Source: an uncultured Fusobacteriaceae bacterium
Lineage (GTDB): Bacteria; Fusobacteriota; Fusobacteriia; Fusobacteriales; Fusobacteriaceae
Length of the DNA: 64,000 nt
Assembly (NCBI GenBank): GCA_947038515.1
Contig: CAMQWJ010000005.1
Location: forward strand, 1 to 64,000
Direction: 5' to 3'
The notes beneath the pieces were generated by a model. It was not told the DNA's origin. It was given only the letters and a program-made list of their open reading frames with translations, and made no database searches. Below, piece after piece: positions 1 to 64,000 of this stretch (position 1 is its first letter; each line of letters begins with the position of its first letter). The position numbers and the translations under genes were made by a program.

Positions 1-55
1 GAGCAACTGACTTGTAATCAGTAGGTGGTTGGTTCGATTCCGACACAAGGCACCA
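1..55 (+). tRNA. tRNA-Thr (anticodon TGT), 5' end outside window
   Basis: Only the 3' part is present. It begins in the D stem, followed by the anticodon stem ACTGA/TCAGT with loop CTTGTAA (anticodon TGT, reading ACA), a T arm with GTTGG/CCGAC around TTCGATT, the 3' acceptor strand ACAAGGC, discriminator A and an encoded CCA at 53-55. The 5' acceptor strand lies upstream of the window, so its pairing could not be checked. Confidence 0.93.
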
Positions 56-60
56 TTTTT

Positions 61-143
61 GCGAGGGTGGCGGAATTGGCAGACGCACCAGACTTAGGAT
101 CTGGCGTTTCGACGTAAGGGTTCAAGTCCCTTCTCTCGCACCA
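61..143 (+). tRNA. tRNA-Leu (anticodon TAG)
   Basis: Complete 83-nt class II tRNA with encoded CCA. The acceptor strands GCGAGGG and CTCTCGC pair with one G-T. The anticodon stem CCAGA/TCTGG encloses CTTAGGA, giving anticodon TAG (Leu, CUA/CUG). A variable arm follows, then the T arm AGGG-TTCAAGT-CCCT. It lies five bases after the tRNA-Thr gene and is probably co-transcribed with it. Confidence 0.96.
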
Positions 144-185
144 AATTTAACCCGAATAAAATGATTTATTATAGAAAATAAATAA

Positions 186-220
186 AAGCTCTAATAGAAT
201 AAAACTATTAGAGCTTTTTT
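186..220 (+). terminator. Rho-independent terminator after the tRNA genes
   Basis: Perfect inverted repeat AAAGCTCTAATAG / CTATTAGAGCTTT with a 6-base loop, ending in a run of six T. It closes the tRNA operon before the TRAP transporter promoter. Confidence 0.88.
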
Positions 221-286
221 ACTTTGTTGATTTAAGGAAAAAATAATAAAGTTGGAAAACAAATATAATAACATAATGAAATCTTA

Positions 287-315
287 TTGACAAAAATAGA
301 AAAAAACTGTAATCT
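287..315 (+). promoter_or_regulatory. Promoter of the TRAP transporter operon
   Basis: Consensus -35 TTGACA at 287-292, a 17-bp spacer and -10 TAATCT at 310-315, about 50 bases before the dctP-type ATG. An upstream in-frame TTG start would coincide with this -35 box, which argues that translation starts at 365. Confidence 0.75.
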
Positions 316-364
316 AAAGCTAGATGAAATTTTAATTTTATTCATAAAAAAGTGGAGGGGAAAA

Positions 365-1393
365 ATGAAAAAATTAATGAAAGTACTATCGGTGGTATTG
401 TTAGGTGTATTTTTAACTGCTTGTGGTAGTAAAGAAAAAACTACAGCAACAGGTGAGAAAAAAGTAGAGAAAAAAGTAATTAAATTGAGTACTAAATTTG
501 TAGAAGAAGAGCAAAGTGCAAAAACGTTGCATATAGTAGCTAATAAAATTAATGAAAGATTAGAAGGGAAAGTTGAAATTCAAGTCTTTACAGGAGGACA
601 ATTACCAATAGGAAAAGATAGTATGGAACAAGTTGTAACAGGTGCCAATTGGATTTCTGTTGATGGTTTGAATTTTTTAGGAGATTATGTTCCTGATTAT
701 AATGCAATAGTAGGACCAATGTTATACAAAACATTTGACGAATATTTGGCAATGACTAAAAGTGAATTAGTAAAAAAATTAAATTCTGATGCAGAAGCAA
801 AAGGAATAAAAGTATTATCTCTAGATTATCTTTTTGGATTTAGAAGTATGTTAACAGGAAAAGAAATAAAAGTACCTGCTGATATGAAAGGACTAAAAAT
901 AAGAGTTCCTAATAGTCAGTTATATATGCTTACATTGGAAGCTATGGGAGCAAACCCTACACCATTACCTTTTACAGAAGTATATAGTGGAATTCAGCAA
1001 AAGGTTGTTGATGGTTTAGAAGGTTCTCTTATGAGTATATATGGAACAAAAATATATGAAGTTAGAAAGCAAATTTCATTAACAAATCACCTTTTAGGGG
1101 TATCTGGAATAGTTATTTCAACAAAAGTATGGAATACTTTAACTGAGGAAGAAAAAACTATAATTCAAGAAGAGTTTGATAAAGGTGCACTATATAACAC
1201 AGGAGAAACAGTTAAATTAGAAGAAGAATATAGAAAACAATTAGAAGGATATGGAGTTAAGTTTAACGAAGTTGATACTGAAGCTTTTAATACTGCAATT
1301 GTAGATGTATTTTCAAAGTTTCCTAAATGGACTCCAGGTATATATGATGAAATTACAAAAGAATTAAAAAAAATAAGAGAAGCCAAAAAATAA
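365..1393 (+). CDS. TRAP transporter solute-binding lipoprotein (DctP family)
   Basis: A 342-residue periplasmic binding protein that captures an organic acid and delivers it to the QM permease encoded next. The start at 365 follows a GGAGGGG ribosome site and opens a lipoprotein signal peptide with lipobox LTAC (Cys20), so the mature protein is lipid-anchored. The DctP/YiaO family signature is visible: the conserved arginine in GLKIRVPNS, followed by the stretch with PLPFTEVYSGIQQKVVDGLE. The substrate cannot be read from sequence; C4-dicarboxylates, 2-oxo acids and sugar acids are all possible. It is the first gene of an operon with genes for the small and large permeases. Confidence 0.92.
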   Translation: MKKLMKVLSVVLLGVFLTACGSKEKTTATGEKKVEKKVIKLSTKFVEEEQSAKTLHIVANKINERLEGKVEIQVFTGGQLPIGKDSMEQVVTGANWISVDGLNFLGDYVPDYNAIVGPMLYKTFDEYLAMTKSELVKKLNSDAEAKGIKVLSLDYLFGFRSMLTGKEIKVPADMKGLKIRVPNSQLYMLTLEAMGANPTPLPFTEVYSGIQQKVVDGLEGSLMSIYGTKIYEVRKQISLTNHLLGVSGIVISTKVWNTLTEEEKTIIQEEFDKGALYNTGETVKLEEEYRKQLEGYGVKFNEVDTEAFNTAIVDVFSKFPKWTPGIYDEITKELKKIREAKK

Positions 1394-1444
1394 AAGAACC
1401 AAAAAACCATTTATAGTTAATCAGTGTATTGTTAAGGGGGAGAA

Positions 1445-1933
1445 ATGGCGCAAAAAAATGAATTGGAAGCAGTAGTAGGAAGCTTTTTTATAAGTGTAAC
1501 CGTTATATTGGTTATAGTAAATGTCTTTCTTAGATATTTTGTGAAAATACAATTTTCTTGGATAGAAGAGGCTTCTGTTGGTTGCTTTATTTGGACAGTA
1601 TATTTAGGTGCTACAGCAGGCTACAGAAAAAAAAATCTTATTGGAGTGGATGCATTAACTAAGATATTACCTTTACAAGGAAAAAAAATTCTTAGATTAT
1701 TGACAGATATTTTATTAATAGTGTTGACTTTTACCATGGCGTATTTAAGTTTTAGATATACAATAGATTCAGATAAAATAACTTCTGCTCTTGAAATATC
1801 GTATGTATACATAAATAGTTCGTTGGCTATTTCTTTTGGATTAATGGCTTTATATTCAGTTGGATTCTTAGTAAGCGATATTATTAATTATAAAGATTTA
1901 GAAAATGAAAAAAAAAGTGAAGTGGTGATATAG
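1445..1933 (+). CDS. TRAP transporter small permease (DctQ family)
   Basis: A 162-residue protein with four predicted membrane segments, the usual size for DctQ-type small subunits, which pair with DctM to form the sodium-driven permease. The motif around residues 35-60, with FSWIEEASVG and the following FIWTVYLGA, is typical of DctQ. An AAGGGGGAGAA ribosome site precedes the ATG. The stop codon overlaps the GTG start of the next gene by one base (TAGTG), suggesting translational coupling of the two permease subunits. Confidence 0.9.
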   Translation: MAQKNELEAVVGSFFISVTVILVIVNVFLRYFVKIQFSWIEEASVGCFIWTVYLGATAGYRKKNLIGVDALTKILPLQGKKILRLLTDILLIVLTFTMAYLSFRYTIDSDKITSALEISYVYINSSLAISFGLMALYSVGFLVSDIINYKDLENEKKSEVVI

Positions 1934-3228
1934 TGGAATCTCTAATACCTGTAATAATATTATTTGTTTTATTCTTTTTAAATATTCCTATTGCTTTTGC
2001 TCTAATAGGATCTTCGTTGTATTATTTTATATTTCAAAATGATGCAATACCAGTTAATAATGTAATTCAAAACTTTGTAACTTCTGTAGAATCTTTTCCT
2101 TATTTAGCCGTACCTTTCTTTATAATGGTAGGCTCTGTAATGAATTTTTCTGGGATTAGTTCAAGTTTAATGAAAATGGCTGAGGTTTTAACAGGTCATA
2201 TGAAAGGGGGATTAGCCCAAGTTAATGTCCTTCTTAGTGCTATGATGGGGGGTATTTCAGGTTCCGCAAATGCAGATGCTGCAATGCAGTCTAAAATACT
2301 TGTTCCAGAAATGGTGAAAAGAAATTATTCCAAATCATTCTCTGCAGCAGTAACAGCAGCCTCTTCATCAATAAGTCCGGTTATTCCTCCAGGAACAAAC
2401 TTGATTATTTATGCATTGATTGCCAATGTATCAGTAGCAAAAATGTTTATGGCAGGATATACACCAGGAATATTGATGACAGTAGCTTTAATGTTGGTAG
2501 TTCGTATTATTTCTAAGAAAAGAGGGTATTTACCCACACGAGAGAAAAGAGCTACAATGAAAGAAATTTTATTACAAGCTAAAGAATCAATATGGGCACT
2601 TTTAATTCCTTTTGGAATCATACTTGGAATGAGATTTGGAGTATTTACTCCAACTGAAGCAGGGGGAGTAGCAGTACTTTTTTGTTTTGTAGTTGGTGCA
2701 TTTATTTATAAGACACTTAGATGGAGTCATATTCCAATTATATTAAAAGATACTGTATATGGAACAGGTTCTGTAATGATATTGATAATAGGTGCAAAAG
2801 TTTTTGGCTATTATCTAACTTTAGAAAGAATTCCACAAATTATTACTAATTTTTTAGTTGGTTTTACTGATAATAGAATAGTATTATTATTAATAATTAA
2901 TTTACTATTATTATTTGTAGGGATGTTTTTAGAAGGGGGAGCAGCTCTTGTAATATTAGCCCCACTTCTTGTTCCAGCAGTTAAAAATATAGGAATAGAT
3001 CCTATTCATTTTGGTGTTATCATAATTGTTAATATTATGATTGGAGGGATAACTCCTCCTTTTGGATCCATGATGTTTACGACCTGTACCATTGTCGGCG
3101 TGGAACTCAACGATTTCTTAAAAGAAATTATACCATTTATAATTGCATTATTAATTGTGCTAGGAATAGTTACTTATTCTGAAACTCTAACTCTATTCTT
3201 ACCAAACTTATTGTATTCAACACCGTAA
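1933..3228 (+). CDS. TRAP transporter large permease (DctM family)
   Basis: A 431-residue polytopic membrane protein of normal DctM length (about 425-440), the transport channel of the tripartite system. Family motifs include VPFFIMVGSVM near the N-terminus, GGISGSANADAA, SSSISPVIPPGTNLIIY and the C-terminal half motif GGITPPFGSMMF. It starts with GTG overlapping the dctQ stop. A stretch of about 50 bp at 3064-3117 uses GC-rich codons unlike the rest of the gene (see findings). The protein reading frame is unaffected there and matches the family. Confidence 0.93.
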   Translation: MESLIPVIILFVLFFLNIPIAFALIGSSLYYFIFQNDAIPVNNVIQNFVTSVESFPYLAVPFFIMVGSVMNFSGISSSLMKMAEVLTGHMKGGLAQVNVLLSAMMGGISGSANADAAMQSKILVPEMVKRNYSKSFSAAVTAASSSISPVIPPGTNLIIYALIANVSVAKMFMAGYTPGILMTVALMLVVRIISKKRGYLPTREKRATMKEILLQAKESIWALLIPFGIILGMRFGVFTPTEAGGVAVLFCFVVGAFIYKTLRWSHIPIILKDTVYGTGSVMILIIGAKVFGYYLTLERIPQIITNFLVGFTDNRIVLLLIINLLLLFVGMFLEGGAALVILAPLLVPAVKNIGIDPIHFGVIIIVNIMIGGITPPFGSMMFTTCTIVGVELNDFLKEIIPFIIALLIVLGIVTYSETLTLFLPNLLYSTP

Positions 3229-3241
3229 TGAGGAGGATCAA

Positions 3242-4309
3242 ATGTTAAAAAGAAATTTTTTATTTTGTTTGATTTTACCATTATTAGCGATAGGATGTGT
3301 TAGCATGGAAGGGAAACCTAAAAAAATTGTCATAGCTCATAGAGGTGCAAGTGGTTATTTACCAGAGCATACACTTGAGTCTAAAGCGTTAGCTTTTGCA
3401 CAGGGGGCGGACTATTTGGAACAAGACCTTGCAATGACTAAAGATAACAAATTAATAGTAATTCATGACCATTTTCTAGACCAATTGACAGATGTTGCTA
3501 CAAAGTATCCGTCAAGAGCTAGAAAAGATGGTAGATATTATGTTATAGATTTCACTTTAGATGAGATTAGAACACTTGAAATGACTGAAAATTTTAAAAT
3601 AGTAGCTGGAAAGCAAGTTTTAGTATATCCGGAGAGATTTCCTCTTTGGAAATCAAATTTTAAAATTCATACTTTTGAAGAAGAATTAGAATTTATTCAA
3701 GGATTAGAAAAGACAACAGGTAAAAAAATAGGTATATATCCAGAAATAAAAGCTCCATGGTTACATCATCAAGAGGGAAAAGATATTGCTATGGAAGCAT
3801 TAAAAGTTTTGAAAAAATATGGGTATACAACTAGAGCTGATTTAGTATATTTTCAAACATTTGATTATAATGAATTGAAAAGAGTTAAGACAGAGCTATT
3901 ACCACAGTTAGGGATGGATATAAAATTAGTTCAACTTGTAGCTTATACAGATTGGAAAGAAACACAAGAGAAAAATCAAAAAAATGAATGGATAAATTAT
4001 AGTTATGATTGGATGTTTACAGAGAAAGGAATCAAAGAAATATCAAAATATGCTGATGGAATGGGTCCGGCTTGGTATATGTTAATAGATGAGAAGAATT
4101 CTAAAATAAATGATATAAAAATAACATCATTAGGTTCTTATATCCTTAAAGAAAAATTAGAATTACATCCATATACAGTAAGAAAAGATGCATTATCTAA
4201 TATTTTTAAAAATGTTGATGAGATGTATGATGCTGTTTTAAATAAAGCTGGTTCAACAGGTATTTTTACTGATTTTCCTGACACAGGAGTAAAATTTTTA
4301 GAAAAATAA
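3242..4309 (+). CDS. Glycerophosphodiester phosphodiesterase, lipoprotein (GlpQ-like)
   Basis: A 355-residue GDPD-family enzyme predicted to hydrolyse glycerophosphodiesters to sn-glycerol-3-phosphate and an alcohol at the periplasmic face of a membrane. The N-terminus is a lipoprotein signal ending LAIGC (Cys19). Catalytic residues of the TIM-barrel family are present: HRGASG with His33, the metal ligands Glu60 and Asp62 (YLEQDL), and His75 in IHDH. Near-full-length similarity to GlpQ is suggested by the later PEIKAPWLHHQEGKD segment. It starts 13 bases after dctM behind AGGAGG, so it is probably in the TRAP operon; a functional link to that transporter is only an inference. Confidence 0.9.
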   Translation: MLKRNFLFCLILPLLAIGCVSMEGKPKKIVIAHRGASGYLPEHTLESKALAFAQGADYLEQDLAMTKDNKLIVIHDHFLDQLTDVATKYPSRARKDGRYYVIDFTLDEIRTLEMTENFKIVAGKQVLVYPERFPLWKSNFKIHTFEEELEFIQGLEKTTGKKIGIYPEIKAPWLHHQEGKDIAMEALKVLKKYGYTTRADLVYFQTFDYNELKRVKTELLPQLGMDIKLVQLVAYTDWKETQEKNQKNEWINYSYDWMFTEKGIKEISKYADGMGPAWYMLIDEKNSKINDIKITSLGSYILKEKLELHPYTVRKDALSNIFKNVDEMYDAVLNKAGSTGIFTDFPDTGVKFLEK

Positions 4310-4327
4310 AAAAGGGTTGTGTAAAGA

Positions 4328-4807
4328 ATGGAAATAACTGATTTGGTAATGAGATTATTAATTTCTGCTTTAGTAGGTGGGGCTATTGGTTTGGAGAGAG
4401 AGTTGAGAAGTAAATCAGCTGGATTTATAACGATAACTTTAGTCTGCTTAGGGGCTACAATTGTAGCCTTAATACAAGAGGAAATGCTAGCTCGTGAAGT
4501 TAAATTAATTCTTGAGAATAGTGCAATGTCTCAAGTTTTAAAATTTGATACAACAAGATTGAGTGCTCAAGTTATTTCTGGAGTTGGTTTTATTGGCGGT
4601 GGAAGTATAATTTATGCTAAAGATAAAGTTCATGGAATAACAACTGCAGCTATACTTTGGATTTCTGCTTGTATTGGTCTAGCAATAGGGTATGGATTTA
4701 TAGTTTTGACAATAATGTCTGTGTTATTGGTTTTAATAATCATGATTCTTATGAAAAGTTTTGAAAAAAAAGTTATCTATAAATTAAAAAAAAGAATGTT
4801 GAAATAA
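4328..4807 (+). CDS. MgtC/SapB-family membrane protein
   Basis: A 159-residue inner-membrane protein with about four hydrophobic segments. The MgtC/SapB signature is clear: GGAIGLERELRSKSAGF near residue 17, then VISGVGFIGGGSI and the ITTAAILWISACIGLAIG stretch. The soluble C-terminal domain of Salmonella MgtC is missing, as in the shorter SapB-type members. Roles proposed for the family are Mg2+ limitation and membrane-potential homeostasis; the role here is unknown. It is the last gene before a strong terminator. Confidence 0.88.
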   Translation: MEITDLVMRLLISALVGGAIGLERELRSKSAGFITITLVCLGATIVALIQEEMLAREVKLILENSAMSQVLKFDTTRLSAQVISGVGFIGGGSIIYAKDKVHGITTAAILWISACIGLAIGYGFIVLTIMSVLLVLIIMILMKSFEKKVIYKLKKRMLK

Positions 4808-4828
4808 AAATAATATTTTAGATGACTA

Positions 4829-4868
4829 AAAAAGTGTTTGTATCCCAAGGGACAAATACTTTTTTTTT
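4829..4868 (+). terminator. Rho-independent terminator
   Basis: The stem AAGTGTTTGT(AT)CCC / GGGACAAATACTT has a two-base bulge and one G-T pair, followed by nine T. It ends the TRAP-glpQ-mgtC transcription unit. Confidence 0.88.
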
Positions 4869-4900
4869 ATTAAAAATTAAATATTAGAAAAGAAAAGAGT

Positions 4901-4949
4901 GGAAAATAGAATGATATAGTTGTACTTTTTTCGAGAACTTCTATTTTCC
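4901..4949. repeat. 11-bp inverted repeat next to the ktrB promoter
   Basis: The arms GGAAAATAGAA (4901-4911) and TTCTATTTTCC (4939-4949) are perfect inverse complements separated by 27 bases. The right arm directly abuts the -35 box at 4950. Because it lies upstream of the predicted transcript it is more likely a protein-binding site than an RNA structure for that promoter. Confidence 0.55.
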
Positions 4950-4978
4950 TTGAAAGAAAACCTAAAATAGGGTATAAT
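4950..4978 (+). promoter_or_regulatory. Promoter of ktrB-ktrA
   Basis: TTGAAA at 4950-4955, a 17-bp spacer, TATAAT at 4973-4978, about 35 bases before the ATG. It lies between a terminator and the gene, so it is the obvious start of this unit. Confidence 0.85.
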
Positions 4979-5012
4979 ATTAGAAGAATTTAACAAAAAA
5001 ATAGGAGCTTTT

Positions 5013-6368
5013 ATGAATATAAAAACAATTAAAGAATGGATTGATAATTTATCTTCATCAAGGAAGATGATATTAGGTTTTTTATCCTCAACAATTATAG
5101 GAAGTTTTGTTTTGATGCTACCATTTGCATTGCAAGAGGGTGAGACACTAAATTTATTAGAGTCTCTTTTTATAATAACATCTGCAATTTGTGTGACGGG
5201 ACTCTCAGTTGTGGACGTAAGTAAAGTGTTTACCCCGGCTGGACAAATGGTTATTCTTATATTTATTCAATTGGGTGGATTAGGAGTTATGACATTTTCG
5301 TCCTTAATATTTGTAATTGCAGGGAAAAGAATGACTTATGAGGATAGAGTTGTTTTAAAAGATGAAAGAAATGCTGATGATAGTGAGGAAATAAGTTCTT
5401 TCTTAAAAAAAATAGTTTACACTGTTGTTTTTATAGAAAGTATAGGAGGAATATTATTAACTTATATTTTTATGAAAGAGCTAAATTTTTCTTTTCAGAA
5501 GGCATTGTTTTATGGAGTTTTTCACTCTATTTCTGCATTCTGTAATGCAGGTTTTTCTCTTTTTACCAATGGTTTAGAGGGGTTTTCTCAAAATATAATG
5601 CTTAATTTAACAATTTCATATTTAATTATATTAGGTGGAATAGGTTTTGCAGTAATAACTTCTTTTGTAACAGTAATAAGAAAAGATATTAATCGTTTCA
5701 ACTTAACTTCAAAATTAGCTATCCTTATATCAATAATATTAACTTTTGGTGGAACAGTTTTATTTCTTTTAATGGAATACAACAATCCATCTTCAATTGG
5801 TGATATGGGGTTCTTAGAGAAGTTGACTGTTTCATTTTTTCAAAGTGTAACAACAAGAACAGCTGGATTTAATACAGTACCTTTAGCTAATCTTGAATCA
5901 GGAACAGTCTTTTTATTCTTGATTTTAATGTTTATAGGAGCATCTCCAGGTTCAGCAGGTGGAGGAATAAAGACTACAACAATAGGTGTAATTGCTTTCT
6001 ATGTAATTGGAGTAGTAAAGGGAAGAAAGCAAACAGAACTATTCAATAGACGAATAGGATGGGAGATAATAAATAGAGCAGTATCTGTATTATTTTTAAG
6101 TATACTATATATAAGTATAATTACTATAATAATTTTAACAATAGAATCATTTGATTTTGAAAAAGTAATATTTGAAGTAATATCAGCTTTTGCAACAGTA
6201 GGATTGACATTGGGAATAACTCCAGATTTACATTGGTTTTCCAAGGTGCTAATAATCATTACAATGTTTGTAGGTCGTTTAGGTCCATTAACTTTTGCTC
6301 TTGCAATTGGTGAGAGTAAGAAAAAAGAGGAATATGAATACCCGAAAGAAAATATATTAGTAGGATAG
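5013..6368 (+). CDS. ktrB: Potassium uptake protein, TrkH/KtrB family
   Basis: A 451-residue ion-conducting subunit of a Trk/Ktr potassium transporter. Four pore-loop repeats are visible, each with the filter glycine: SAICVTGLS (about residue 60), SAFCNAGFS (about 177), TTRTAGFNT (about 286) and SAFATVGLT (about 395). The length suits KtrB (about 440-455) better than the longer TrkH. It starts after AGGAG and is followed 15 bases later by the regulatory subunit gene, so the two form a bicistronic K+ uptake system. Confidence 0.93.
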   Translation: MNIKTIKEWIDNLSSSRKMILGFLSSTIIGSFVLMLPFALQEGETLNLLESLFIITSAICVTGLSVVDVSKVFTPAGQMVILIFIQLGGLGVMTFSSLIFVIAGKRMTYEDRVVLKDERNADDSEEISSFLKKIVYTVVFIESIGGILLTYIFMKELNFSFQKALFYGVFHSISAFCNAGFSLFTNGLEGFSQNIMLNLTISYLIILGGIGFAVITSFVTVIRKDINRFNLTSKLAILISIILTFGGTVLFLLMEYNNPSSIGDMGFLEKLTVSFFQSVTTRTAGFNTVPLANLESGTVFLFLILMFIGASPGSAGGGIKTTTIGVIAFYVIGVVKGRKQTELFNRRIGWEIINRAVSVLFLSILYISIITIIILTIESFDFEKVIFEVISAFATVGLTLGITPDLHWFSKVLIIITMFVGRLGPLTFALAIGESKKKEEYEYPKENILVG

Positions 6369-6383
6369 CATAGAGGAGGAAAT

Positions 6384-7040
6384 GTGAAGCAATATTTAGT
6401 AGTAGGTTTAGGAAGATTTGGAAGTAGTGTTGCACAAACTTTATATGAATCAAATGAAGAGGTTTTGGCATTAGATAATAGAGGTACAGTAATTCAAGAA
6501 GCTATAAATCAAAAAATAGTTGATAATGCAGTTACAGTGGATGCAACTGATAGTGGAGCTTTGGTACAATTAGGAGCTGGAGACTATGATGTAGCATTTG
6601 TATGTATAGGTGCTATTGAGGAAAGTATTATGGTTACTTTAAATTTAAAAGAATTAGGAATAAAAAAAATTATAGTAAAAGCTATGTCGAAAAGTCACGG
6701 AAAAGTTTTAGCAAAAATAGGTGCTAATAAAGTAATTTATCCAGAAGAATATATGGGGCGTCGAGTGGCACAAATGGCTATGGAACCTAATTTTATAGAG
6801 CATGTTCGTTTCTCATCTGAATTCTTATTAGTGGAAATAAAAGCAGCCTCAATTTTCTGGGATAAAACATTAGAAGAATCAGAAATTAGAAAAACATATA
6901 ATGCAACTGTTGTTGGGATAAAGAAAGAGGATGAAAGTTTCCAAGCTAATCCAAGTGCTTTTACAATAATTGAAAAAGGTGATATCTTGGTAATGATAAC
7001 TAATTCTAAGACAGCTGAAATATTAGAAAATTTAAAATAA
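6384..7040 (+). CDS. ktrA: Potassium uptake regulatory subunit, TrkA/KtrA family
   Basis: A 218-residue cytoplasmic RCK protein that gates KtrB. The N-terminal Rossmann domain carries GLGRFG (Gly8, Gly10, Gly13), with the RCK segment continuing through VKAMSKSHGKVLAKIGANKVIYPE. A TrkA-C domain occupies roughly residues 140-218. The start is GTG at 6384 after AGAGGAGGAA. An ATG two bases upstream, in another frame, is followed at once by TGA, giving an ATGTGA start-stop overlap with the real GTG. Confidence 0.93.
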   Translation: MKQYLVVGLGRFGSSVAQTLYESNEEVLALDNRGTVIQEAINQKIVDNAVTVDATDSGALVQLGAGDYDVAFVCIGAIEESIMVTLNLKELGIKKIIVKAMSKSHGKVLAKIGANKVIYPEEYMGRRVAQMAMEPNFIEHVRFSSEFLLVEIKAASIFWDKTLEESEIRKTYNATVVGIKKEDESFQANPSAFTIIEKGDILVMITNSKTAEILENLK

Positions 7041-7055
7041 AGAAGGTGAATAAAT

Positions 7056-8942
7056 ATGCAGGTTTTTGATATAATAGTAGTTGGAGCTGGTCATGCTGGA
7101 TGTGAAGCAGCGTTGTCTGGAGCAAGAATGGGGATGAAAACAGCTATTTTTAGTATAACTTTGGATAATATAGGTACCATGTCTTGTAATCCTTCCATTG
7201 GTGGACCTGCAAAATCTCATCTAGTGAAAGAATTAGATGCTCTTGGTGGAGAAATGGCAAGAAATATAGATAAAACCAGTATTCAAGTTAGAGTTTTGAA
7301 TACGAAAAAAGGCCCAGCAGTAAGATCTTTGAGAGCCCAAGCTGATAAGCAAATGTATAAAAATGAAATGAAAATTACGATTGAAAATACTGAAAATTTG
7401 GAACCTATTCAAGGAATAGTTACAGAGATTATATATGAGGGTAAAAAAGCCATAGGGGTTAGAACAAAAGAGGGTATGGAATATCATTCAAAAACAGTAA
7501 TTTTAGCCACTGGAACTTTTATGCGAGGATTAATTCATATTGGTTCAAAAACAGTAAAAGGTGGAAGAATGGGAGAACTTTCTTCTGAAGAATTATCATT
7601 ATCTCTTTTGGAAGGTGGTCTAAATCTGGGACGATTTAAGACAGGGACACCTGCTAGAATAGATGCAAAAACTATTAATTATAGTGCAGTTGAAGAACAA
7701 CCTGGAGATAGTAAAATACTGAAATTTTCTAATAGAACAACATTGGAAGAGATGAGTAATAGAAAAACAATATCATGCTATATAACATATACTAATCCTC
7801 AAGTCCATGAAACTATTATTTCTAATAAGGATAGATCTCCTTTATTTAATGGGACAATAGGAGGGACAGGACCACGTTATTGTCCATCAATAGAAGATAA
7901 AATTTTTAGATATATGGATAAAGATAGACATCATATTTTTTTAGAAAAGGAAGGATATGATACAAATGAAGTATATGTAGGTGGTCTTTCAACATCTTTG
8001 CCACCAGATGTTCAGTATAAAATGTTGCATGAGATAAATGGACTAGAAAATGCTAGAATTATGCGTTATGGATATGCTATTGAATATGATTACGTTGATC
8101 CCCAAGAATTAACATATACTCTAGAGAGTAAAAAAATAGAAAATTTATTTTTAGCAGGACAAATTAATGGAACGTCAGGATATGAAGAGGCAGCAGTTCA
8201 AGGATTAATGGCTGGAATAAATGCTGCTAGAAAAATCCAAGGAAAGGAACCTATTGTCCTTGATAGAGCAGATTCATACATTGGAACACTTATTGATGAT
8301 TTAGTATCCAAAGGAACAAATGAACCGTATAGAATGTTCACAGCTCGAAGTGAGTATAGATTACTCCTAAGAGAAGATAATGCAGATTTACGTCTATCAA
8401 AGATAGGATATGAAGTTGGCTTATTAGAAAAAAAAGAATATGAGAAAACTTTGGAAAAAGAAAAAAATGTTCATGAAATTATAGAAAAGTTAAAAACAAC
8501 TTTCGTTGGTAGTCGAAACTCAAGGGTGAATGAAGTTCTGATAAGAGTTGGAGAAACAGAACTTAAATCAGGCTTGACACTGTTTGAAATTTTGAAAAGA
8601 CCAGAAGTTAAGTATCAAGATATAAAATATATTTCTGAATTAATTGAAGGATTAACATTGGAGAATTTTTGTGAAGATACAGAATATCAAATTGAAGTTC
8701 AAGTAAAATATTCTGGTTACATAGAAAGATCTTTAAAAATGATAGAAAAGCATAAAAGTTTAGAAAATAAAAAAATTCCTAAGGATATAGACTATGATTC
8801 TATTGGTAGTATTCCAAAAGAAGGAAAAGATAAGTTGAAAAAAATACGTCCTATGAATATAGGGCAGGCAACACGAATATCAGGAGTAACACCGGCAGAT
8901 ATTCAAGTCCTATTAATTCATTTGAAGATGAAGGAGAGTTAG
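7056..8942 (+). CDS. mnmG: tRNA uridine-5-carboxymethylaminomethyl synthesis enzyme MnmG
   Basis: The FAD-binding partner of MnmE, which makes cmnm5 at U34 of tRNAs. The 628-residue length is standard. Visible features are the N-terminal FAD motif GAGHAG (residues 10-15), CNPSIGG, the segment [18 protein letters not shown], and the C-terminal helical domain ending in the typical [16 protein letters not shown]. It overlaps nothing and is followed after one base by rsmG, the classic gidA-gidB pair. Confidence 0.97.
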
Positions 8943-8943
8943 A

Positions 8944-9645
8944 GTGATAGAATTTTTAAAAAAAGGAATAAATAAAATTGAAGTAGAACTTTCTGAAGAA
9001 GTAATAGAGAGATTACTAAAGTATTTAAAAATTTTGATGGAATATAATCTTCATACTAATTTAACTTCAATTAGAGAAGAAAAAGAAATTTTAGAAAAAC
9101 ATTTTATAGATTCAATACTACTACAAAAATTCATAAAAAATAGTGATGAAAATGCAATAGATATAGGGACAGGAGCAGGATTTCCAGGAATGGTTTTAGC
9201 CATATGTAATCCAAATATCAATTTTACTCTTATGGACTCTGTTGGGAAAAAAACAAAGTTTTTAGAAATAGTAAAAGAAGAATTAAATTTAAAAAATGTG
9301 GAAGTTGTAAATGCTAGAGCAGAAGAATTTATTACTGAGGAGAATAGAGAAAGTTTTTCAATTGGTCTTTGTAGAGGGGTTTCTAAACTACCTACAATTT
9401 TAGAATATATGATACCTTTTTTGAAAGTTCAGGGAAGATTTTTAGTACAAAAAAGCCCAGACACAGGAGAAGAGCTAGAAGCAGAAAATGCTTTGAGACT
9501 TCTGGGTTCAAAAATAATAGGTGAATCTATAGATGAGTTACCATTTTGTGGTGATAAAAGAAAAATTATTTTAATAGAAAAAGATGAAATGACTAGTAAA
9601 AAGTATCCTAGAAAAGTAGGAAAACCACTAAAAAATCCACTTTAA
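8944..9645 (+). CDS. rsmG: 16S rRNA (guanine527-N7)-methyltransferase RsmG
   Basis: A 233-residue SAM-dependent methyltransferase for m7G527 of 16S rRNA. The SAM-binding motif DIGTGAGFPG lies near residue 77, and the C-terminal RKVGKPLKNPL tail is typical of GidB. It starts with GTG one base after the mnmG stop, with its ribosome site AAGGAG inside mnmG, so the two are coupled. Confidence 0.96.
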   Translation: MIEFLKKGINKIEVELSEEVIERLLKYLKILMEYNLHTNLTSIREEKEILEKHFIDSILLQKFIKNSDENAIDIGTGAGFPGMVLAICNPNINFTLMDSVGKKTKFLEIVKEELNLKNVEVVNARAEEFITEENRESFSIGLCRGVSKLPTILEYMIPFLKVQGRFLVQKSPDTGEELEAENALRLLGSKIIGESIDELPFCGDKRKIILIEKDEMTSKKYPRKVGKPLKNPL

Positions 9646-9701
9646 AAAAAATAAGAACCAAGTAAAACAAAGAAATATTAACTAACAGTAGGAGGTAAGA
9701 A

Positions 9702-12700
9702 GTGAAAAATAAAATTATGCAAAATAAAAAAAAGACAATAATGATATTTATTATTACACTTCTTATGATTATACTGATTTCTTTTAAATTTTTCTTTGTA
9801 CAAACTATGGAAACTATATTAAATATAAGTTTAAAGCCTACATTTAATATAGGAAAAATTTATATAGAACCATCTATTGGTAAGAAAGGAAAGATTTTAA
9901 TAAAAGATGTAGTTATAGAATATAAAAAAGAAACACTAATTGATGCTCCAGTAGTTGAAATAGATTATAATTTGAATAATTCTTTTGCAGCATGGTTAGA
10001 ATTGATTAAAGTATCTGGACCAAAAGTACTTATAGAATTATCTAAAGGAAAAGCAAATATTGTAGACGCTTTTACATCTGGAGGTTCTGATTCACTGTTT
10101 ATATCTACAAAAATAGAGGTAACTAATGCCAGTGCTCTATATAGAGATAGAAGTTATGAAATTAAAATAGAGGAAACAATAGAAAAAATAAATGGTTATG
10201 TAAATTTTTCTATTGAAAAAGGAATAGATCTTAAATTTGTGGGTGAAAAAAATAAAAATTTAATTGAGTATACTTATAATGAGCATGATAAAAAATACAA
10301 TATGACTATTAAAACCCAAAATTTAGAAGTAAATACCTCTCTACTTCAATATGCTTATTATCTTAAAGGACTTGAATACAAAAAAGGATTAGCCAATATA
10401 GATTTAAAAATTTCTGAAAAAGGATTATTTGGAAAAATAGATTTTAAGGATTTGGCTATAGAATATGAACCTTATAAAGCAGAATTTACAAATGGAAAAG
10501 GAATAGTAAATTTTAAAGGTCATCTTATTGATTTGAAAAGTGAAATAGAACTATTTGGAAAAAAAAGAGAATTTTTATTAATGTATGATGCTAAAAAAGG
10601 TTTAAAACTTAATATGAATATAGGAAATTTGACTTATTCAGAAATTGAAAAATATGAAAAGTTGAAAAAATTGAATTTAAAATTAAAAAATTTAAATTTT
10701 AAAGGTACAAATGTAGAAATAAGGGTGGATGAGAAAGATAATTTTTATTTGGACGCTAGTTCAAATGTTGAAGAAAAAAATAAAAAAAACAAATTATTAG
10801 GGTTAGAAAAAATTGAATTAAAAATGAAGAATGATGATATTAAAATAAATTTGAAAGATGTTTGGGTATTAGGAAATCGTATATCTAAAAATCCAACTCT
10901 TAATTTTAAAATTCAAGATACAAAGATGGACATAGGGTATGAAATTGGAAAATTAAAAGGAAATATTGAGTTAGTAGATAAAAAAGATAAGATATTATTA
11001 GAATCTAAGACAGGACTAATAAAGCTAAAAGGAGTTTACGACTTAAAAACTAAAGTTTTATTGCTTAATAATTTAGATTTAAAAGAGAATAAGCAAGATA
11101 AATTTCTTTTTGAATATGATTTTATAAATAAAAAATTATTGAAGTATGATGGGGAATTAAAATTTAATATTTCAGAAGAATATAGTGGTGTCCTAAAAGC
11201 TGATAAAGATGATGAGATATTTAAAATTTTAGAGTTTGAAATACTGGATAAAAATAAAAAGAAAATATTAAATGCTGATGGAGAATTAAATTTAAAAAAT
11301 TTTTTATATGAATTAAATTTTCAAGTTAATGATTTTAAATATTTAACTAAAATTCAAGAAAAAAAAATAGAAATATTATCTTCTTTTAATGGTGTAGTAG
11401 GAAATAAAAACAAAAAACAAACTTTAGATTTAGAGGGAACAATAAAACATATTAAAGTAGAAGAAACATTGATAGAAGGTCTCAGAATGAGTATAAGAGT
11501 TCGAGATAATATTGTTGAAATTCTTGATTTATCTAACAGTTTCTTTAAAGGAAAAGGGAAATATTTTATAAATAAAAATAAATTAATGAGTGAATATAAA
11601 ATCTTTGATTTATCAAATGAAAATATTAAAATAAAAGAACTTAAGTATAAAATAATAGAGGCTAATGGAGAAATAGAAGGAACTGTAAAAAATCTTAATG
11701 GAAAATTAAGAATAAAAAAAATGTTAGTTCAATCTTTTGGAGAAAAAGAAATTGATATTAAAGGACAAGTGGTAATTCAAAAAAATAAAATAAAATTAGA
11801 AAAAATAATTTTAGATGAAACTAGTGAGATTAACGGTGAATATAACTATAAAAATAAAAGTTATACAATGAAGGGAAAAATATTAAATAAAGAAATATTT
11901 AAATATTTAAAATTTGAAGAAATGGTAGGGACTTTGGAAGCTGATATATCTGTAAAAGGTAAAGGCAAAGACATTAAGATAAATGCCCAAGTTGATGCTA
12001 ATAAACTGTACTATAAACGTTATGAGTTACCTGAGTTTCGAGGTGTAATTACATATGAAGCAAAAAAATTATTTGATGGGGTAGTGTTGATAAAAGAAAT
12101 TGATGCACTGAAAAATAATTTTCGAATTGGTGAAGTATTTGGGAATATAAACTTAAAAGAGGATTCTCTAAACCTTCATATTAAAAGTAATGTTGATGAA
12201 GTAGGAAAATATTTTAAAGAGAATTTGATAAGTGGAACTGGAAAAATAAATGGAATAATTAAAGGGACTATAAAAAATCCACATTATGAGATTGAAACTA
12301 AAAATACAAAGATAAAATATAAAAATATAAGTTTTGAAGGTATAAATTTTCGAAGTAGTGGGACAAAGGATAAAATTAATATAGAAGAGTTGAAGTTTGA
12401 ATACTTAAAAAACATATTTTTTGCTTCAGGATGGTATAATTTAAAAAAAGATGCTTATAACTTTAAAATGAAATCTAAAGAAATAAATTTGAATTTTTTA
12501 AATATATTTTTTGAAGAGTATACAGATTCTAAAATTAATGGAAAGGCAGAATTTGATATTGTATTAGATAGTAGAGGGAATAAAGGTAATTTTATTGGTA
12601 GTGAAATTTCATTTGATAATAAAAAATATTTTATTAATGGAAAAAATCTTACGTTTGATTTTTTATTAAATGGAAAGACTATTTCTATAAATAAATTTAT

Positions 12701-14000
12701 AGGATTAATTAATGATGGTGAAACTTCAATAAAGGGAGTAATTGAAATACCGAGCTTTAAAAATATAGTAGAAAAAACAGTTAATTTCCGAGAAATCAAG
12801 AGAGATTTAATATTAAAAATAAAAAAGGCTAACTATAATATTCCAAATTATTTGAATATTGTATTTGATGCAGATTTAACTGTGAAAAATAAAGAAATGA
12901 GTGGAGATATTATTTTTCAAGGTGGAGAAATAACAAATGTTCCCAATGTAGGTTCAGATTTAAGTATTATAAAAACAATAAAAAATATCATTTTATCACC
13001 TTTTAATAAAAAAATAAAAAAAAGAGAATTTAAAGGGATAGTAGAAGAAAAAAAGATAAAAACAAGTAAATTTTCAACTAATATTGGAGTGAAAATTGAA
13101 AAAGGAATAGAGTTAGATATAGAGAGTATTGCGGCGGTGGTACAAGGAGTTACAGGTACTTTAAGAGGAAGCGGAAGAATTGAAGGGACGGATAAAGAAA
13201 TAACCTATTTAGGAAACTTAGAAATAGGAAATGGAGAATTCTTCATGGGGGATAATGATTTTTATATAAGAAGTGCAAGAGTAATCTTTAGTAATCCTAA
13301 TGATTATTATCCTGATTTTAATCCAAGATTATTGTTTGAGGCAAATACACGAGATTTTAATAATAATATTGAAATAGGTGTGGCTGGTGAAATGAATGAT
13401 TTGAAATTTAGAATAAAAACAAAGAATGAAAATAGTAGTGGTTCAATTAGTTCCTTGTTTATAAAAGAAACCAAGGATGGAGAAACAGGTGTAAACAGTG
13501 AAGTGAGTTCAATATTTTTTAAAAGTATAATTGATTCACAAATTTCAGGAGTTCTATTAGGACCAACAGCAAGAAAATTAAAAAAAATATTTGGGCTATC
13601 TAAGTTGAGAATTTCTTCTGATTTTATCATCCCATCAACAACTGATGATGAAAGAGAAAATAATAATTTTGCTTTTGGAGCAAAATTAGAAATAGAGGAT
13701 AAAATATATAAAGATAAGCTGTTTATAGTTGGAAGGGCAAGATTTTTAGGTAGTGAAACAGAAAATGGTAAAAACAAAGGAAATACTTTTGATAAATATA
13801 GTGCAGGTTTATTGTATAAAATTTCTGAAAATAAATCTATTGGAATAGGGGTAGAAACCTATGATAAAGAGAGCATTAAAAATCTAAATGATGAAAAAAA
13901 AGAAAATTCTTTAAATTATTATATTGACTTTAGGCTTGAGAAAAAGTATGATAGTCTAAGTGAAATATTTTTTAATCCATTTCAAAAAAATAAAAATTAG
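9702..14000 (+). CDS. TamB/AsmA-like envelope protein (DUF490 C-terminal domain)
   Basis: A 1432-residue protein with one N-terminal membrane anchor (about residues 9-32), followed by a very long beta-rich, Lys/Ile/Asn-rich repetitive periplasmic region and a TamB-type DUF490 domain in roughly the last 330 residues (ITYLGNLEIGNGEFFMGD, then the SSLFIKE and LKKIFGLSKLRI regions). TamB-family proteins bridge inner and outer membrane and work in autotransporter assembly or phospholipid transport. The GTG start follows AGGAGG with a 6-base gap. It lies 29 bases before bamA, the common tamB-bamA type arrangement in lineages without TamA. Confidence 0.85.
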   Translation: MKNKIMQNKKKTIMIFIITLLMIILISFKFFFVQTMETILNISLKPTFNIGKIYIEPSIGKKGKILIKDVVIEYKKETLIDAPVVEIDYNLNNSFAAWLELIKVSGPKVLIELSKGKANIVDAFTSGGSDSLFISTKIEVTNASALYRDRSYEIKIEETIEKINGYVNFSIEKGIDLKFVGEKNKNLIEYTYNEHDKKYNMTIKTQNLEVNTSLLQYAYYLKGLEYKKGLANIDLKISEKGLFGKIDFKDLAIEYEPYKAEFTNGKGIVNFKGHLIDLKSEIELFGKKREFLLMYDAKKGLKLNMNIGNLTYSEIEKYEKLKKLNLKLKNLNFKGTNVEIRVDEKDNFYLDASSNVEEKNKKNKLLGLEKIELKMKNDDIKINLKDVWVLGNRISKNPTLNFKIQDTKMDIGYEIGKLKGNIELVDKKDKILLESKTGLIKLKGVYDLKTKVLLLNNLDLKENKQDKFLFEYDFINKKLLKYDGELKFNISEEYSGVLKADKDDEIFKILEFEILDKNKKKILNADGELNLKNFLYELNFQVNDFKYLTKIQEKKIEILSSFNGVVGNKNKKQTLDLEGTIKHIKVEETLIEGLRMSIRVRDNIVEILDLSNSFFKGKGKYFINKNKLMSEYKIFDLSNENIKIKELKYKIIEANGEIEGTVKNLNGKLRIKKMLVQSFGEKEIDIKGQVVIQKNKIKLEKIILDETSEINGEYNYKNKSYTMKGKILNKEIFKYLKFEEMVGTLEADISVKGKGKDIKINAQVDANKLYYKRYELPEFRGVITYEAKKLFDGVVLIKEIDALKNNFRIGEVFGNINLKEDSLNLHIKSNVDEVGKYFKENLISGTGKINGIIKGTIKNPHYEIETKNTKIKYKNISFEGINFRSSGTKDKINIEELKFEYLKNIFFASGWYNLKKDAYNFKMKSKEINLNFLNIFFEEYTDSKINGKAEFDIVLDSRGNKGNFIGSEISFDNKKYFINGKNLTFDFLLNGKTISINKFIGLINDGETSIKGVIEIPSFKNIVEKTVNFREIKRDLILKIKKANYNIPNYLNIVFDADLTVKNKEMSGDIIFQGGEITNVPNVGSDLSIIKTIKNIILSPFNKKIKKREFKGIVEEKKIKTSKFSTNIGVKIEKGIELDIESIAAVVQGVTGTLRGSGRIEGTDKEITYLGNLEIGNGEFFMGDNDFYIRSARVIFSNPNDYYPDFNPRLLFEANTRDFNNNIEIGVAGEMNDLKFRIKTKNENSSGSISSLFIKETKDGETGVNSEVSSIFFKSIIDSQISGVLLGPTARKLKKIFGLSKLRISSDFIIPSTTDDERENNNFAFGAKLEIEDKIYKDKLFIVGRARFLGSETENGKNKGNTFDKYSAGLLYKISENKSIGIGVETYDKESIKNLNDEKKENSLNYYIDFRLEKKYDSLSEIFFNPFQKNKN

Positions 14001-14029
14001 AAACTGTATAGAAGGAGTGTTGGAAAAGT

Positions 14030-16087
14030 ATGAGAAAATATTTAATAGGTATTGCTACTGTTTTAATGTTTTGTAGTAGCTTTGCAGAAAAAGCTATGGG
14101 GACGAATAGTAATTATGTAGTAAAGGAAATTGAATTTGAAGGAAATAAAGAGATACCAAAAGATGTAATCAGATCTTTAATGAGTACCAAAATAGGAGAT
14201 AAATTTTCTACTCAAAAGCTAATAGAAGATTACAATTCAATAAATTCAGAAAAATATGTTGATAAACTATATTTGACTTCTGAAGTTATTAATGGTGGTT
14301 TGAAAGTTAATGTTAAATTAGAGGAAAGTAAAGATATAAAAAGTATATTATCAAAGAAAGGTATTATTCCCAATAGTGAAAAAGATATGGGGAAAGTTAA
14401 AAGTTTAATTCAAAAAATATCTTTCAACGGAATAAATTATTCTCCGCAGAAAGAAATTGTTAAAAAAATGAAATTAAAGGTAGGGAGTTTAGCTTCAAAA
14501 TTAAAAATTGGAGCAACAAGGGAGGAATTATTAAGAACAGGTTATTTTTCTCAAGTAAAGGTTAGAATAAAAGAGTATGATGGGAAAATAGAAGTCATGT
14601 TTGATGTAATTGAAAATCCTCTTGTGAGCGAAATAAATATAGTTGGAAATACTATTTTTACAACTGAAAAAATTCTATCATTATTAAAAAGTAAGCCTGG
14701 AAAGATACTAAATATTGGTGAAGTTAGAGCAGACGAGGAAGAAATTAGACGATTATATTATAACGATGGTTATATTCTAATGGATGTGAAAATAGAAAGT
14801 AAAACAGGGAGTGATTTAAATTTTTTCATAAGTGAAGGAAAAATTAGAGATATATATCTTAAAAAAATGATTACAAAAAATAGAGGTAGTAGAAGAACAG
14901 CTTCAGATAACCTTTTAAAAACTAAAAAATTTGTAATAGAAAGAGAAATTTCTTTAGAGAAAGATAAAATATTTAATGTAAATGATTACAAAGAAACATC
15001 TGAAAATTTAAAGAGAACAGGACAATTTAAAAATATTAAATATGATACGAATATTATTCCAGGAGATCCTGATGGACGGAATATAACTTTGTTACTTGAA
15101 GAAGAAAAAACTGCCAGTCTACAAGGGGCAATTTCTTATGGTTCTGAAATAGGATTATTAGGGATGATAGCAGTAAAAGAGAGTAACTGGGGTGGACGTG
15201 GTCAAAATTTAGGAATTAGTTTTGAGCAGTCAGATGAATCGTACTCAAGTTTCAGTGTAGATTTCTTTGATCCATGGATTAAAGATACAGATAGAGTATC
15301 ATGGGGTTGGGGACTTTATAAAACTGATTCTGAAATAGATGAAAGTATTCTTTTTAATGAAATTGATACTTATGGTGCAAAACTTAATGTTGGAAAAGGA
15401 TTTGGAAAATATACAAGATTGTCTTTAGGTCTAAAAATGGAACACATTACAGAAAAAAATGTTAATGGCTCTAAGACTGACGAGTATTACTTAGCAAGTC
15501 TATATCCATCATTAACTTATGATACTAGAAACAATTATTTAAATCCAACATCAGGAAATTATTTGAAACTTCAATTAGAAGTTGGATATGCAGATGGATA
15601 TGATGCTGGAGAGTTTGGAAACATAACTTTTGAAGGAAGAACTTATCATAGAGGATTCTTCAAGAAAAATACTTTTTCATACAGAATAGTAACAGGTGTC
15701 ATGACTGAGACAACTAAAGAATCACAAAGATTTTGGGTTGGTGGAAATAATATGAGAGGTTATGAAGCTGGATATTTTCAAGGAACTAAAAAAATTGTAG
15801 CAACAATGGAGAATAGAACTCAATTTAATGATATATTAGGACTAGTATTTTTTGCTGATGCAGGAAGAGCCTGGGACCAAAACGGAAGAGATCCTGGATA
15901 TAGAGGATATAAGGATAAAGAATTTTCTGATAAATTCGCAGATGATATAGCACTTTCTGCTGGTGTTGGATTAAGAATAACAACACCGATAGGTCCACTT
16001 AGATTTGATTTCGGTTGGCCTGTAGGGAAAAAAATAGGAAAGACAGATGGTATGCAGTTCTACTTTAATATGGGACAATCGTTCTAA
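14030..16087 (+). CDS. bamA: Outer-membrane protein assembly factor BamA
   Basis: A 685-residue Omp85 protein: a signal peptide (residues 1 to about 20), several POTRA repeats to about residue 350 (VVKEIEFEGNKEIP, LVSEINIVGNTIFTTEKI), then a C-terminal beta-barrel with GGNNMRGYEAG corresponding to the VRGF loop motif and a terminal Phe (NMGQSF). It inserts beta-barrel proteins into the outer membrane. Neighbours tamB-like, ompH/skp and lpxD support this. It could in principle be a TamA, but the length, several POTRAs and the ompH/lpxD context favour BamA. Confidence 0.92.
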   Translation: MRKYLIGIATVLMFCSSFAEKAMGTNSNYVVKEIEFEGNKEIPKDVIRSLMSTKIGDKFSTQKLIEDYNSINSEKYVDKLYLTSEVINGGLKVNVKLEESKDIKSILSKKGIIPNSEKDMGKVKSLIQKISFNGINYSPQKEIVKKMKLKVGSLASKLKIGATREELLRTGYFSQVKVRIKEYDGKIEVMFDVIENPLVSEINIVGNTIFTTEKILSLLKSKPGKILNIGEVRADEEEIRRLYYNDGYILMDVKIESKTGSDLNFFISEGKIRDIYLKKMITKNRGSRRTASDNLLKTKKFVIEREISLEKDKIFNVNDYKETSENLKRTGQFKNIKYDTNIIPGDPDGRNITLLLEEEKTASLQGAISYGSEIGLLGMIAVKESNWGGRGQNLGISFEQSDESYSSFSVDFFDPWIKDTDRVSWGWGLYKTDSEIDESILFNEIDTYGAKLNVGKGFGKYTRLSLGLKMEHITEKNVNGSKTDEYYLASLYPSLTYDTRNNYLNPTSGNYLKLQLEVGYADGYDAGEFGNITFEGRTYHRGFFKKNTFSYRIVTGVMTETTKESQRFWVGGNNMRGYEAGYFQGTKKIVATMENRTQFNDILGLVFFADAGRAWDQNGRDPGYRGYKDKEFSDKFADDIALSAGVGLRITTPIGPLRFDFGWPVGKKIGKTDGMQFYFNMGQSF

Positions 16088-16129
16088 AATAAATTCAACA
16101 AATTAAAAAAAAAAAATATGGAGGAAAAA

Positions 16130-16603
16130 ATGAAAAAAGCATTAGTAGTATTAACAATGGTATTATCAATGACAGCAATGGCGGCAAAAGTAGGTTATAT
16201 TAATTCAGGAGAGATTTTTCAAAAATATTCTAAAACAGCAGAATTAAGAAAAAACTTAAACAAAGAGAAAGTTAGATTGGAAAACGAGATTAAAACAAAA
16301 GAAGTAAAGTTACAAAAAATGCAACTAGATCTTCAATCAAAAGGAAATAAAGTAACTGAACAAGATAAGAAAAACTTTCAGAAACAAGTAGAAACTTTAC
16401 AAAAATTTGTAAAAGATTCTCAAACGAAATTAAGAAAAGAAGAGATGACTAGAGTAACAGAAATAGATAAAATTTTGAAAAAAGCAATAGATAAGATTGC
16501 AAAATCAGAAAAAGCAGATTATATTTTTGAAGGGGAAATTATGAGATTTGGTGGAATAAACTATACTTCAAAAGTTCTTTCTGAAATGGAAAAAAATAAA
16601 TAA
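16130..16603 (+). CDS. OmpH/Skp-family periplasmic chaperone
   Basis: A 157-residue secreted protein with a signal peptide cleaved after MTAMA, followed by the OmpH signature [11 protein letters not shown] and a long charged coiled coil (about residues 40-120). Skp trimers hold unfolded outer-membrane proteins for BamA. An upstream in-frame ATG at 16118 exists, but the GGAGG at 16120-16124 overlaps it and is correctly spaced for the ATG at 16130. The bamA-ompH-lpxD order is the usual one in Gram-negative bacteria. Confidence 0.92.
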
Positions 16604-16622
16604 AATCAAGATAGGAGGAAAA

Positions 16623-17639
16623 ATGGACTATAAAGTTTCAGACTTAGTAGCCCTACTTGATTGTGAAATTAAGGGAGTTTTAAGATTAGAAAGAATTTCT
16701 AATCTTGCTCCCTTTTTTCAAGCCGAGGAAGGCTCAATAACCTTTGCATCAGATGAAAAATTTATAAAAAAAATTGATGAAACTAAAGCCAGTGTGATAA
16801 TTGTTCCAAGAGGGGTATGTTTACCAGAATTAAATAAGATGTTTCTTATTGTTGATGAAAACCCAAGGATATTAATGCCAAAAATTCTTAATTTTTTTAA
16901 AAGAAAAGTAAAGAAAAGCATTAAAATGATAGAAGATTCTGCTATAATAGGTGAAAATAGTTTGATTGGTCCAAATGTTTATATAGGACATTCTTGTATA
17001 ATTGGATCTAATGTAAATATTATGCCAGGAGCAGTCATAGGTGAGGGAGTAAAAATAGGCGACAATTCTATTATAAATGGAAACGTTGTAATAAGAGAAT
17101 TTTGTGAGTTAGGAAAAAATTGTATAATTCAACCAGGAGCCGTAATAGGTTCAGATGGATTTGGATATGTGAAAGTTAATGGTATTAATGAAAAAATAGA
17201 ACAAATAGGTGCTGTAATTCTAGGAGATAATGTTGAGATTGGTGCTAATACAACAGTTGATCGTGGAGCAATTGGAAACACTATAATAAAATCAAATACG
17301 AAGATAGATAATCTTGTTCAGATAGCCCATAATGACATTATTGGTGAAAATTGTTTGATAATATCTCAAGTTGGGATAGCGGGAAGTACAGAAATAGGAG
17401 ATAATACTATTATTGCTGGTCAAGCTGGAATTGGTGGACATCTTAAAATAGGTAAAAATGTTGTAATTGCTGCAAAATCAGGAGTAACAGGAAATATTCA
17501 AGATGATTTACAAGTTTCGGGATTTCCTCTTGTAGCACACAGAGAAGATATGAAAATAAAATCTGCAATAAGAAAATTACCAAATACATATAAAAAAATA
17601 AAAGAAATTGAAAAAACACTTAAGAGTATGATAAAATAA
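16623..17639 (+). CDS. lpxD: UDP-3-O-acylglucosamine N-acyltransferase LpxD
   Basis: A 338-residue enzyme for the third step of lipid A synthesis, the transfer of a hydroxyacyl chain from ACP to UDP-3-O-acyl-glucosamine. An N-terminal uridine-binding domain (1 to about 100) precedes a left-handed beta-helix of hexapeptide repeats, with the signature [11 protein letters not shown] and the catalytic histidine at residue 236 in QIAHND. A short C-terminal helix follows. It starts behind AGGAGG, 19 bases after ompH. Lipid A is therefore acylated in this organism. Confidence 0.96.
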
Positions 17640-17667
17640 GATAGCAAATTTAAAATGAGGTATATAA

Positions 17668-18258
17668 ATGAAAAAAAGGATTTTTTTTAATAAGTGTGAG
17701 GAAATGAGGTTTATATCTCACTTGGATCTTTTAAGATTTTTTGAAAGAGTAATGATAAAAGCAAATATTCCAGTGAAATATAGTCAAGGTTTCCATCCAA
17801 GACCAAAAATATCTTTTGGAAATCCTATTCCTTTAGGGACAGAATCATTTAATGAAGTACTAGAGTTAGAGCTTGAAAAAGAAATGTCTAACTTGGAATT
17901 ATTGAATAACTTTAATTCATTAGATATAAAAGGATTTAAAGTTCTTTCAGTGGAAGAGAAAGCTGATAAAGTTGGAATAGCTGAGAGGTTTTCAGTTGCA
18001 ATTTATGAAATTGAATCTAATGAAGAAAGTATTGATAAATTATTTGATTTATTTTCCCAAAATAATATAATTGAAACAAAAGAAAAGAAAGGAAAAATAG
18101 TAGTGAGGGATTTGAAAGAAAAAATAAGAGACTTTAAAAAAGAAAATGAAAAAAAAATAGTAGTGAATATTTTTAATGGATCTCCTAATACTTTTTTAGA
18201 AATTTGTAAAATAAAAGATTTTGAGGTTAATGTAAAAAAAATAGGATACGAATTATAA
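17668..18258 (+). CDS. DUF2344 (TIGR03936) family protein, standalone
   Basis: A 196-residue protein whose N-terminus (RFISHLDLLRFFERVMIKANIP, then YSQGFHPRPKISF and GTES.NEVLELEL) matches the radical-SAM-linked DUF2344 family. In many bacteria this domain is fused to or sits beside a YgiQ-like radical SAM protein and RNase E/G; neither is nearby here. The function is unknown, with an RNA-modification or RNA-processing link suspected for the family. It lies between lpxD and serS, same strand. Confidence 0.8.
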   Translation: MKKRIFFNKCEEMRFISHLDLLRFFERVMIKANIPVKYSQGFHPRPKISFGNPIPLGTESFNEVLELELEKEMSNLELLNNFNSLDIKGFKVLSVEEKADKVGIAERFSVAIYEIESNEESIDKLFDLFSQNNIIETKEKKGKIVVRDLKEKIRDFKKENEKKIVVNIFNGSPNTFLEICKIKDFEVNVKKIGYEL

Positions 18259-18279
18259 AATATAATTATAGGAGGAGAA

Positions 18280-19551
18280 ATGTTAGAGTTAAAATATATA
18301 AGAGAAAATATGAGTGCACTAGAAAAAATGTTAACTAATAGAGGAAGTAAAATATCTCTAGAAGAATTAAGAATATTAGATGAAGAAAGAAGAAAAATTC
18401 TTTCAGAAGTAGAAAATTTGAAATATCAAAAAAATACTTCATCTGCTCTTGTAGCTGAAAAGAAAAAATCTGGTGAGGACGCTAGTGAAATAATCACTAA
18501 GATGGGGGGAGTTTCTTCTAAAATTAAAGAACTAGAAATAAAATTGTCAGAAGTTGATGAAAAGCTTACAGCTATTCAGATGATTTTACCAAATGTTTAT
18601 GATAAAAGTGTCCCTATTGGAAAAACAGAAGACGATAATGTTGAAGTAAAAAAATGGGGAACACCTAAAGTATTTGATTTTGAGCCAAAACCACATTGGG
18701 AGTTAGGTGAAGAGTTAGAAATATTGGATTTTGAAAGAGGTGCAAAATTAGGTGGTTCAAGATTTGTGGTTTATCGTGGACAAGGGGCAAGATTAGAGCG
18801 TAGTTTAATAAACTTCATGTTGGACACTCATACAACAGAACATGGTTATATAGAGCATCTGACGCCTTTTATGGTGAAAAGAGAAATTTGTGAGGGGACT
18901 GGACAACTTCCTAAGTTTGAAGATGATATGTACAGAACTGCTGATGATATGTTTTTAATTTCAACTTCAGAGATAACAATGACAAATTTACATAGAAAAG
19001 AGATGCTAGAAGAAAAAAGTTTACCAAAACATTATACAGCATATTCACCTTGCTTTAGAAGAGAAGCAGGTTCTTATGGACGAGATGTAAAAGGTCTTAT
19101 TAGATTACACCAGTTTAATAAAGTTGAAATGGTTAAATTTACCACTCCAGAAAATTCAGATTCTGAACTTGAAAAAATGGTTGTAAATGCAGAAACAATT
19201 TTACAAAAATTAGGATTACCATATAGAATAATATTATTATGTACTGGAGATATGGGCTTTGCTTCAGCTAAGACGTATGATTTAGAAGTATGGCTACCAT
19301 CTGAAGGGAAATATCGAGAAATATCTTCTTGTTCAAACTGTACAGATTTTCAAGCTAGAAGAATGGGACTTAAATATAGACCAGAAGGAAATAATAAAAG
19401 TGAGTTTGTCCACACTTTAAATGGATCAGGACTAGCTGTAGGTAGAACAGTGGTTGCTATAATGGAAAACTATCAACAAAAAGATGGAAGTTTTCTAATT
19501 CCAGAAATATTAATTCCTTATATGGGTGGAGTAAAAATAGTAGGTAAGTAG
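18280..19551 (+). CDS. serS: Serine--tRNA ligase
   Basis: A 423-residue class II aminoacyl-tRNA synthetase. The N-terminal coiled-coil arm (about residues 30-105) binds the long variable arm of tRNA-Ser. Motif 2 is seen in the [26 protein letters not shown] stretch and motif 3 in [19 protein letters not shown], with the serine-specific TSE (ISTSEI). Length and motifs are complete. The ribosome site AGGAGG precedes the ATG. Confidence 0.98.
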
Positions 19552-19557
19552 GTTAAA

Positions 19558-20064
19558 ATGAAGAAAATTGAAAAGCAATTTCTTATAAAAATATTAAAGA
19601 CACTTTTACTTTTAATAGCAGTATTAATAAATATATTTTTTAATGATATAAAGATAATAGGTTCTATAACTGTTGTTTTAGTGATAGTTAATTTGCTCTA
19701 TAATAAATTTTTAATTAAGAATTTAAAAATGTTAAGGGTGTTGCTAATTTTTTATATTTTTACTATAATATTTCAAATACTTTTAAATCAAAATGGTGAA
19801 GTATTATATAAGGTTCATAAATGGTATATAACTAAAGAAGGAGCGATTCAAGGATTACTTAATTTTTTAAGAGTAATTAACTTACTATTGCTTTCTTGGA
19901 TAGCTACTTCATTTAATATTTTTGAAACTAGACTAAATAAATATTCTAGAATAATTGAAAATGTAATATCTCTTATACCAGAAGTAATTGATTTATTTAA
20001 GAAGAAAATGAAAATAAAATGGTTTTTTAGAGACGTTTTAAAAAAAGTTAAAAATAAAATTTAA
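19558..20064 (+). CDS. Small membrane protein, weakly EcfT/CbiQ-like
   Basis: A 168-residue very hydrophobic protein with about four membrane segments and a basic C-terminal tail (KKKMKIKWFFRDVLKKVKNK). The segment EGAIQGLLNFLRVINLLLLSW resembles the EcfT/CbiQ transmembrane family, where an arginine-containing helix follows a G-rich turn, but the protein is much shorter than EcfT (about 260) and the coupling-helix Ala-Arg-Gly motifs were not seen. No ABC ATPase lies nearby. It starts 6 bases after serS, so it is probably co-expressed. Function is not recognised. Confidence 0.6.
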   Translation: MKKIEKQFLIKILKTLLLLIAVLINIFFNDIKIIGSITVVLVIVNLLYNKFLIKNLKMLRVLLIFYIFTIIFQILLNQNGEVLYKVHKWYITKEGAIQGLLNFLRVINLLLLSWIATSFNIFETRLNKYSRIIENVISLIPEVIDLFKKKMKIKWFFRDVLKKVKNKI

Positions 20065-20096
20065 CTTGATATTAATTTTAAAAAATAAATATCAAG
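20065..20096. repeat. 9-bp inverted repeat before the aldolase gene
   Basis: CTTGATATT (20065-20073) and AATATCAAG (20088-20096) are perfect inverse complements around a 14-base AT-rich loop, starting directly after the previous stop codon and ending about 25 bases before the aldolase ATG. There is no T tract, so a terminator is unlikely. It could be an operator or a 5' mRNA structure. Confidence 0.45.
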
Positions 20097-20120
20097 AAAA
20101 AATATAAAAAGGAGAATATT

Positions 20121-21101
20121 ATGGCATATGAGTATAAAGAACTAGGACTTTCAAATACGAGAGAAATGTTTAAAAAAGCTAATTTAGAAGGGTATGCAGT
20201 TCCAGCTTTTAACTTTAATAACATGGAGCAGATGCTAGCAATAGTTGAAGCTTGTGCAGAGATGGGATCACCAGTTATTTTACAGTGTTCTATGGGAGCA
20301 GTAAAATATATGGGGAAAGAAATAACACCTTTGCTTGCAAAAGGAGCAGTAGATAGAGCTAGAGCCATGGGTTCAGATATTCCAATTGCTTTACATTTAG
20401 ACCATGGACCAACTTTAGATTCAGTAAAAGAATGTATTGAAATTGGTTTTTCATCTGTTATGATAGATGCTTCACACCATAGTTTTGATGAAAATATAAA
20501 ATTATCTAAAGAAGTTGTGGAATATGCTCATAAGTTTGATGTTACTGTTGAAGCTGAACTTGGAGTTCTTGCAGGAATAGAGGATGAAGTTTCTTCTGAA
20601 CATCACCTTTTTACAGAACCATCAGAAGTAATTGAATTTGTAAGCAAGACAGGAGTAGATTCTTTAGCGATTGCTATTGGAACATCCCATGGTGCACATA
20701 AATTTAAACCAGGAGAAGATCCTAAATTAAGATTAGATATATTAAAAGAAATTGAAAAGAAATTACCACAATTTCCAATTGTTCTTCATGGTTCTTCTGA
20801 GGTTCCTGCATATTATGCAGATATGATTAGAGAATATGGTGGAGAATTATCAGGTGCTATAGGAATACCAGCTTCTGAGTTAAGAGGAGGGGCTAAGTCA
20901 GGTGTTGCTAAAATAAATGTAGATACTGATGGAAGACTTGCTTTTACTGCTGGAGTTAGAAAAATTCTTGCGACAAAACCTAAAGAATTTGATCCTAGAA
21001 AATATTTAGCAGCAGGTATGGAAGAAATGAAATCTTATTATAAAACTAAAATTGTTGATGTTTTTGGTTCTGAATCAGCATATAAAAAATCTAATAAATA
21101 A
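20121..21101 (+). CDS. Fructose-bisphosphate aldolase, class II
   Basis: A 326-residue zinc-dependent aldolase of glycolysis/gluconeogenesis cleaving fructose-1,6-bisphosphate. Zinc and phosphate motifs are present: HLDHGPT, MIDASHH, the EAELGVLAG segment, GTSHGAHKF and LHGSSEVP. The NVDTDGRLAFTAGVRKILA stretch near the C-terminus is typical of this class II type. A tagatose-bisphosphate aldolase cannot be fully excluded, but there are no tagatose-pathway neighbours. It is followed by a terminator. Confidence 0.93.
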   Translation: MAYEYKELGLSNTREMFKKANLEGYAVPAFNFNNMEQMLAIVEACAEMGSPVILQCSMGAVKYMGKEITPLLAKGAVDRARAMGSDIPIALHLDHGPTLDSVKECIEIGFSSVMIDASHHSFDENIKLSKEVVEYAHKFDVTVEAELGVLAGIEDEVSSEHHLFTEPSEVIEFVSKTGVDSLAIAIGTSHGAHKFKPGEDPKLRLDILKEIEKKLPQFPIVLHGSSEVPAYYADMIREYGGELSGAIGIPASELRGGAKSGVAKINVDTDGRLAFTAGVRKILATKPKEFDPRKYLAAGMEEMKSYYKTKIVDVFGSESAYKKSNK

Positions 21102-21187
21102 AAAAAGGAAATTAGAAAACTATGTAGTAAATATATTCATAAGCACTTCAGCAAGTGAAAGTGTTAATCATAATTCTCTTCTGTTTT

Positions 21188-21222
21188 AAAGAAAGAACTG
21201 TCCCCCGGTTCTTTCTTTTTTT
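21188..21222 (+). terminator. Terminator between convergent genes
   Basis: The stem AAAGAAAGAAC / GTTCTTTCTTT with a GC-rich loop is followed by a T run on the plus strand. The minus strand reads a shorter T-rich tail, so it may act on both the aldolase and the convergent GNAT gene, whose stop is 14 bases away. Confidence 0.82.
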
Positions 21223-21235
21223 ATTTGCTGAAATT

Positions 21236-22519
21236 TTAAACATGTTTATGTATATAATTTGTTTTTTTGATAAAAGAATTTTGAAAAAGTACTAAATTAT
21301 GAGAACTTATTAGATTGATTTTTTCTTCTTTGAGAACTGTAGTAAAATCTTCAACTCCATATAGTAGAGGGGTAAGAGTCTCAATAGAAGAAGAAAAATC
21401 TATTTTTAATTGTTGCTCTTTTAAATGATCAATGGTAATTTTATTAATATTAAGAGATGGATTTTCCAAATTATATATTATATGAAAGTAACCAGTGTTT
21501 TGAAATAAAAAATTATCTTTCACTTGAATAACAATTTCAAAAGAATCAGTATGATTAGTTTTTATAAAGTTATTAAAAAAATCATACAGGGAAAGTTTAA
21601 CGTTGGTAATTCTCATCATTATAAAAGGGGAAATAGTTTTATTATAAATAAATGATTCTTTTAATAGAGATTCTAAATTAGAATGTAGAGGTACTGTAAT
21701 ATTTATTTCCTCATATTGTGGATTAAGTTTAGAAAAAGAATTAATAAAACTAAAGGTTTTAAAAAAAGAATTTTTATTTTGGAAAAAAAAGTTATTTATA
21801 TCAATAATATTTTTAGAAATATTGAGAGAAAAAACTCCAACAACTTGATTTTTTGAGATAATAGTATAGAACGTTCCAGTTTCAAAGTATAGTTCATGTA
21901 AAAATTTAAAGAAAGTTTCTTTTGTCTCTAGTAGAGTACTGTTAAACTTAGAAATGCTTTCTTTATAAAAATTAAAAGACTTTTCAAAATATTGGAAATT
22001 TTCATAAAAACTATTTAAATTATTAAGTTTTGTCAGAGAAAATTCTAAAGGAATAACTTGAAAATCATGACAATCAATAGTTTCAAGAGAAATATTGTTG
22101 AGTTCTATACTTTTAAAATTATATTTTTCTAAAAAATGAGTAAATTGAAAGCCAAATTTTTTATATAGGTCTGGGACAGCAGGGATTAAAAAAATTTCAT
22201 TTTCATCTCGGCTAAAAGAATTTTTTAAACTTTGGATAAGGAGCTGAGAAAAAATCCCTAGATTTCGGTACTCTTTAAAGGTCCCAGCCCCAACAATGAA
22301 ACTTATAGGTTTCAGAGTACCATTAAAATTGTGTATATATGAGTTTTCATTAAGTCCGCTTAATATTTTATTGTTTTCATCAATAAAAAAAAGAAATTTT
22401 GAAATAGAAAAAATATTCTCAAAATAATAGTTTGTATACTCTAAAGAGTCAGAAAAACAATGTAGCCAAAGTTCTTTTGCAGTTTGTTTTTCCAAAGATG
22501 AAAGACCATATTTTATCAT
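21236..22519 (-). CDS. GNAT acetyltransferase, Eis-like
   Basis: A 427-residue protein with an N-terminal GNAT fold: the acetyl-CoA loop is seen in the segment VGAGTFKEYRNLGIFSQLL (about residues 77-95), followed by IPAVPDLYKKFGF, a typical Eis/acetyltransferase_9 feature. The large C-terminal part (about 150-427) is Phe/Asn/Ser-rich and would be the second GNAT-like plus sterol-carrier-like domains of the Eis family. The substrate is unknown. The start lies two bases after the pepA stop, so the two genes form an operon. Confidence 0.78.
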   Translation of the reverse strand: MIKYGLSSLEKQTAKELWLHCFSDSLEYTNYYFENIFSISKFLFFIDENNKILSGLNENSYIHNFNGTLKPISFIVGAGTFKEYRNLGIFSQLLIQSLKNSFSRDENEIFLIPAVPDLYKKFGFQFTHFLEKYNFKSIELNNISLETIDCHDFQVIPLEFSLTKLNNLNSFYENFQYFEKSFNFYKESISKFNSTLLETKETFFKFLHELYFETGTFYTIISKNQVVGVFSLNISKNIIDINNFFFQNKNSFFKTFSFINSFSKLNPQYEEINITVPLHSNLESLLKESFIYNKTISPFIMMRITNVKLSLYDFFNNFIKTNHTDSFEIVIQVKDNFLFQNTGYFHIIYNLENPSLNINKITIDHLKEQQLKIDFSSSIETLTPLLYGVEDFTTVLKEEKINLISSHNLVLFQNSFIKKTNYIHKHV

Positions 22520-22521
22520 AA

Positions 22522-23943
22522 TTAATCCTTGATATAAGAATAAAGCATTTTAACTCCTATACCTGTTCCCCCTTTTTTGTAATACTCCCCATCTTTATCA
22601 ATGGAAGCAGTCCCTGCTACATCCAAATGTACCCAAGGCAGTGATTCACAAAATACTTCTAAAAATGCAGCAGCAGTAGACGCAGATGCTAATCTTCCAG
22701 TACTATTTTTAATAGAGGCTATATCAGATTTTATTAGTTTTCTATATTCTGGATAGATAGGAAGTAACCAATAGTTTTCTTCCCACTGGGATGAAGCTTT
22801 CATGATTTTTTTGAACATTTCTTCTTGGTTTGTAAAAACTCCAGTTGCAGCATTTCCCAATGCAATCATAACAGCTCCTGTTAAAGTGGCAACATCAATA
22901 ATTTCAGACGCTTTTTCAACTTTTGAAATATAAGTCATTGCATCAGCAAGAGTAAGTCTTCCTTCAGCATCAGTGTTAAGAACTTCTATATATTTTCCAG
23001 ACATGGAACCAATAATATCACCAGGTCTATAAGCTTTAGAACCTATGGAATTTTCACAAGCAGCAACAACAGCGATGACATTTTTTTTAAGCTTGTTAGC
23101 GGCAATGGCACACATGGAACCAATGACAATGGCACCTCCACCCATATCATCTTTCATATCAACCATGGAATCAGTGGGCTTAAGTGAAAGTCCACCACTG
23201 TCATATGTAAGTCCTTTTCCAACTAAACCATGTATGTAATCTGAATTAGGGTCACCAAAATATCTCATGACGATCAGATGAGGACGATTTACAGAAGCTC
23301 TTGCAACAGCAAGATAAGCTTCCATTCCTAATTCTTTTATTTGTTCTTCTTCTAAAATTTCTACTTCAAAACCAAATTCTTTACCTTTGGCAATAGTTAT
23401 TTCTGCTAATTTTTTAGGTGTCATAACTTCAGCTTGCTCATTTATAAGGTCTTTGGTAAGAAGAGTAGCATTATTTAAATGAGTGATTTCAGTTAAATCA
23501 ATATTTTTATCTGTAAAAAGTGTTACTTTTAAAAGTGAATCTTCTTTTTTTTCTGAATATTTATCAAATCTATAATTAATATGAGATACGACTTCAGAAA
23601 GTAAATATGGATCAGCAAGTATTTCTTCCTTGGAAGATATAAAAATATCTCCTTTAATAGATTTAAGAGCTTTGTATAAAGTTAATCGATATTCATTTGA
23701 AGAAAAGGTATCTTTTGGACCTGCTCCAATTAAAACCATATTTATAAGTTCATTGTTTTGAAAAAGATTTAAAGATAAAACTTCACCATTTTTTCCTGTG
23801 AAATTATCTTGAGCAATTATTTGTTTCATAAATTCTTTATTGTTATCTGCTACAGACTCACAAATATCAACAGAGTCTTGGAAAAAAATTGAAACATATT
23901 TTGAAAATTTTTGATTAAAATCTTTTGTTACATTAAAGTTCAT
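22522..23943 (-). CDS. pepA: Leucyl aminopeptidase, M17 family
   Basis: A 473-residue cytosolic metallo-aminopeptidase releasing N-terminal residues from peptides. The M17 active-site motifs are intact: GLTYDSGGLSLKP with its metal-binding lysine and aspartates, MKDDMGGGA, and the family signature NTDAEGRLTLADA. The N-terminal macro-like domain covers about residues 1-160. A TGPG-type extra extension is absent; the length is normal. The ribosome site AGGAGG lies before the ATG. Confidence 0.95.
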   Translation of the reverse strand: MNFNVTKDFNQKFSKYVSIFFQDSVDICESVADNNKEFMKQIIAQDNFTGKNGEVLSLNLFQNNELINMVLIGAGPKDTFSSNEYRLTLYKALKSIKGDIFISSKEEILADPYLLSEVVSHINYRFDKYSEKKEDSLLKVTLFTDKNIDLTEITHLNNATLLTKDLINEQAEVMTPKKLAEITIAKGKEFGFEVEILEEEQIKELGMEAYLAVARASVNRPHLIVMRYFGDPNSDYIHGLVGKGLTYDSGGLSLKPTDSMVDMKDDMGGGAIVIGSMCAIAANKLKKNVIAVVAACENSIGSKAYRPGDIIGSMSGKYIEVLNTDAEGRLTLADAMTYISKVEKASEIIDVATLTGAVMIALGNAATGVFTNQEEMFKKIMKASSQWEENYWLLPIYPEYRKLIKSDIASIKNSTGRLASASTAAAFLEVFCESLPWVHLDVAGTASIDKDGEYYKKGGTGIGVKMLYSYIKD

Positions 23944-23980
23944 ATAAAACCTCCTGTATTTATAAAATATATCTGATTTT

Positions 23981-24010
23981 ATAATACCATTTTATATAGA
24001 AGAAAAACAA
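23981..24010 (-). promoter_or_regulatory. Candidate promoter of pepA
   Basis: On the minus strand TTGTTT (24010-24005), an 18-bp spacer and TATTAT (23986-23981), about 40 bases before the pepA ATG. It is back-to-back with the kdsC promoter. Confidence 0.5.
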
Positions 24011-24028
24011 TAGAAAAATAAAAAAATA

Positions 24029-24037
24029 TGGTATAAT
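24029..24037 (+). promoter_or_regulatory. Extended -10 promoter of kdsC
   Basis: TGGTATAAT gives an extended -10 (TG-n-TATAAT). No good -35 is seen, which extended -10 promoters tolerate. Transcription from here would include the hairpin at 24068-24094. Confidence 0.65.
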
Positions 24038-24063
24038 GTACGAGAATAGAAAATTCGAAAAAA

Positions 24064-24103
24064 GGAGAATATAAAAAAGTAAATTTTTTATATTAAAAAT
24101 ATG
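24064..24103 (+). promoter_or_regulatory. Shine-Dalgarno and hairpin controlling the kdsC start
   Basis: GGAG at 24064-24067 is 33 bases from the ATG at 24101, too far for normal initiation. Between them, 24068-24078 and 24084-24094 form a perfect 11-bp all-A/U hairpin with loop GTAAA. Folding would leave six bases (24095-24100) between GGAG and ATG, an ordinary spacing. No other ribosome site is seen in front of the ATG. Confidence 0.6.
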
Positions 24104-24604
24104 ATAAAACTAATAGCTTTAGATGTGGATGGAACCCTAACTGATGGGAAAATATGTGTTGGAAATTTAGAATATGAAACCAAAAATTTTTCTGTTAAAG
24201 ATGGATTGGGAATTGTTGGAGCTATGCAAAACGGAATAAAAATAGCTATAATAACAGGAAAAAAATCGGAAATAGTAAGAAAAAGATGTAATGAGTTGGG
24301 AATAGAAGAGGTTCATCAAAAAATACATAACAAAATAGAAAAATTGAAAGAACTTTGTGTGAAATATGGTATAGAATCAAGTGAAGTTGCATATATGGGT
24401 GATGATTTAAATGATTATTCTGCAATGAAATTTTCTGGATATACTGGAGCTCCTAAAGATGCTGCTGAAGAAATTCTTGAAATTGTTAATTTTATTTCAA
24501 GTAAAAATGGTGGAGAGGGTGCAGTAAGAGAATTTATAGAGACTATCTTAAAACAGCAAGGTCTTTGGGAAAACGTAATAAATGTATATAAAAATATGAA
24601 ATAA
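24101..24604 (+). CDS. kdsC: 3-deoxy-D-manno-octulosonate-8-phosphate phosphatase (KdsC-type HAD)
   Basis: A 167-residue C0-type HAD phosphatase that releases Kdo from Kdo-8-phosphate for LPS inner core. Motif I LDVDGTLTDG (nucleophile Asp8, Asp10), motif II IITGKKS and motif IV GDDLNDYSAM are present, with no cap domain, as in KdsC tetramers. YrbI-like neuraminic acid phosphatases look similar, but the KdsC-style GGEGAVREFIE C-terminus favours this call. Translation initiation seems to need a folded leader (see the site at 24064). The downstream U32 gene follows after 12 bases. Confidence 0.88.
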   Translation: MIKLIALDVDGTLTDGKICVGNLEYETKNFSVKDGLGIVGAMQNGIKIAIITGKKSEIVRKRCNELGIEEVHQKIHNKIEKLKELCVKYGIESSEVAYMGDDLNDYSAMKFSGYTGAPKDAAEEILEIVNFISSKNGGEGAVREFIETILKQQGLWENVINVYKNMK

Positions 24605-24616
24605 AAAGGAGTATTT

Positions 24617-26815
24617 ATGATTATAGTAGCTCCAGCTGGGGATATAGAAAAGTTTTATACTGCTGTGGATGCAGGTGGCGATGAAGTTTATATGGGTTTA
24701 CAAGGATTTGGAGCAAGAAAAAGTGCTAAAAATTTTACAGTAACAGAATATTGTGCAAGTATAGATTATGCACATGAGCGAGGAAGTAGAGTTTTATTAA
24801 CACTAAATACTATTATGATGGACAATGAGATTCCAGCTTTATATTTGACTTTAAAAAAGCTTTATGAAGAAGGATTAGATGCAATAATAGTTCAGGATTT
24901 AGGTATGTTTAAATTTATAAGAGATAATTTTCCAAAAATAGAAATACATGGTAGTACTCAAATGACAGTTTCAAATCATGTTGAGGCTAATTATTTAAAA
25001 GAGCTAGGATTTAAAAGAGTTGTATTATCAAGAGAGCTATCATTTGAAGATATAAAGAAAATTAGAGAAAATACAGATATAGAACTTGAAGTTTTTGTTT
25101 CAGGTTCACTTTGTGTTTCATATTCTGGAAAATGCTATATGAGTAGTTTTATTGGGTCGAGAAGTGGAAATCGTGGAATGTGTGCTCAACCTTGTAGAAA
25201 AAATTATGTAAGTAGTGAGAATGAAAAAGGATATTTAATAAGTCCTAATGACCAACTTATGGGTGCAAAAGAAATAACATTATTAAAGGAAATTGGTGTT
25301 GATTCTATAAAAATAGAGGGAAGAATGAAAGATTCTAACTATGTGTATGAATTAACAAATTATTATAGAGAATTAATAACAGGAATAGATAGAGAGTCTA
25401 GAATTGAAGAACTATTTAATAGAGGTTACTCTAAAGGATATTTTTATAATGATGCGACTCAAATAATAAATAAAAACTATTCATCTAATTTAGGGCAAAA
25501 AGTTGGAGATTTTAGTGGTAAAGAAGTGCTTTTATGTGAAGAACTAAGATTTGGTGATGGAATAATATTTGTTTCTAAAACCTTTGAAAAATTAGGTGGC
25601 ATGTATATTAATAGATTAGAGATAAAAGAAGGAAGAAGTATTGAAAAGACTCCTGTGAGACAAAAAAATGAAGTTATTTTGATGAAAGATGCACCAGTAG
25701 GGTCAAGATACTTATATAGAACTTATTCAAAGGATACTATTGATTCAATATCAAATGAGAAAAAAATAGTTGAAAAAAATATCGAGATAACATGTGAATT
25801 TAAAGGTCAAATAGGAGAATTTCCTACTTTAACTTTTAGTTATATAAATCTATATGGAGACCTTATTGAAGAGAGTATAGTTGGTGAAAAATTAGTTGAA
25901 GAGGCTTCGAAAAAAGCTTTGGAACCAGAAGAAATATTAAATAAAATAAGTGAACTTGGAGAAACTACCTTTGCTTTAAATAAAGAAAAGAGTAAGGTTA
26001 CTTTAGATGGTTCTGTCTTTATTCCTATTTCTATAATAAAAAATATGAAAAGAGATTGTGCTGAAGAATTAATAGAGAAAATTTTAGATGGATACAAAAG
26101 AAAAGTAGAAACTGAAATGATATTTTTAGAAGAAGAAGAAAACAGTAGTGAGCTAGATTCTCAAAAAGAGATTTTATTATCTGCCATTGTAAAAACTAAT
26201 GAGCAAGAAGTAAAAGTTAGAGAGTTGGGAATATCAAAAGTTTACTATAGTGGAGTAAGTATAGTGAAAGAGGGAAATATAGGGAAAGTAAAAAACAGTG
26301 GAAATTTAGCTTATAGTTTCTTAGATCTTGTTAAAAACCCTAATGAAAATTTAACAACTCATTGGACATTAAATATTACCAATAAATATGCAATGGATAT
26401 TTTAGCAAAAAACAGTAAAATAGAAACTGTAATGCTTTCTCCAGAACTTAGTTTTGAAAGAATAAAAAACATAGGAGAAACTAAACTAAAAAAAGGACTT
26501 TTAATTTATTCAAAAGCGAAGATTATGCATATTGAAGCTGGGATTTTAGCTGATAAAACTTTGCTGAATAATGATATGGGTGATAGATTTGTTGTGGAAA
26601 GAAATGAACTAGGGAACACTGAAATATATCTGACAAAAGCTCTTGATATAACAGATCGTATGAAAGAGATAAGAGAATTAAATGTAGATGAAGCAGTGCT
26701 AGAATTTAGAGATGAAAGTTTAGTGGAAATAGAAAATATTATTAAAGGGATTCAAGAAAAAAAGGATCCTGAAAAAGAAAATGCCGGTTATAATTACTGG
26801 AAAGGAGTATTTTAG
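24617..26815 (+). CDS. U32-family peptidase-like protein
   Basis: A 732-residue protein of the U32 (collagenase-like) family. The N-terminal domain (1 to about 330) has APAGDIEKFYTAVDAGGDEVYMG and the family cysteine cluster in GSLCVSYSGKCYMSSFIGSRSGNRGMCAQPC (positions about 165-195), which may bind an Fe-S cluster. A DUF3656-like C-terminal part follows. Family members such as RlhA, TrhP and UbiU/V act in rRNA or tRNA hydroxylation and ubiquinone synthesis rather than proteolysis; the RlhA-like architecture suggests an RNA hydroxylation role here. Confidence 0.87.
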   Translation: MIIVAPAGDIEKFYTAVDAGGDEVYMGLQGFGARKSAKNFTVTEYCASIDYAHERGSRVLLTLNTIMMDNEIPALYLTLKKLYEEGLDAIIVQDLGMFKFIRDNFPKIEIHGSTQMTVSNHVEANYLKELGFKRVVLSRELSFEDIKKIRENTDIELEVFVSGSLCVSYSGKCYMSSFIGSRSGNRGMCAQPCRKNYVSSENEKGYLISPNDQLMGAKEITLLKEIGVDSIKIEGRMKDSNYVYELTNYYRELITGIDRESRIEELFNRGYSKGYFYNDATQIINKNYSSNLGQKVGDFSGKEVLLCEELRFGDGIIFVSKTFEKLGGMYINRLEIKEGRSIEKTPVRQKNEVILMKDAPVGSRYLYRTYSKDTIDSISNEKKIVEKNIEITCEFKGQIGEFPTLTFSYINLYGDLIEESIVGEKLVEEASKKALEPEEILNKISELGETTFALNKEKSKVTLDGSVFIPISIIKNMKRDCAEELIEKILDGYKRKVETEMIFLEEEENSSELDSQKEILLSAIVKTNEQEVKVRELGISKVYYSGVSIVKEGNIGKVKNSGNLAYSFLDLVKNPNENLTTHWTLNITNKYAMDILAKNSKIETVMLSPELSFERIKNIGETKLKKGLLIYSKAKIMHIEAGILADKTLLNNDMGDRFVVERNELGNTEIYLTKALDITDRMKEIRELNVDEAVLEFRDESLVEIENIIKGIQEKKDPEKENAGYNYWKGVF

Positions 26816-27313
26816 ATGAATCATGAAATGGCAAAAAGATTAGGAACTTGGTTTGGTTTAGGAGAAATGAAAAAAGCACCAGGAACCTTTGGAACTTTAG
26901 GTGGAATTCCTATATTTTTAGGGTTAAATTTCTTGAAAAGATTTTTTCCTAATGAAATGCTATATAACTCTTTTTACTTTATATTTTTAATGACTTTTTT
27001 TGCATTGGCAGTGTATGTATCAGATATTTGTGAGCGTGAAATATATAAAGAGAAAGACCCACAAAAAGTTGTTATAGATGAAGTATTGGGGTTTTTGACA
27101 ACTATATGTTTAATAAATCCTAACGGGTTAAAAGAGATTGTTTTAGCTATTGTTTTAGCTTTTATAATATTTAGAATATTAGATATTACTAAAATAGGAC
27201 CTATTGATCGTTCACAGCAATTTGGTAGTGGAGTTGGAGTTGTTCTTGATGATTTTGTAGCAGGAATGATAGGAAATTTCATTTTGATAACTATATGGAG
27301 TATCATAATTTAA
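26816..27313 (+). CDS. pgpA: Phosphatidylglycerophosphatase A
   Basis: A 165-residue inner-membrane phosphatase that converts phosphatidylglycerol-phosphate to phosphatidylglycerol. Family features are the N-terminal TWFGLGEMKKAPGTFGTLGGIP, KDPQKVVIDEVLGF and the FRILDITKIGPIDRSQQFGSGVGVVLDDFVAG signature. The ATG follows the U32 stop codon with no intervening base, so the genes are tightly coupled. Confidence 0.93.
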   Translation: MNHEMAKRLGTWFGLGEMKKAPGTFGTLGGIPIFLGLNFLKRFFPNEMLYNSFYFIFLMTFFALAVYVSDICEREIYKEKDPQKVVIDEVLGFLTTICLINPNGLKEIVLAIVLAFIIFRILDITKIGPIDRSQQFGSGVGVVLDDFVAGMIGNFILITIWSIII

Positions 27314-27366
27314 AGGGGAATAATCCAGATATAAAAAATAGACTAGAAAAAAAAGAGAAATCCCTG

Positions 27367-27393
27367 TATAATGATATAGATAATTTTTTATCT
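27367..27393 (+). promoter_or_regulatory. Promoter -10 and candidate operator of the XRE-cupin regulator gene
   Basis: TATAAT at 27367-27372 (preceded by TG, no clear -35) is followed by the perfect palindrome AGATAA-TTTT-TTATCT at 27378-27393, covering the expected transcription start. This placement is typical of an autorepressor operator, but the binding protein is only presumed to be the product of the next gene. Confidence 0.5.
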
Positions 27394-27408
27394 CGAGAGG
27401 TGTAGAAG

Positions 27409-27951
27409 ATGGGAATTGGTGAAAAAATAAAAGAATCGAGAACTAAAAAAAAGTTTTCATTAAGAGAGCTTGCAGAGATGACAGGGTTATCAGCTAGTTT
27501 TATATCCCAAGTGGAGCAAGAAAAAGCTTCACCATCTATTGAGACATTAAAAAAAATAGCAAACTTACTAAGTGTAAAAGTAAGCTATTTGATTGAAGAA
27601 GAGAGTGAAGAATTAGATATGGTGAAAAAAGATGAAAGACGCTATATCACAAGTGTTGACTCAAATATTAAAATGGCACTATTAACATCTTCTAATGTGG
27701 AAAAACATATGGAACCAATATTATATGAAATAGGTCCTTATGGTGAGAGTGGAAGAGGTTATTATAATCATCAAGGTGAAGAATTTATATTTGTTATAGA
27801 GGGATGTCTTGATATATATCTTGAAGATGAAATACATTCACTAAAATGTGGAGATAGTTTTTATTTTAAATCTAGTAAAAAGCATCGTTTTAAAAATAAT
27901 ACAGATAAATTTACCAAAGCTATTTGGGTAGTTACACCACCAACTTTTTAA
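27409..27951 (+). CDS. XRE-family regulator with C-terminal cupin domain
   Basis: A 180-residue transcription regulator: helix-turn-helix at about residues 6-60 (KFSLRELAEMTGLSASFISQVEQ) and a cupin_2 ligand domain at about 105-180 (YYNHQGEEFIFVIEGCLDIYLEDEI, then GDSFYFKSSKKHRFKN). This PuuR-like architecture commonly senses small metabolites such as polyamines or amino acids and represses neighbouring genes. The likely targets are its own promoter and the fakAB-like gene 11 bases downstream; the ligand is unknown. Confidence 0.9.
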   Translation: MGIGEKIKESRTKKKFSLRELAEMTGLSASFISQVEQEKASPSIETLKKIANLLSVKVSYLIEEESEELDMVKKDERRYITSVDSNIKMALLTSSNVEKHMEPILYEIGPYGESGRGYYNHQGEEFIFVIEGCLDIYLEDEIHSLKCGDSFYFKSSKKHRFKNNTDKFTKAIWVVTPPTF

Positions 27952-27962
27952 GGAGTGAATAA

Positions 27963-30491
27963 ATGAAAATTGAAGTAAAAACGCTAAACGCCATGAGGCT
28001 TGTAAAATTATTAATTGCGGCTAGTAGATGGCTGTCTAAATATTCTGATGTGTTAAATGATTTAAATGTTTATCCTGTACCAGATGGAGATACAGGGACA
28101 AATATGTCTATGACATTACAAGCTGTAGAAAATGATTTAATAAAATTGAACCATGAAGTGAAAATGGATGAACTTATAGAACTAGTATCGGAATCTATCT
28201 TGCTTGGAGCGAGAGGAAATTCAGGAACAATATTATCTCAAATAATCCAGGGCTTTTTAGATGGAATGAGAGGACATGAAGAAGCAAATGTGGAAGTTGT
28301 CGCCAAGGCATTTGATTTGGCCAGAGAAAAGGCATATAATGCTGTATCAGATCCTGTTGAGGGGACAATGTTAACTGTTATTAGAAGAGTAGCAGAAGAA
28401 GCTCTTAACTACAAAGGGGATAAAAATGACTTTGTTCTTTTTCTAATACATGTAAAAAATGTAGCAAAAGAAGCAGTGGATGATACACCGAATCTATTAC
28501 CAAAACTGAAAGAGGCTGGGGTAGTGGACGCTGGTGGTATGGGTATTTTTTATATACTTGAAGGATTTGAAAAATCTATAGCAGACCCTGAAATGTTGAA
28601 AGATTTAGAAAGAATAATTAAATCACAGTCTAAAAGAAGAGGAAAATTTGATAAAGTGGTGAGTAACCACTCTACAGAAGAGATATTATTTAAATATTGT
28701 ACTGAATTTGTTATAGAATCAGGTGAAATAGATTTAAATGAATATAAAGCTTTATTATTGCCATTGGGTGACTCAATGGTTTGTGCAAAAACAAGTAGAA
28801 AAACAAAAACTCATATTCATACAAATAATCCTGGGGTAGTTTTGGAAATAGCTGGGAAATATGGAAATTTGAATAATATCAAAATAGAAAATATGGAAAT
28901 TCAACACAAAAATATTATGTTAGATAACAAAAAAGGTAAAAACGGAAATTTACAGGTAGAAAAATATATGTATTCTCAAAAAAAAGTTGGAGATATTGGG
29001 TATTTTGCAATTGCAGATAATTCAGAAATAGGAAATTTATTTTTAAATAACGGAGCTGACGGCGTACTAATTGGTGGTCAAACACAAAATCCAAGTGTTG
29101 CTGATATAGAAGAGGGTATAAAAGGTATTAAAAGTGATAGAATAATAATATTACCAAATAACAAAAATATAATTGGAACAGCTAAATTAGTAGGAGAACG
29201 TACAACTAAAGAGATAACTGTTTTAGAAACTACTACTATGCTGGAAGGAAATTATGTAATCAAAAATAGAGAAGAAAAATTAGAGAGAATTTTAGAAGAA
29301 AAAAGTAGAAATTATTCTATTGAAATAACTAAAGCTGTAAGGGACACAAAAGTTGGGACTTTAGAAATCCAAAAAGATGATTATATTGCACTTATTAATG
29401 GAAATATAACTCTTAAAAGTACTAAACTAGAAGACTTAGTAAAAGAAGTATATAAAAATTATGTTACAATAAATAGTTTGAATATATTAACAGTTATTGG
29501 AAAAGGGTCAACTGAGGAAGCCAATATAGTTTTAAGAAAAATCAAAGATGAAAAAAAATATCAAGAAATAGTTGGAGGACAAAATAATTATCCATACTAT
29601 ATTTATATAGAAAACAAAGATCCAAACATGCCTGAAATTGCCATTGTAACAGATTCAACTTCAGACTTAACACAAGGATTGATAGGAGACTTGGATATTA
29701 GTATAATACCACTTAAAATAAATTTAGGTGGAGATGAATACTATCGTGAAGGAGTTGAAATTAATAAAAAAGAGTTTTGGAAATATATGCTAACAAATGA
29801 GGGAATACCAAAAACTTCACAACCTTCACCAGCAGATTTTAGAAATCTTTATCAAAAATTATTTGATAAAGGTTATAAAAAAATTATTTCAATTCATATA
29901 AGTAGCAAACTAAGTGGAACTCAGCAAGCTGCTAGAGTTGGTAGAGGAATGCTAGGAAAAGAAAATGAGATTGCTATAGTGGATTCTAAAAGTGTAACTT
30001 TTGGACTGGGATATCAAGCTCTAGAAGCTAGTAGAATGGCAAAAGAGAATGGAACTTTTGTTGATATTTTAAGATGGTTAGATGATATTCAAAGCAAAAA
30101 TAAAATTTATTTTGTTGTAAATGATATGAAATTTTTAGAAAAAGGTGGAAGAATTGGAAAAGCCTCTGCAGTAATTGGTGGATTTTTAAATTTAAAACCT
30201 ATATTGAAAATAGAAGATGGAGAAGTAACTTTATCAGGAAAAGCTTTTGGAGAAAAAGGAGCTATTAACTATTTAATAAAAAAAGTTAAAGAAGAAAGTA
30301 GTAAAAATAGTATTTTTGTAGAAACTGGTTGGGGTGGAAGCGCCAAGGAAAATGAAGGTGCTGAAAAGATAAGAAAAGAACTCCTAAAGTTGAGTAAAGT
30401 AGAGACTAAAAATCGTTATGTAATTGGTGGAACTATTGGTTCACATAGTGGTCCAGTAATGGGAATAAATATTATACCTAAAATACTATAA
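27963..30491 (+). CDS. FakA-FakB fusion: DAK2 fatty-acid kinase plus DegV fatty-acid-binding protein
   Basis: An 842-residue single reading frame. Residues 1 to about 205 are a DhaL/DAK2 kinase domain with NVYPVPDGDTGTNMS (Mg-ATP aspartates) and GARGNSGTILSQI. About 215-545 correspond to the middle and C-terminal FakA domains. About 557-842 form a complete DegV/FakB protein (IAIVTDSTSDL, GVEINKKEFW, KTSQPSPADF, SSKLSGTQQAA, the GGRIGKASAVIGGFLNLKPIL segment). In Firmicutes these are separate proteins: FakB presents a fatty acid that FakA phosphorylates for phospholipid synthesis. Here both partners are covalently joined. It lies between the XRE-cupin gene and galE. Confidence 0.88.
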   Translation: MKIEVKTLNAMRLVKLLIAASRWLSKYSDVLNDLNVYPVPDGDTGTNMSMTLQAVENDLIKLNHEVKMDELIELVSESILLGARGNSGTILSQIIQGFLDGMRGHEEANVEVVAKAFDLAREKAYNAVSDPVEGTMLTVIRRVAEEALNYKGDKNDFVLFLIHVKNVAKEAVDDTPNLLPKLKEAGVVDAGGMGIFYILEGFEKSIADPEMLKDLERIIKSQSKRRGKFDKVVSNHSTEEILFKYCTEFVIESGEIDLNEYKALLLPLGDSMVCAKTSRKTKTHIHTNNPGVVLEIAGKYGNLNNIKIENMEIQHKNIMLDNKKGKNGNLQVEKYMYSQKKVGDIGYFAIADNSEIGNLFLNNGADGVLIGGQTQNPSVADIEEGIKGIKSDRIIILPNNKNIIGTAKLVGERTTKEITVLETTTMLEGNYVIKNREEKLERILEEKSRNYSIEITKAVRDTKVGTLEIQKDDYIALINGNITLKSTKLEDLVKEVYKNYVTINSLNILTVIGKGSTEEANIVLRKIKDEKKYQEIVGGQNNYPYYIYIENKDPNMPEIAIVTDSTSDLTQGLIGDLDISIIPLKINLGGDEYYREGVEINKKEFWKYMLTNEGIPKTSQPSPADFRNLYQKLFDKGYKKIISIHISSKLSGTQQAARVGRGMLGKENEIAIVDSKSVTFGLGYQALEASRMAKENGTFVDILRWLDDIQSKNKIYFVVNDMKFLEKGGRIGKASAVIGGFLNLKPILKIEDGEVTLSGKAFGEKGAINYLIKKVKEESSKNSIFVETGWGGSAKENEGAEKIRKELLKLSKVETKNRYVIGGTIGSHSGPVMGINIIPKIL

Positions 30492-30503
30492 AGGGGTGTC
30501 AAG

Positions 30504-31493
30504 ATGGCAATATTAGTTTGTGGTGGAGCAGGTTATATTGGAAGTCATATGGTGAAATTACTTCTAGAAAAAGGAAAGGAAGTAATAGTAATAGATAATT
30601 TGCAGAGTGGACACAGAATTGCTGTTGATTTAGGAGCTAAATTTTTTCTTGGAGATTTAAGAGACGAGAAATTTATGGATATTATATTTAGTGAGAACAA
30701 AATAGATGGAATAATAGATTTTGCAGCAGATTCACTTGTTGGTGAAAGTATGATAAATCCAATAAAATACTATGAAAATAATATGATGGGAACAACTTCA
30801 CTTTTGAAATTTATGGTGAAATATAAGGTGAAAAATATAGTGTTTTCATCAACTGCGGCAACATATGGAGAACCTAAGAATATTCCTATACTAGAAACTG
30901 AATTAACTATCCCAACTAATCCTTATGGGGAAACAAAACTAGGGGTAGAAAAACTTTTAAAATGGTGTGAATTGGCTTATGGAATAAAATATACAGCCTT
31001 AAGATATTTTAATGTAGCAGGAGCCTACCCAACAGGAGAAATCGGAGAAGATCATAATCCAGAAACTCATTTAATTCCTATTGTGTTACAAGTTGCTTTA
31101 GGAAAAAGAGAGAATGTTGGAATATATGGAACTGATTATAATACACCAGATGGAACTTGTGTTAGAGATTATGTTCATGTTATGGACTTGGTTGATGCTC
31201 ATATGAAAGCCTTGGAAAGATTAGAAAATGGCGGAAATAGTGAGATTTACAATTTAGGAAATGGTGAAGGTTTTTCTGTTAAAGATGTTATAGAAAGTTC
31301 AAGAGAAGTTACAGGACACCCAATTCCGGCTATTCTTTCAGAAAGAAGGGCTGGAGATCCTAGCATTCTTGTAGCCAGTTCAGAAAAAGCAAAAAAAGAA
31401 CTTGGTTGGGAACCACAATACACAACTGTAAAATCAATAATAGAAACTGCATGGAAATGGCATAAAAGTAATCCTGAAGGGTATAAAAAATAG
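30504..31493 (+). CDS. galE: UDP-glucose 4-epimerase
   Basis: A 329-residue extended SDR interconverting UDP-Glc and UDP-Gal (or the N-acetyl forms). GGAGYIGSHM binds NAD, SSTAATYGEP and YGETK give the catalytic Ser/Thr-Tyr-Lys set, and TPDGTCVRDYVHVMDL is the GalE signature. It is of standard length. It may supply galactose or GalNAc for the surface polysaccharide made by the right part of the window. Confidence 0.95.
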   Translation: MAILVCGGAGYIGSHMVKLLLEKGKEVIVIDNLQSGHRIAVDLGAKFFLGDLRDEKFMDIIFSENKIDGIIDFAADSLVGESMINPIKYYENNMMGTTSLLKFMVKYKVKNIVFSSTAATYGEPKNIPILETELTIPTNPYGETKLGVEKLLKWCELAYGIKYTALRYFNVAGAYPTGEIGEDHNPETHLIPIVLQVALGKRENVGIYGTDYNTPDGTCVRDYVHVMDLVDAHMKALERLENGGNSEIYNLGNGEGFSVKDVIESSREVTGHPIPAILSERRAGDPSILVASSEKAKKELGWEPQYTTVKSIIETAWKWHKSNPEGYKK

Positions 31494-31554
31494 ATAAAGG
31501 CCTTACTAAAAGCATTTTAAAAAGTAATATTTAATAGATTAAGGAGGAATTGAT

Positions 31555-32253
31555 TTGGAACAGAATAGAATTCCGAAACATATTGCTATAATAATGGATG
31601 GAAATGGACGTTGGGCTAAAAAGAGATTTATGCCAAGAACAGTGGGGCATAAGGAAGGTAGTGAAACATTAAAAAAAATAGTTACACACTGTACAAAAAT
31701 TGGGGTAAAATTTCTAACTGTATATGCTTTTTCCACTGAAAATTGGAAAAGATCTAGTACTGAAGTTGATGCTTTGATGCTTCTGTTTAAACTGTATTTA
31801 GAAAAAGAGAAAAAAACATTTATGGAAAATGATATCAGATTTATGATATCAGGATCGAGAGAGAATATTTCAGCTACTTTATTAAAAAGTATGGATTCTT
31901 TAATTGAAGAAACAAAAGAAAATAAAACTCTAACTCTAAATATTGCATTTAATTATGGTGGAAGAAAAGAGATTGTTGATGGAATAAATAAAATTATTTC
32001 TTCAGGGATTAAATATATAACAGAGGAAGAAATGGGTGGATTTTTATATAACGATATCCCAGACCCTGAATTATTAATTAGGACAGGTGGAGAATTTAGA
32101 ATATCTAATTTTTTACTTTGGCAAATGGCATATTCTGAAATATGTATATCGGATAAATTGTGGCCAGATTTTGGAGTAGAAGATTTAGATCTTGCTATTG
32201 AGGAATATTTAAGTAGAGATAGAAGATATGGAGGAGTAAAAGATGTGGAATAG
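31555..32253 (+). CDS. uppS: Isoprenyl transferase (undecaprenyl diphosphate synthase)
   Basis: A 232-residue cis-prenyltransferase that makes the C55 lipid carrier for peptidoglycan and O-antigen. The signature IMDGNGRWAKKRFMPR (catalytic Asp) and the GHKEGSE stretch lie at the N-terminus, with RTGGEFRISNFLLWQMAYSE near the C-terminus. The start is TTG, correctly placed after AAGGAGG. It overlaps cdsA by 11 bases. Confidence 0.96.
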   Translation: MEQNRIPKHIAIIMDGNGRWAKKRFMPRTVGHKEGSETLKKIVTHCTKIGVKFLTVYAFSTENWKRSSTEVDALMLLFKLYLEKEKKTFMENDIRFMISGSRENISATLLKSMDSLIEETKENKTLTLNIAFNYGGRKEIVDGINKIISSGIKYITEEEMGGFLYNDIPDPELLIRTGGEFRISNFLLWQMAYSEICISDKLWPDFGVEDLDLAIEEYLSRDRRYGGVKDVE

Positions 32254-33046
32254 AGTAATAATTTCAATAATAGGGATACCAATATTAGGATATATATATT
32301 ATAATGGTGGTTTACCACTTCTAATATTTGTAAATCTAATTGTAGGTGTTGGAATTTTAGAATTCTATACCATGGCAAAAACTGAAGAAAAATCTCCATA
32401 TATAATATTAGGTACTATAACTGCATTACTAATACCTAATATTATATATTTTAAATCAGATTTAAAAATTTCTGAAATATTGATATTTTTAGTTTTGGCA
32501 ATTATGACATTTAGAGTTTTGAAAAATAAAGTTGAAAATACAAGTTATGAACTTGGAACAACAATATTAGGGATAGTTTATGTATCAATATTCTTTTCTC
32601 ATATGCTTTTAATTTCTGGAATGAAAAATGGTGGAAAATTACTATTAACTATTCAAGTATTAGTGTGGGTATGTGATAGCTTTGCATACTTTACAGGACT
32701 TGCTATGGGAAGAAAATTTTTTAATAGGGGATTTAGTGAAATTAGTCCTAAAAAATCAATTGAAGGGTGCTTAGGTGGTATATTTTTCACTGTTCTAGCA
32801 TTGTATGGTATAAATGAAGTATTTAATATATTTGATGAAACTTTTCCTTTATGGAAATTGATAAGTTCTGGAATAATAATAGGTATAATTGTTCAAATAG
32901 GTGATTTGGCTGAATCAATCTTTAAAAGAGAATTTAAGGTAAAAGATTCAGGTAAAATTTTAGGTGAACATGGTGGAATTTTGGATAGATTTGACAGTTT
33001 AATATTTTTATTACCTGTTATTTACTATTTGTTAAAATTCTTATAG
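32243..33046 (+). CDS. cdsA: Phosphatidate cytidylyltransferase
   Basis: A 267-residue membrane enzyme that makes CDP-diacylglycerol, the precursor of all phospholipids. Six to eight membrane segments and the C-terminal CDS signature (SIFKREFKVKDSGKILGEHGG, followed by ILDRFDS) are present. It begins inside the end of uppS, giving the common uppS-cdsA-dxr-rseP order. Confidence 0.95.
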   Translation: MWNRVIISIIGIPILGYIYYNGGLPLLIFVNLIVGVGILEFYTMAKTEEKSPYIILGTITALLIPNIIYFKSDLKISEILIFLVLAIMTFRVLKNKVENTSYELGTTILGIVYVSIFFSHMLLISGMKNGGKLLLTIQVLVWVCDSFAYFTGLAMGRKFFNRGFSEISPKKSIEGCLGGIFFTVLALYGINEVFNIFDETFPLWKLISSGIIIGIIVQIGDLAESIFKREFKVKDSGKILGEHGGILDRFDSLIFLLPVIYYLLKFL

Positions 33047-33091
33047 ATTAATCTAATAGGAAAGATATACTTTAGGAGTGTAATAAAAGTT

Positions 33092-34258
33092 ATGAAAAAA
33101 ATAGTAATCCTTGGTTCAACAGGAAGTATAGGAGTCAATGCCTTAGAGGTAATCAGAAGTTCAGAAAATTATTTTCAAGTGGTAGCACTAAGTGGAAATA
33201 ATAATTATGAATTGTTAATAGAGCAAATAATAGAGTTTAATCCTAAGTATATATCTATTGGAACCAAAGAAGGATATGAAATTTTAGAGAAAAAATTTCC
33301 TGAAAAAAAAAAATTTTTAGGAGAAGAGGGATTAAAAGCTTTAGCTGAATTAGAAGAATATGATATTTTATTAACAGGAATTAGTGGTGCAGTTGGAATA
33401 GAAGCCACAATAGCTGGAATCAAAAATTCTAAGAGAATAGCTTTAGCAAATAAAGAGACAATGGTTGTAGCTGGAGAATATATAAATGGGTTATTAAAAG
33501 AGTATCCTAAAGCTGAAATAATACCTGTTGATAGTGAACATTCTGCTATTTTTCAAGCATTACAAGGTGGAAAAAGGTCAGAATTAAAAAAAATAATAAT
33601 AACAGCTAGTGGTGGAACATTCAGAGGTAAGAAAAAACAGGACCTAGAAAATGTCACTGTTAAAGAAGCTTTAAAACACCCTAACTGGTCAATGGGAAAA
33701 AAAATCACAATAGATTCTTCAACACTTGTAAATAAAGGGCTAGAAATTATAGAGGCACACTATTTATTTAATGTTTCATATGAAGATATTGAGGTAATAA
33801 TTCATCCTGAGAGTATAATTCATTCCATGGTAGAGTTTTGTGATTCTAGTGTAATTGCACAACTTGGAGTTCCAGAAATGAAACTACCAATCTACTACTC
33901 TTTTACCTATCCTGAAAGAAAATTTAATTCTAGTTTGAAATTTTTAGATTTTAAAAAACTAAATAAATTAACTTTTGAGCAGCCTGATAATGAGACTTTT
34001 CTAGGAATAGAATTAGCTTATAAAGCAGGAAAAATGGGTGGAAGTATGCCTTGTGTATTTAACGCAAGTAATGAGATTGCTGTAGAGTTATTTTTAGAAG
34101 GAAAAATAAAGTTTTTAGAGATTTATGAAATTATAAAAGAAGCAATGAAAGAGCATAAATTAGTGAAATTTGATTGTATAGAAGTGATTAAAAAAACAGA
34201 TAAAGAAGTAAGAGAATGGGTATATAATAATTATTCAAAAAAGAAAATAAATAATTAA
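33092..34258 (+). CDS. dxr: 1-deoxy-D-xylulose-5-phosphate reductoisomerase
   Basis: A 388-residue NADPH enzyme and first committed step of the MEP isoprenoid pathway. [14 protein letters not shown] binds [17 protein letters not shown] and [15 protein letters not shown] hold metal ligands and active-site residues, and [10 protein letters not shown]-like [12 protein letters not shown] completes the set. It indicates isoprenoid precursors are made by the non-mevalonate route, feeding uppS. Confidence 0.96.
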
Positions 34259-34289
34259 AAATAATAGAACAGGGTATGTGGGAGAAAAG

Positions 34290-34991
34290 ATGAATAAATT
34301 AGGAAAAATTATAGTAATTGAAGGAACAGATTCAAGTGGGAAAGAAACACAGAGTAATTTACTATTTGAAGAATTAAAAAAACAAGGTTTTAATGTGAAA
34401 AAAATCTCTTTTCCAAACTATGACAGCCCAGCTTGTGAACCTGTAAAAATGTATTTAGCTGGAGAATTTGGAAAAGATGCATTAAATATTAATCCTTATC
34501 CTGTTTCAACGATGTATGCAATAGATAGATATGCGTCTTATAAGAAAGAGTGGGAAGAATTTTATAAGACAGGTGGAATATTAATTACAGATAGATATAC
34601 TACTTCTAATATGGTTCATCAAGCTTCAAAAATAAAAGATAAAGTAGAGAAAGAAAGATATCTAGAATGGTTAAAAGATTTAGAATATGAAAAAATTGGA
34701 ATACCAAAACCTAATTTAGTAATATTTCTTAATATGCCAACTGAGAGTGCAATTGAATTAATGGCAGAACGAAAAAATAAAATAACAGGTGAAACATTAA
34801 AAGATATTCATGAAAAAGATGAAGAATATTTAAAAAAATCACATGAAAATGCTTGTGAAATAGCTAAACAAGAGGGATGGAAAGAAGTTTTATGTGTATC
34901 TTTAAATAATGAGATAAAAAAAATTAAAACTGTGGAAGAAATAAGAAGAGAGGTAATTTCTATTGTTGAAGTAGAAATTAAAAATAGCTAG
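34290..34991 (+). CDS. tmk: Thymidylate kinase-like deoxynucleotide kinase
   Basis: A 233-residue P-loop kinase predicted to phosphorylate dTMP. A P-loop EGTDSSGKETQ lies at residues 11-21; the position after Lys18, normally Ser or Thr, is Glu19. The DRYTTSNMVHQ motif (about residues 95-105) is the TMPK DR[YH] motif, and a lid with AERKNKITGE follows. An upstream in-frame GTG at 34278 is rejected because GGGAGAAA fits the ATG at 34290. The subfamily is somewhat longer than usual TMPK (about 210). It sits in the uppS-cdsA-dxr-rseP block. Confidence 0.82.
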   Translation: MNKLGKIIVIEGTDSSGKETQSNLLFEELKKQGFNVKKISFPNYDSPACEPVKMYLAGEFGKDALNINPYPVSTMYAIDRYASYKKEWEEFYKTGGILITDRYTTSNMVHQASKIKDKVEKERYLEWLKDLEYEKIGIPKPNLVIFLNMPTESAIELMAERKNKITGETLKDIHEKDEEYLKKSHENACEIAKQEGWKEVLCVSLNNEIKKIKTVEEIRREVISIVEVEIKNS

Positions 34992-35015
34992 TAATTATAA
35001 TCTAGTAATTATAAT
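34988..35015 (+). repeat. Perfect 14-bp tandem duplication at the tmk-rseP junction
   Basis: CTAGTAATTATAAT occurs twice with no gap (34988-35001 and 35002-35015). The first copy contains the tmk stop codon TAG, so the stop codon triplet is duplicated into the intergenic spacer. The ribosome site of rseP follows. Confidence 0.85.
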
Positions 35016-35032
35016 GAAGAATAGGAGGGATA

Positions 35033-36061
35033 ATGGAAATATTAATAGCAATACTAGTCTTAGGTTCAATTATTGTAGTTCATGAATTAGGACATTTTCT
35101 TTCAGCTAAAATGTTTAAAATACCAGTTAAAGAATTTGCTATAGGTATGGGACCCACAATATTTTCCTATGAAGGGGAAAAAACTTTATATACTTTAAGA
35201 AGTATTCCATTGGGTGGTTTTGTAAATATTGAAGGAATGGAAGTTGGGAGTGAAGTGGAGAATGGATTTAATACAAAATCAGCTCTTCAAAGGTTTATAG
35301 TTCTCTTTGCAGGAGTTGCTATGAATTTTTTAATGGCATTTTTGATAATTTACATAACACTACTAATGAACGGAAAAGCTATTATAAGTGAAAAACCTAT
35401 TGTAGGAGCCATAATTTCAGAAAATGAAAAGAGGGCAAGTGTTCTAATTCCTGGTGATGAAATAAAAAAAATAAATGGAAATGTAATTAGTAATTGGAAT
35501 GATATAGGAAAAACTTTAAAAAAAGTTCCAGAAAAAAATAAAGAAAAAATAGCAAATACTCAAATTTTAAGAGATGGAAAAATAATAGATGAAAAAATCC
35601 TTTTAAATTATAATGAAAAAAATAAAAATTATTATTTGGGAATAACTCCAGAATTTAAAATAGAAAAGTATAATATTATCTCAGGATTAAAAGTAAGTTC
35701 AAAAGACTTTGTAAATATATCTTCTCAAATTTTAAATGGATTTAAAATGCTTGTTACAGGAAAAGTTAACAAAGAGGAGATTTCTGGTCCTTTAGGAATT
35801 ATAAAAGTTGTAGGAGAAGCCAGTAGAGGTGGATTCAAAACAATATTATTTTTAATGATATTATTATCGATTAATGTTGGGATTTTTAATTTACTACCTT
35901 TTCCTGCATTAGATGGTGGAAGAATAATATTTATTCTTTTAGAGCTTGTAGGTATAAAAGTAAATAAAAAACTAGAAGAAAGAGTTCATACAGCAGGAAT
36001 GATAATATTGATATGTTTAATTATTTATGTTACAAGTAATGATATATTCAACTTAATGTAA
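35033..36061 (+). CDS. rseP: RIP metalloprotease RseP (site-2 protease family)
   Basis: A 342-residue intramembrane zinc protease. HELGH (His17, Glu18, His21) lies in the first membrane segment, a PDZ domain at about residues 115-200, and the third zinc ligand motif NLLPFPALDGGR near residue 290. Homologues cleave anti-sigma factors and remnant signal peptides. The position after uppS-cdsA-dxr is the usual one. Confidence 0.95.
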   Translation: MEILIAILVLGSIIVVHELGHFLSAKMFKIPVKEFAIGMGPTIFSYEGEKTLYTLRSIPLGGFVNIEGMEVGSEVENGFNTKSALQRFIVLFAGVAMNFLMAFLIIYITLLMNGKAIISEKPIVGAIISENEKRASVLIPGDEIKKINGNVISNWNDIGKTLKKVPEKNKEKIANTQILRDGKIIDEKILLNYNEKNKNYYLGITPEFKIEKYNIISGLKVSSKDFVNISSQILNGFKMLVTGKVNKEEISGPLGIIKVVGEASRGGFKTILFLMILLSINVGIFNLLPFPALDGGRIIFILLELVGIKVNKKLEERVHTAGMIILICLIIYVTSNDIFNLM

Positions 36062-36105
36062 GAAAACAGGATTGAAATATGGAAGTAATATAGAGGAGTA
36101 TGAAA

Positions 36106-36822
36106 ATGTTTCAAAGAACAGAACTTTTAATAGGGAAAGAAAAATTAGAAATATTAAAAAATTCTCATGTAATCATCTTTGGAATGGGTGGTGTTGGAGG
36201 ATATGTAATTGAAGGGTTGGTAAGAGCTGGTGTTGGAACGTTAACAATAATTGATTTTGATGTTGTAGATATATCTAATTTAAATAGACAGATTATAGCA
36301 ACACAAAGTAATGTTGGAAAACCTAAAGTGCAGTTAATAGAGGAACGAGCCAAAAGTATTAATCCAGATATAAAAATTAATTCTTTTGAAGAAATGTTTT
36401 CAGAAGAAAATTCAGAATTATTTTTTAATGATAATGTAAAGTATGATTATATTATTGATGCTATTGATTTAATTACTCATAAAATAAAAATAATTGAGAT
36501 GGCAGAGAAATATAAAATAAAAATTATTTCTTCAATGGGGACAGCTAATAAGATGGAACCATTGAAGTTAAGAATAGACAAAATAGAAAAAACAATAGCT
36601 TGTCCTCTTGCTAAAATAATAAGAAAAGAATTAAGAAAAAGAAGGATAGGAAAAAATTTAAAAGTACTTTATTCTCTTGAAGAAGTAAAGAAAGTTGAAA
36701 ATCAAGAGGGAAGAGGAAATTTTAGAAAATTAGGAAGTATTTCTTTTGTTCCCGCAACAGCAGGGTTGATTATTGCAAGTGAGGTAATAAAAGATTTAAT
36801 AAATAAATCCAAGGATGGATAA
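36106..36822 (+). CDS. tcdA: tRNA threonylcarbamoyladenosine dehydratase (TcdA/CsdL), E1-like
   Basis: A 238-residue ThiF/MoeB-type ATP-dependent enzyme that cyclises t6A37 of tRNA to ct6A. The ATP-binding GMGGVGGYVIEGLVRAGVG is followed by DFDVVDISNLNRQ, and the TcdA-type SSMGTANKMEPLKL and CPLAKIIRKELRKR segments. An in-frame ATG at 36100 lies only one base from GAGGAG; the ATG at 36106 has proper spacing and is chosen. It precedes a cysteine-catabolism group, which may be chance. Confidence 0.9.
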   Translation: MFQRTELLIGKEKLEILKNSHVIIFGMGGVGGYVIEGLVRAGVGTLTIIDFDVVDISNLNRQIIATQSNVGKPKVQLIEERAKSINPDIKINSFEEMFSEENSELFFNDNVKYDYIIDAIDLITHKIKIIEMAEKYKIKIISSMGTANKMEPLKLRIDKIEKTIACPLAKIIRKELRKRRIGKNLKVLYSLEEVKKVENQEGRGNFRKLGSISFVPATAGLIIASEVIKDLINKSKDG

Positions 36823-36903
36823 GAGAAATTGGAGTATTTAGAAGGGCAACAAGGAGCAATATTATTTAATTATAATATTGTAATAAAAATAAAGGGGGCG
36901 AGA

Positions 36904-38184
36904 ATGTTGAAAGAAAAATTTTATGAAGTCTTAAAAGAGGAGGTTGTGCCAGCTTTTGGATGTACAGAACCAGTAGCAGTGGCCTATGCAGCTGCAAAAG
37001 CAAGAGAAGTCTTGGGGAAAATGCCAACAAGCTTAGAATTGACATTATCAGGTAATGTTTTGAAAAATGCAATGAGTGTAGGTATTCCAGGAACTGGAAT
37101 GAAAGGAATTAATATTGCAGCTACAGTGGGGATTGTTGGTGGAGACGAAACAGCAGAATTGGAAGTATTAAAGTCTATCACTAAAGAAAATGTAGAGCAA
37201 GCTAAAAAATTGTTAGAAGGTAATTACATAACTATGAAATTAAGTACATTACCTAACAAGCTTTATATAAAAGCAAAAGTTTTTTCAGGTGAAGAATGGG
37301 CAGCTGTTGAAATAAAAGATATGCATGCTAACATTACAAAAATTGAAAAAAATGGTGAAGTAATTTTAGAAAAAAAGGCCGAATGTAGTAATGAAAATTC
37401 TAAAGAAGACTCAGGAAACCGTGATTTTATGACTGTGAAATCTATTTTTGAATTTATTGAAAATGTAGATTGCTCAGAAATAAAATTTATGGAAGAAGCT
37501 ATAAAGTTGAATACCATAATAGCGGAAGAGGGACTGTTGAATGATTATGGTCTAAAAGTTGGAAAAACAAGACTAGATAATAGTGAAAATGAAATGTTAG
37601 GAAACAGTATTGAGAACTATGCAATAGCAATGACAGCAGCAGCTTCAGATGCTAGAATGGCAGGATCAACTCTTCCAGTAATGACAAATTCAGGTTCAGG
37701 AAACCAAGGAATAACAGCTACAGTTCCAGTTATAGCAGTAGGAATGAGAATGAAAGTTACTCCAGAGGAACTTTTAAAAGCTGTTACTTTAAGTAGTTTA
37801 ATTGCTATTCATATGAAAAATCATTTAGGAAGACTTTCAGCACTGTGTGGATGTGTTATTGCATCAACAGGTTCAAGTTGTGGAATCTCTTATTTAATGG
37901 GTGGGAAATTACCTGAGATTGAGGGAACAATAAAAAATATTTTAGGGAATATAACAGGTATGTTTTGTGATGGAGCTAAACCAGGTTGTGCACTTAAAGT
38001 AGCAACAGGAGTTAGTGCAGGAATACAAGGTGCTATTCTGGCAAACAAAGGAATAGTAATAGGTTCTGATGAAGGTATTGTTGATGAGTCTATAGAAAAG
38101 ACTATAATGAATGCTTGTTTAATTGGAAGAGAAGCAATGGAAGAAACAGATAAGACAATTTTAAAAATAATGGTAACTAAGTAA
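36904..38184 (+). CDS. L-cysteine desulfidase family protein (UPF0597/CyuA)
   Basis: A 426-residue protein of the serine-dehydratase-alpha-like UPF0597 family, whose studied members break L-cysteine into pyruvate, ammonia and sulfide using an oxygen-sensitive Fe-S cluster. Conserved cysteines appear in PAFGCTEPVAVAYA, LCGCVIASTGSSCG and FCDGAKPGCALK, with SGSGNQGITATVPV in the middle. Although an ORF extends upstream to 36829, the GGGGGCGAGA site points to the ATG at 36904, which also matches the family N-terminus. It is followed by a cystine-type symporter gene. Confidence 0.9.
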   Translation: MLKEKFYEVLKEEVVPAFGCTEPVAVAYAAAKAREVLGKMPTSLELTLSGNVLKNAMSVGIPGTGMKGINIAATVGIVGGDETAELEVLKSITKENVEQAKKLLEGNYITMKLSTLPNKLYIKAKVFSGEEWAAVEIKDMHANITKIEKNGEVILEKKAECSNENSKEDSGNRDFMTVKSIFEFIENVDCSEIKFMEEAIKLNTIIAEEGLLNDYGLKVGKTRLDNSENEMLGNSIENYAIAMTAAASDARMAGSTLPVMTNSGSGNQGITATVPVIAVGMRMKVTPEELLKAVTLSSLIAIHMKNHLGRLSALCGCVIASTGSSCGISYLMGGKLPEIEGTIKNILGNITGMFCDGAKPGCALKVATGVSAGIQGAILANKGIVIGSDEGIVDESIEKTIMNACLIGREAMEETDKTILKIMVTK

Positions 38185-38261
38185 AATTTTTATTTAGTTT
38201 AAAGTATAGAAATGAGTTTTTTTTACTAAAAATTAATACAAAAAATAAAGTTTTATAAAAA

Positions 38262-38321
38262 TAGGGGGAAATATGTCAGTAATAGCAAATGTAGGGGGAA
38301 ATACGTTAGTAATAATAAATA
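38262..38321 (+). repeat. 30-bp tandem duplication spanning a ribosome site and start codon
   Basis: Units 38262-38291 and 38292-38321 match at 25 of 30 positions, and all five differences are transitions. Each holds AGGGGGAAAT followed by ATG in the first copy and ACG in the second. The duplication is in frame and adds ten codons to the symporter N-terminus. Confidence 0.85.
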
Positions 38322-39679
38322 TAGTAATAATGTTAGTTTTAATTTTAGTTCTTTATAGAATGCAAACAAAATTTGTATCATTTTCAAAAAGAGTATTTGG
38401 TGCCTTGGGAATGGCAATTGTTTTTGGTGTAGTTTTACAGTTAGTATATGGACCTGAAAATGAAGTAGTAAAAGATTCAATGGTCTATATGAATTTAGTA
38501 GGAGATGGATATGTTCGTCTTTTAAAAATGATAGTTATGCCTTTAATAATGGTTTCTATAACATCAGCAATAATTAATTTAAAAGATGGAGAATCAATTG
38601 GAAAAATGAGTGGAATGGTAATAGGAATCCTAATAGGAACTACTATAATAGCTTCTCTTATTGGTATAGGAGTAACATCTGTATTTGGGTTATCAGCAGC
38701 AGATTTAAAAGCTGGAGCTGAAGAAGTAGCACGAGGACAGTTTTTAGCTCATAAAGCAACTGAAGCAACAACAGCATCTTTTGTAGCTAAATTTGTAGAA
38801 ATGATTCCAGATAATCCCTTTAAAGATATGACAGGAGCACGTGGTTCTTCAACTATTGCAACAGTAATCTTTTCAGCATTCGTAGGAATATCTGCATTGG
38901 GAATAGGAAAGAAAAAACCTAAATCATTAGAAATTTTTAAAGATATGGTAAATGCAATTCATGATGTAGTTATGAGAATGGTTACACTTGTATTAAGATT
39001 AACTCCATTTGGTGTGTTATCTCTTATGGTAAAAGTAGTTGCAACAAGTGATGTTAAGGCAATTTTAAACTTAGGTAAATTTGTATTGGCATCATATATC
39101 GCAATGATATTAATGTATTTAGTACATTTATTATTAATTAGTCTAGTAGGGTTAAGTCCAATAAAGTTTGCTCAAAAAAACTTTTCAGTACTTACATTTG
39201 CATTTACAGCACGTACAAGTGCAGGTTCTATTCCGTTAAATGTAGAAGCTCAAGTTAAAAAATTAGGAGTATCTGAAGGAATTGCTAACCTTTCTGCTAC
39301 ATTTGGATCGTCTATAGGACAAAATGGTTGTGCAGCAATATATCCAGCAATGCTAGCAACTATGATAGCACCTACAATGGGAATAGATCCATTAACTCCA
39401 TCTTTCTTAATTCAATTAGTTGCAATTATAGCAGTAAGTTCTTTTGGAGTTGCTGGTGTTGGTGGTGGAGCAACTTTTGCGGCTCTAATAGTATTATCAT
39501 CTTTAAATATGCCAGTTGTTTTAGTAGGACTATTAATATCAATAGAACCTCTAATTGACATGGGAAGAACTGCACTTAACGTAAGTGGTTCAATGACAGC
39601 TGGAGTTATGACAGCTAAATTATTAGGTGAAATAGATGAAAAAATATATTCTTCTACAGAAACTGCAGAAGAAGAATAA
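38273..39679 (+). CDS. L-cystine/dicarboxylate-amino acid:cation symporter (TcyP/YdjN-like)
   Basis: A 468-residue DAACS-family transporter with about eight to ten membrane segments. The cystine-type features are RLLKMIVMPLIMVSI, then TARTSAGSIPLN and GSSIGQNGCAAIYPAM, which resemble TcyP/YdjN rather than glutamate carriers. Its place directly after a cysteine desulfidase gene supports cystine uptake feeding sulfide production. The first ten residues (MSVIANVGGN) and the next ten arise from a 30-bp tandem duplication that also copied the ribosome site. Confidence 0.88.
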   Translation: MSVIANVGGNTLVIINIVIMLVLILVLYRMQTKFVSFSKRVFGALGMAIVFGVVLQLVYGPENEVVKDSMVYMNLVGDGYVRLLKMIVMPLIMVSITSAIINLKDGESIGKMSGMVIGILIGTTIIASLIGIGVTSVFGLSAADLKAGAEEVARGQFLAHKATEATTASFVAKFVEMIPDNPFKDMTGARGSSTIATVIFSAFVGISALGIGKKKPKSLEIFKDMVNAIHDVVMRMVTLVLRLTPFGVLSLMVKVVATSDVKAILNLGKFVLASYIAMILMYLVHLLLISLVGLSPIKFAQKNFSVLTFAFTARTSAGSIPLNVEAQVKKLGVSEGIANLSATFGSSIGQNGCAAIYPAMLATMIAPTMGIDPLTPSFLIQLVAIIAVSSFGVAGVGGGATFAALIVLSSLNMPVVLVGLLISIEPLIDMGRTALNVSGSMTAGVMTAKLLGEIDEKIYSSTETAEEE

Positions 39680-39709
39680 AAAAGTGAGATTTGAATAAAA
39701 GGAGAAATC

Positions 39710-41053
39710 ATGAAAATTATTATAATAGGTGGAGTAGCTGCAGGAATGAGTGCTGCAGCAAAAGCTTCAAGAATGAATAAAGAAGCTAAAATCACAATTT
39801 ATGAAAAAACTGATATTGTTTCTTGGGGAGCTTGTGGGTTACCATATTATGTTGGAGATTTTTATGAAAGTCCTAATAATATGATAGCACGTCCTGTTGA
39901 AAAATTTATTGAAGCTGGAATGGATATAAGAATTAAGCACGAAGTTTTAAGTGTGGATGCTATAAAAAAGACAGTTACAGTAAAAAATTTAGTAACAGAT
40001 GAAGTAACAGAAGATAATTATGATAAATTAATGGTAGCAACAGGGGCTTCTGCCATATTACCACCAATAAAAAACATAAAATTAAAAAATGTTTTTACAT
40101 TAAAAGAGTATGTTGATGGAATTGAATTAAAAAAAGAAGCAATAAAACAAGAAAATCAAAACATAATTATTATTGGAGCTGGATATATTGGTGTTGAAAC
40201 TGCTGAAGCAATGTCACACTTAAAGAAAGATTCAATTAGAATTATTCAATTATCAGATAGAATTTTACCAGATAGTTTTGATGCAGAAATTACTGATCTT
40301 TTAGAAGAGGAAATGAGAAGTCATAAAAACGTTCATTTACACCTTTCAGAAACAGTTCTAGAGTTTGTAGAAAAAGATGGTAAAGTATCTAAAGTAATCA
40401 CAACTAATGGTGAATATGATGCTGATATAGTTGTTATAGCAACTGGAATAAGACCTAGAACAGAACTTTTAAAAGGAACTGGTATAGAAACATTACCAAA
40501 TGGAGCAATAATAATTAATGAGAATGGAGAATCTTCTATTAAAGATATCTATTCTGCTGGAGATTCAGCAACAGTTTATAATACAGTAAGAAAAATTAAT
40601 ATGTATATTCCTCTTGCAACAACTGCAAATAAAATTGGAAGAGTTGTAGGAGAAAATTTAGCAGGAGTACCAACTAAATTTAAAGGTACTTTAGGATCGG
40701 CAGCAGTTAAAGTTATGGACTTTGAAGCAGGAAGAACAGGAATAACTGAAGCAGAAGCTAAAAAAGATGGTTTAAATTATAAAACTGTTTTTATTAAAGA
40801 TAAAGATCATACTAATTATTATCCAGGTCAGGAAGATATTTTCATTAAAATTATTTATGATGCTGAAAGCAGAGTAATTTTAGGGGGACAAATCGCTGGA
40901 AAGAGAGGAGCTGTTTTAAGAGTTGATACTATAGCAACAGCAATTCATTCTAAAATGACAGTAGATGAATTAGGAATGTTAGATTTATGTTATTCACCAC
41001 CATTTTCAAGAACTTGGGATGCACTTAATGTTGTAGGAAATGTAGCAAAATAA
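39710..41053 (+). CDS. CoA-disulfide reductase-like FAD-dependent oxidoreductase
   Basis: A 447-residue single-cysteine pyridine nucleotide-disulfide oxidoreductase. FAD motif GGVAAG (residues 7-12) is followed by the redox-active Cys42 in WGACGLPYYVGD, an NAD(P) motif IIGAGYIGVETAE near residue 153 and the C-terminal dimerisation domain (CYSPPFSRTWDALN). CoA-disulfide reductases, NADH oxidases and persulfide reductases share this fold and cannot be separated by eye; the rhodanese domain of the persulfide type is absent. With the cystine symporter and cysteine desulfidase it suggests a thiol/sulfide redox role. Confidence 0.88.
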   Translation: MKIIIIGGVAAGMSAAAKASRMNKEAKITIYEKTDIVSWGACGLPYYVGDFYESPNNMIARPVEKFIEAGMDIRIKHEVLSVDAIKKTVTVKNLVTDEVTEDNYDKLMVATGASAILPPIKNIKLKNVFTLKEYVDGIELKKEAIKQENQNIIIIGAGYIGVETAEAMSHLKKDSIRIIQLSDRILPDSFDAEITDLLEEEMRSHKNVHLHLSETVLEFVEKDGKVSKVITTNGEYDADIVVIATGIRPRTELLKGTGIETLPNGAIIINENGESSIKDIYSAGDSATVYNTVRKINMYIPLATTANKIGRVVGENLAGVPTKFKGTLGSAAVKVMDFEAGRTGITEAEAKKDGLNYKTVFIKDKDHTNYYPGQEDIFIKIIYDAESRVILGGQIAGKRGAVLRVDTIATAIHSKMTVDELGMLDLCYSPPFSRTWDALNVVGNVAK

Positions 41054-41060
41054 AGATAAA

Positions 41061-41108
41061 AAATAAAAACCTCTAGTGGCTAAATTGCTACTAGAGGTTT
41101 TTATTTTT
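41061..41108. terminator. Bidirectional terminator
   Basis: AAAAACCTCTAGTGGC and GCTACTAGAGGTTTTT pair (one G-T) around TAAATT, with A and T runs on both sides, so it can stop transcripts from the left (flavoprotein gene) and from the right (SDR gene), whose stop is directly adjacent. Confidence 0.9.
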
Positions 41109-41109
41109 A

Positions 41110-41877
41110 TTAATCTAATTCTTGTTCTCCACCACCATTAATAGGTAAAAGTTGTCCTGTTATCCATTTTGACATAGGACTAGCAAGGTAAAGAACTCCC
41201 ATACCAATATCCTCAGTCTCTCCTAATTTTTTTAAAGGAGTTTTAGATAGCATCTTTGTCTCAATTTCAGGAGTTAAAACAGACATAAGAGCATTTGTTT
41301 TAATTGCACCAGGAGCTATAGCGTTAACTCTAATAATAGGACCAAGGTCAACTGCCATATATTTAGTAAGTTGATTAACTGCTGCTTTTGATGAACCGTA
41401 GACACTCATGTTATGAGTAGCCATTTGTCCTGCCATAGATGAAATATTTATAATAGAACCATAATTACTTTTTATCATATGAGGAGCACATAATTGTGAT
41501 AATTTGTAAATACTAAAGACATTAAGCATAAATATTTTTTGTATATATGGAAGAGAAAGTTCAAGAAATTTTTCTCGACCACCTCCACCTCCACCAGCAT
41601 TGTTGATAAGGATATTAACAGTTCCCATTTTTTCAACAGTTACATTAACAAGATTTTCAAGGTCACCCTCATTGGTAACATCACATTTAACTGCAATGGC
41701 TTTAATTCCAAAAGATAGAGATTCTTTTACAACTAATTCTGCTGCATCAAGATCAAGGTCAGAAATAACAACATTAGCCCCAGATTTTGCTAAAATTAAT
41801 GCAGATTCTTTACCTATTCCATTACCTCCTCCTGTTATAATAGCAGTCAATCCTTTTACATCATAATAATTTTCCAT
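41110..41877 (-). CDS. SDR oxidoreductase resembling 7-alpha-hydroxysteroid dehydrogenase
   Basis: A 255-residue classical SDR. TGGGNGIG (15-22) binds NAD(H), NNAGGGGGG (92-100) follows, and the catalytic triad is Ser147, Tyr160, Lys164. As far as I can recall it, Escherichia coli HdhA (7-alpha-HSDH, 255 residues) has the same unusual features in register: the N-N-A-G-G-G-G loop, LNVFS..(K/H)LSQL.AP.M, NAIAPGAIKT-like NGIAPGAILTDAL, the TPEIE.KML..TP..(R/K)LG..(E/Q)DI block, and the C-terminal GGG.QEL(D/N). Bile-acid 7-OH oxidation is thus a good guess, but a generic SDR remains possible. Transcribed alone behind AGGAGG. Confidence 0.75.
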   Translation of the reverse strand: MENYYDVKGLTAIITGGGNGIGKESALILAKSGANVVISDLDLDAAELVVKESLSFGIKAIAVKCDVTNEGDLENLVNVTVEKMGTVNILINNAGGGGGGREKFLELSLPYIQKIFMLNVFSIYKLSQLCAPHMIKSNYGSIINISSMAGQMATHNMSVYGSSKAAVNQLTKYMAVDLGPIIRVNAIAPGAIKTNALMSVLTPEIETKMLSKTPLKKLGETEDIGMGVLYLASPMSKWITGQLLPINGGGEQELD

Positions 41878-41894
41878 TTTAAACCTCCTAAGTT

Positions 41895-41928
41895 ATTATA
41901 CATAATTTAGTATATATTTTTTTACTAA
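41895..41928 (-). promoter_or_regulatory. Candidate promoter of the SDR gene with short dyad
   Basis: On the minus strand TATAAT lies at 41900-41895, preceded by TG but with no recognisable -35. A dyad TTAGTA / TACTAA (41907-41912, 41923-41928) occupies the -35 region and could be a regulator site. Confidence 0.4.
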
Positions 41929-41980
41929 TGAAGATATTATAACATAATCTCATAAAAAATAGGGAAGAATAAAAAAAAAC

Positions 41981-42009
41981 TTGACTTTTTTTAGTTTAAA
42001 GGATATATT
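41981..42009 (+). promoter_or_regulatory. Promoter of feoAB
   Basis: TTGACT at 41981-41986, a 17-bp spacer and TATATT at 42004-42009. Just downstream, ACAAA-TG-TTTGT (42018-42029) forms a 5-bp-arm dyad that might be an operator. A canonical Fur box was not recognised. Confidence 0.65.
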
Positions 42010-42072
42010 ATTAATAAAAACAAATGTTTGTAAATCAAACTATTTAATTTGAAAAAATTTAGGGGTGAGAAT

Positions 42073-42318
42073 ATGAAATTAAGTGAATTAGGGAAAGGTG
42101 AAAGTGCAAAAGTTATAAAAATATCTACAGATATTGGAATGAAAAAAAGACTTGTTGATTTGGGAATAAATTCAGGTTCCATTATAAAATTAGAAAGGAA
42201 TGCTCCACTTGGTGATCCACAAGAATTTCGTATTAATATGAATAGTTTTGCAATTAGAAAGATTGATGCAGAAAAAATCATAGTGGAAAAATTACTTGAG
42301 GAGGAAAAGAATGTTTAA
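42073..42318 (+). CDS. feoA: Ferrous iron transport protein A
   Basis: An 81-residue SH3-like protein that assists FeoB. The FeoA pattern is visible: LGKGESAKVIKI near the start, RLVDLGINSGSIIKLERNAPLGDP, then a terminal SFAIRKIDAEKIIV. The ATG at 42073 follows AGGGGTGAGAAT; an earlier in-frame ATG at 42049 has no ribosome site. It overlaps feoB by eight bases. Confidence 0.93.
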   Translation: MKLSELGKGESAKVIKISTDIGMKKRLVDLGINSGSIIKLERNAPLGDPQEFRINMNSFAIRKIDAEKIIVEKLLEEEKNV

Positions 42319-44536
42319 AATCGCAGTTGCAGGAAACCCTAATGTAGGGAAGAGTGCACTTATAAATGCAATAGCAGGCTCAAAATTAAAAGTTGGAAAC
42401 TGGCCTGGAGTTACAGTAGAAAAGAAAGAAGCTTTTTTTACATATAAAAATGAAGAAATATATTTGATGGATTTACCAGGTGTTTATAGTTTGAGTCCGT
42501 ATACTTTGGAAGAAAAAGTTACACGGGACTATATTATTCATGAAAATCCTGATCTTATAATAAATATTATTGATTCTACAAATATATCAAGAAATTTATA
42601 TCTTACTCAATTATTAAAAGAGCTAGGAAAACCTATGATTATTGCTCTGAATTTTTACGATGAATTTGAAAAATTAAAGTATAAACTTGATTTAGAGAAA
42701 TTTAAATCTCTTGTTGAACTGGATGTTGTCTTAACTTCTGCAACTAAAGGAACAGGAATTACAGAGCTTTTAGATAAAGCCCTTTTTCTTTCAAAAACAA
42801 CATGTTCTAATGTGACACATAATTTAAAATTTGATTTATTCGTTCAGAATAGATTGGAAAAAATTAAAATGATGATTATTGAGGACAGTAAATTTACTCC
42901 ACTTCTAAAAGTATATTCTTTAGATTTTATAGGAATAAAGAGTTTAGAAGGGGATAAGCACTTCTTAGAACAAGTAAAAACAAAATATTCTCTTGATCTT
43001 TCAAATGAATTTGTTGAAATAAAGGGAGAAATTGAAGAGAAATATGAAAATGATATAGAAACTATTTTAGCTGAAAATCGTCATGGTGTTGCTAGAGGTA
43101 TAACTCAAGCTGCAGTAGACCTAACAGGAAAATCAAGATTAGAATTTACTGATAAAGTGGATAGAATTCTTTTGAATAAATTTTTAGGATTACCTTTCTT
43201 CTTCTTAATATTATCAGGTCTTATGACTGTTGTATTTAATGGAAGTGCCCCTCTTATTGATTGGGTTGATGGTTTTATTAATGGTTTTATTGGTAAATAT
43301 GCTACAATTTTCTTAGTTGGTACTCCTGATTGGTTAAATTCATTAGTTATTGATGGTATAATTGGTGGAGTTGGTGGAATTGTTGTTTTTGTCCCATTAA
43401 TGCTATATTTATATTTTTTCTTAGCTATATTAGAAGAAAGTGGTTATATGTCTAGAGTTGCATTTCTTATGGATAAGATAATGAAGAGTATGGGACTGAA
43501 TGGTAAGGCTTTTGTTCCAATGATTATTGGATTTGGTTGTACTGTTCCAGCTATTTATGCTACAAGAACTTTGGAAGATGAGAAATCTAGAAAATTAACA
43601 GCTATGATGGCTCCCTTTATGTCATGTGGTGCAAGATTACCAGTTTATGGATTATTTGCTGCTGCTTTTTTTGGACCTAAGGCTGGAATTGTTATAATGA
43701 GTCTTTATTTATTAGGAATTGTTGTTGCAATTCTCACAGGTACAGTTTTAAAGAGATTTGATGCTTTTAAAGCAGAAGAAAAAGCTCTTATAATGGAATT
43801 ACCTCCATATCGTGTTCCTAGTTATAAAGTGATTATTAATTCAACTTTAGACAGAACAAAGGAATATTTGAAAAAAGCAAGTACAACTATATTAGCAATA
43901 TTAATGTTGCTTTGGGGATTAACTTATTTTCCTAATTCAGGAGATACCTCAAATTCTTATATGTCAAAGTTTGGTCAAGTTCTTGCCCCAGTTCTAAAAC
44001 CTACTGGTTTTGCTGATCGTTGGGAGACTGTAGCTGCAATTGTACCAAGTATAGCTGCAAAAGAAATTGTTGTTGGATTTTTATCTCAAGTTCTTGTTGT
44101 TGAAGATTCAAAAATAGAAACTTCAGACACAGCATTGACGAATGAAGTTGTTCCTGAAGAGGAAAAAATCTCTTTTTCACAAGATGTTTTAAGTCAAGGA
44201 ACAGGACTTATAATAGCTATAAAAGATTCAGCTGTATCAGCTATAGGGTTTAATATTTTTGGACTTTTTCAGGCTCCAGCTCTTGAAGAATTGGAAGAAG
44301 AGAATCACGGAATTATTAGAGCAACGTCAAATCTTTGGCCAAATGACCCATTAGCTCCATTGAGAGCCTATTCATTCATGGCTTTTATATTACTAGTAAT
44401 CCCTTGTGCAGTAACTATTAATGCCATTAAACAAGAATTTGGAACAAAATTTACAGGATTTGTCTTAATGGTTATGTTGATAGTACCATTTATTGTTTCA
44501 ACAGTGATTTTCCAACTTGGTAAATTTTTCTTTTAA
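42311..44536 (+). CDS. feoB: Ferrous iron transport protein B
   Basis: A 741-residue Fe2+ transporter. The N-terminal G domain has G1 GNPNVGKS (residues 8-15), G3 DLPGVYSL, and a G4-type motif replaced by LNFYDE rather than NxxD with Met. A helical GDI region precedes the membrane domain with the two Gate motifs (SGYMSRVAFLMDKIM, GCTVPAI; AAKEIVVGFL). The ATG at 42311 follows GAGGAGGAAAAGA inside feoA, so the two are coupled. It works with feoA and the small Cys-rich protein downstream in iron uptake under anaerobic conditions. Confidence 0.95.
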   Translation: MFKIAVAGNPNVGKSALINAIAGSKLKVGNWPGVTVEKKEAFFTYKNEEIYLMDLPGVYSLSPYTLEEKVTRDYIIHENPDLIINIIDSTNISRNLYLTQLLKELGKPMIIALNFYDEFEKLKYKLDLEKFKSLVELDVVLTSATKGTGITELLDKALFLSKTTCSNVTHNLKFDLFVQNRLEKIKMMIIEDSKFTPLLKVYSLDFIGIKSLEGDKHFLEQVKTKYSLDLSNEFVEIKGEIEEKYENDIETILAENRHGVARGITQAAVDLTGKSRLEFTDKVDRILLNKFLGLPFFFLILSGLMTVVFNGSAPLIDWVDGFINGFIGKYATIFLVGTPDWLNSLVIDGIIGGVGGIVVFVPLMLYLYFFLAILEESGYMSRVAFLMDKIMKSMGLNGKAFVPMIIGFGCTVPAIYATRTLEDEKSRKLTAMMAPFMSCGARLPVYGLFAAAFFGPKAGIVIMSLYLLGIVVAILTGTVLKRFDAFKAEEKALIMELPPYRVPSYKVIINSTLDRTKEYLKKASTTILAILMLLWGLTYFPNSGDTSNSYMSKFGQVLAPVLKPTGFADRWETVAAIVPSIAAKEIVVGFLSQVLVVEDSKIETSDTALTNEVVPEEEKISFSQDVLSQGTGLIIAIKDSAVSAIGFNIFGLFQAPALEELEEENHGIIRATSNLWPNDPLAPLRAYSFMAFILLVIPCAVTINAIKQEFGTKFTGFVLMVMLIVPFIVSTVIFQLGKFFF

Positions 44537-44569
44537 TTTTTAAAACGGTTAGAGTTGCAGGAGGTGTAA

Positions 44570-44725
44570 ATGAAAACTATTATTATAATTTTAATATTAT
44601 GTGTTGTTGGATTCTTTGCATTCAAAGCATTATATAAACAACTTACAGGAAAGGGTGGATGTGGTTGCTCTGGTGGTGGAAAATCATGTCCCTTAAAAAA
44701 CAAGTGTCCAAGTAGAAAAAAATAA
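44570..44725 (+). CDS. FeoB-associated Cys-rich membrane protein
   Basis: A 51-residue protein: one hydrophobic N-terminal segment (TIIIILILCVVGFFAF), then a short linker and a glycine- and cysteine-rich tail (GGCGCSGGGKSCPLKNKCP) with two close cysteine pairs likely to bind metal. Small proteins of this design follow feoB in many anaerobes and are annotated as FeoB-associated or P12-family proteins. It begins 33 bases after feoB behind GCAGGAGG. Confidence 0.9.
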   Translation: MKTIIIILILCVVGFFAFKALYKQLTGKGGCGCSGGGKSCPLKNKCPSRKK

Positions 44726-44770
44726 GTTGGTAATAAAGTTTTTGAATAATATTATTATTTAATAGAAATA

Positions 44771-44820
44771 AAAAATAGAAGAGGAAAATGTTTAGAAAAC
44801 ATTTCTCTTCTATTTTTTTT
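44771..44820. terminator. Bidirectional terminator
   Basis: AAAAATAGAAGAG.AAATGTTT and AAACATTT.TCTTCTATTTTT form a long stem with one internal mismatch, with A and T runs on both flanks. It separates the feo operon from the convergent LPS genes. Confidence 0.88.
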
Positions 44821-44827
44821 ATACTTA

Positions 44828-45874
44828 TTAATTAAAAGGTATCATTTTTTTTAATTTATTAAAAATATCCTCTGGTTGTATTAAATTAAATTTTTGCCAA
44901 AAATCTAATTCATTAAAATTTGAAGTTTTATCTTCATACTCTTCAATAGTAATAGTTTGATGTAGTTCACCTTTTCCAGGGCACCAAATATCGTCAGGGC
45001 ATCCAGGTCTCCAAATTGATAGAGTGGGGATATCTAAACATTCTGCTAAATGTCTAGGTCCTCCTTCATTTCCAACAAATATATCACAATTACTAATTAA
45101 GGCCCCTAATTCTCTGATAGTTTTAGTTTTAATATTTGAAAAAATTCTTTTATCATTATTCAAATTTTCATGCATATTTTTTGCAAATGCTTTTTCATCC
45201 TGAGAATAATAAAAAATTATTTGTGCATCATATTTTTCTAATACCATCTCTATTAATTTTTTCATTTTATCCACAGGATAAACTTTTTCTGGTCTTCGGC
45301 TATTGATGGAGAATGCAAAGACTTTTTTATTAAAATCGACACCTGCTCTTATCATTTCTGTTTTTAGAGTTTCTTTTTCTTGAGGCTCGAGAGCTATAAC
45401 CATTTTAGAATCGTAAGTTATATCAAAACCTTTATTTTCTAGATGTTTGAGAGGTTCTAAAGCTTGCATAGCTTCATTTAATCGATTTCTATTATGAAAA
45501 ACATGTGAATTATAAGTTGTACCTCGTAAAAATTTTCTTTTTTCTCCCACACGTCCGATTCTATATTTACTACTTAAAGAGAATAAACAAAAAAATTCAC
45601 TTTTAGGTGTTGCCATTAAGTCTATAATGATATCATATTTTTTTCTTGTAACATTATACACTTTTTTTAAATAAAGAAAAGGATTTTTTTGTTCTTTTTT
45701 TGTGATAGAAATAACATTATCAATATAGGGGTGGTTTCTAAAAACTGGTGCTATATGCTCGTATATAAGATAATCAATTTCAGAATCAGGAAAGCTTTTT
45801 TTTAGACTATTACATAGAACAGAGGAAAGTAGAGCATCTCCTATTTGTTTAAACCTTATAACTAAAATTTTCAT
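44828..45874 (-). CDS. Glycosyltransferase family 9 (heptosyltransferase-like)
   Basis: A 348-residue GT9 enzyme, probably adding an ADP-heptose-type sugar to the LPS inner core. The N-terminus MKILVIRFKQIGDALLSSVL is typical of heptosyltransferases, and the C-terminal nucleotide-sugar site reads GNEGGPRHLAECLDIPTLSIW. An ORF extends seven codons upstream, but AAGGAG precedes the ATG at 45874. It lies 29 bases after the GT4 gene, same operon. Confidence 0.88.
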   Translation of the reverse strand: MKILVIRFKQIGDALLSSVLCNSLKKSFPDSEIDYLIYEHIAPVFRNHPYIDNVISITKKEQKNPFLYLKKVYNVTRKKYDIIIDLMATPKSEFFCLFSLSSKYRIGRVGEKRKFLRGTTYNSHVFHNRNRLNEAMQALEPLKHLENKGFDITYDSKMVIALEPQEKETLKTEMIRAGVDFNKKVFAFSINSRRPEKVYPVDKMKKLIEMVLEKYDAQIIFYYSQDEKAFAKNMHENLNNDKRIFSNIKTKTIRELGALISNCDIFVGNEGGPRHLAECLDIPTLSIWRPGCPDDIWCPGKGELHQTITIEEYEDKTSNFNELDFWQKFNLIQPEDIFNKLKKMIPFN

Positions 45875-45903
45875 AATTCTCCTTTGTTTTTTCAATAATA
45901 TTT

Positions 45904-47040
45904 TTATAATGAATCTATAAATGCTTCAATATTATGTCTACCTTTTTCACTTAAAAAATCGAAACTTCTCTTTTCTGATTTTTTTTCAAAAAAAGTTCGA
46001 TGTTCTTTATCTATTAACATTTTTTTCATTTCAAATACTAATTTTTCAAGATTATGATCTACTAAAATTCCAAATTCACTATTTCCTAAAACTTCTATTG
46101 AACCACTATTTTTAGTACAAATTATTGCTTTTTTTAATATCATTGCCTCGATTACAGTAAGGGGCATTCCTTCTAAGTAAGAAGTATTTACATAAAATAG
46201 AGAATTTTTTATATATTTAAAAGGATTCTCTTTTCTTCCTAAAAGAATAACTTTATTTTCTAAATTTAAATTTTTAATTAATTTCTCTATATTTTCTTTT
46301 TCCCTACCATTACCAATTAAAACTAATTTTTCTTCTCTTCCTAGAAGTACTAGTTTATGGAAGGCTTCTATAAGTAATTTATGATTTTTAACTTTTGTTA
46401 AAGCACCTACGTTAACAATATATTCTCCAAGGTCCTCATCTATATTTTCGGTAGAAGCGTCTATAACTATTTTTTCATCCATAAAATTATAGATTAATTC
46501 AACTTTGAAAGTTGAATTTTTATGATTAGTTAAAAAACCTTGCTTCATTAAAGAATTAATTGCAACTACATGGGTATATTTTAAAAAGTTCTCTCTTTTC
46601 TTTTGATGACTAATAGGTCCACCATCTCCTAAGTGTCCCCAAAAAACTATAGATTTATTATTTAAATCTAATAGATTAATATTTCTAAGGAGTCCCCCAT
46701 CATAATCTATAATTGTATCTGCAAATTCCATTTCTTTTTTCAAATTATTTATTGCTATTTTTTTCTTTTTTTTCAACAAATAGGAGTATATTATTTTTGA
46801 AATAAAATTTTTATGTTTTTTATATTTTTTTAAAGTATCCATAAAAGTTTCAGTGGTTAAAAATTTATAATTGATATAATTGGGAATTTCTTTTTCATAA
46901 TAATTTTCACTACCATTATGTTCTTCAATTAAAAATAATACTTTATATTTTGTAGGTGATAATACTTTTAGGAGTTCAATAGTCATTTTTTCTTGCCCGC
47001 CGATAGCAAGATTTCCCGAATGTATAATTAGATTTTTCAT
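45904..47040 (-). CDS. Glycosyltransferase family 4
   Basis: A 378-residue GT-B enzyme. The acceptor-side N-terminus has IHSGNLAIGGQEKMTIELL and the donor-side C-terminus NVGALTKVKNHKLLIEAF, GNGREKENIEKL, YVNTSYLEGMPLTVIEAM with the EX7E-type glutamates. The start at 47040 follows AAGGAGG; the ORF start further upstream lies inside the promoter region. Function: LPS core or O-antigen sugar transfer, sugar unknown. Two relatives lie on the other side of the divergent region (49120, 50390). Confidence 0.87.
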   Translation of the reverse strand: MKNLIIHSGNLAIGGQEKMTIELLKVLSPTKYKVLFLIEEHNGSENYYEKEIPNYINYKFLTTETFMDTLKKYKKHKNFISKIIYSYLLKKKKKIAINNLKKEMEFADTIIDYDGGLLRNINLLDLNNKSIVFWGHLGDGGPISHQKKRENFLKYTHVVAINSLMKQGFLTNHKNSTFKVELIYNFMDEKIVIDASTENIDEDLGEYIVNVGALTKVKNHKLLIEAFHKLVLLGREEKLVLIGNGREKENIEKLIKNLNLENKVILLGRKENPFKYIKNSLFYVNTSYLEGMPLTVIEAMILKKAIICTKNSGSIEVLGNSEFGILVDHNLEKLVFEMKKMLIDKEHRTFFEKKSEKRSFDFLSEKGRHNIEAFIDSL

Positions 47041-47067
47041 TAAAAGTCCTCCTTGTAAACTAATAGA

Positions 47068-47096
47068 AGTATACAATAAACTGCAATAAATTGCAA
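47068..47096 (-). promoter_or_regulatory. Promoter of the leftward LPS operon
   Basis: On the minus strand TTGCAA (47096-47091), a 17-bp spacer and TATACT (47073-47068), about 28 bases before the GT4 ATG at 47040. It is overlaid by three 10-bp tandem repeats. Confidence 0.65.
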
Positions 47097-47100
47097 TAAA
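47071..47100. repeat. Three 10-bp tandem repeats across a promoter
   Basis: ATACAATAAA, CTGCAATAAA and TTGCAATAAA follow each other without gaps (units 47071-47080, 47081-47090, 47091-47100). The period equals about one helical turn, and the array covers the -35 to -10 interval of the leftward promoter. Confidence 0.7.
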
Positions 47101-47113
47101 TATAGTAGAAAGT

Positions 47114-47170
47114 AAATGTTAACACCTAATAAAAACCCATTAATGGACTTTTTGCTAGGTGTTAACATTT
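47114..47170. repeat. Long imperfect palindrome in the divergent LPS intergenic region
   Basis: 15-bp perfect arms (47114-47128 and 47156-47170, AAATGTTAACACCTA and its complement) enclose a second stem AAAAA/TTTTT and a central CCATTAATGG palindrome. The whole 57 bp folds as one hairpin with two small internal loops. It is not at a gene end: both flanking genes point away from it. Confidence 0.8.
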
Positions 47171-47221
47171 TGAATTTTTAATCTAGAATGTGATATACTT
47201 ATTTAAAAACACTTGGAAATA

Positions 47222-47230
47222 TGTTATAAT
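47222..47230 (+). promoter_or_regulatory. Extended -10 promoter of the rightward LPS operon
   Basis: TGTTATAAT (TG-n-TATAAT). A weak TTTAAA -35 lies 16 bp upstream. It leaves a leader of about 55 bases before the ATG at 47291, and it excludes the more upstream in-frame start codon at 47213. Confidence 0.65.
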
Positions 47231-47290
47231 ACAAGAAAGTTTATAAAAAAACTAAAAATGGAGAAAAATTATATAAAATTTGGAGAAAAA

Positions 47291-47980
47291 ATGAAATATA
47301 AAATTAATAACGAAGAATCTATTTATTGCGATAAAATAGAATATAGAGAACTTTTTGAAAAAATTAAAGATAATAATTTTGTAGAATTAAAAAAATTAAA
47401 AGATAATCAGAGAAGTGTCGTTTCTCTTGTAGAGATAGAGGGAAAGAAATTTGTATTAAAAAGACCAGTAGAAAAGTTAGAAAGATATTTTCAAAGAATT
47501 TTGACAATAATGTTTAGAGGGGAATCAAAAAAAGAATTTGATGGTTGTAAAAAAGTTTTAAAATTTTCGTTTAAGGGACCTGAACCAATAATGGTATGGG
47601 AAAAAAAACAAAAAAATAAAATTATAGATTCCTATTTCTTAATGTCATATATTGAAGGTGAAATTTGTAAAAGAGAAGAAATGGAAAAAGTTAGAGATGT
47701 GCTCTATAAAATACATGAAAAAGGATTTTACCATGGTGATGCTCAGAGATTTAACTTTATGTTAACAAAGACAAAAGAAGTATATGTTATTGATACTAAA
47801 TTAAAAAAAGATGTTTTTGGGATAGGAAAAATATGGGATTTTATAGAGCTACAAAAGAATACAAATTTTAAAAATTTCTATTTTGAAAAAAAATGGTATT
47901 ATAAAATTTTTTCTAAATTAGAGAAAAGAAAAGAAAAGATAGATTATTACATAAAAAACATTAGAAGGAGATTTCTATGA
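47291..47980 (+). CDS. LPS core heptose kinase (WaaY/RfaY-like)
   Basis: A 229-residue protein-kinase-like enzyme expected to phosphorylate a heptose of the LPS core. The ATP lysine is in KFVLKRPVEKL, and the catalytic loop is YHGDAQRFNFMLT (about residues 150-162), followed by a metal-binding VIDTKLKK; FGIGKIWDFIEL resembles the WaaY C-terminus. The start is the ATG at 47291 after TGGAGAAAAA, since upstream ATGs lie in the promoter or lack a ribosome site. The end overlaps the next GT9 gene by four bases. Confidence 0.8.
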   Translation: MKYKINNEESIYCDKIEYRELFEKIKDNNFVELKKLKDNQRSVVSLVEIEGKKFVLKRPVEKLERYFQRILTIMFRGESKKEFDGCKKVLKFSFKGPEPIMVWEKKQKNKIIDSYFLMSYIEGEICKREEMEKVRDVLYKIHEKGFYHGDAQRFNFMLTKTKEVYVIDTKLKKDVFGIGKIWDFIELQKNTNFKNFYFEKKWYYKIFSKLEKRKEKIDYYIKNIRRRFL

Positions 47981-49071
47981 TAAGGAACTTAAATAGAAAA
48001 TTTCAAGATTATATGAGACCGAAAAGACTCGCTTTAGGAAAATGGATTTGGGATAGAAAGGAAAAAAAGGAAGAAATAGATTTAGCAAAATTAAAATCAA
48101 TTTTATTTTTGAGATATGAGGGTAAAATTGGTGATATGGTAGTTACTACTTATATGTTTCGAGAAATAAAGAAAAAATATCCTGATTTAAAAATTGGAGT
48201 TGTTTCAAGAGGAGCAGCTGTGGATATAATAAAAAATAATCCACATATAGATACTATATATGAATATATAAAAGGAAAAGAGAGTATATTAGGAAAAAAA
48301 ATATCTGATGAAAAATATGATCTTTTAATAGATTTTTCTGAAATATTAAGAGTAAAAGATATGAAATTAATAAACCTGTGCAATGCAAAAGTTAATATAG
48401 GAATTAATAAGAAAAACTGGAAACTTTTTGATATTTCTATTGAACCTGAAAAAGATTTTAACTGGAGTGATCACATAACTAGAAGATATGAATGTTATTT
48501 GAAAAAAATAGATATTATGGAGTCAAATAAATCATATGATCTCTATTTAGATACAAAAATACCAGTAGAAGAAAAAATTGGAAAAAAAGAGGAATTAACA
48601 GTAATTATAAATCCATATGGTGCCAGTAAACACAAGCATTTTAATGAAAACACATTGGATAAAATAATAAAATATCTTTTGGAAAAAAAATGTAAAATAA
48701 TTTTTATATATTATCCTAAAAAATACAGTGAACTGAAACTTTTTTTGAAAAATTATGAGGATGAAACAATAAAACTTCCAGAGAATATAAAAACAATATT
48801 GGATAGTTCAAAGATCATAGAAAAAGGTGATATAATAATAACGCCAGATACTTCTATTGTCCATATAGCAACAGCTTTGAATAAAAAAATTATAAGTGTA
48901 TATCCTCCTAAAGGTGGAGATAATAAAGTTGATCACCTTGTATGGGGACCTTTAGATATAAAAAATAAAATGATATTTTGTGAAGATAAGAAAAACGTTG
49001 GAGATGAAATAGATATCAATACTTTTAAATTTGAAGATTTTAAAGAGAGATTTGAAAGCTTAGAAAAATAA
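47977..49071 (+). CDS. Glycosyltransferase family 9 (heptosyltransferase-like)
   Basis: A 364-residue GT9 enzyme. After a 35-residue N-terminal extension rich in basic residues come the family start SILFLRYEGKIGDMVVTTYM and, towards the C-terminus, the donor-binding ITPDTSIVHIATALNKKIISVYPP. Overlap of four bases (ATGA) with the kinase gene suggests coupled synthesis, and the pairing of kinase and heptosyltransferase fits inner-core assembly. Confidence 0.88.
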   Translation: MIRNLNRKFQDYMRPKRLALGKWIWDRKEKKEEIDLAKLKSILFLRYEGKIGDMVVTTYMFREIKKKYPDLKIGVVSRGAAVDIIKNNPHIDTIYEYIKGKESILGKKISDEKYDLLIDFSEILRVKDMKLINLCNAKVNIGINKKNWKLFDISIEPEKDFNWSDHITRRYECYLKKIDIMESNKSYDLYLDTKIPVEEKIGKKEELTVIINPYGASKHKHFNENTLDKIIKYLLEKKCKIIFIYYPKKYSELKLFLKNYEDETIKLPENIKTILDSSKIIEKGDIIITPDTSIVHIATALNKKIISVYPPKGGDNKVDHLVWGPLDIKNKMIFCEDKKNVGDEIDINTFKFEDFKERFESLEK

Positions 49072-49119
49072 TAAAATTTGTAGGAATAAAAAAATTTAAA
49101 AGAGGATAGGGAAGTAAGA

Positions 49120-50307
49120 ATGAAAAAAACAATAGTATTTAGAAGTGGAAGCCTAACAATGGGTGGCTTAGAAAGAATATTGATAGAAGTTCTTCAAAAT
49201 ATAGACAAAGAAAAATATAATGTAGTTGCCATAATTGAAAATGATTTGGGAGATGAAAATATTTTTTTGAAAGACGTACCGAAAGAAATCATGGTTTATT
49301 TTTTAAAAACAGAGGAAATAATTCATCGTACGAAATATCATAGAGTGAGAAAAAAAAATATTATCAATAAAATAATGTATAATTTTTTCATGGCAAAAGA
49401 AAGAGTAATTGAATTAAGAAAAATGAAAGAAATTTTAAAGAAAATAGGAAAAGTCGATATTTTTATAGATTTTGACTGTGGTGGAACAAAGTATATAGAT
49501 AAATTAGATGTGGGCAAAAAAATAGTTTGGTGCCATGGCTCAATTCCTAAAGTTTTAGGTGATAAAACTGGAAAATTGAAACGAAATGGAGAAAATTTAA
49601 AAAAATATGATACAATCGTTACAATATGTGATGAAATGAAAGAGGAAACCAAAAGAATATATCCATTTTTAAAAGACAAAGTTATAAGGATTTATAACCC
49701 TTTTAATTTTGACAGGATTCTAACCTTATCCACGGATGATAAGGATTTAACAGAGCAAGAAAAAGAGTTGATGAAAGAGAAATATATTGTTGCTGTATCA
49801 AGACTTGATATGGTACAAAAAGATTATGGGACACTAATAAAAGCTTTTAAACTCTTAAAAGAGAGAGGAGTAAAAGAAAAGTTGTATATTGTTGGAGATG
49901 GTCCTGGAAGAGATGAAATTCAAACTTTAATAGATAAAAATAATTTGTTGGAAGATGTAAAATTGATAGGTCAAACTAAAAATCCATATATTTGGATGAA
50001 AAATTCAGAGTTATTTGTTCATAGTTCAAATTATGAAGGCTTGCCAACAGTGTTAATTGAAGCTTTAATTTTAAATAAGGTAGTTGTTAGTTCTGATTGT
50101 CCAACAGGTCCAAAAGAGATATTGAAAAATGGAGAGTGTGGTTTTTTATATGAAATAGGAGATTATAAAAAATTGGAAGAGCAACTATATAGAGTATTAA
50201 AGGATAAACTTTTATCTGATGAATTTAAAAAAATAAGTGTAGAAAGAATTGAAGAGTTTAAAGTGAGTAATATAATGAAAGAATATGAGGCTTTAATTGA
50301 GAATTAA
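49120..50307 (+). CDS. Glycosyltransferase family 4
   Basis: A 395-residue GT-B enzyme. The N-terminus FRSGSLTMGGLERILIEVL and the C-terminal VSRLDMVQKDYGTLIKAF, IVGDGPGRDEIQTLI and VHSSNYEGLPTVLIEAL with conserved glutamates define GT4. It resembles its two neighbours at 50390 and 45904 (the same GG.E...E/D.L N-terminal layout), suggesting old duplications. The donor sugar is unknown. Confidence 0.9.
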   Translation: MKKTIVFRSGSLTMGGLERILIEVLQNIDKEKYNVVAIIENDLGDENIFLKDVPKEIMVYFLKTEEIIHRTKYHRVRKKNIINKIMYNFFMAKERVIELRKMKEILKKIGKVDIFIDFDCGGTKYIDKLDVGKKIVWCHGSIPKVLGDKTGKLKRNGENLKKYDTIVTICDEMKEETKRIYPFLKDKVIRIYNPFNFDRILTLSTDDKDLTEQEKELMKEKYIVAVSRLDMVQKDYGTLIKAFKLLKERGVKEKLYIVGDGPGRDEIQTLIDKNNLLEDVKLIGQTKNPYIWMKNSELFVHSSNYEGLPTVLIEALILNKVVVSSDCPTGPKEILKNGECGFLYEIGDYKKLEEQLYRVLKDKLLSDEFKKISVERIEEFKVSNIMKEYEALIEN

Positions 50308-50389
50308 AATGGAAAAATTAATTTTTTAAGAGTAAAGTTCTAGATAAAAACTTAAGAAAAAGATAAAAATTTAGAAAAGAGGTGAATTT

Positions 50390-51508
50390 ATGAAAAAAAT
50401 AGTATTTTGTATATATTCCTTAAATGTGGGGGGAGCTGAAAAACTATTGTTAGATCTGGTAAAAGGACTCTTCGAGACAAATAACTATGAAATAACTGTG
50501 CTAGTGTTTCAAGAAACAGAAAGTTTTATAGAAAAAAATATTAAGAAATATTGTGATTTTAAGACTATGATTTCAAAAGATGACTTACAAAAAAAATTAT
50601 ATTTTAATAGTTTGAAAAATATATATCTATCTCTAGCCAAAAAAAAAAATTTTAATAAAGTTATGGAAGATAAAGATATTGTTATAGATTTTTTAAGTGG
50701 AGATTTTCATAAATATATCAAACCTTTGAAAAAGATTAAAAAAATAATATGGTTACACTCTGAATATGAATATTTAAAAACAAATAAAGTGGATATAGAG
50801 AAAAAAATAATTGATTATGATAAAATAATAACAGTATGTGATGAGATTTTGTATCAAATAGAAGAGAAACAAAGTTATCTTAAAGAAAAATTAAAAAGAG
50901 TATATGCTTTTTTTGATTTAGATAGAATTTCTAAGAAATTAGAAGAAGAAAATATTTTTGAAAATAAAAAAATATTAGAGGAAAAATATTTTGTGACTGT
51001 CTGTAGGTTGAAAGAAGCTGATAAGGATGTAGCAACTATAATTAAAGCTTTTGAAAACTATAAAGGTGAAGAAAAGTTATACATTGTAGGGGATGGAGAG
51101 GATAGAAAAAACTTAGAAGAATTATCAAAAAAAATGGTTAATAAAGATAAAATAATTTTTCTTGGAATGCAGGAGAATCCATATATTATAATGAAACATA
51201 GTAGTGCTTTTATATTATCATCAAAATCAGAAGGGTTTGGAATGGTGCTAGTGGAAGCTCTTTTTTCAGGTACAAAAGTAATCTCATCTAATCATAAAGC
51301 TGGAGTAAATGAGATTTTAGAAGATGGAACACTGGGGAAAATATTTGAAGTTGGAAATAAGGAAGAATTACTTGAGTTAATGAATGGAATATCAGAATTT
51401 AAAGTAGATAGAGATAAAGTTTTAGAATCGTTAAAAAAATATGAATTAAATGCTATAATAGCTGAAATAGAGGAGATTTTTAATGAAAAAAATAGTAGGA
51501 ATATTTAA
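50390..51508 (+). CDS. Glycosyltransferase family 4
   Basis: A 372-residue GT-B enzyme with N-terminal YSLNVGGAEKLLLDLVKGL and C-terminal VCRLKEADKDVATIIKAF, YIVGDGEDRKNLEEL and LSSKSEGFGMVLVEAL. It follows the related GT4 gene after 82 bases behind GAGGTG, and its last 26 bases overlap the start of the ligase/polymerase gene. Role: LPS outer core or O-antigen transfer. Confidence 0.9.
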   Translation: MKKIVFCIYSLNVGGAEKLLLDLVKGLFETNNYEITVLVFQETESFIEKNIKKYCDFKTMISKDDLQKKLYFNSLKNIYLSLAKKKNFNKVMEDKDIVIDFLSGDFHKYIKPLKKIKKIIWLHSEYEYLKTNKVDIEKKIIDYDKIITVCDEILYQIEEKQSYLKEKLKRVYAFFDLDRISKKLEEENIFENKKILEEKYFVTVCRLKEADKDVATIIKAFENYKGEEKLYIVGDGEDRKNLEELSKKMVNKDKIIFLGMQENPYIIMKHSSAFILSSKSEGFGMVLVEALFSGTKVISSNHKAGVNEILEDGTLGKIFEVGNKEELLELMNGISEFKVDRDKVLESLKKYELNAIIAEIEEIFNEKNSRNI

Positions 51509-52712
51509 TATTAAAAAAATATCATTGTTTATAACAGTGTTATTGACTCTCTATTTATTTTTTATAGCCAAAAGAGGTGGAGATACAAAACATATTCTTT
51601 CTATACTCTTGATGCTAACAATAGCATTCCAAATGGTTATTACGAAAGAAAATAAAATAAAAAGATATAAATATTTATACCTTGCAGGTATTGGATACAT
51701 AATTTGTGTGAGTTTAAGTTATTTAAAAACTGAGAATCAAATTAATAAATTACCTGATTTTTTAAATGTTGTTTTATATACTACAGGTTTCTTTTTACTC
51801 TCTCTAAATGCTAAATTTGAAGAGAGAGTGTATAAATATTTTATTCCGATAGTAACAATCTTTTCATATGATGCTATATATAGAGGGATAATAGAATTAC
51901 CTTTGTATTTTAAAGGAAGTGGTTATAGATTAACTGGTGGAGTGGGACCAACAGTATATGCTGCTGAAATCGGAATTTATATGTTTATAGGTGTATTTGG
52001 GCTGATACATTATAAAAATATAAAATATAAAATATTTTATATTTTATATTTTTTGATGAATTTTTTTTTGATGCTAGGGACCCAATCAAGAGCATTATTA
52101 GTTTTCTTACCTATAACCTTTATAATTTTAATAATTATAAAAAAAAGAAAAGAAGGACTTCTAATATTTTGTGGAATGTTGGTAGTTGGATTGGTTGCTT
52201 TTAAAAATATAGAAAAAATCCCATTTATTCAGAGATTATCTTCCATAAGTGGAATAGAAAAAATTAAAAGTGATGCAAGATTTATTATAATAGAAAAAGG
52301 AATAGAAATAGAAAGGGAAATTTTCCCTAAAAACTTAGGTTTTTATGCATATAAAGAAGGAAAGTTGACATTGTCACCCAAAGTTGAAGAAAACAAAAAA
52401 ATATTAGAAATTGATTTTGGAAAAAAATATATCCATTTTCATAATGTGTTGTTAGAGCTACTTGTAACCCAAGGGATTTTGAGTTTGATATTCTATCTGC
52501 TTTTTAATTTATTGATATTTAAAGAATTACTAAAAAAATATTTAGAACCTCAAAAAAATGAGCAGACAAATATTATAGTTAGTGTTGCATTAGGGACATA
52601 TATTTATTTTACTTTATTAGGGTTTGTAGAAGTTACATTTTATTTTGAAAAAAGTAGCATACTAATATATACAATTTTAATGATTGCTTTTTCTGAAAAA
52701 ATTAAAGAATAA
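51483..52712 (+). CDS. O-antigen ligase/polymerase family membrane protein (WaaL-like)
   Basis: A 409-residue protein with about ten membrane segments. The Wzy_C/WaaL pattern is visible: the GTQSRALLVFLPI stretch and, in the large periplasmic loop near the C-terminus, HFHNVLLELLVTQGILSLIFYL with the conserved histidines and glutamate. WaaL transfers undecaprenyl-linked O-antigen to lipid A-core. A polymerase role is the alternative; the position among core genes favours ligase. The ribosome site GGAG lies within the preceding gene. Confidence 0.8.
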   Translation: MKKIVGIFNIKKISLFITVLLTLYLFFIAKRGGDTKHILSILLMLTIAFQMVITKENKIKRYKYLYLAGIGYIICVSLSYLKTENQINKLPDFLNVVLYTTGFFLLSLNAKFEERVYKYFIPIVTIFSYDAIYRGIIELPLYFKGSGYRLTGGVGPTVYAAEIGIYMFIGVFGLIHYKNIKYKIFYILYFLMNFFLMLGTQSRALLVFLPITFIILIIIKKRKEGLLIFCGMLVVGLVAFKNIEKIPFIQRLSSISGIEKIKSDARFIIIEKGIEIEREIFPKNLGFYAYKEGKLTLSPKVEENKKILEIDFGKKYIHFHNVLLELLVTQGILSLIFYLLFNLLIFKELLKKYLEPQKNEQTNIIVSVALGTYIYFTLLGFVEVTFYFEKSSILIYTILMIAFSEKIKE

Positions 52713-52802
52713 TTAAAGAGTAAGCTGACCAAAAATAAATGATTTATAGAAAATAAAAAAATATTTAGCTACTGATAAGAAGCTCTAAAAATAGGAGAAA
52801 AA

Positions 52803-53786
52803 ATGAAAAAATTGATAACTGTGTGTTTGCCAACATACAATGCAAGTAAATTTATAGGGTCGACCCTGGAATCATTATGTAATCAAACTTATAAAAATAT
52901 AGAAATACTAATAGGAGATAATGCTTCAACAGATAATACTTATGAAATCATAAAAAAGTATCAAGAAAAAGATACAAGAATATCGTATTATAAAAACGAA
53001 ATAAATTTAGGATACTCAGAAAATTGTAATAAATTAATTTCTCAATCAAAGGGTGAATATATAGCTATATATCACTCTGATGATGTTTATGATTTGACAA
53101 TAGTTGAAAAAGAAGTAAAAGCTCTTGACGAAAATTTAGATTTAGCAGGAGTATTCACTTTGGCAAATCAGATTGATGAAATAGGAGAAAAATCTGAAGA
53201 AATGGAATGTCCGCTGGATTTAAAAGGGGAGTATTTATATAAAATTAATATTCATGAATTTATAGATAATGTTTTATTAAAATATGGAAGTCCTCTAATT
53301 TGTCCAACATCTATGATTAGAAAAAAAATATATGAAGAAATGGGTGGATATGATTTAGTCTTAAAATATATTGAAGATCAAGATATGTGGGCTAGGATAT
53401 TAAATAAATATCCTCTTGGAATAATTTCAGAAAAACTTATAAATTATAGAAAGCATGAAAGTCAAGGTAGTTCATATTATTTAGATATAACTAGGGATGA
53501 TACTTCGATTATTTTAAAGCATATGGAGAAGTTTATAGAAAAAAATAACTATCGAGAGAAATATGCAGAAAAACTTAATTATTCCAAGGCTATAGATTGG
53601 ATGATCTTATCTAACTATTCTATTGAGCTGAATGATTATGAGTCATTTAAAAAAAGAACAAATCAATCAAAAGAATATTATAAACTACCCCTTAAAGACA
53701 AAATAGGTTTGATTCAGAATATGAGCGTGAAACCATTAAGTTATTTAATAGCTAAAATATCCTTTCTGCTAAGTGATAAAGATTAA
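52803..53786 (+). CDS. Glycosyltransferase family 2
   Basis: A 327-residue GT-A enzyme with VCLPTYNASKFIGSTLESL at the start, the GDNASTDNTYEII segment, the DXD-like HSDDVYD and a later acidic EDQDMWARIL (catalytic base region). It is soluble, acting on the cytoplasmic face. It is followed by a new promoter, so it probably ends the core-type operon. Confidence 0.9.
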   Translation: MKKLITVCLPTYNASKFIGSTLESLCNQTYKNIEILIGDNASTDNTYEIIKKYQEKDTRISYYKNEINLGYSENCNKLISQSKGEYIAIYHSDDVYDLTIVEKEVKALDENLDLAGVFTLANQIDEIGEKSEEMECPLDLKGEYLYKINIHEFIDNVLLKYGSPLICPTSMIRKKIYEEMGGYDLVLKYIEDQDMWARILNKYPLGIISEKLINYRKHESQGSSYYLDITRDDTSIILKHMEKFIEKNNYREKYAEKLNYSKAIDWMILSNYSIELNDYESFKKRTNQSKEYYKLPLKDKIGLIQNMSVKPLSYLIAKISFLLSDKD

Positions 53787-53787
53787 A

Positions 53788-53820
53788 AAAATTTCAAAAT
53801 ATATAATTTGAAATATTTTA
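53788..53820 (+). terminator. Weak candidate terminator
   Basis: ATTTCAAA / TTTGAAAT around an AT loop, followed by ATTTTAAAAT. The stem is A/T-only and the T run is short, so termination would be inefficient. Confidence 0.3.
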
Positions 53821-53840
53821 AAATAATATTTGATTATTAA

Positions 53841-53869
53841 TTGAATAAAAATAAAAAAAATGGTAGAAT
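53841..53869 (+). promoter_or_regulatory. Promoter of the O-antigen biosynthesis operon
   Basis: TTGAAT at 53841-53846, a 17-bp spacer and TAGAAT at 53864-53869, with an extended TGG in front of the -10. It lies in a 139-base gap and precedes the dehydratase ATG by about 57 bases. Confidence 0.72.
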
Positions 53870-53925
53870 ATCAGCAAATAACCTATCTGTTTGCAACTTG
53901 ATATAAAAAGAGGAGAAAGGAATAT

Positions 53926-55740
53926 ATGGAAAAAATATCTAATTTATTAAATAATAAAAGAAATATAATAAAAATAATATTAGATATTATCTGTATCTGT
54001 ATAGGGAGCGGAATAGCAACGATTTTAAGATTTGAAAAAAGTTGGCATGAAAACTTTAATGTCCAAATATTAGTATCATATATTAGTATTTTTATAATTT
54101 TTTATTTTTATAATGGAATGGCAAATAAAAGTTGGAGTTACACAAATTCTTCAGATATCATGAAAGTCATTCAGATAAATGTTTATACATTTTTTATTCA
54201 AATAGTGTATTTAGGACTTTTTAGAATTGAATACTCAAGAACAATAATATTTTCATTAATGAGTTTCTCTATTATAGGGCAATTAATGATAAGACTTTTA
54301 TTTCGATTAAAAAGAAAAAATAATCTTTTTAGAACTCCAATAAAAGGAAAGAACACTTTAATATATGGAGCTGGAGAGTCTGGTAGCATACTAGCAAGAG
54401 AAAAATTTTCTAATAAAAACTTTAATTATAATATTGTAGGTTTTATAGATGACAATAAAAGAAAAAAGCATAACTATATTTATAATATAGAAGTGTTAGG
54501 TGGAAAAGATATTTTATTGGAAGCCATAGAAAAGAAAAAAGTTGAAATTATAATAATTGCAATAGCACTGATAGAAAAAAAAGAGATTAAAAAAATTATT
54601 AATTTAGTTAAAGATAAAAATATAAAAGTAAAAATTTTACCTTCAGTTGAAAGCATGTTAAATGGTGAAAGTACTCTACAAGGAGTGAGAGATGTAAGTG
54701 TAGAGGACTTACTGGGAAGAGATCAGATTGTCGTTAATGATACAAATATAAAAAGAATCATAATAGATAAAATAGTTTTTATTACGGGTGCTGCTGGAAG
54801 TATAGGAAGTGAATTAGCAAAACAAATATCAAAACATAGACCTAAAAAATTAATTATGATTGATGTAAATGAAAACGATATATATTTTCTTGAGCTAGAG
54901 TTAAGAAGAAAATATCCTAATCTAGACTTGCAATGTGAAATTTGTAATATTCGAGAAAAAGATAAAGTTGAACTATTGTTTGAATTATATAGACCTGAAA
55001 TAGTATTTCATGCAGCAGCTCATAAGCATGTACCACTTATGGAACATAATCCAGAAGAAGCAGTAAAAAATAATCTGTTTGGGACATATAATGTTGTAGA
55101 AATGGCAGATAAATATAAAATAGAAAGATTTGTGCTTATTAGTACAGATAAAGCTGTTAATCCAACAAATGTAATGGGGGCCACTAAGAGAGGGTGCGAA
55201 CTTATAGTGGAAAAATTTAGTAAAATAAGTAAAACTAAATTTATGGCTGTTAGGTTTGGAAATGTATTGGGAAGTAATGGAAGTGTTATACCAATATTTA
55301 GAAAATTGCTTTTAGAAGGAAAAAATCTTACATTAACTCACCCAGATATCACAAGATATTTTATGACTATACCAGAAGCTGTTCAACTTGTTATGGAAGC
55401 TGGAAGTATAGGTCAGGGGGGCGAACTATTTATCCTTGATATGGGAGAGCCAGTTAAAATAATGGAGCTTGCAAAAACAATGATAGAGCTCTCAAAGGCT
55501 GATGCTGAGATTGAAATAGTAGGGTTAAGACCAGGTGAAAAACTATACGAAGAACTACTATATGACGTAAATAGTGGTGTGAAAACAAGTAATCCTAAAA
55601 TATTTAAAATTATTCTTGATGATAATGAAGTGGATATTAAAAAATATTTAGATTTATTAAGTGAGAAAGTTAAAGTACCAGTTAAAGAAGAAATTAAAGA
55701 TATTTTAAAAGAGTTTATAGTGAGCTACAAAGAAGTTTAA
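53926..55740 (+). CDS. Membrane-bound nucleotide-sugar 4,6-dehydratase (WbpM/CapD-like)
   Basis: A 604-residue protein: four N-terminal membrane segments (to about residue 125), a first Rossmann-like CoA-binding domain (TLIYGAGESG near residue 142) and a C-terminal SDR dehydratase domain from about 283 (FITGAAGSIGSELA). The STDKAVNPTNVMGATKR motif carries Met in place of the usual catalytic Tyr, as known for the WbpM type. It converts UDP-GlcNAc to the 4-keto-6-deoxy sugar used for QuiNAc, FucNAc or bacillosamine-type residues. Sugar transferase and reductase genes follow directly. Confidence 0.92.
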   Translation: MEKISNLLNNKRNIIKIILDIICICIGSGIATILRFEKSWHENFNVQILVSYISIFIIFYFYNGMANKSWSYTNSSDIMKVIQINVYTFFIQIVYLGLFRIEYSRTIIFSLMSFSIIGQLMIRLLFRLKRKNNLFRTPIKGKNTLIYGAGESGSILAREKFSNKNFNYNIVGFIDDNKRKKHNYIYNIEVLGGKDILLEAIEKKKVEIIIIAIALIEKKEIKKIINLVKDKNIKVKILPSVESMLNGESTLQGVRDVSVEDLLGRDQIVVNDTNIKRIIIDKIVFITGAAGSIGSELAKQISKHRPKKLIMIDVNENDIYFLELELRRKYPNLDLQCEICNIREKDKVELLFELYRPEIVFHAAAHKHVPLMEHNPEEAVKNNLFGTYNVVEMADKYKIERFVLISTDKAVNPTNVMGATKRGCELIVEKFSKISKTKFMAVRFGNVLGSNGSVIPIFRKLLLEGKNLTLTHPDITRYFMTIPEAVQLVMEAGSIGQGGELFILDMGEPVKIMELAKTMIELSKADAEIEIVGLRPGEKLYEELLYDVNSGVKTSNPKIFKIILDDNEVDIKKYLDLLSEKVKVPVKEEIKDILKEFIVSYKEV

Positions 55741-55759
55741 GAAATTAAGGGGTGGAGAT

Positions 55760-56434
55760 ATGAAAAGGACATTTGATTTTATTGTATCAGGAATTGCATT
55801 AATTTGTTTTTTTCCTTTAATAATTATAATAGGGATAATAGTTAAAGCAACATCTAAAGGTCCAATTCTATTTTCACAAAAAAGATTAACTATGGGAATG
55901 AAGGAATTTAATATTTATAAATTTCGTAGTATGGAAATAAATAAAACAAGAGAAAGTGAAGCACAACAAATAAAAGGCGATTCAAAAGAGATAACAAAAA
56001 TAGGGAAGTTTTTAAGGAAAAGTAAACTAGATGAATTACCACAGTTTTGGAATATATTTGTTGGGGATATGAGCTTTATAGGTCCAAGACCTGAACTACC
56101 TAGAAGATTAAAGTATTATGATGATAGACAAAAGAGAATATTTGAAATGAGAAGTGGGATATCATCACCAGCTTCAATAGTATTTTCAGATGAAGAATAT
56201 CTTATATCTAAAGTAAAAGATCCAGAAAAATTCTATATAGAACAAATTATGCCATATAAAATAGAACTTAATCTATATTATCTTAAAAATCAAAGTTTTT
56301 TTTATGATATTTGGCTAATTATTGCAACTTTTTTAAAAATACTGAAAAAAGTAGAGAACACACAAGTTATAAAAGATAAGAAACTTTTAGAAGGTAAAAA
56401 AGAAATAGAAAAGAAAATAGGGAAGGAATACTGA
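55760..56434 (+). CDS. Initiating sugar-phosphate transferase (PglC/WbpL-functional type, monotopic)
   Basis: A 224-residue bacterial sugar transferase with one N-terminal membrane helix and the core motifs GPILFSQKRLTM, FNIYKFRSM, LRKSKLDELPQFWNIFVGDMSFIGPRPE (catalytic Asp-Glu). Proteins of this short PglC/WcaJ-C type move a sugar-1-phosphate to undecaprenyl phosphate to begin the O unit. The substrate is likely a 6-deoxy-HexNAc made by its neighbours. Stop and next start overlap by one base. Confidence 0.92.
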   Translation: MKRTFDFIVSGIALICFFPLIIIIGIIVKATSKGPILFSQKRLTMGMKEFNIYKFRSMEINKTRESEAQQIKGDSKEITKIGKFLRKSKLDELPQFWNIFVGDMSFIGPRPELPRRLKYYDDRQKRIFEMRSGISSPASIVFSDEEYLISKVKDPEKFYIEQIMPYKIELNLYYLKNQSFFYDIWLIIATFLKILKKVENTQVIKDKKLLEGKKEIEKKIGKEY

Positions 56435-57222
56435 TGGAAAAAAGAAAAAAAACTATTATGGTAACAGGAGCTAGTGGATTTATAGGGAAAAATTTTATAG
56501 AAAAATATGAAAAGGAATATAATATTATTTCTGTTTCCCTAAAAAATAATGAACCTAAAGACTTAGACTATACAGGAGTGGATGCTATTTTACATTTAGC
56601 AGCTTTAGTCCATCAGATGGAAGGTGCTCCAAAAGAAAAATATTATGAAGTTAATACAGAATTAACATCAAAACTAGCTACAAAAGCTAAAAAATCAGGA
56701 GTAAGACATTTTATTTTTTATAGTACTGTGGCAGTATATGGAACTCATGGTAGTTTAAAAGAGAAATTAACGCTAACTTTAAATTCTCCCACAGTTCCAA
56801 AAGATGATTATGGAAAAAGTAAATTATTAGCAGAGGAATATTTAAAAGAGATAGAAACAGAAGATTTTAAAGTAACTATTATAAGACCACCGATGGTATA
56901 TGGTAAAAATTGCCCTGGAAACATGAAAAAATTAGAAAAATTAATAAAAATATTTCCAATACTTCCATTTAATTATGAAGAAAATAAAAGAAGTATTGTG
57001 CATGTTGATAAATTGCTAGAAATGACTAATGATAAAATTAAAAATGAAGAAAGAGGAATTTTTATTCCGAAAGATGAAAAAGATAAAACGATTAAAGAAA
57101 TAGTGGAAAGTTTTGGAAGAAAAAGGATATTAATAAAATTCCCTCAAATTATTTTCAGAAAATTAGCTAAAATTAAACCTAGATTAATGGAAAGTTTATT
57201 TGGTGATTTAAGGTTTAAATAA
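56434..57222 (+). CDS. NAD-dependent epimerase/reductase (4-ketosugar reductase-like)
   Basis: A 262-residue SDR with VTGASGFIGKNF, the DAILHLAALVHQM segment, SerThr-containing FYSTVAVYG and catalytic YGKSK. The short length and position after dehydratase and initiating transferase match WbpV/WbiG-type reductases that reduce the 4-keto group to give QuiNAc or FucNAc. It begins at the last base of the preceding stop codon (TGATG). Confidence 0.85.
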   Translation: MEKRKKTIMVTGASGFIGKNFIEKYEKEYNIISVSLKNNEPKDLDYTGVDAILHLAALVHQMEGAPKEKYYEVNTELTSKLATKAKKSGVRHFIFYSTVAVYGTHGSLKEKLTLTLNSPTVPKDDYGKSKLLAEEYLKEIETEDFKVTIIRPPMVYGKNCPGNMKKLEKLIKIFPILPFNYEENKRSIVHVDKLLEMTNDKIKNEERGIFIPKDEKDKTIKEIVESFGRKRILIKFPQIIFRKLAKIKPRLMESLFGDLRFK

Positions 57223-57319
57223 TATGTGAAAAGAATATAAATAAAATACTCTAATTAATACAAAAAATATTAAAAAGCAAAGAAAAATATGAAGTTCTTA
57301 TAATGCTAAAGGAGAACAA

Positions 57320-58096
57320 ATGAATTATGATATAACAGCAACAATAGTTACTTATAAAACAAAAATTTTTGATTTAGAAAAAGTCATAGAAAGTTTTTTT
57401 AAAACTACATTAAATGTAAAGCTATATATTTCAGATAATTCTCCTACTGATGAATTAAAAGAATATTTTAAAAAATTAAATAATGAGAAAATAGAATATA
57501 TATTTAATAACTGTAATATGGGGTATGGATATGGACATAATATTATAATAAGAAAAATAATTGGGAAATCAAAATATCATTTGATTCTTAATCCAGATAT
57601 TTATTTTCAAAAAAATGTTTTAGAAGAATTATTTATTTATATGGAGGAAAATAAAGAAGTAGGAAATATTATGCCGATGGTAAAGTATCCTAATGGAGCA
57701 ATCCAATATCTTTGTAAAAGAAACCCTAAACCTTTCGATATATTATTAAGGGCATTTTGTCCAAGTAAAAAAATAGTAGAAAAAAGAAATGTAATTTATG
57801 AAATGAGAGATGAAGGTTATGATAAAATAATGAATGTAGAAATATTATCTGGATGTTTCATGTTTTTAAGAAATGAAGTTTTTGAAACAGTTGGTCTATT
57901 TGATGAAAAAATATTTATGTATTTTGAAGATTTTGATTTAAATAGAAGGATTCATGAAAAATATAAAACAATTTTTTATCCTAAAGTAGAGATAATACAT
58001 GAACATGCTAAAGAATCACATAAAAACAAAAGATTGTTATTTATAGGAATGAAATCAGCAATATATTATTTTAATAAATGGGGATGGATGAAATAG
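57320..58096 (+). CDS. Glycosyltransferase family 2 (WbbL/rhamnosyltransferase-like)
   Basis: A 258-residue enzyme with TATIVTYKTKIFDLEKVIESF at the start, YISDNSP, then GYGYGHN and NPDIYF as the metal-binding motif, and SGCFMFLRNEVFETVGLFDEKIFMYFEDFDLNRRI as the acceptor/catalytic part. These resemble WbbL-type rhamnosyltransferases; the donor is a guess. The region following the gene (58097-58313) looks non-coding. Confidence 0.88.
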   Translation: MNYDITATIVTYKTKIFDLEKVIESFFKTTLNVKLYISDNSPTDELKEYFKKLNNEKIEYIFNNCNMGYGYGHNIIIRKIIGKSKYHLILNPDIYFQKNVLEELFIYMEENKEVGNIMPMVKYPNGAIQYLCKRNPKPFDILLRAFCPSKKIVEKRNVIYEMRDEGYDKIMNVEILSGCFMFLRNEVFETVGLFDEKIFMYFEDFDLNRRIHEKYKTIFYPKVEIIHEHAKESHKNKRLLFIGMKSAIYYFNKWGWMK

Positions 58097-58313
58097 AGGT
58101 AATAAATAAAAAAGAAACAATAAATTATTAAAAAATTTTAGACAAAAAAGGTTAGGAAAAAATGATATTATTTATGATGGAAATATAAAATAATGAATTA
58201 ATGTAATATTTAGATTGAATGGTTATAAGGAAATTTTTCATACGAGAGTTACTTGAAAGAAATGGATGAAGTAATTTTTAAATGTATGGACCGATAAGGT
58301 AGGTGAAGCTGTT
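58097..58313. other. 217-base gap inside the O-antigen operon
   Basis: No intact gene, promoter or terminator stands out. Short broken reading segments occur, for example one reading FSYESYLKEMDEVIFKCMDR that is closed by stops on both sides, so a decayed gene remnant is possible. The last 15 bases hold the GGTGAAG ribosome site for the next gene. Confidence 0.35.
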
Positions 58314-59006
58314 GTGAAAATATCAGTGTGTATGGCAACGTATAATGGTGAAAAATATATTGAAAACCAATTAGAAAGTATACTAACACAGGTATCATCT
58401 AATGATGAAATTATAATATCTGATGATGGATCAAATGATAGAACATTGGAAATAATAGAAAAAATACAAAAAAATACAAATAAGAAAATTATAATTATAA
58501 ATGGTCCACAAAAAGGAGTTATCAAAAACTTCGAAAATGCTATACTGAAAAGCTCGAACGATATAATATTTTTATCTGATCAGGATGATATATGGAGTAA
58601 GACAAAAGTTAGTGAAGTAAAAAAAATATTTTCATTAAATGAAGATATTACACTAGTGATTCATGATGCTAAATTAATAAATGAAAATGGAGAAATAATC
58701 GGAAAAAAAAGTAAGTTTAAAAAAGGTTTAATAAAAAATATAATAAAAAACTCTTATATTGGTTGTTGCATGAGTTTTAAAAAATCAAAATATATTCTTC
58801 CTTTCCCTAAAAATATACCAATGCATGACAGTTGGATTGGTTTAATAAATGAAAAAAAAGGAAAGGTATATCATTTAGAAAAAGAACTGTTTTGCTATCG
58901 AATACATGGTGAAAATTATACATTAAAAAATAAGAGGAGTTTAAAAAATAAAATAAAAGATAGAATTAATTTGATTAGAAATGTTTTGCTTAGAGGGGAA
59001 AAATGA
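58314..59006 (+). CDS. Glycosyltransferase family 2
   Basis: A 230-residue GT-A enzyme with VCMATYNGEKYIENQLESI, IISDDGSNDRTLEII and LSDQDDIWSKTKV (DXD region), and HDSWIGLI near residue 175. It resembles the rhamnosyl- or galactofuranosyltransferase-like GT2 group with the DQDDIW motif. The start is GTG after AGGTGAAG. The overlap of four bases with the polymerase gene suggests coupling. Confidence 0.88.
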   Translation: MKISVCMATYNGEKYIENQLESILTQVSSNDEIIISDDGSNDRTLEIIEKIQKNTNKKIIIINGPQKGVIKNFENAILKSSNDIIFLSDQDDIWSKTKVSEVKKIFSLNEDITLVIHDAKLINENGEIIGKKSKFKKGLIKNIIKNSYIGCCMSFKKSKYILPFPKNIPMHDSWIGLINEKKGKVYHLEKELFCYRIHGENYTLKNKRSLKNKIKDRINLIRNVLLRGEK

Positions 59007-60184
59007 TAATTTATTTTAGCATAATTATAAGCTTTGGAATAGGAGCTTTTTTAGAGGTTTTTTTAGTTGAAAAAAATGAGAAAAAAAAATTAAAATTAAT
59101 TTTTTATATTTTTATGCTGTTTTTACTGTTATTTTTTGGATTCAGAGGATATGTAGCTACTGACTGGGTTAGTTATTCACAGTTTTATAAAGAAATCGAA
59201 CCTATTTCAGAGGTCATTTCTGGTAGTGGAACTAATTTTAAAAGTTTATCGATAGAATTGGGGTTTAAATTATACATGTCATTTTTAAAAATGTTTAGTT
59301 CTAATTACAATTTTTTTGTTTTTTTTAATAGTGCAATAGATTTATACATTTTGTATATGATAACAAAAAAATGGACTAAATATAGGGTGTTGATGCTCTT
59401 TTCTTACTTTGCATTTACAGGAACATTTCTTCACTTTGATATATTAAGAAATGCAAAATCAATAATGCTATTTATTTTATCAATAAAGTATTTAAAAACA
59501 AGAAACTTTTCAAAATATTTTATTGTTAATTTAATAGGAGCATTTTTTCATATTTCAGCTCTTTTGTATTTACCATTATACTTTTTATTAAATAAAAAAA
59601 TTTCAAAAAAAAAATTGATAATATCATTTATTGTATTAAATTTAATTTATTTTTTTAATTTAATTGATTTGAAAAAAATACTGCCTTTATTTGATTGTTT
59701 TTATTCAGACTATGTAAAAAATAAATTGGATATATATTTAAGTGATCAACATTATGGTGCTGTTTCAAAGATAAGTATACAAGTTATTGAAAAAAATATG
59801 TTTTTGATATATTTAATAAAATATTATGAAAAATTATCTAATAAAAATAAAGATAATATCATTTATATGAATTTACTTTTTTTATTAATTGTTATTTTTA
59901 TGGTTTCAAGAAGTTTTTTTATTATTTCAGATAGAGTGATGATAAATATCATGTTTACCTATTGGTTTATTATACCAATGATAATGAAAAATATTAGAAA
60001 AATTTCAAATAAACTCTTGTTTTTATTTTTGATATGTGTTTATTGTTTTAGATTGTTTGTAGTGCCACGATATAATCCAGATGAAAAATCCAAAGAAAGA
60101 CTTAGATATGACAATATATTATTTAATCATAAGAGTTATGAGGAGAGAATGAAAAATATAATATTAATACGAAGCTTGAACTAA
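59003..60184 (+). CDS. EpsG-family O-antigen polymerase (Wzy-like)
   Basis: A 393-residue membrane protein with about ten hydrophobic segments. EpsG/Wzy features are FGFRGYVATDWVSYSQFYKE near residue 48, the LFSYFAFTGTFLHFDILRNAKSIMLF segment and GAFFHISALLYLPLYFLL. It most likely polymerises undecaprenyl-linked O units. It is extremely AT-rich (Phe/Ile/Lys/Asn-heavy), as are the neighbouring transferase genes. Confidence 0.85.
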   Translation: MIIYFSIIISFGIGAFLEVFLVEKNEKKKLKLIFYIFMLFLLLFFGFRGYVATDWVSYSQFYKEIEPISEVISGSGTNFKSLSIELGFKLYMSFLKMFSSNYNFFVFFNSAIDLYILYMITKKWTKYRVLMLFSYFAFTGTFLHFDILRNAKSIMLFILSIKYLKTRNFSKYFIVNLIGAFFHISALLYLPLYFLLNKKISKKKLIISFIVLNLIYFFNLIDLKKILPLFDCFYSDYVKNKLDIYLSDQHYGAVSKISIQVIEKNMFLIYLIKYYEKLSNKNKDNIIYMNLLFLLIVIFMVSRSFFIISDRVMINIMFTYWFIIPMIMKNIRKISNKLLFLFLICVYCFRLFVVPRYNPDEKSKERLRYDNILFNHKSYEERMKNIILIRSLN

Positions 60185-60228
60185 AATAATTAATTTTACA
60201 CTATCAAATTAATTAAAGGAGATTAAAT

Positions 60229-61269
60229 ATGAAAAAAATACTAATAGTATCTCAATATCCTAATATAGAAAATCTAAAGGATGGTATGATACGAAGAATT
60301 TCTGAAATAGATAAATTACTATCCAATTATGATAAAATTTATTTAGATATAAGTTTTAAGAGAAAAAAAAATCAAGGTATTTTAAAAAGAAAATCATTAC
60401 ATCCTTTATATAATCTAATAGATATAATAAAAATTATAAAAAACTCTGATAAAATATATTGCCACTCTTTATTTAATTTCATAAAAATTTTTCCTATAAT
60501 AATATTTTTTAAAAGAGAAATAATATTAGATTATCATGGTACTGTACCTGAAGAACAGTCTTTTCTTGGAAATAAATTCCAATCAAAAATAATGAATTTA
60601 ATAGAATGGATTATGATAATAAAAATTAAAAAATCAATTTTTGTTACTAATAAAATGAAGAATTTTTATTTTGAAAAATATAATTATAGAAAAAAATTAG
60701 AAAAAAGTTTGATTTTTCCGATAGTCGATACTACTATTAGAGAAAAAATAGAGATGAAAAAATCAAATTATTTGAAAGATAAAGTTGTTTTTATTTATTC
60801 AGGTGGTTTAGCTAAGTGGCAAAATATATCATTAATGTTAGATATTATTTCAAATGCACAGAATGAAAATTATTTTTATATTTTTTTGACAGGTCAAAAA
60901 AAAGAAATGTCTGAGCTTTTAATCTCAAAAAAAATTAATCCTAACATTTATTTGTTAGAAACAGTAGAGCCAGAAGAATTAGGAGATTATTATGAAGTTG
61001 CAAATTATGGTTTTATTTTACGGGATGACCATATACTTAATAGAGTTGCGAATCCTACAAAGCTAGGAGAATATTTAGATTATGGAATTATTCCTATAGT
61101 AAAGTTAGAGGAGCTAGGAGATTATAAAGAAATGGGATATGAATATCTTAAGCTAGAAGAGTTTAATAATAATCTTGTGAAAAAAAAGAGTTTAAAAAAT
61201 ATAAAATTAATGACAGATTATAAAAAAAGACACTTGAAAAGTGATTTTTTAAAATTTATAGAGAGTTAG
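60229..61269 (+). CDS. Glycosyltransferase, GT-B fold (GT4-like)
   Basis: A 346-residue protein with SQYPNIENLKDGMIRRISEID at the start and a C-terminal half reading VFIYSGGLAKWQNISLMLDII, then ILRDDHILNRVANPTKLGEYLDYGI, which corresponds to the donor-binding region of GT4 enzymes. Motifs are weaker than in the other GT4 genes here. It starts behind AAAGGAG and is followed 8 bases later by wecB. Confidence 0.75.
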   Translation: MKKILIVSQYPNIENLKDGMIRRISEIDKLLSNYDKIYLDISFKRKKNQGILKRKSLHPLYNLIDIIKIIKNSDKIYCHSLFNFIKIFPIIIFFKREIILDYHGTVPEEQSFLGNKFQSKIMNLIEWIMIIKIKKSIFVTNKMKNFYFEKYNYRKKLEKSLIFPIVDTTIREKIEMKKSNYLKDKVVFIYSGGLAKWQNISLMLDIISNAQNENYFYIFLTGQKKEMSELLISKKINPNIYLLETVEPEELGDYYEVANYGFILRDDHILNRVANPTKLGEYLDYGIIPIVKLEELGDYKEMGYEYLKLEEFNNNLVKKKSLKNIKLMTDYKKRHLKSDFLKFIES

Positions 61270-61277
61270 GAGGAAAA

Positions 61278-62375
61278 ATGAAAGTAGCATTAATCTTTGG
61301 AACAAGACCAGAAGCAATAAAAATGGCACCGATATATCATGAATTGAAAAATAATAAAATAGAAGTTAAAGTTATAGTAACTGGGCAACATAAAGAAATG
61401 TTATATCAAGTTTTAGATTTGTTTAAAATAGAGCCAGACTACGACTTAAAAATAATGAAACAAGGTCAAGAATTGTCAGAGTTGACAAGTAGATTAATAG
61501 AAAAATTGGATAAAATTATAAAAATAGAAAAATTTGATTATATATTAGTTCAAGGAGACACAACATCTGCTTTTACAGGTGCTTTAGCAGGGTTTTACAA
61601 TAAAATCCCTGTTGGACACATTGAAGCAGGATTAAGAACAGGAAATATTTACTCCCCTTTTCCAGAAGAAGCTAACAGGAAATTAATTGGAAACATTAGT
61701 AGTGTCCATTTCGCACCAACAAATGTTAATGTAGAAAATTTATTAAAAGAAGGATATAATAAAGAGAATATTTTAAAAGTAGGAAATACAGTAATAGATG
61801 CCTTATATTGGATTAAAGAAAATAAAACATTAGATTTAGAAAAAATTCGAGAAAAATATAATTTGAAAGATAAAAAATATATTTTGATCACAATGCATAG
61901 AAGAGAAAATTGGGGTTTACCAATGCAAAATGTTTTAAAAGGTGTTAGAAAATATTTAGAAGAAAATAAAGAATTATATTTGGTGTTTCCAATGCACTTA
62001 AACCCCCTGATAAGAGAAGTTATTAATGAAGAATTAAAAGGTTTTGAAAGGAAAATTTTGATTGAGCCTTTAGAGTATTTAGAATTTATTGGAGTTATGG
62101 ATGGCTCACAATATATAATGACAGACTCTGGTGGTATTCAAGAAGAAGCTCCAAGTCTAGGAAAACCAACTTTAGTTTTAAGGGACACAACAGAGCGTCC
62201 TGAAGCAATAGAGGCAGGAACTGCTAAGTTAATAGGAACAAGTACAGAAAAAACATATCAATATATGAAGCTTTTAGAGGGGAAATTGTATGAAGAAATG
62301 TCTCATGCTAATAATCCATATGGTGATGGAAAAACCTCAATAAAAATAATGAAATATTTAAAAAATATAAAATAA
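61278..62375 (+). CDS. wecB: UDP-N-acetylglucosamine 2-epimerase (non-hydrolysing)
   Basis: A 365-residue enzyme interconverting UDP-GlcNAc and UDP-ManNAc. FGTRPEAIKMAPI at the start, VQGDTTSAFTGALAG, GHIEAGLRTGNIYSPFPEEANR, and SGGIQEEAPSLGKPTLVLRDTTERPEA are all diagnostic. It implies ManNAc or a derivative in the surface polysaccharide. A terminator-like hairpin follows. Confidence 0.96.
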   Translation: MKVALIFGTRPEAIKMAPIYHELKNNKIEVKVIVTGQHKEMLYQVLDLFKIEPDYDLKIMKQGQELSELTSRLIEKLDKIIKIEKFDYILVQGDTTSAFTGALAGFYNKIPVGHIEAGLRTGNIYSPFPEEANRKLIGNISSVHFAPTNVNVENLLKEGYNKENILKVGNTVIDALYWIKENKTLDLEKIREKYNLKDKKYILITMHRRENWGLPMQNVLKGVRKYLEENKELYLVFPMHLNPLIREVINEELKGFERKILIEPLEYLEFIGVMDGSQYIMTDSGGIQEEAPSLGKPTLVLRDTTERPEAIEAGTAKLIGTSTEKTYQYMKLLEGKLYEEMSHANNPYGDGKTSIKIMKYLKNIK

Positions 62376-62381
62376 AAAAAT

Positions 62382-62412
62382 AAATTGGATAAATGACCCA
62401 ACTTGTTTTTTT
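62382..62412 (+). terminator. Candidate terminator after wecB
   Basis: AAATTGG / CCAACTT with one mismatch and a 9-base loop, followed by G and seven T. Short, but well placed. Confidence 0.6.
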
Positions 62413-62423
62413 ATAAAATTAAA

Positions 62424-62454
62424 CTGAATAAAAAATGGTATTATAGTATATAAT
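62424..62454 (+). promoter_or_regulatory. Candidate promoter before the last GT2 gene
   Basis: TATAAT at 62449-62454 with a poor -35 (CTGAAT at 62424-62429, 19-bp spacer), about 100 bases before the GT2 coding start. Confidence 0.45.
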
Positions 62455-62557
62455 GGAAGTAAATTAGAGTGGTTTATTTTATCTCTCAATATTAAAATTG
62501 AAATTAAGTGATAAAATAAGGAATAAAGTTTTATTAAGAATAATGAGGTGAAGAAAA

Positions 62558-63547
62558 ATTAAACTGTTATCAATATGTATTCCAACTTATAATAGAAAAA
62601 ATGATTTGAAAAAACTTTTAAATAGTCTAGAATCTGAATTTGAAAATAATAAATTAGAAATAATAATAAATGATAATGCTTCAAGTGATGGAACAGAAGA
62701 AATGGTTCGAGAGTATATAAAAAAAACAGATTGCATAAAGTATAGAAAAAACAGAAAAAATTATGGCTTTGACTATAATTTTAATCAGGCTATTTTAGAA
62801 AGTACAGGAAAATTTATTTGGTTTTTAGGATCAGACGATATAGTTAAAATAGATGCAGTAAAAAAAATTATTGATAATCTTTCAGAGAATATAAATATTT
62901 ATATTTTAGAAGGTGACATGAATATTGGTAATAAAACTTTTTTGAGGAATGGTTTAAATGCAGTAAATTTACAGGAGTATATAAAAATTGAAAATGGAAT
63001 TTATGAGTATATTGATGATATAAAAAGTGATATTAGTTATTTATTTGCTTTTATTTCATCAATAGTTGTAAAAAGAGAAGATTATGTTGAAATTAAAATA
63101 CCAGAAGAATTAAAAAATAGTGCATATGATCACATGTATATTTTATTAAAACTAGTAAGTAAATCTGCTAATATAAAGTATTTAAAAGAATCATATTATG
63201 AAGTTGGAATTAATGAAAACTGTTGGAATAATATTAGAGGTAAACATTTTTTATTGGATATCAAAAGCTTACATAAATTTATTGAGAATATTTATCAAGA
63301 CAATAAAGATGAAATTATAATTAGAAAATCTATAGGGAAATTATTCCAAAGAAATTGTAGTAAAATTTCGATGATAGATAATATTTTTTATGCAAAAGAA
63401 AATAAAGAGTTTGAGATATTTGAAAACGCTATTAATTATTTTTATATGAACAATTTAAAGTATAGATTTTATAAAAATATTTTAGTTAATAAAATGACTA
63501 TATATATCTTAAACTTAGCAAGAAAAATAAAGAATAGAGATAAATAA
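62558..63547 (+). CDS. Glycosyltransferase family 2, probable ATT start
   Basis: A 329-residue GT-A enzyme if initiation is at ATT 62558. The reading from there gives (M)KLLSICIPTYNRKNDLKKLL, the usual beginning of such enzymes, and GAGGTG (62545-62550) lies seven bases upstream. The only downstream candidates near it, such as TTG 62606, would delete the IPTYNR nucleotide-binding strand and have no ribosome site; an in-frame TGA at 62549 excludes longer forms. Later motifs are NDNASSDGTEEM and the metal site LGSDDIV. The C-terminal half (about 170-329) is not recognised. Confidence 0.8.
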   Translation: MKLLSICIPTYNRKNDLKKLLNSLESEFENNKLEIIINDNASSDGTEEMVREYIKKTDCIKYRKNRKNYGFDYNFNQAILESTGKFIWFLGSDDIVKIDAVKKIIDNLSENINIYILEGDMNIGNKTFLRNGLNAVNLQEYIKIENGIYEYIDDIKSDISYLFAFISSIVVKREDYVEIKIPEELKNSAYDHMYILLKLVSKSANIKYLKESYYEVGINENCWNNIRGKHFLLDIKSLHKFIENIYQDNKDEIIIRKSIGKLFQRNCSKISMIDNIFYAKENKEFEIFENAINYFYMNNLKYRFYKNILVNKMTIYILNLARKIKNRDK

Positions 63548-63557
63548 GGAGACTAAA

Positions 63558-64000
63558 ATGAAAAAAATTGAAAAATTAAAGCAAGAAATACTAGAAAAAA
63601 CAAAAGAATTGTATGAATTAAAATTTGGAGAAACAAAAGATTTTATAGAGGGCGAAACCTATGTAAATTATGGTGGTAGATATTTTGATGAAAAAGAAAT
63701 GGTAAACTTAATAGATTCATCTCTTGATTTCTGGCTGACAGCTGGTCCATGGGCTAAAAAATTTGAAAAAGGACTAGCAGATTATTTAGGAGTTAAGTAC
63801 TGTTCAGCAGTAAATTCTGGGTCATCAGCTAATCTGTTAGCATTTATGACTCTGACATCTCCTCAGTTAGGGACAAGGGCGATAAAACGTGGTGATGAGG
63901 TCATAACAGTGGCGGCAGGCTTTCCAACAACTGTAACCCCTATAATACAATATGGAGCTATTCCTGTTTTTGTAGATGTAGAAATGCCTACATATAATTT
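63558..64000 (+). CDS. RfbH-like CDP-4-keto-6-deoxyglucose-3-dehydrase (DegT/DnrJ/EryC1 family), 3' end outside window
   Basis: The first 147 codons of a PLP/PMP-dependent sugar aminotransferase-fold protein, starting behind AAGGAGACTAAA. The N-terminal helical extension, NYGGRYFDEKEMVNLIDSSLDFWLTAGPW, NSGSSANLLAFM and GDEVITVAAGFPTTVTPIIQYGAIPVFVDV closely match RfbH/AscC (E1), which removes the C3 hydroxyl on the way to 3,6-dideoxyhexoses. The active-site residue (His instead of Lys in E1) lies beyond the edge, so the E1 assignment rests on the N-terminal match. Base composition is visibly richer in GC than in the preceding transferase genes. Confidence 0.85.
   Translation, partial: MKKIEKLKQEILEKTKELYELKFGETKDFIEGETYVNYGGRYFDEKEMVNLIDSSLDFWLTAGPWAKKFEKGLADYLGVKYCSAVNSGSSANLLAFMTLTSPQLGTRAIKRGDEVITVAAGFPTTVTPIIQYGAIPVFVDVEMPTYN

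What the first reader, a model, noticed from the sequence alone, without database searches (positions are those of the whole stretch)
24061..24103. Hairpin places a distant Shine-Dalgarno next to the kdsC start codon
Seen: GGAG (24064-24067) is followed immediately by a perfect 11-bp all-A/U hairpin (24068-24078 / 24084-24094, loop GTAAA), then exactly six bases and the ATG. Unfolded, the spacing is 33 bases; folded, it becomes normal. Known: hairpins that shorten SD-start distance have been described in phage and bacterial mRNAs. Inference: folding is required for kdsC translation, so a weak A/U stem might make Kdo phosphatase synthesis sensitive to temperature or to helicases, opposite in sign to a usual RNA thermometer.
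Basis: partly seen in the sequence, partly recalled or inferred. Interest (0 to 1): 0.6.

Follow-up and report, generated by a model that had tools for sequence, protein, structure and literature searches.

The report
Hairpin-bridged ribosome sites in Fusobacteria
In this Fusobacteriaceae genome the kdsC gene and roughly a dozen or more other genes have their ribosome landing sequence too far from the start codon, with a small RNA hairpin in the gap that would fold the distance away; this trick is known from two phage T4 genes, but here it looks like a recurring chromosomal feature of a bacterial phylum.

Summary
There is no closer SD. A sister species has the same gene order and promoter but no hairpin, with its SD next to the ATG, so the palindrome was most simply inserted between SD and start. 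For kdsC alone, chance is only about 0.6%. What makes it convincing is a class. In 1.26 Mb of this genome, 18 of 93 distant-SD spacers in genes without a near SD carry SD-hairpin-ATG (2.1 expected from shuffles), against 5 of 318 in genes that have a near SD. Other examples include fabH, dnaB, metG and thiD. Removing the hairpin leaves 5-13 nt, overlapping normal spacing. A subfamily with core GUAUGAUA...UAUCAUAC, its stem kept by compensatory and G.U changes, occurs in 60 of 98 Fusobacteriota genomes and almost nowhere in about 90 genomes from outside the phylum. Best explanation: hairpin-bridged ('split') ribosome-binding sites, as shown for T4 genes 38 and 25. The temperature-sensor idea is not supported: most of the stem is predicted >85% paired at 50 C. 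No experiment has been done.

The parts
24032..24037 (+). TATAAT, likely -10 element of the kdsC promoter (predicted start of transcription about 24044; inferred)
   Evidence: 18-bp block AAAAAATATGGTATAATG identical in the sister species G002/L034; a strong -10 with a weak -35 is the rule in F. nucleatum (PMC11005410)
24061..24067 (+). Shine-Dalgarno sequence AAAGGAG, 33 nt from the ATG if unfolded
   Evidence: no other SD-like sequence between 24068 and 24100
24068..24078 (+). 5' arm of the hairpin, AATATAAAAAA
   Evidence: predicted -5.2 kcal/mol at 37 C for the hairpin
24079..24083 (+). loop GTAAA
24084..24094 (+). 3' arm of the hairpin, TTTTTTATATT
24095..24100 (+). six unpaired bases AAAAAT between hairpin and start codon
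24101..24604 (+). kdsC, KdsC/YrbI-family HAD phosphatase, 167 aa
   Evidence: TIGR01670 above cut-off; start codon supported by relatives

Best explanation
The kdsC leader is a hairpin-bridged ('split') ribosome-binding site. The 30S subunit pairs with AAAGGAG; the hairpin directly after it folds out of the path, so that the AUG sits about 5-6 nt from the SD instead of about 32. It is one of roughly a dozen or more such leaders in this genome (about 1% of genes), and Fusobacteriota in general carry a scattered set of them, many with a shared stem core GUAUGAUA...UAUCAUAC. Shown here: the anatomy, the statistical excess restricted to genes that lack a near SD, residual spacings overlapping the normal range, hairpin presence or absence between orthologs whose start codon stays the same, and compensatory and G.U changes in the core subfamily. 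Inferred: that the hairpin forms in vivo, that ribosomes use the distant SD, and that unfolding lowers translation. The most economical history is that short palindromes were inserted into, or arose in, the SD-AUG spacer and were tolerated because folding restores the spacing; regulation need not be involved.
For: (1) Class enrichment: among 93 distant-SD spacers from genes with no near SD, 18/12/7 have a hairpin with a stem of at least 7/8/10 in register; shuffles give 2.1/0.93/0.08, and the genome's own density of noncoding palindromes gives about 1.8 for 8 or more and 1.0 for 10 or more. (2) Internal control: 5 of 318 spacers (stem 7 or more) from genes that do have a near SD; Fisher P = 7.5e-9. 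(3) Geometry: normal spacing has median 6, mostly 3-12; linear distances in the class are 22-42, residual distances 5-13. (4) Sister species: same promoter, SD at normal spacing, no hairpin in kdsC; the same in fabH (G002) and, with a weaker G-rich SD, dnaB (G001), whose start codons are unchanged; ychF shows the reverse, with the hairpin in G040 and not in this genome. (5) Core subfamily: 94.3% of cells paired, 36 cells with double changes against 9.2 shuffled; in the six core pairs all 7 imperfect pairs are G.U on the mRNA strand and none A-C; yfcC orthologs in G006/G018 swap AAG/CTT for AAC/GTT. (6) Taxon spread: 60 of 98 Fusobacteriota genomes against 1 of about 90 genomes from outside the phylum. 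(7) The mechanism is demonstrated in T4 genes 38 and 25 (PMC3014915).
Against: No expression, probing or ribosome data. The kdsC hairpin is A/T only and lacks the conserved core, so it joins the class by architecture alone; for this single gene chance is 0.56%. The hairpin is not conserved in any kdsC relative found. Noncoding DNA here is rich in palindromes (about 2.4 per kb with a stem of 8 or more). Some class members are ambiguous: in rsmH the AUG inside the stem is in frame, and C4:91353 has a better upstream start. Sister G002 shows no clear excess in 400 kb (1 hit).
Confidence: 0.76

Rival explanations
1. Internal promoter: the palindrome is a DNA element (TATAAA here, TATGAT in the core subfamily resembles a -10 box), transcription starts inside or after it, and the mRNA has a short leader with no SD.
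For: TATAAA at 24070-24075 with TAGAAA 17 nt upstream is a loose match seen by eye in the sequence; TATGATA is -10-like.
Against: The promoter scan of 23944-24110 finds no + strand hit at its threshold. The upstream promoter is conserved in the sister. A strong AGGAGG or AAGGAG is kept 22-42 nt upstream in every class member, which an SD-less transcript would not need (though its presence was also the search criterion). Many members lack any -10-like arm. Loop length varies from 3 to 14, and core imperfections are G.U rather than A-C.
Confidence: 0.08
2. Chance or neutral palindrome: an A/T-rich slippage product in the leader with no role; kdsC is translated inefficiently from the A-rich leader or through the distant SD without folding.
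For: For kdsC alone the shuffle probability is 0.56% and palindromes are common in noncoding DNA. No ortholog found keeps it.
Against: The class-level excess is confined to genes without a near SD, and the members with the longest stems begin within 6 nt of the SD and end 6-10 nt before the ATG.
Confidence: 0.12
3. Operator for a DNA-binding regulator: the inverted repeat is a transcription-factor site that happens to lie between SD and ATG.
For: The recurring core TATGATA/TATCATA is a perfect inverted repeat and is found before many unrelated genes.
Against: The half-sites are separated by 3 to more than 20 nt, whereas dimer sites have fixed spacing. Some members differ by paired changes (ATAATA/TATTAT, GTGATA/TATCAC), and wobble is strand-biased. 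kdsC lacks the motif.
Confidence: 0.05
4. Decoy or upstream-ORF switch: when the stem opens, ribosomes start at the AUG inside the 5' arm (AGGAGG-N2-AUGAUA) and make a short peptide; when it is closed they use the true AUG.
For: Many core-subfamily members carry AUG 2-7 nt after AGGAGG, and the frame from it often ends within 4-15 codons.
Against: Cannot apply to kdsC, which has no AUG in the stem. The SD spacing of the inner AUG is mostly shorter than normal. It could coexist with bridging.
Confidence: 0.1

Closest known systems
Phage T4 genes 38 and 25, split ribosome-binding sites (reviewed in PMC3014915; Nivinskas 1999; Malys and Nivinskas 2009)
   Same: Distant SD brought to a working distance by a hairpin in the spacer: 22 to 5 nt for gene 38 and 27 to 11 nt for gene 25; the gene 25 structure is confined to the close T-even phages. 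Here 33 to 6 nt for kdsC, also confined to one lineage.
   Different: Two genes in a phage against many chromosomal housekeeping genes in a bacterial phylum; a subfamily with a recurring stem core; no experiments here.
Polyamine modulon of E. coli (oppA, rmf and others; PMC7177335, PMC4191411)
   Same: SD distant from the AUG, with leader RNA structure deciding whether it can approach the start.
   Different: Bulged, metastable structures that respond to spermidine; rmf SD1 is only 11 nt from its AUG. Here simple perfect hairpins directly after the SD; no ligand tested.
RNA thermometers such as fourU or ROSE elements (own knowledge)
   Same: A hairpin at the ribosome-binding site.
   Different: Thermometers hide the SD and melt near 37 C; here the SD and AUG are predicted free and the stem stays mostly paired at 50 C.

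Membership tests
T4-type split (hairpin-bridged) ribosome-binding site | SD farther from the start codon than ribosomes accept, with no closer SD | tested here: met
   33 nt against a genome median of 6; no SD in 24068-24100
T4-type split (hairpin-bridged) ribosome-binding site | Hairpin between SD and AUG whose removal leaves a normal spacing | tested here: met
   6 nt from GGAG (5 in AGGAGG register) remain for kdsC; 5-13 in the class
T4-type split (hairpin-bridged) ribosome-binding site | Stem supported by evolution (compensatory change) | tested here: inconclusive
   Met for the core subfamily; not testable for kdsC, which has no ortholog with the hairpin
T4-type split (hairpin-bridged) ribosome-binding site | Destabilising the stem lowers translation | not testable with these tools
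   needs reporters
RNA thermometer | Structure melts in the physiological temperature range | tested here: not met
   Pair probabilities 0.80-0.98 at 42 C and 0.68-0.94 at 50 C
RNA thermometer | SD or AUG sequestered in the cold | tested here: not met
   SD unpaired probability about 0.7-0.9 and AUG 0.66-0.99 at 20-37 C
Intrinsic terminator | G+C-containing stem followed by a U run | tested here: not met
   No terminator-like site; the stem has no G-C pair
Curated RNA family (Rfam 15) | Match above gathering score | tested here: not met
   Only tRNAs in the window; none of 7 class loci matched

The most novel reading that the evidence does not exclude
Fusobacteriota possess a recurrent translation-initiation module, an SD directly followed by a GUAUGAUA...UAUCAUAC hairpin that bridges to the start codon and hides a decoy AUG. 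It has been gained repeatedly in front of unrelated genes (identical copies before different genes in G074; densest in this genome) and could act as a shared translational control point through a helicase, RNase or RNA-binding protein, or spread as a tiny RNA-level parasite.
Probability: 0.3. Interest if true: 0.82.

Novelty: new variant of a known kind. Interest (0 to 1): 0.62.

Why it matters
SD-to-start spacing is treated as a one-dimensional rule in gene finding and in models of translation. A phylum that repeatedly bridges a 22-42 nt gap with a hairpin would show that ribosomes tolerate, and genomes exploit, a structured spacer on chromosomal housekeeping genes, not only in two phage genes. 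It gives dozens of natural constructs for testing how the 30S subunit accommodates a helix between SD and AUG, it would make start-site prediction in Fusobacteria more accurate, and existing F. nucleatum transcript maps could be re-read for it.

Tried and rejected
A mobile repeat was considered for the kdsC palindrome: it is unique in the genome with up to 3 mismatches. Rfam: no match. Terminator and promoter scans: nothing on the + strand. The same spacer test in G002 (1 of 22 spacers without a near SD), G013 (0 of 7 in 182 kb) and G018 (2 of 43) shows little or no excess, so high density is a property of this genome, not of every relative. C4:91353 was dropped as a false positive because an in-frame ATG with a near SD lies upstream; rsmH is kept as ambiguous. 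The outgroup control has a weakness: most of those genomes are probably richer in G+C than Fusobacteriota, and the 'order' control turned out to be the group around Phascolarctobacterium; the reversed-pattern control inside Fusobacteriota (44 against 4) is not affected by this, but part of its forward count is ordinary starts beginning AUG AUA. The R1 counts include the training leaders (8 of the 15 in this genome). Paper searches found no earlier report of a genome-wide class, but subscription journals are mostly missing from the library.

Full report
WHAT IS THERE. The gene is a 167-aa KdsC/YrbI-family phosphatase, followed by a U32 peptidase and pgpA, in a 27.5% G+C Fusobacteriaceae genome of 1.78 Mb. 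The start codon is secure: relatives align from residue 1 or 2, and an in-frame stop lies at 24080-24082. The next upstream feature is a TATAAT at 24032-24037, inside an 18-bp block that is identical in the sister species G002. F. nucleatum promoters are described as having a strong -10 and weaker -35 box, and 85% of its 5' UTRs an SD (PMC11005410), so a transcript starting near 24044 and including the SD is the simplest reading.

IS IT CHANCE? For this one gene the answer is only moderately no. The spacer is all A/T except for the single G of the loop, and 0.56% of shuffles give an equal stem. I therefore asked whether the architecture recurs. In 1.26 Mb of the same genome I took 1,154 ORFs, separated genes with an SD 3-13 nt from any plausible start from those without, and looked for a hairpin lying in register between a distant SD and the ATG. 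Of 93 distant-SD spacers from genes without a near SD, 18 had a stem of at least 7 bp, 12 at least 8 and 7 at least 10; dinucleotide shuffles gave 2.1, 0.93 and 0.08. Because noncoding DNA here contains more palindromes than shuffles predict (2.4 per kb with a stem of 8 or more), I also used that density as the expectation: about 1.8 for 8 or more and 1.0 for 10 or more. The best control is internal: in 318 distant-SD spacers from genes that do have a near SD, only 5 had such a hairpin (Fisher P 7.5e-9). Hairpins sit between SD and ATG when the distant SD is the only one.

WHO HAS THEM. Other members precede ordinary genes (names from sequence recognition): fabH, dnaB, rfaD, thiD, metG, an acyl-CoA dehydrogenase, a site-2 protease, a yedF-like gene, a radical-SAM protein and others. 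Several of these proteins begin at a canonical N-terminus (ThiD MKNVLTIAGSDSCGGAGIQ, MetG MEKNFYVTTPIYYVNG), so the start codons are credible. Linear SD-AUG distances are 22-42; after removing the hairpin 5-13 remain, against a normal median of 6 with most between 3 and 12.

HISTORY. The sister species has the kdsC promoter and gene order, no hairpin, and GGAGGAGATAATG at normal spacing. Other relatives also have near SDs and no hairpin. fabH and dnaB behave alike: orthologs in G002 and G001 start at the same residue, without a hairpin and with a G-rich SD close by. ychF is the mirror image, bridged in G040 and ordinary in this genome. So hairpins come and go in the spacer while a working distance is kept.

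A CORE SUBFAMILY. About half the members share AUGAUA...UAUCAU at the base of the stem. A pattern with this core after AGGAGG occurs 44 times in 98 Fusobacteriota genomes, against 4 for the reversed pattern, eight of the 44 in this genome; most in other genera also lie 8-13 nt before the ATG of a normal gene. A covariance model built from 25 leaders finds matches in 60 of 98 Fusobacteriota genomes, most (15, eight of them training leaders) in this one, and in 1 of about 90 genomes from outside the phylum. Matches outside the training set are again bridged leaders: lysA, ychF, ftsY, NUDIX and other genes. In the model's alignment 94.3% of cells pair, with 36 double-sided changes against 9.2 when shuffled; the alignment was fitted to the model, so this leans towards the structure. 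In the six core pairs every imperfect pair is G.U on the mRNA strand (7, against 0 A-C), which points to RNA rather than DNA as the selected form. yfcC orthologs in two species of one genus show a G-C to C-G swap, and two ornithine cyclodeaminase orthologs differ by A-U to G.U. In G074 the same hairpin precedes different genes. The kdsC hairpin does not belong to this core subfamily (the model finds nothing in the window); it shares the architecture only.

MECHANISM. The best-supported explanation is a split ribosome-binding site: the ribosome pairs with the SD and the hairpin loops out the surplus spacer. This was shown experimentally for T4 genes 38 and 25, where 22 and 27 nt become 5 and 11 (PMC3014915). 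The polyamine-modulon genes of E. coli are a looser parallel (PMC7177335). The regulatory add-on is not supported: the stem is worth -5.2 kcal/mol at 37 C and stays mostly above 0.85 paired at 50 C, with SD and AUG largely free throughout. A helicase, RNase or polyamine effect remains possible but has no evidence.

LIMITS. Everything here is comparative. The class count comes from 71% of the genome and a simple ORF caller. Some members are ambiguous (rsmH). The excess is strong only in this genome; G002, G013 and G018 samples show a few cases or none. The outgroup genomes were not matched for A+T content.

Noticed in passing
L178, L280 and G074:C1:3446694-3446733: Three places in one genome (G074) carry the same SD-hairpin sequence AGGAGGATGTATGATAAATAATTTACTACGCTTTTATCAT; two were read and precede unrelated genes (a glycosyltransferase and a MerR-type regulator), which suggests copying of the leader.
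   Followed up: partly
L197, L199, L286, L287 (genus g19): A repeated family of secreted or outer-membrane-like proteins of about 500 aa whose copies share the leader AAAAAGGAGGATTATGATATTTTTATCATAAA(T)-ATG.
   Followed up: no
noncoding DNA of G000, 1.26 Mb sample: About 150 palindromes with stems of 10 bp or more in 109 kb of noncoding DNA, two thirds of them not terminator-like; their nature is unknown.
   Followed up: no
G000:C8:15950-16920 (rsmH): The AUG inside the stem is in frame with rsmH, so the hairpin may lie within the first codons of a longer protein rather than in a leader.
   Followed up: partly
core-subfamily leaders in this genome and relatives (L176-L204): Most core hairpins place an AUG 2-7 nt after AGGAGG inside the stem, heading frames of often 4-15 codons: a possible decoy start or upstream ORF.
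   Followed up: partly
window 1-140: Two tRNA genes at the left edge of the window, the first cut off.
   Followed up: no
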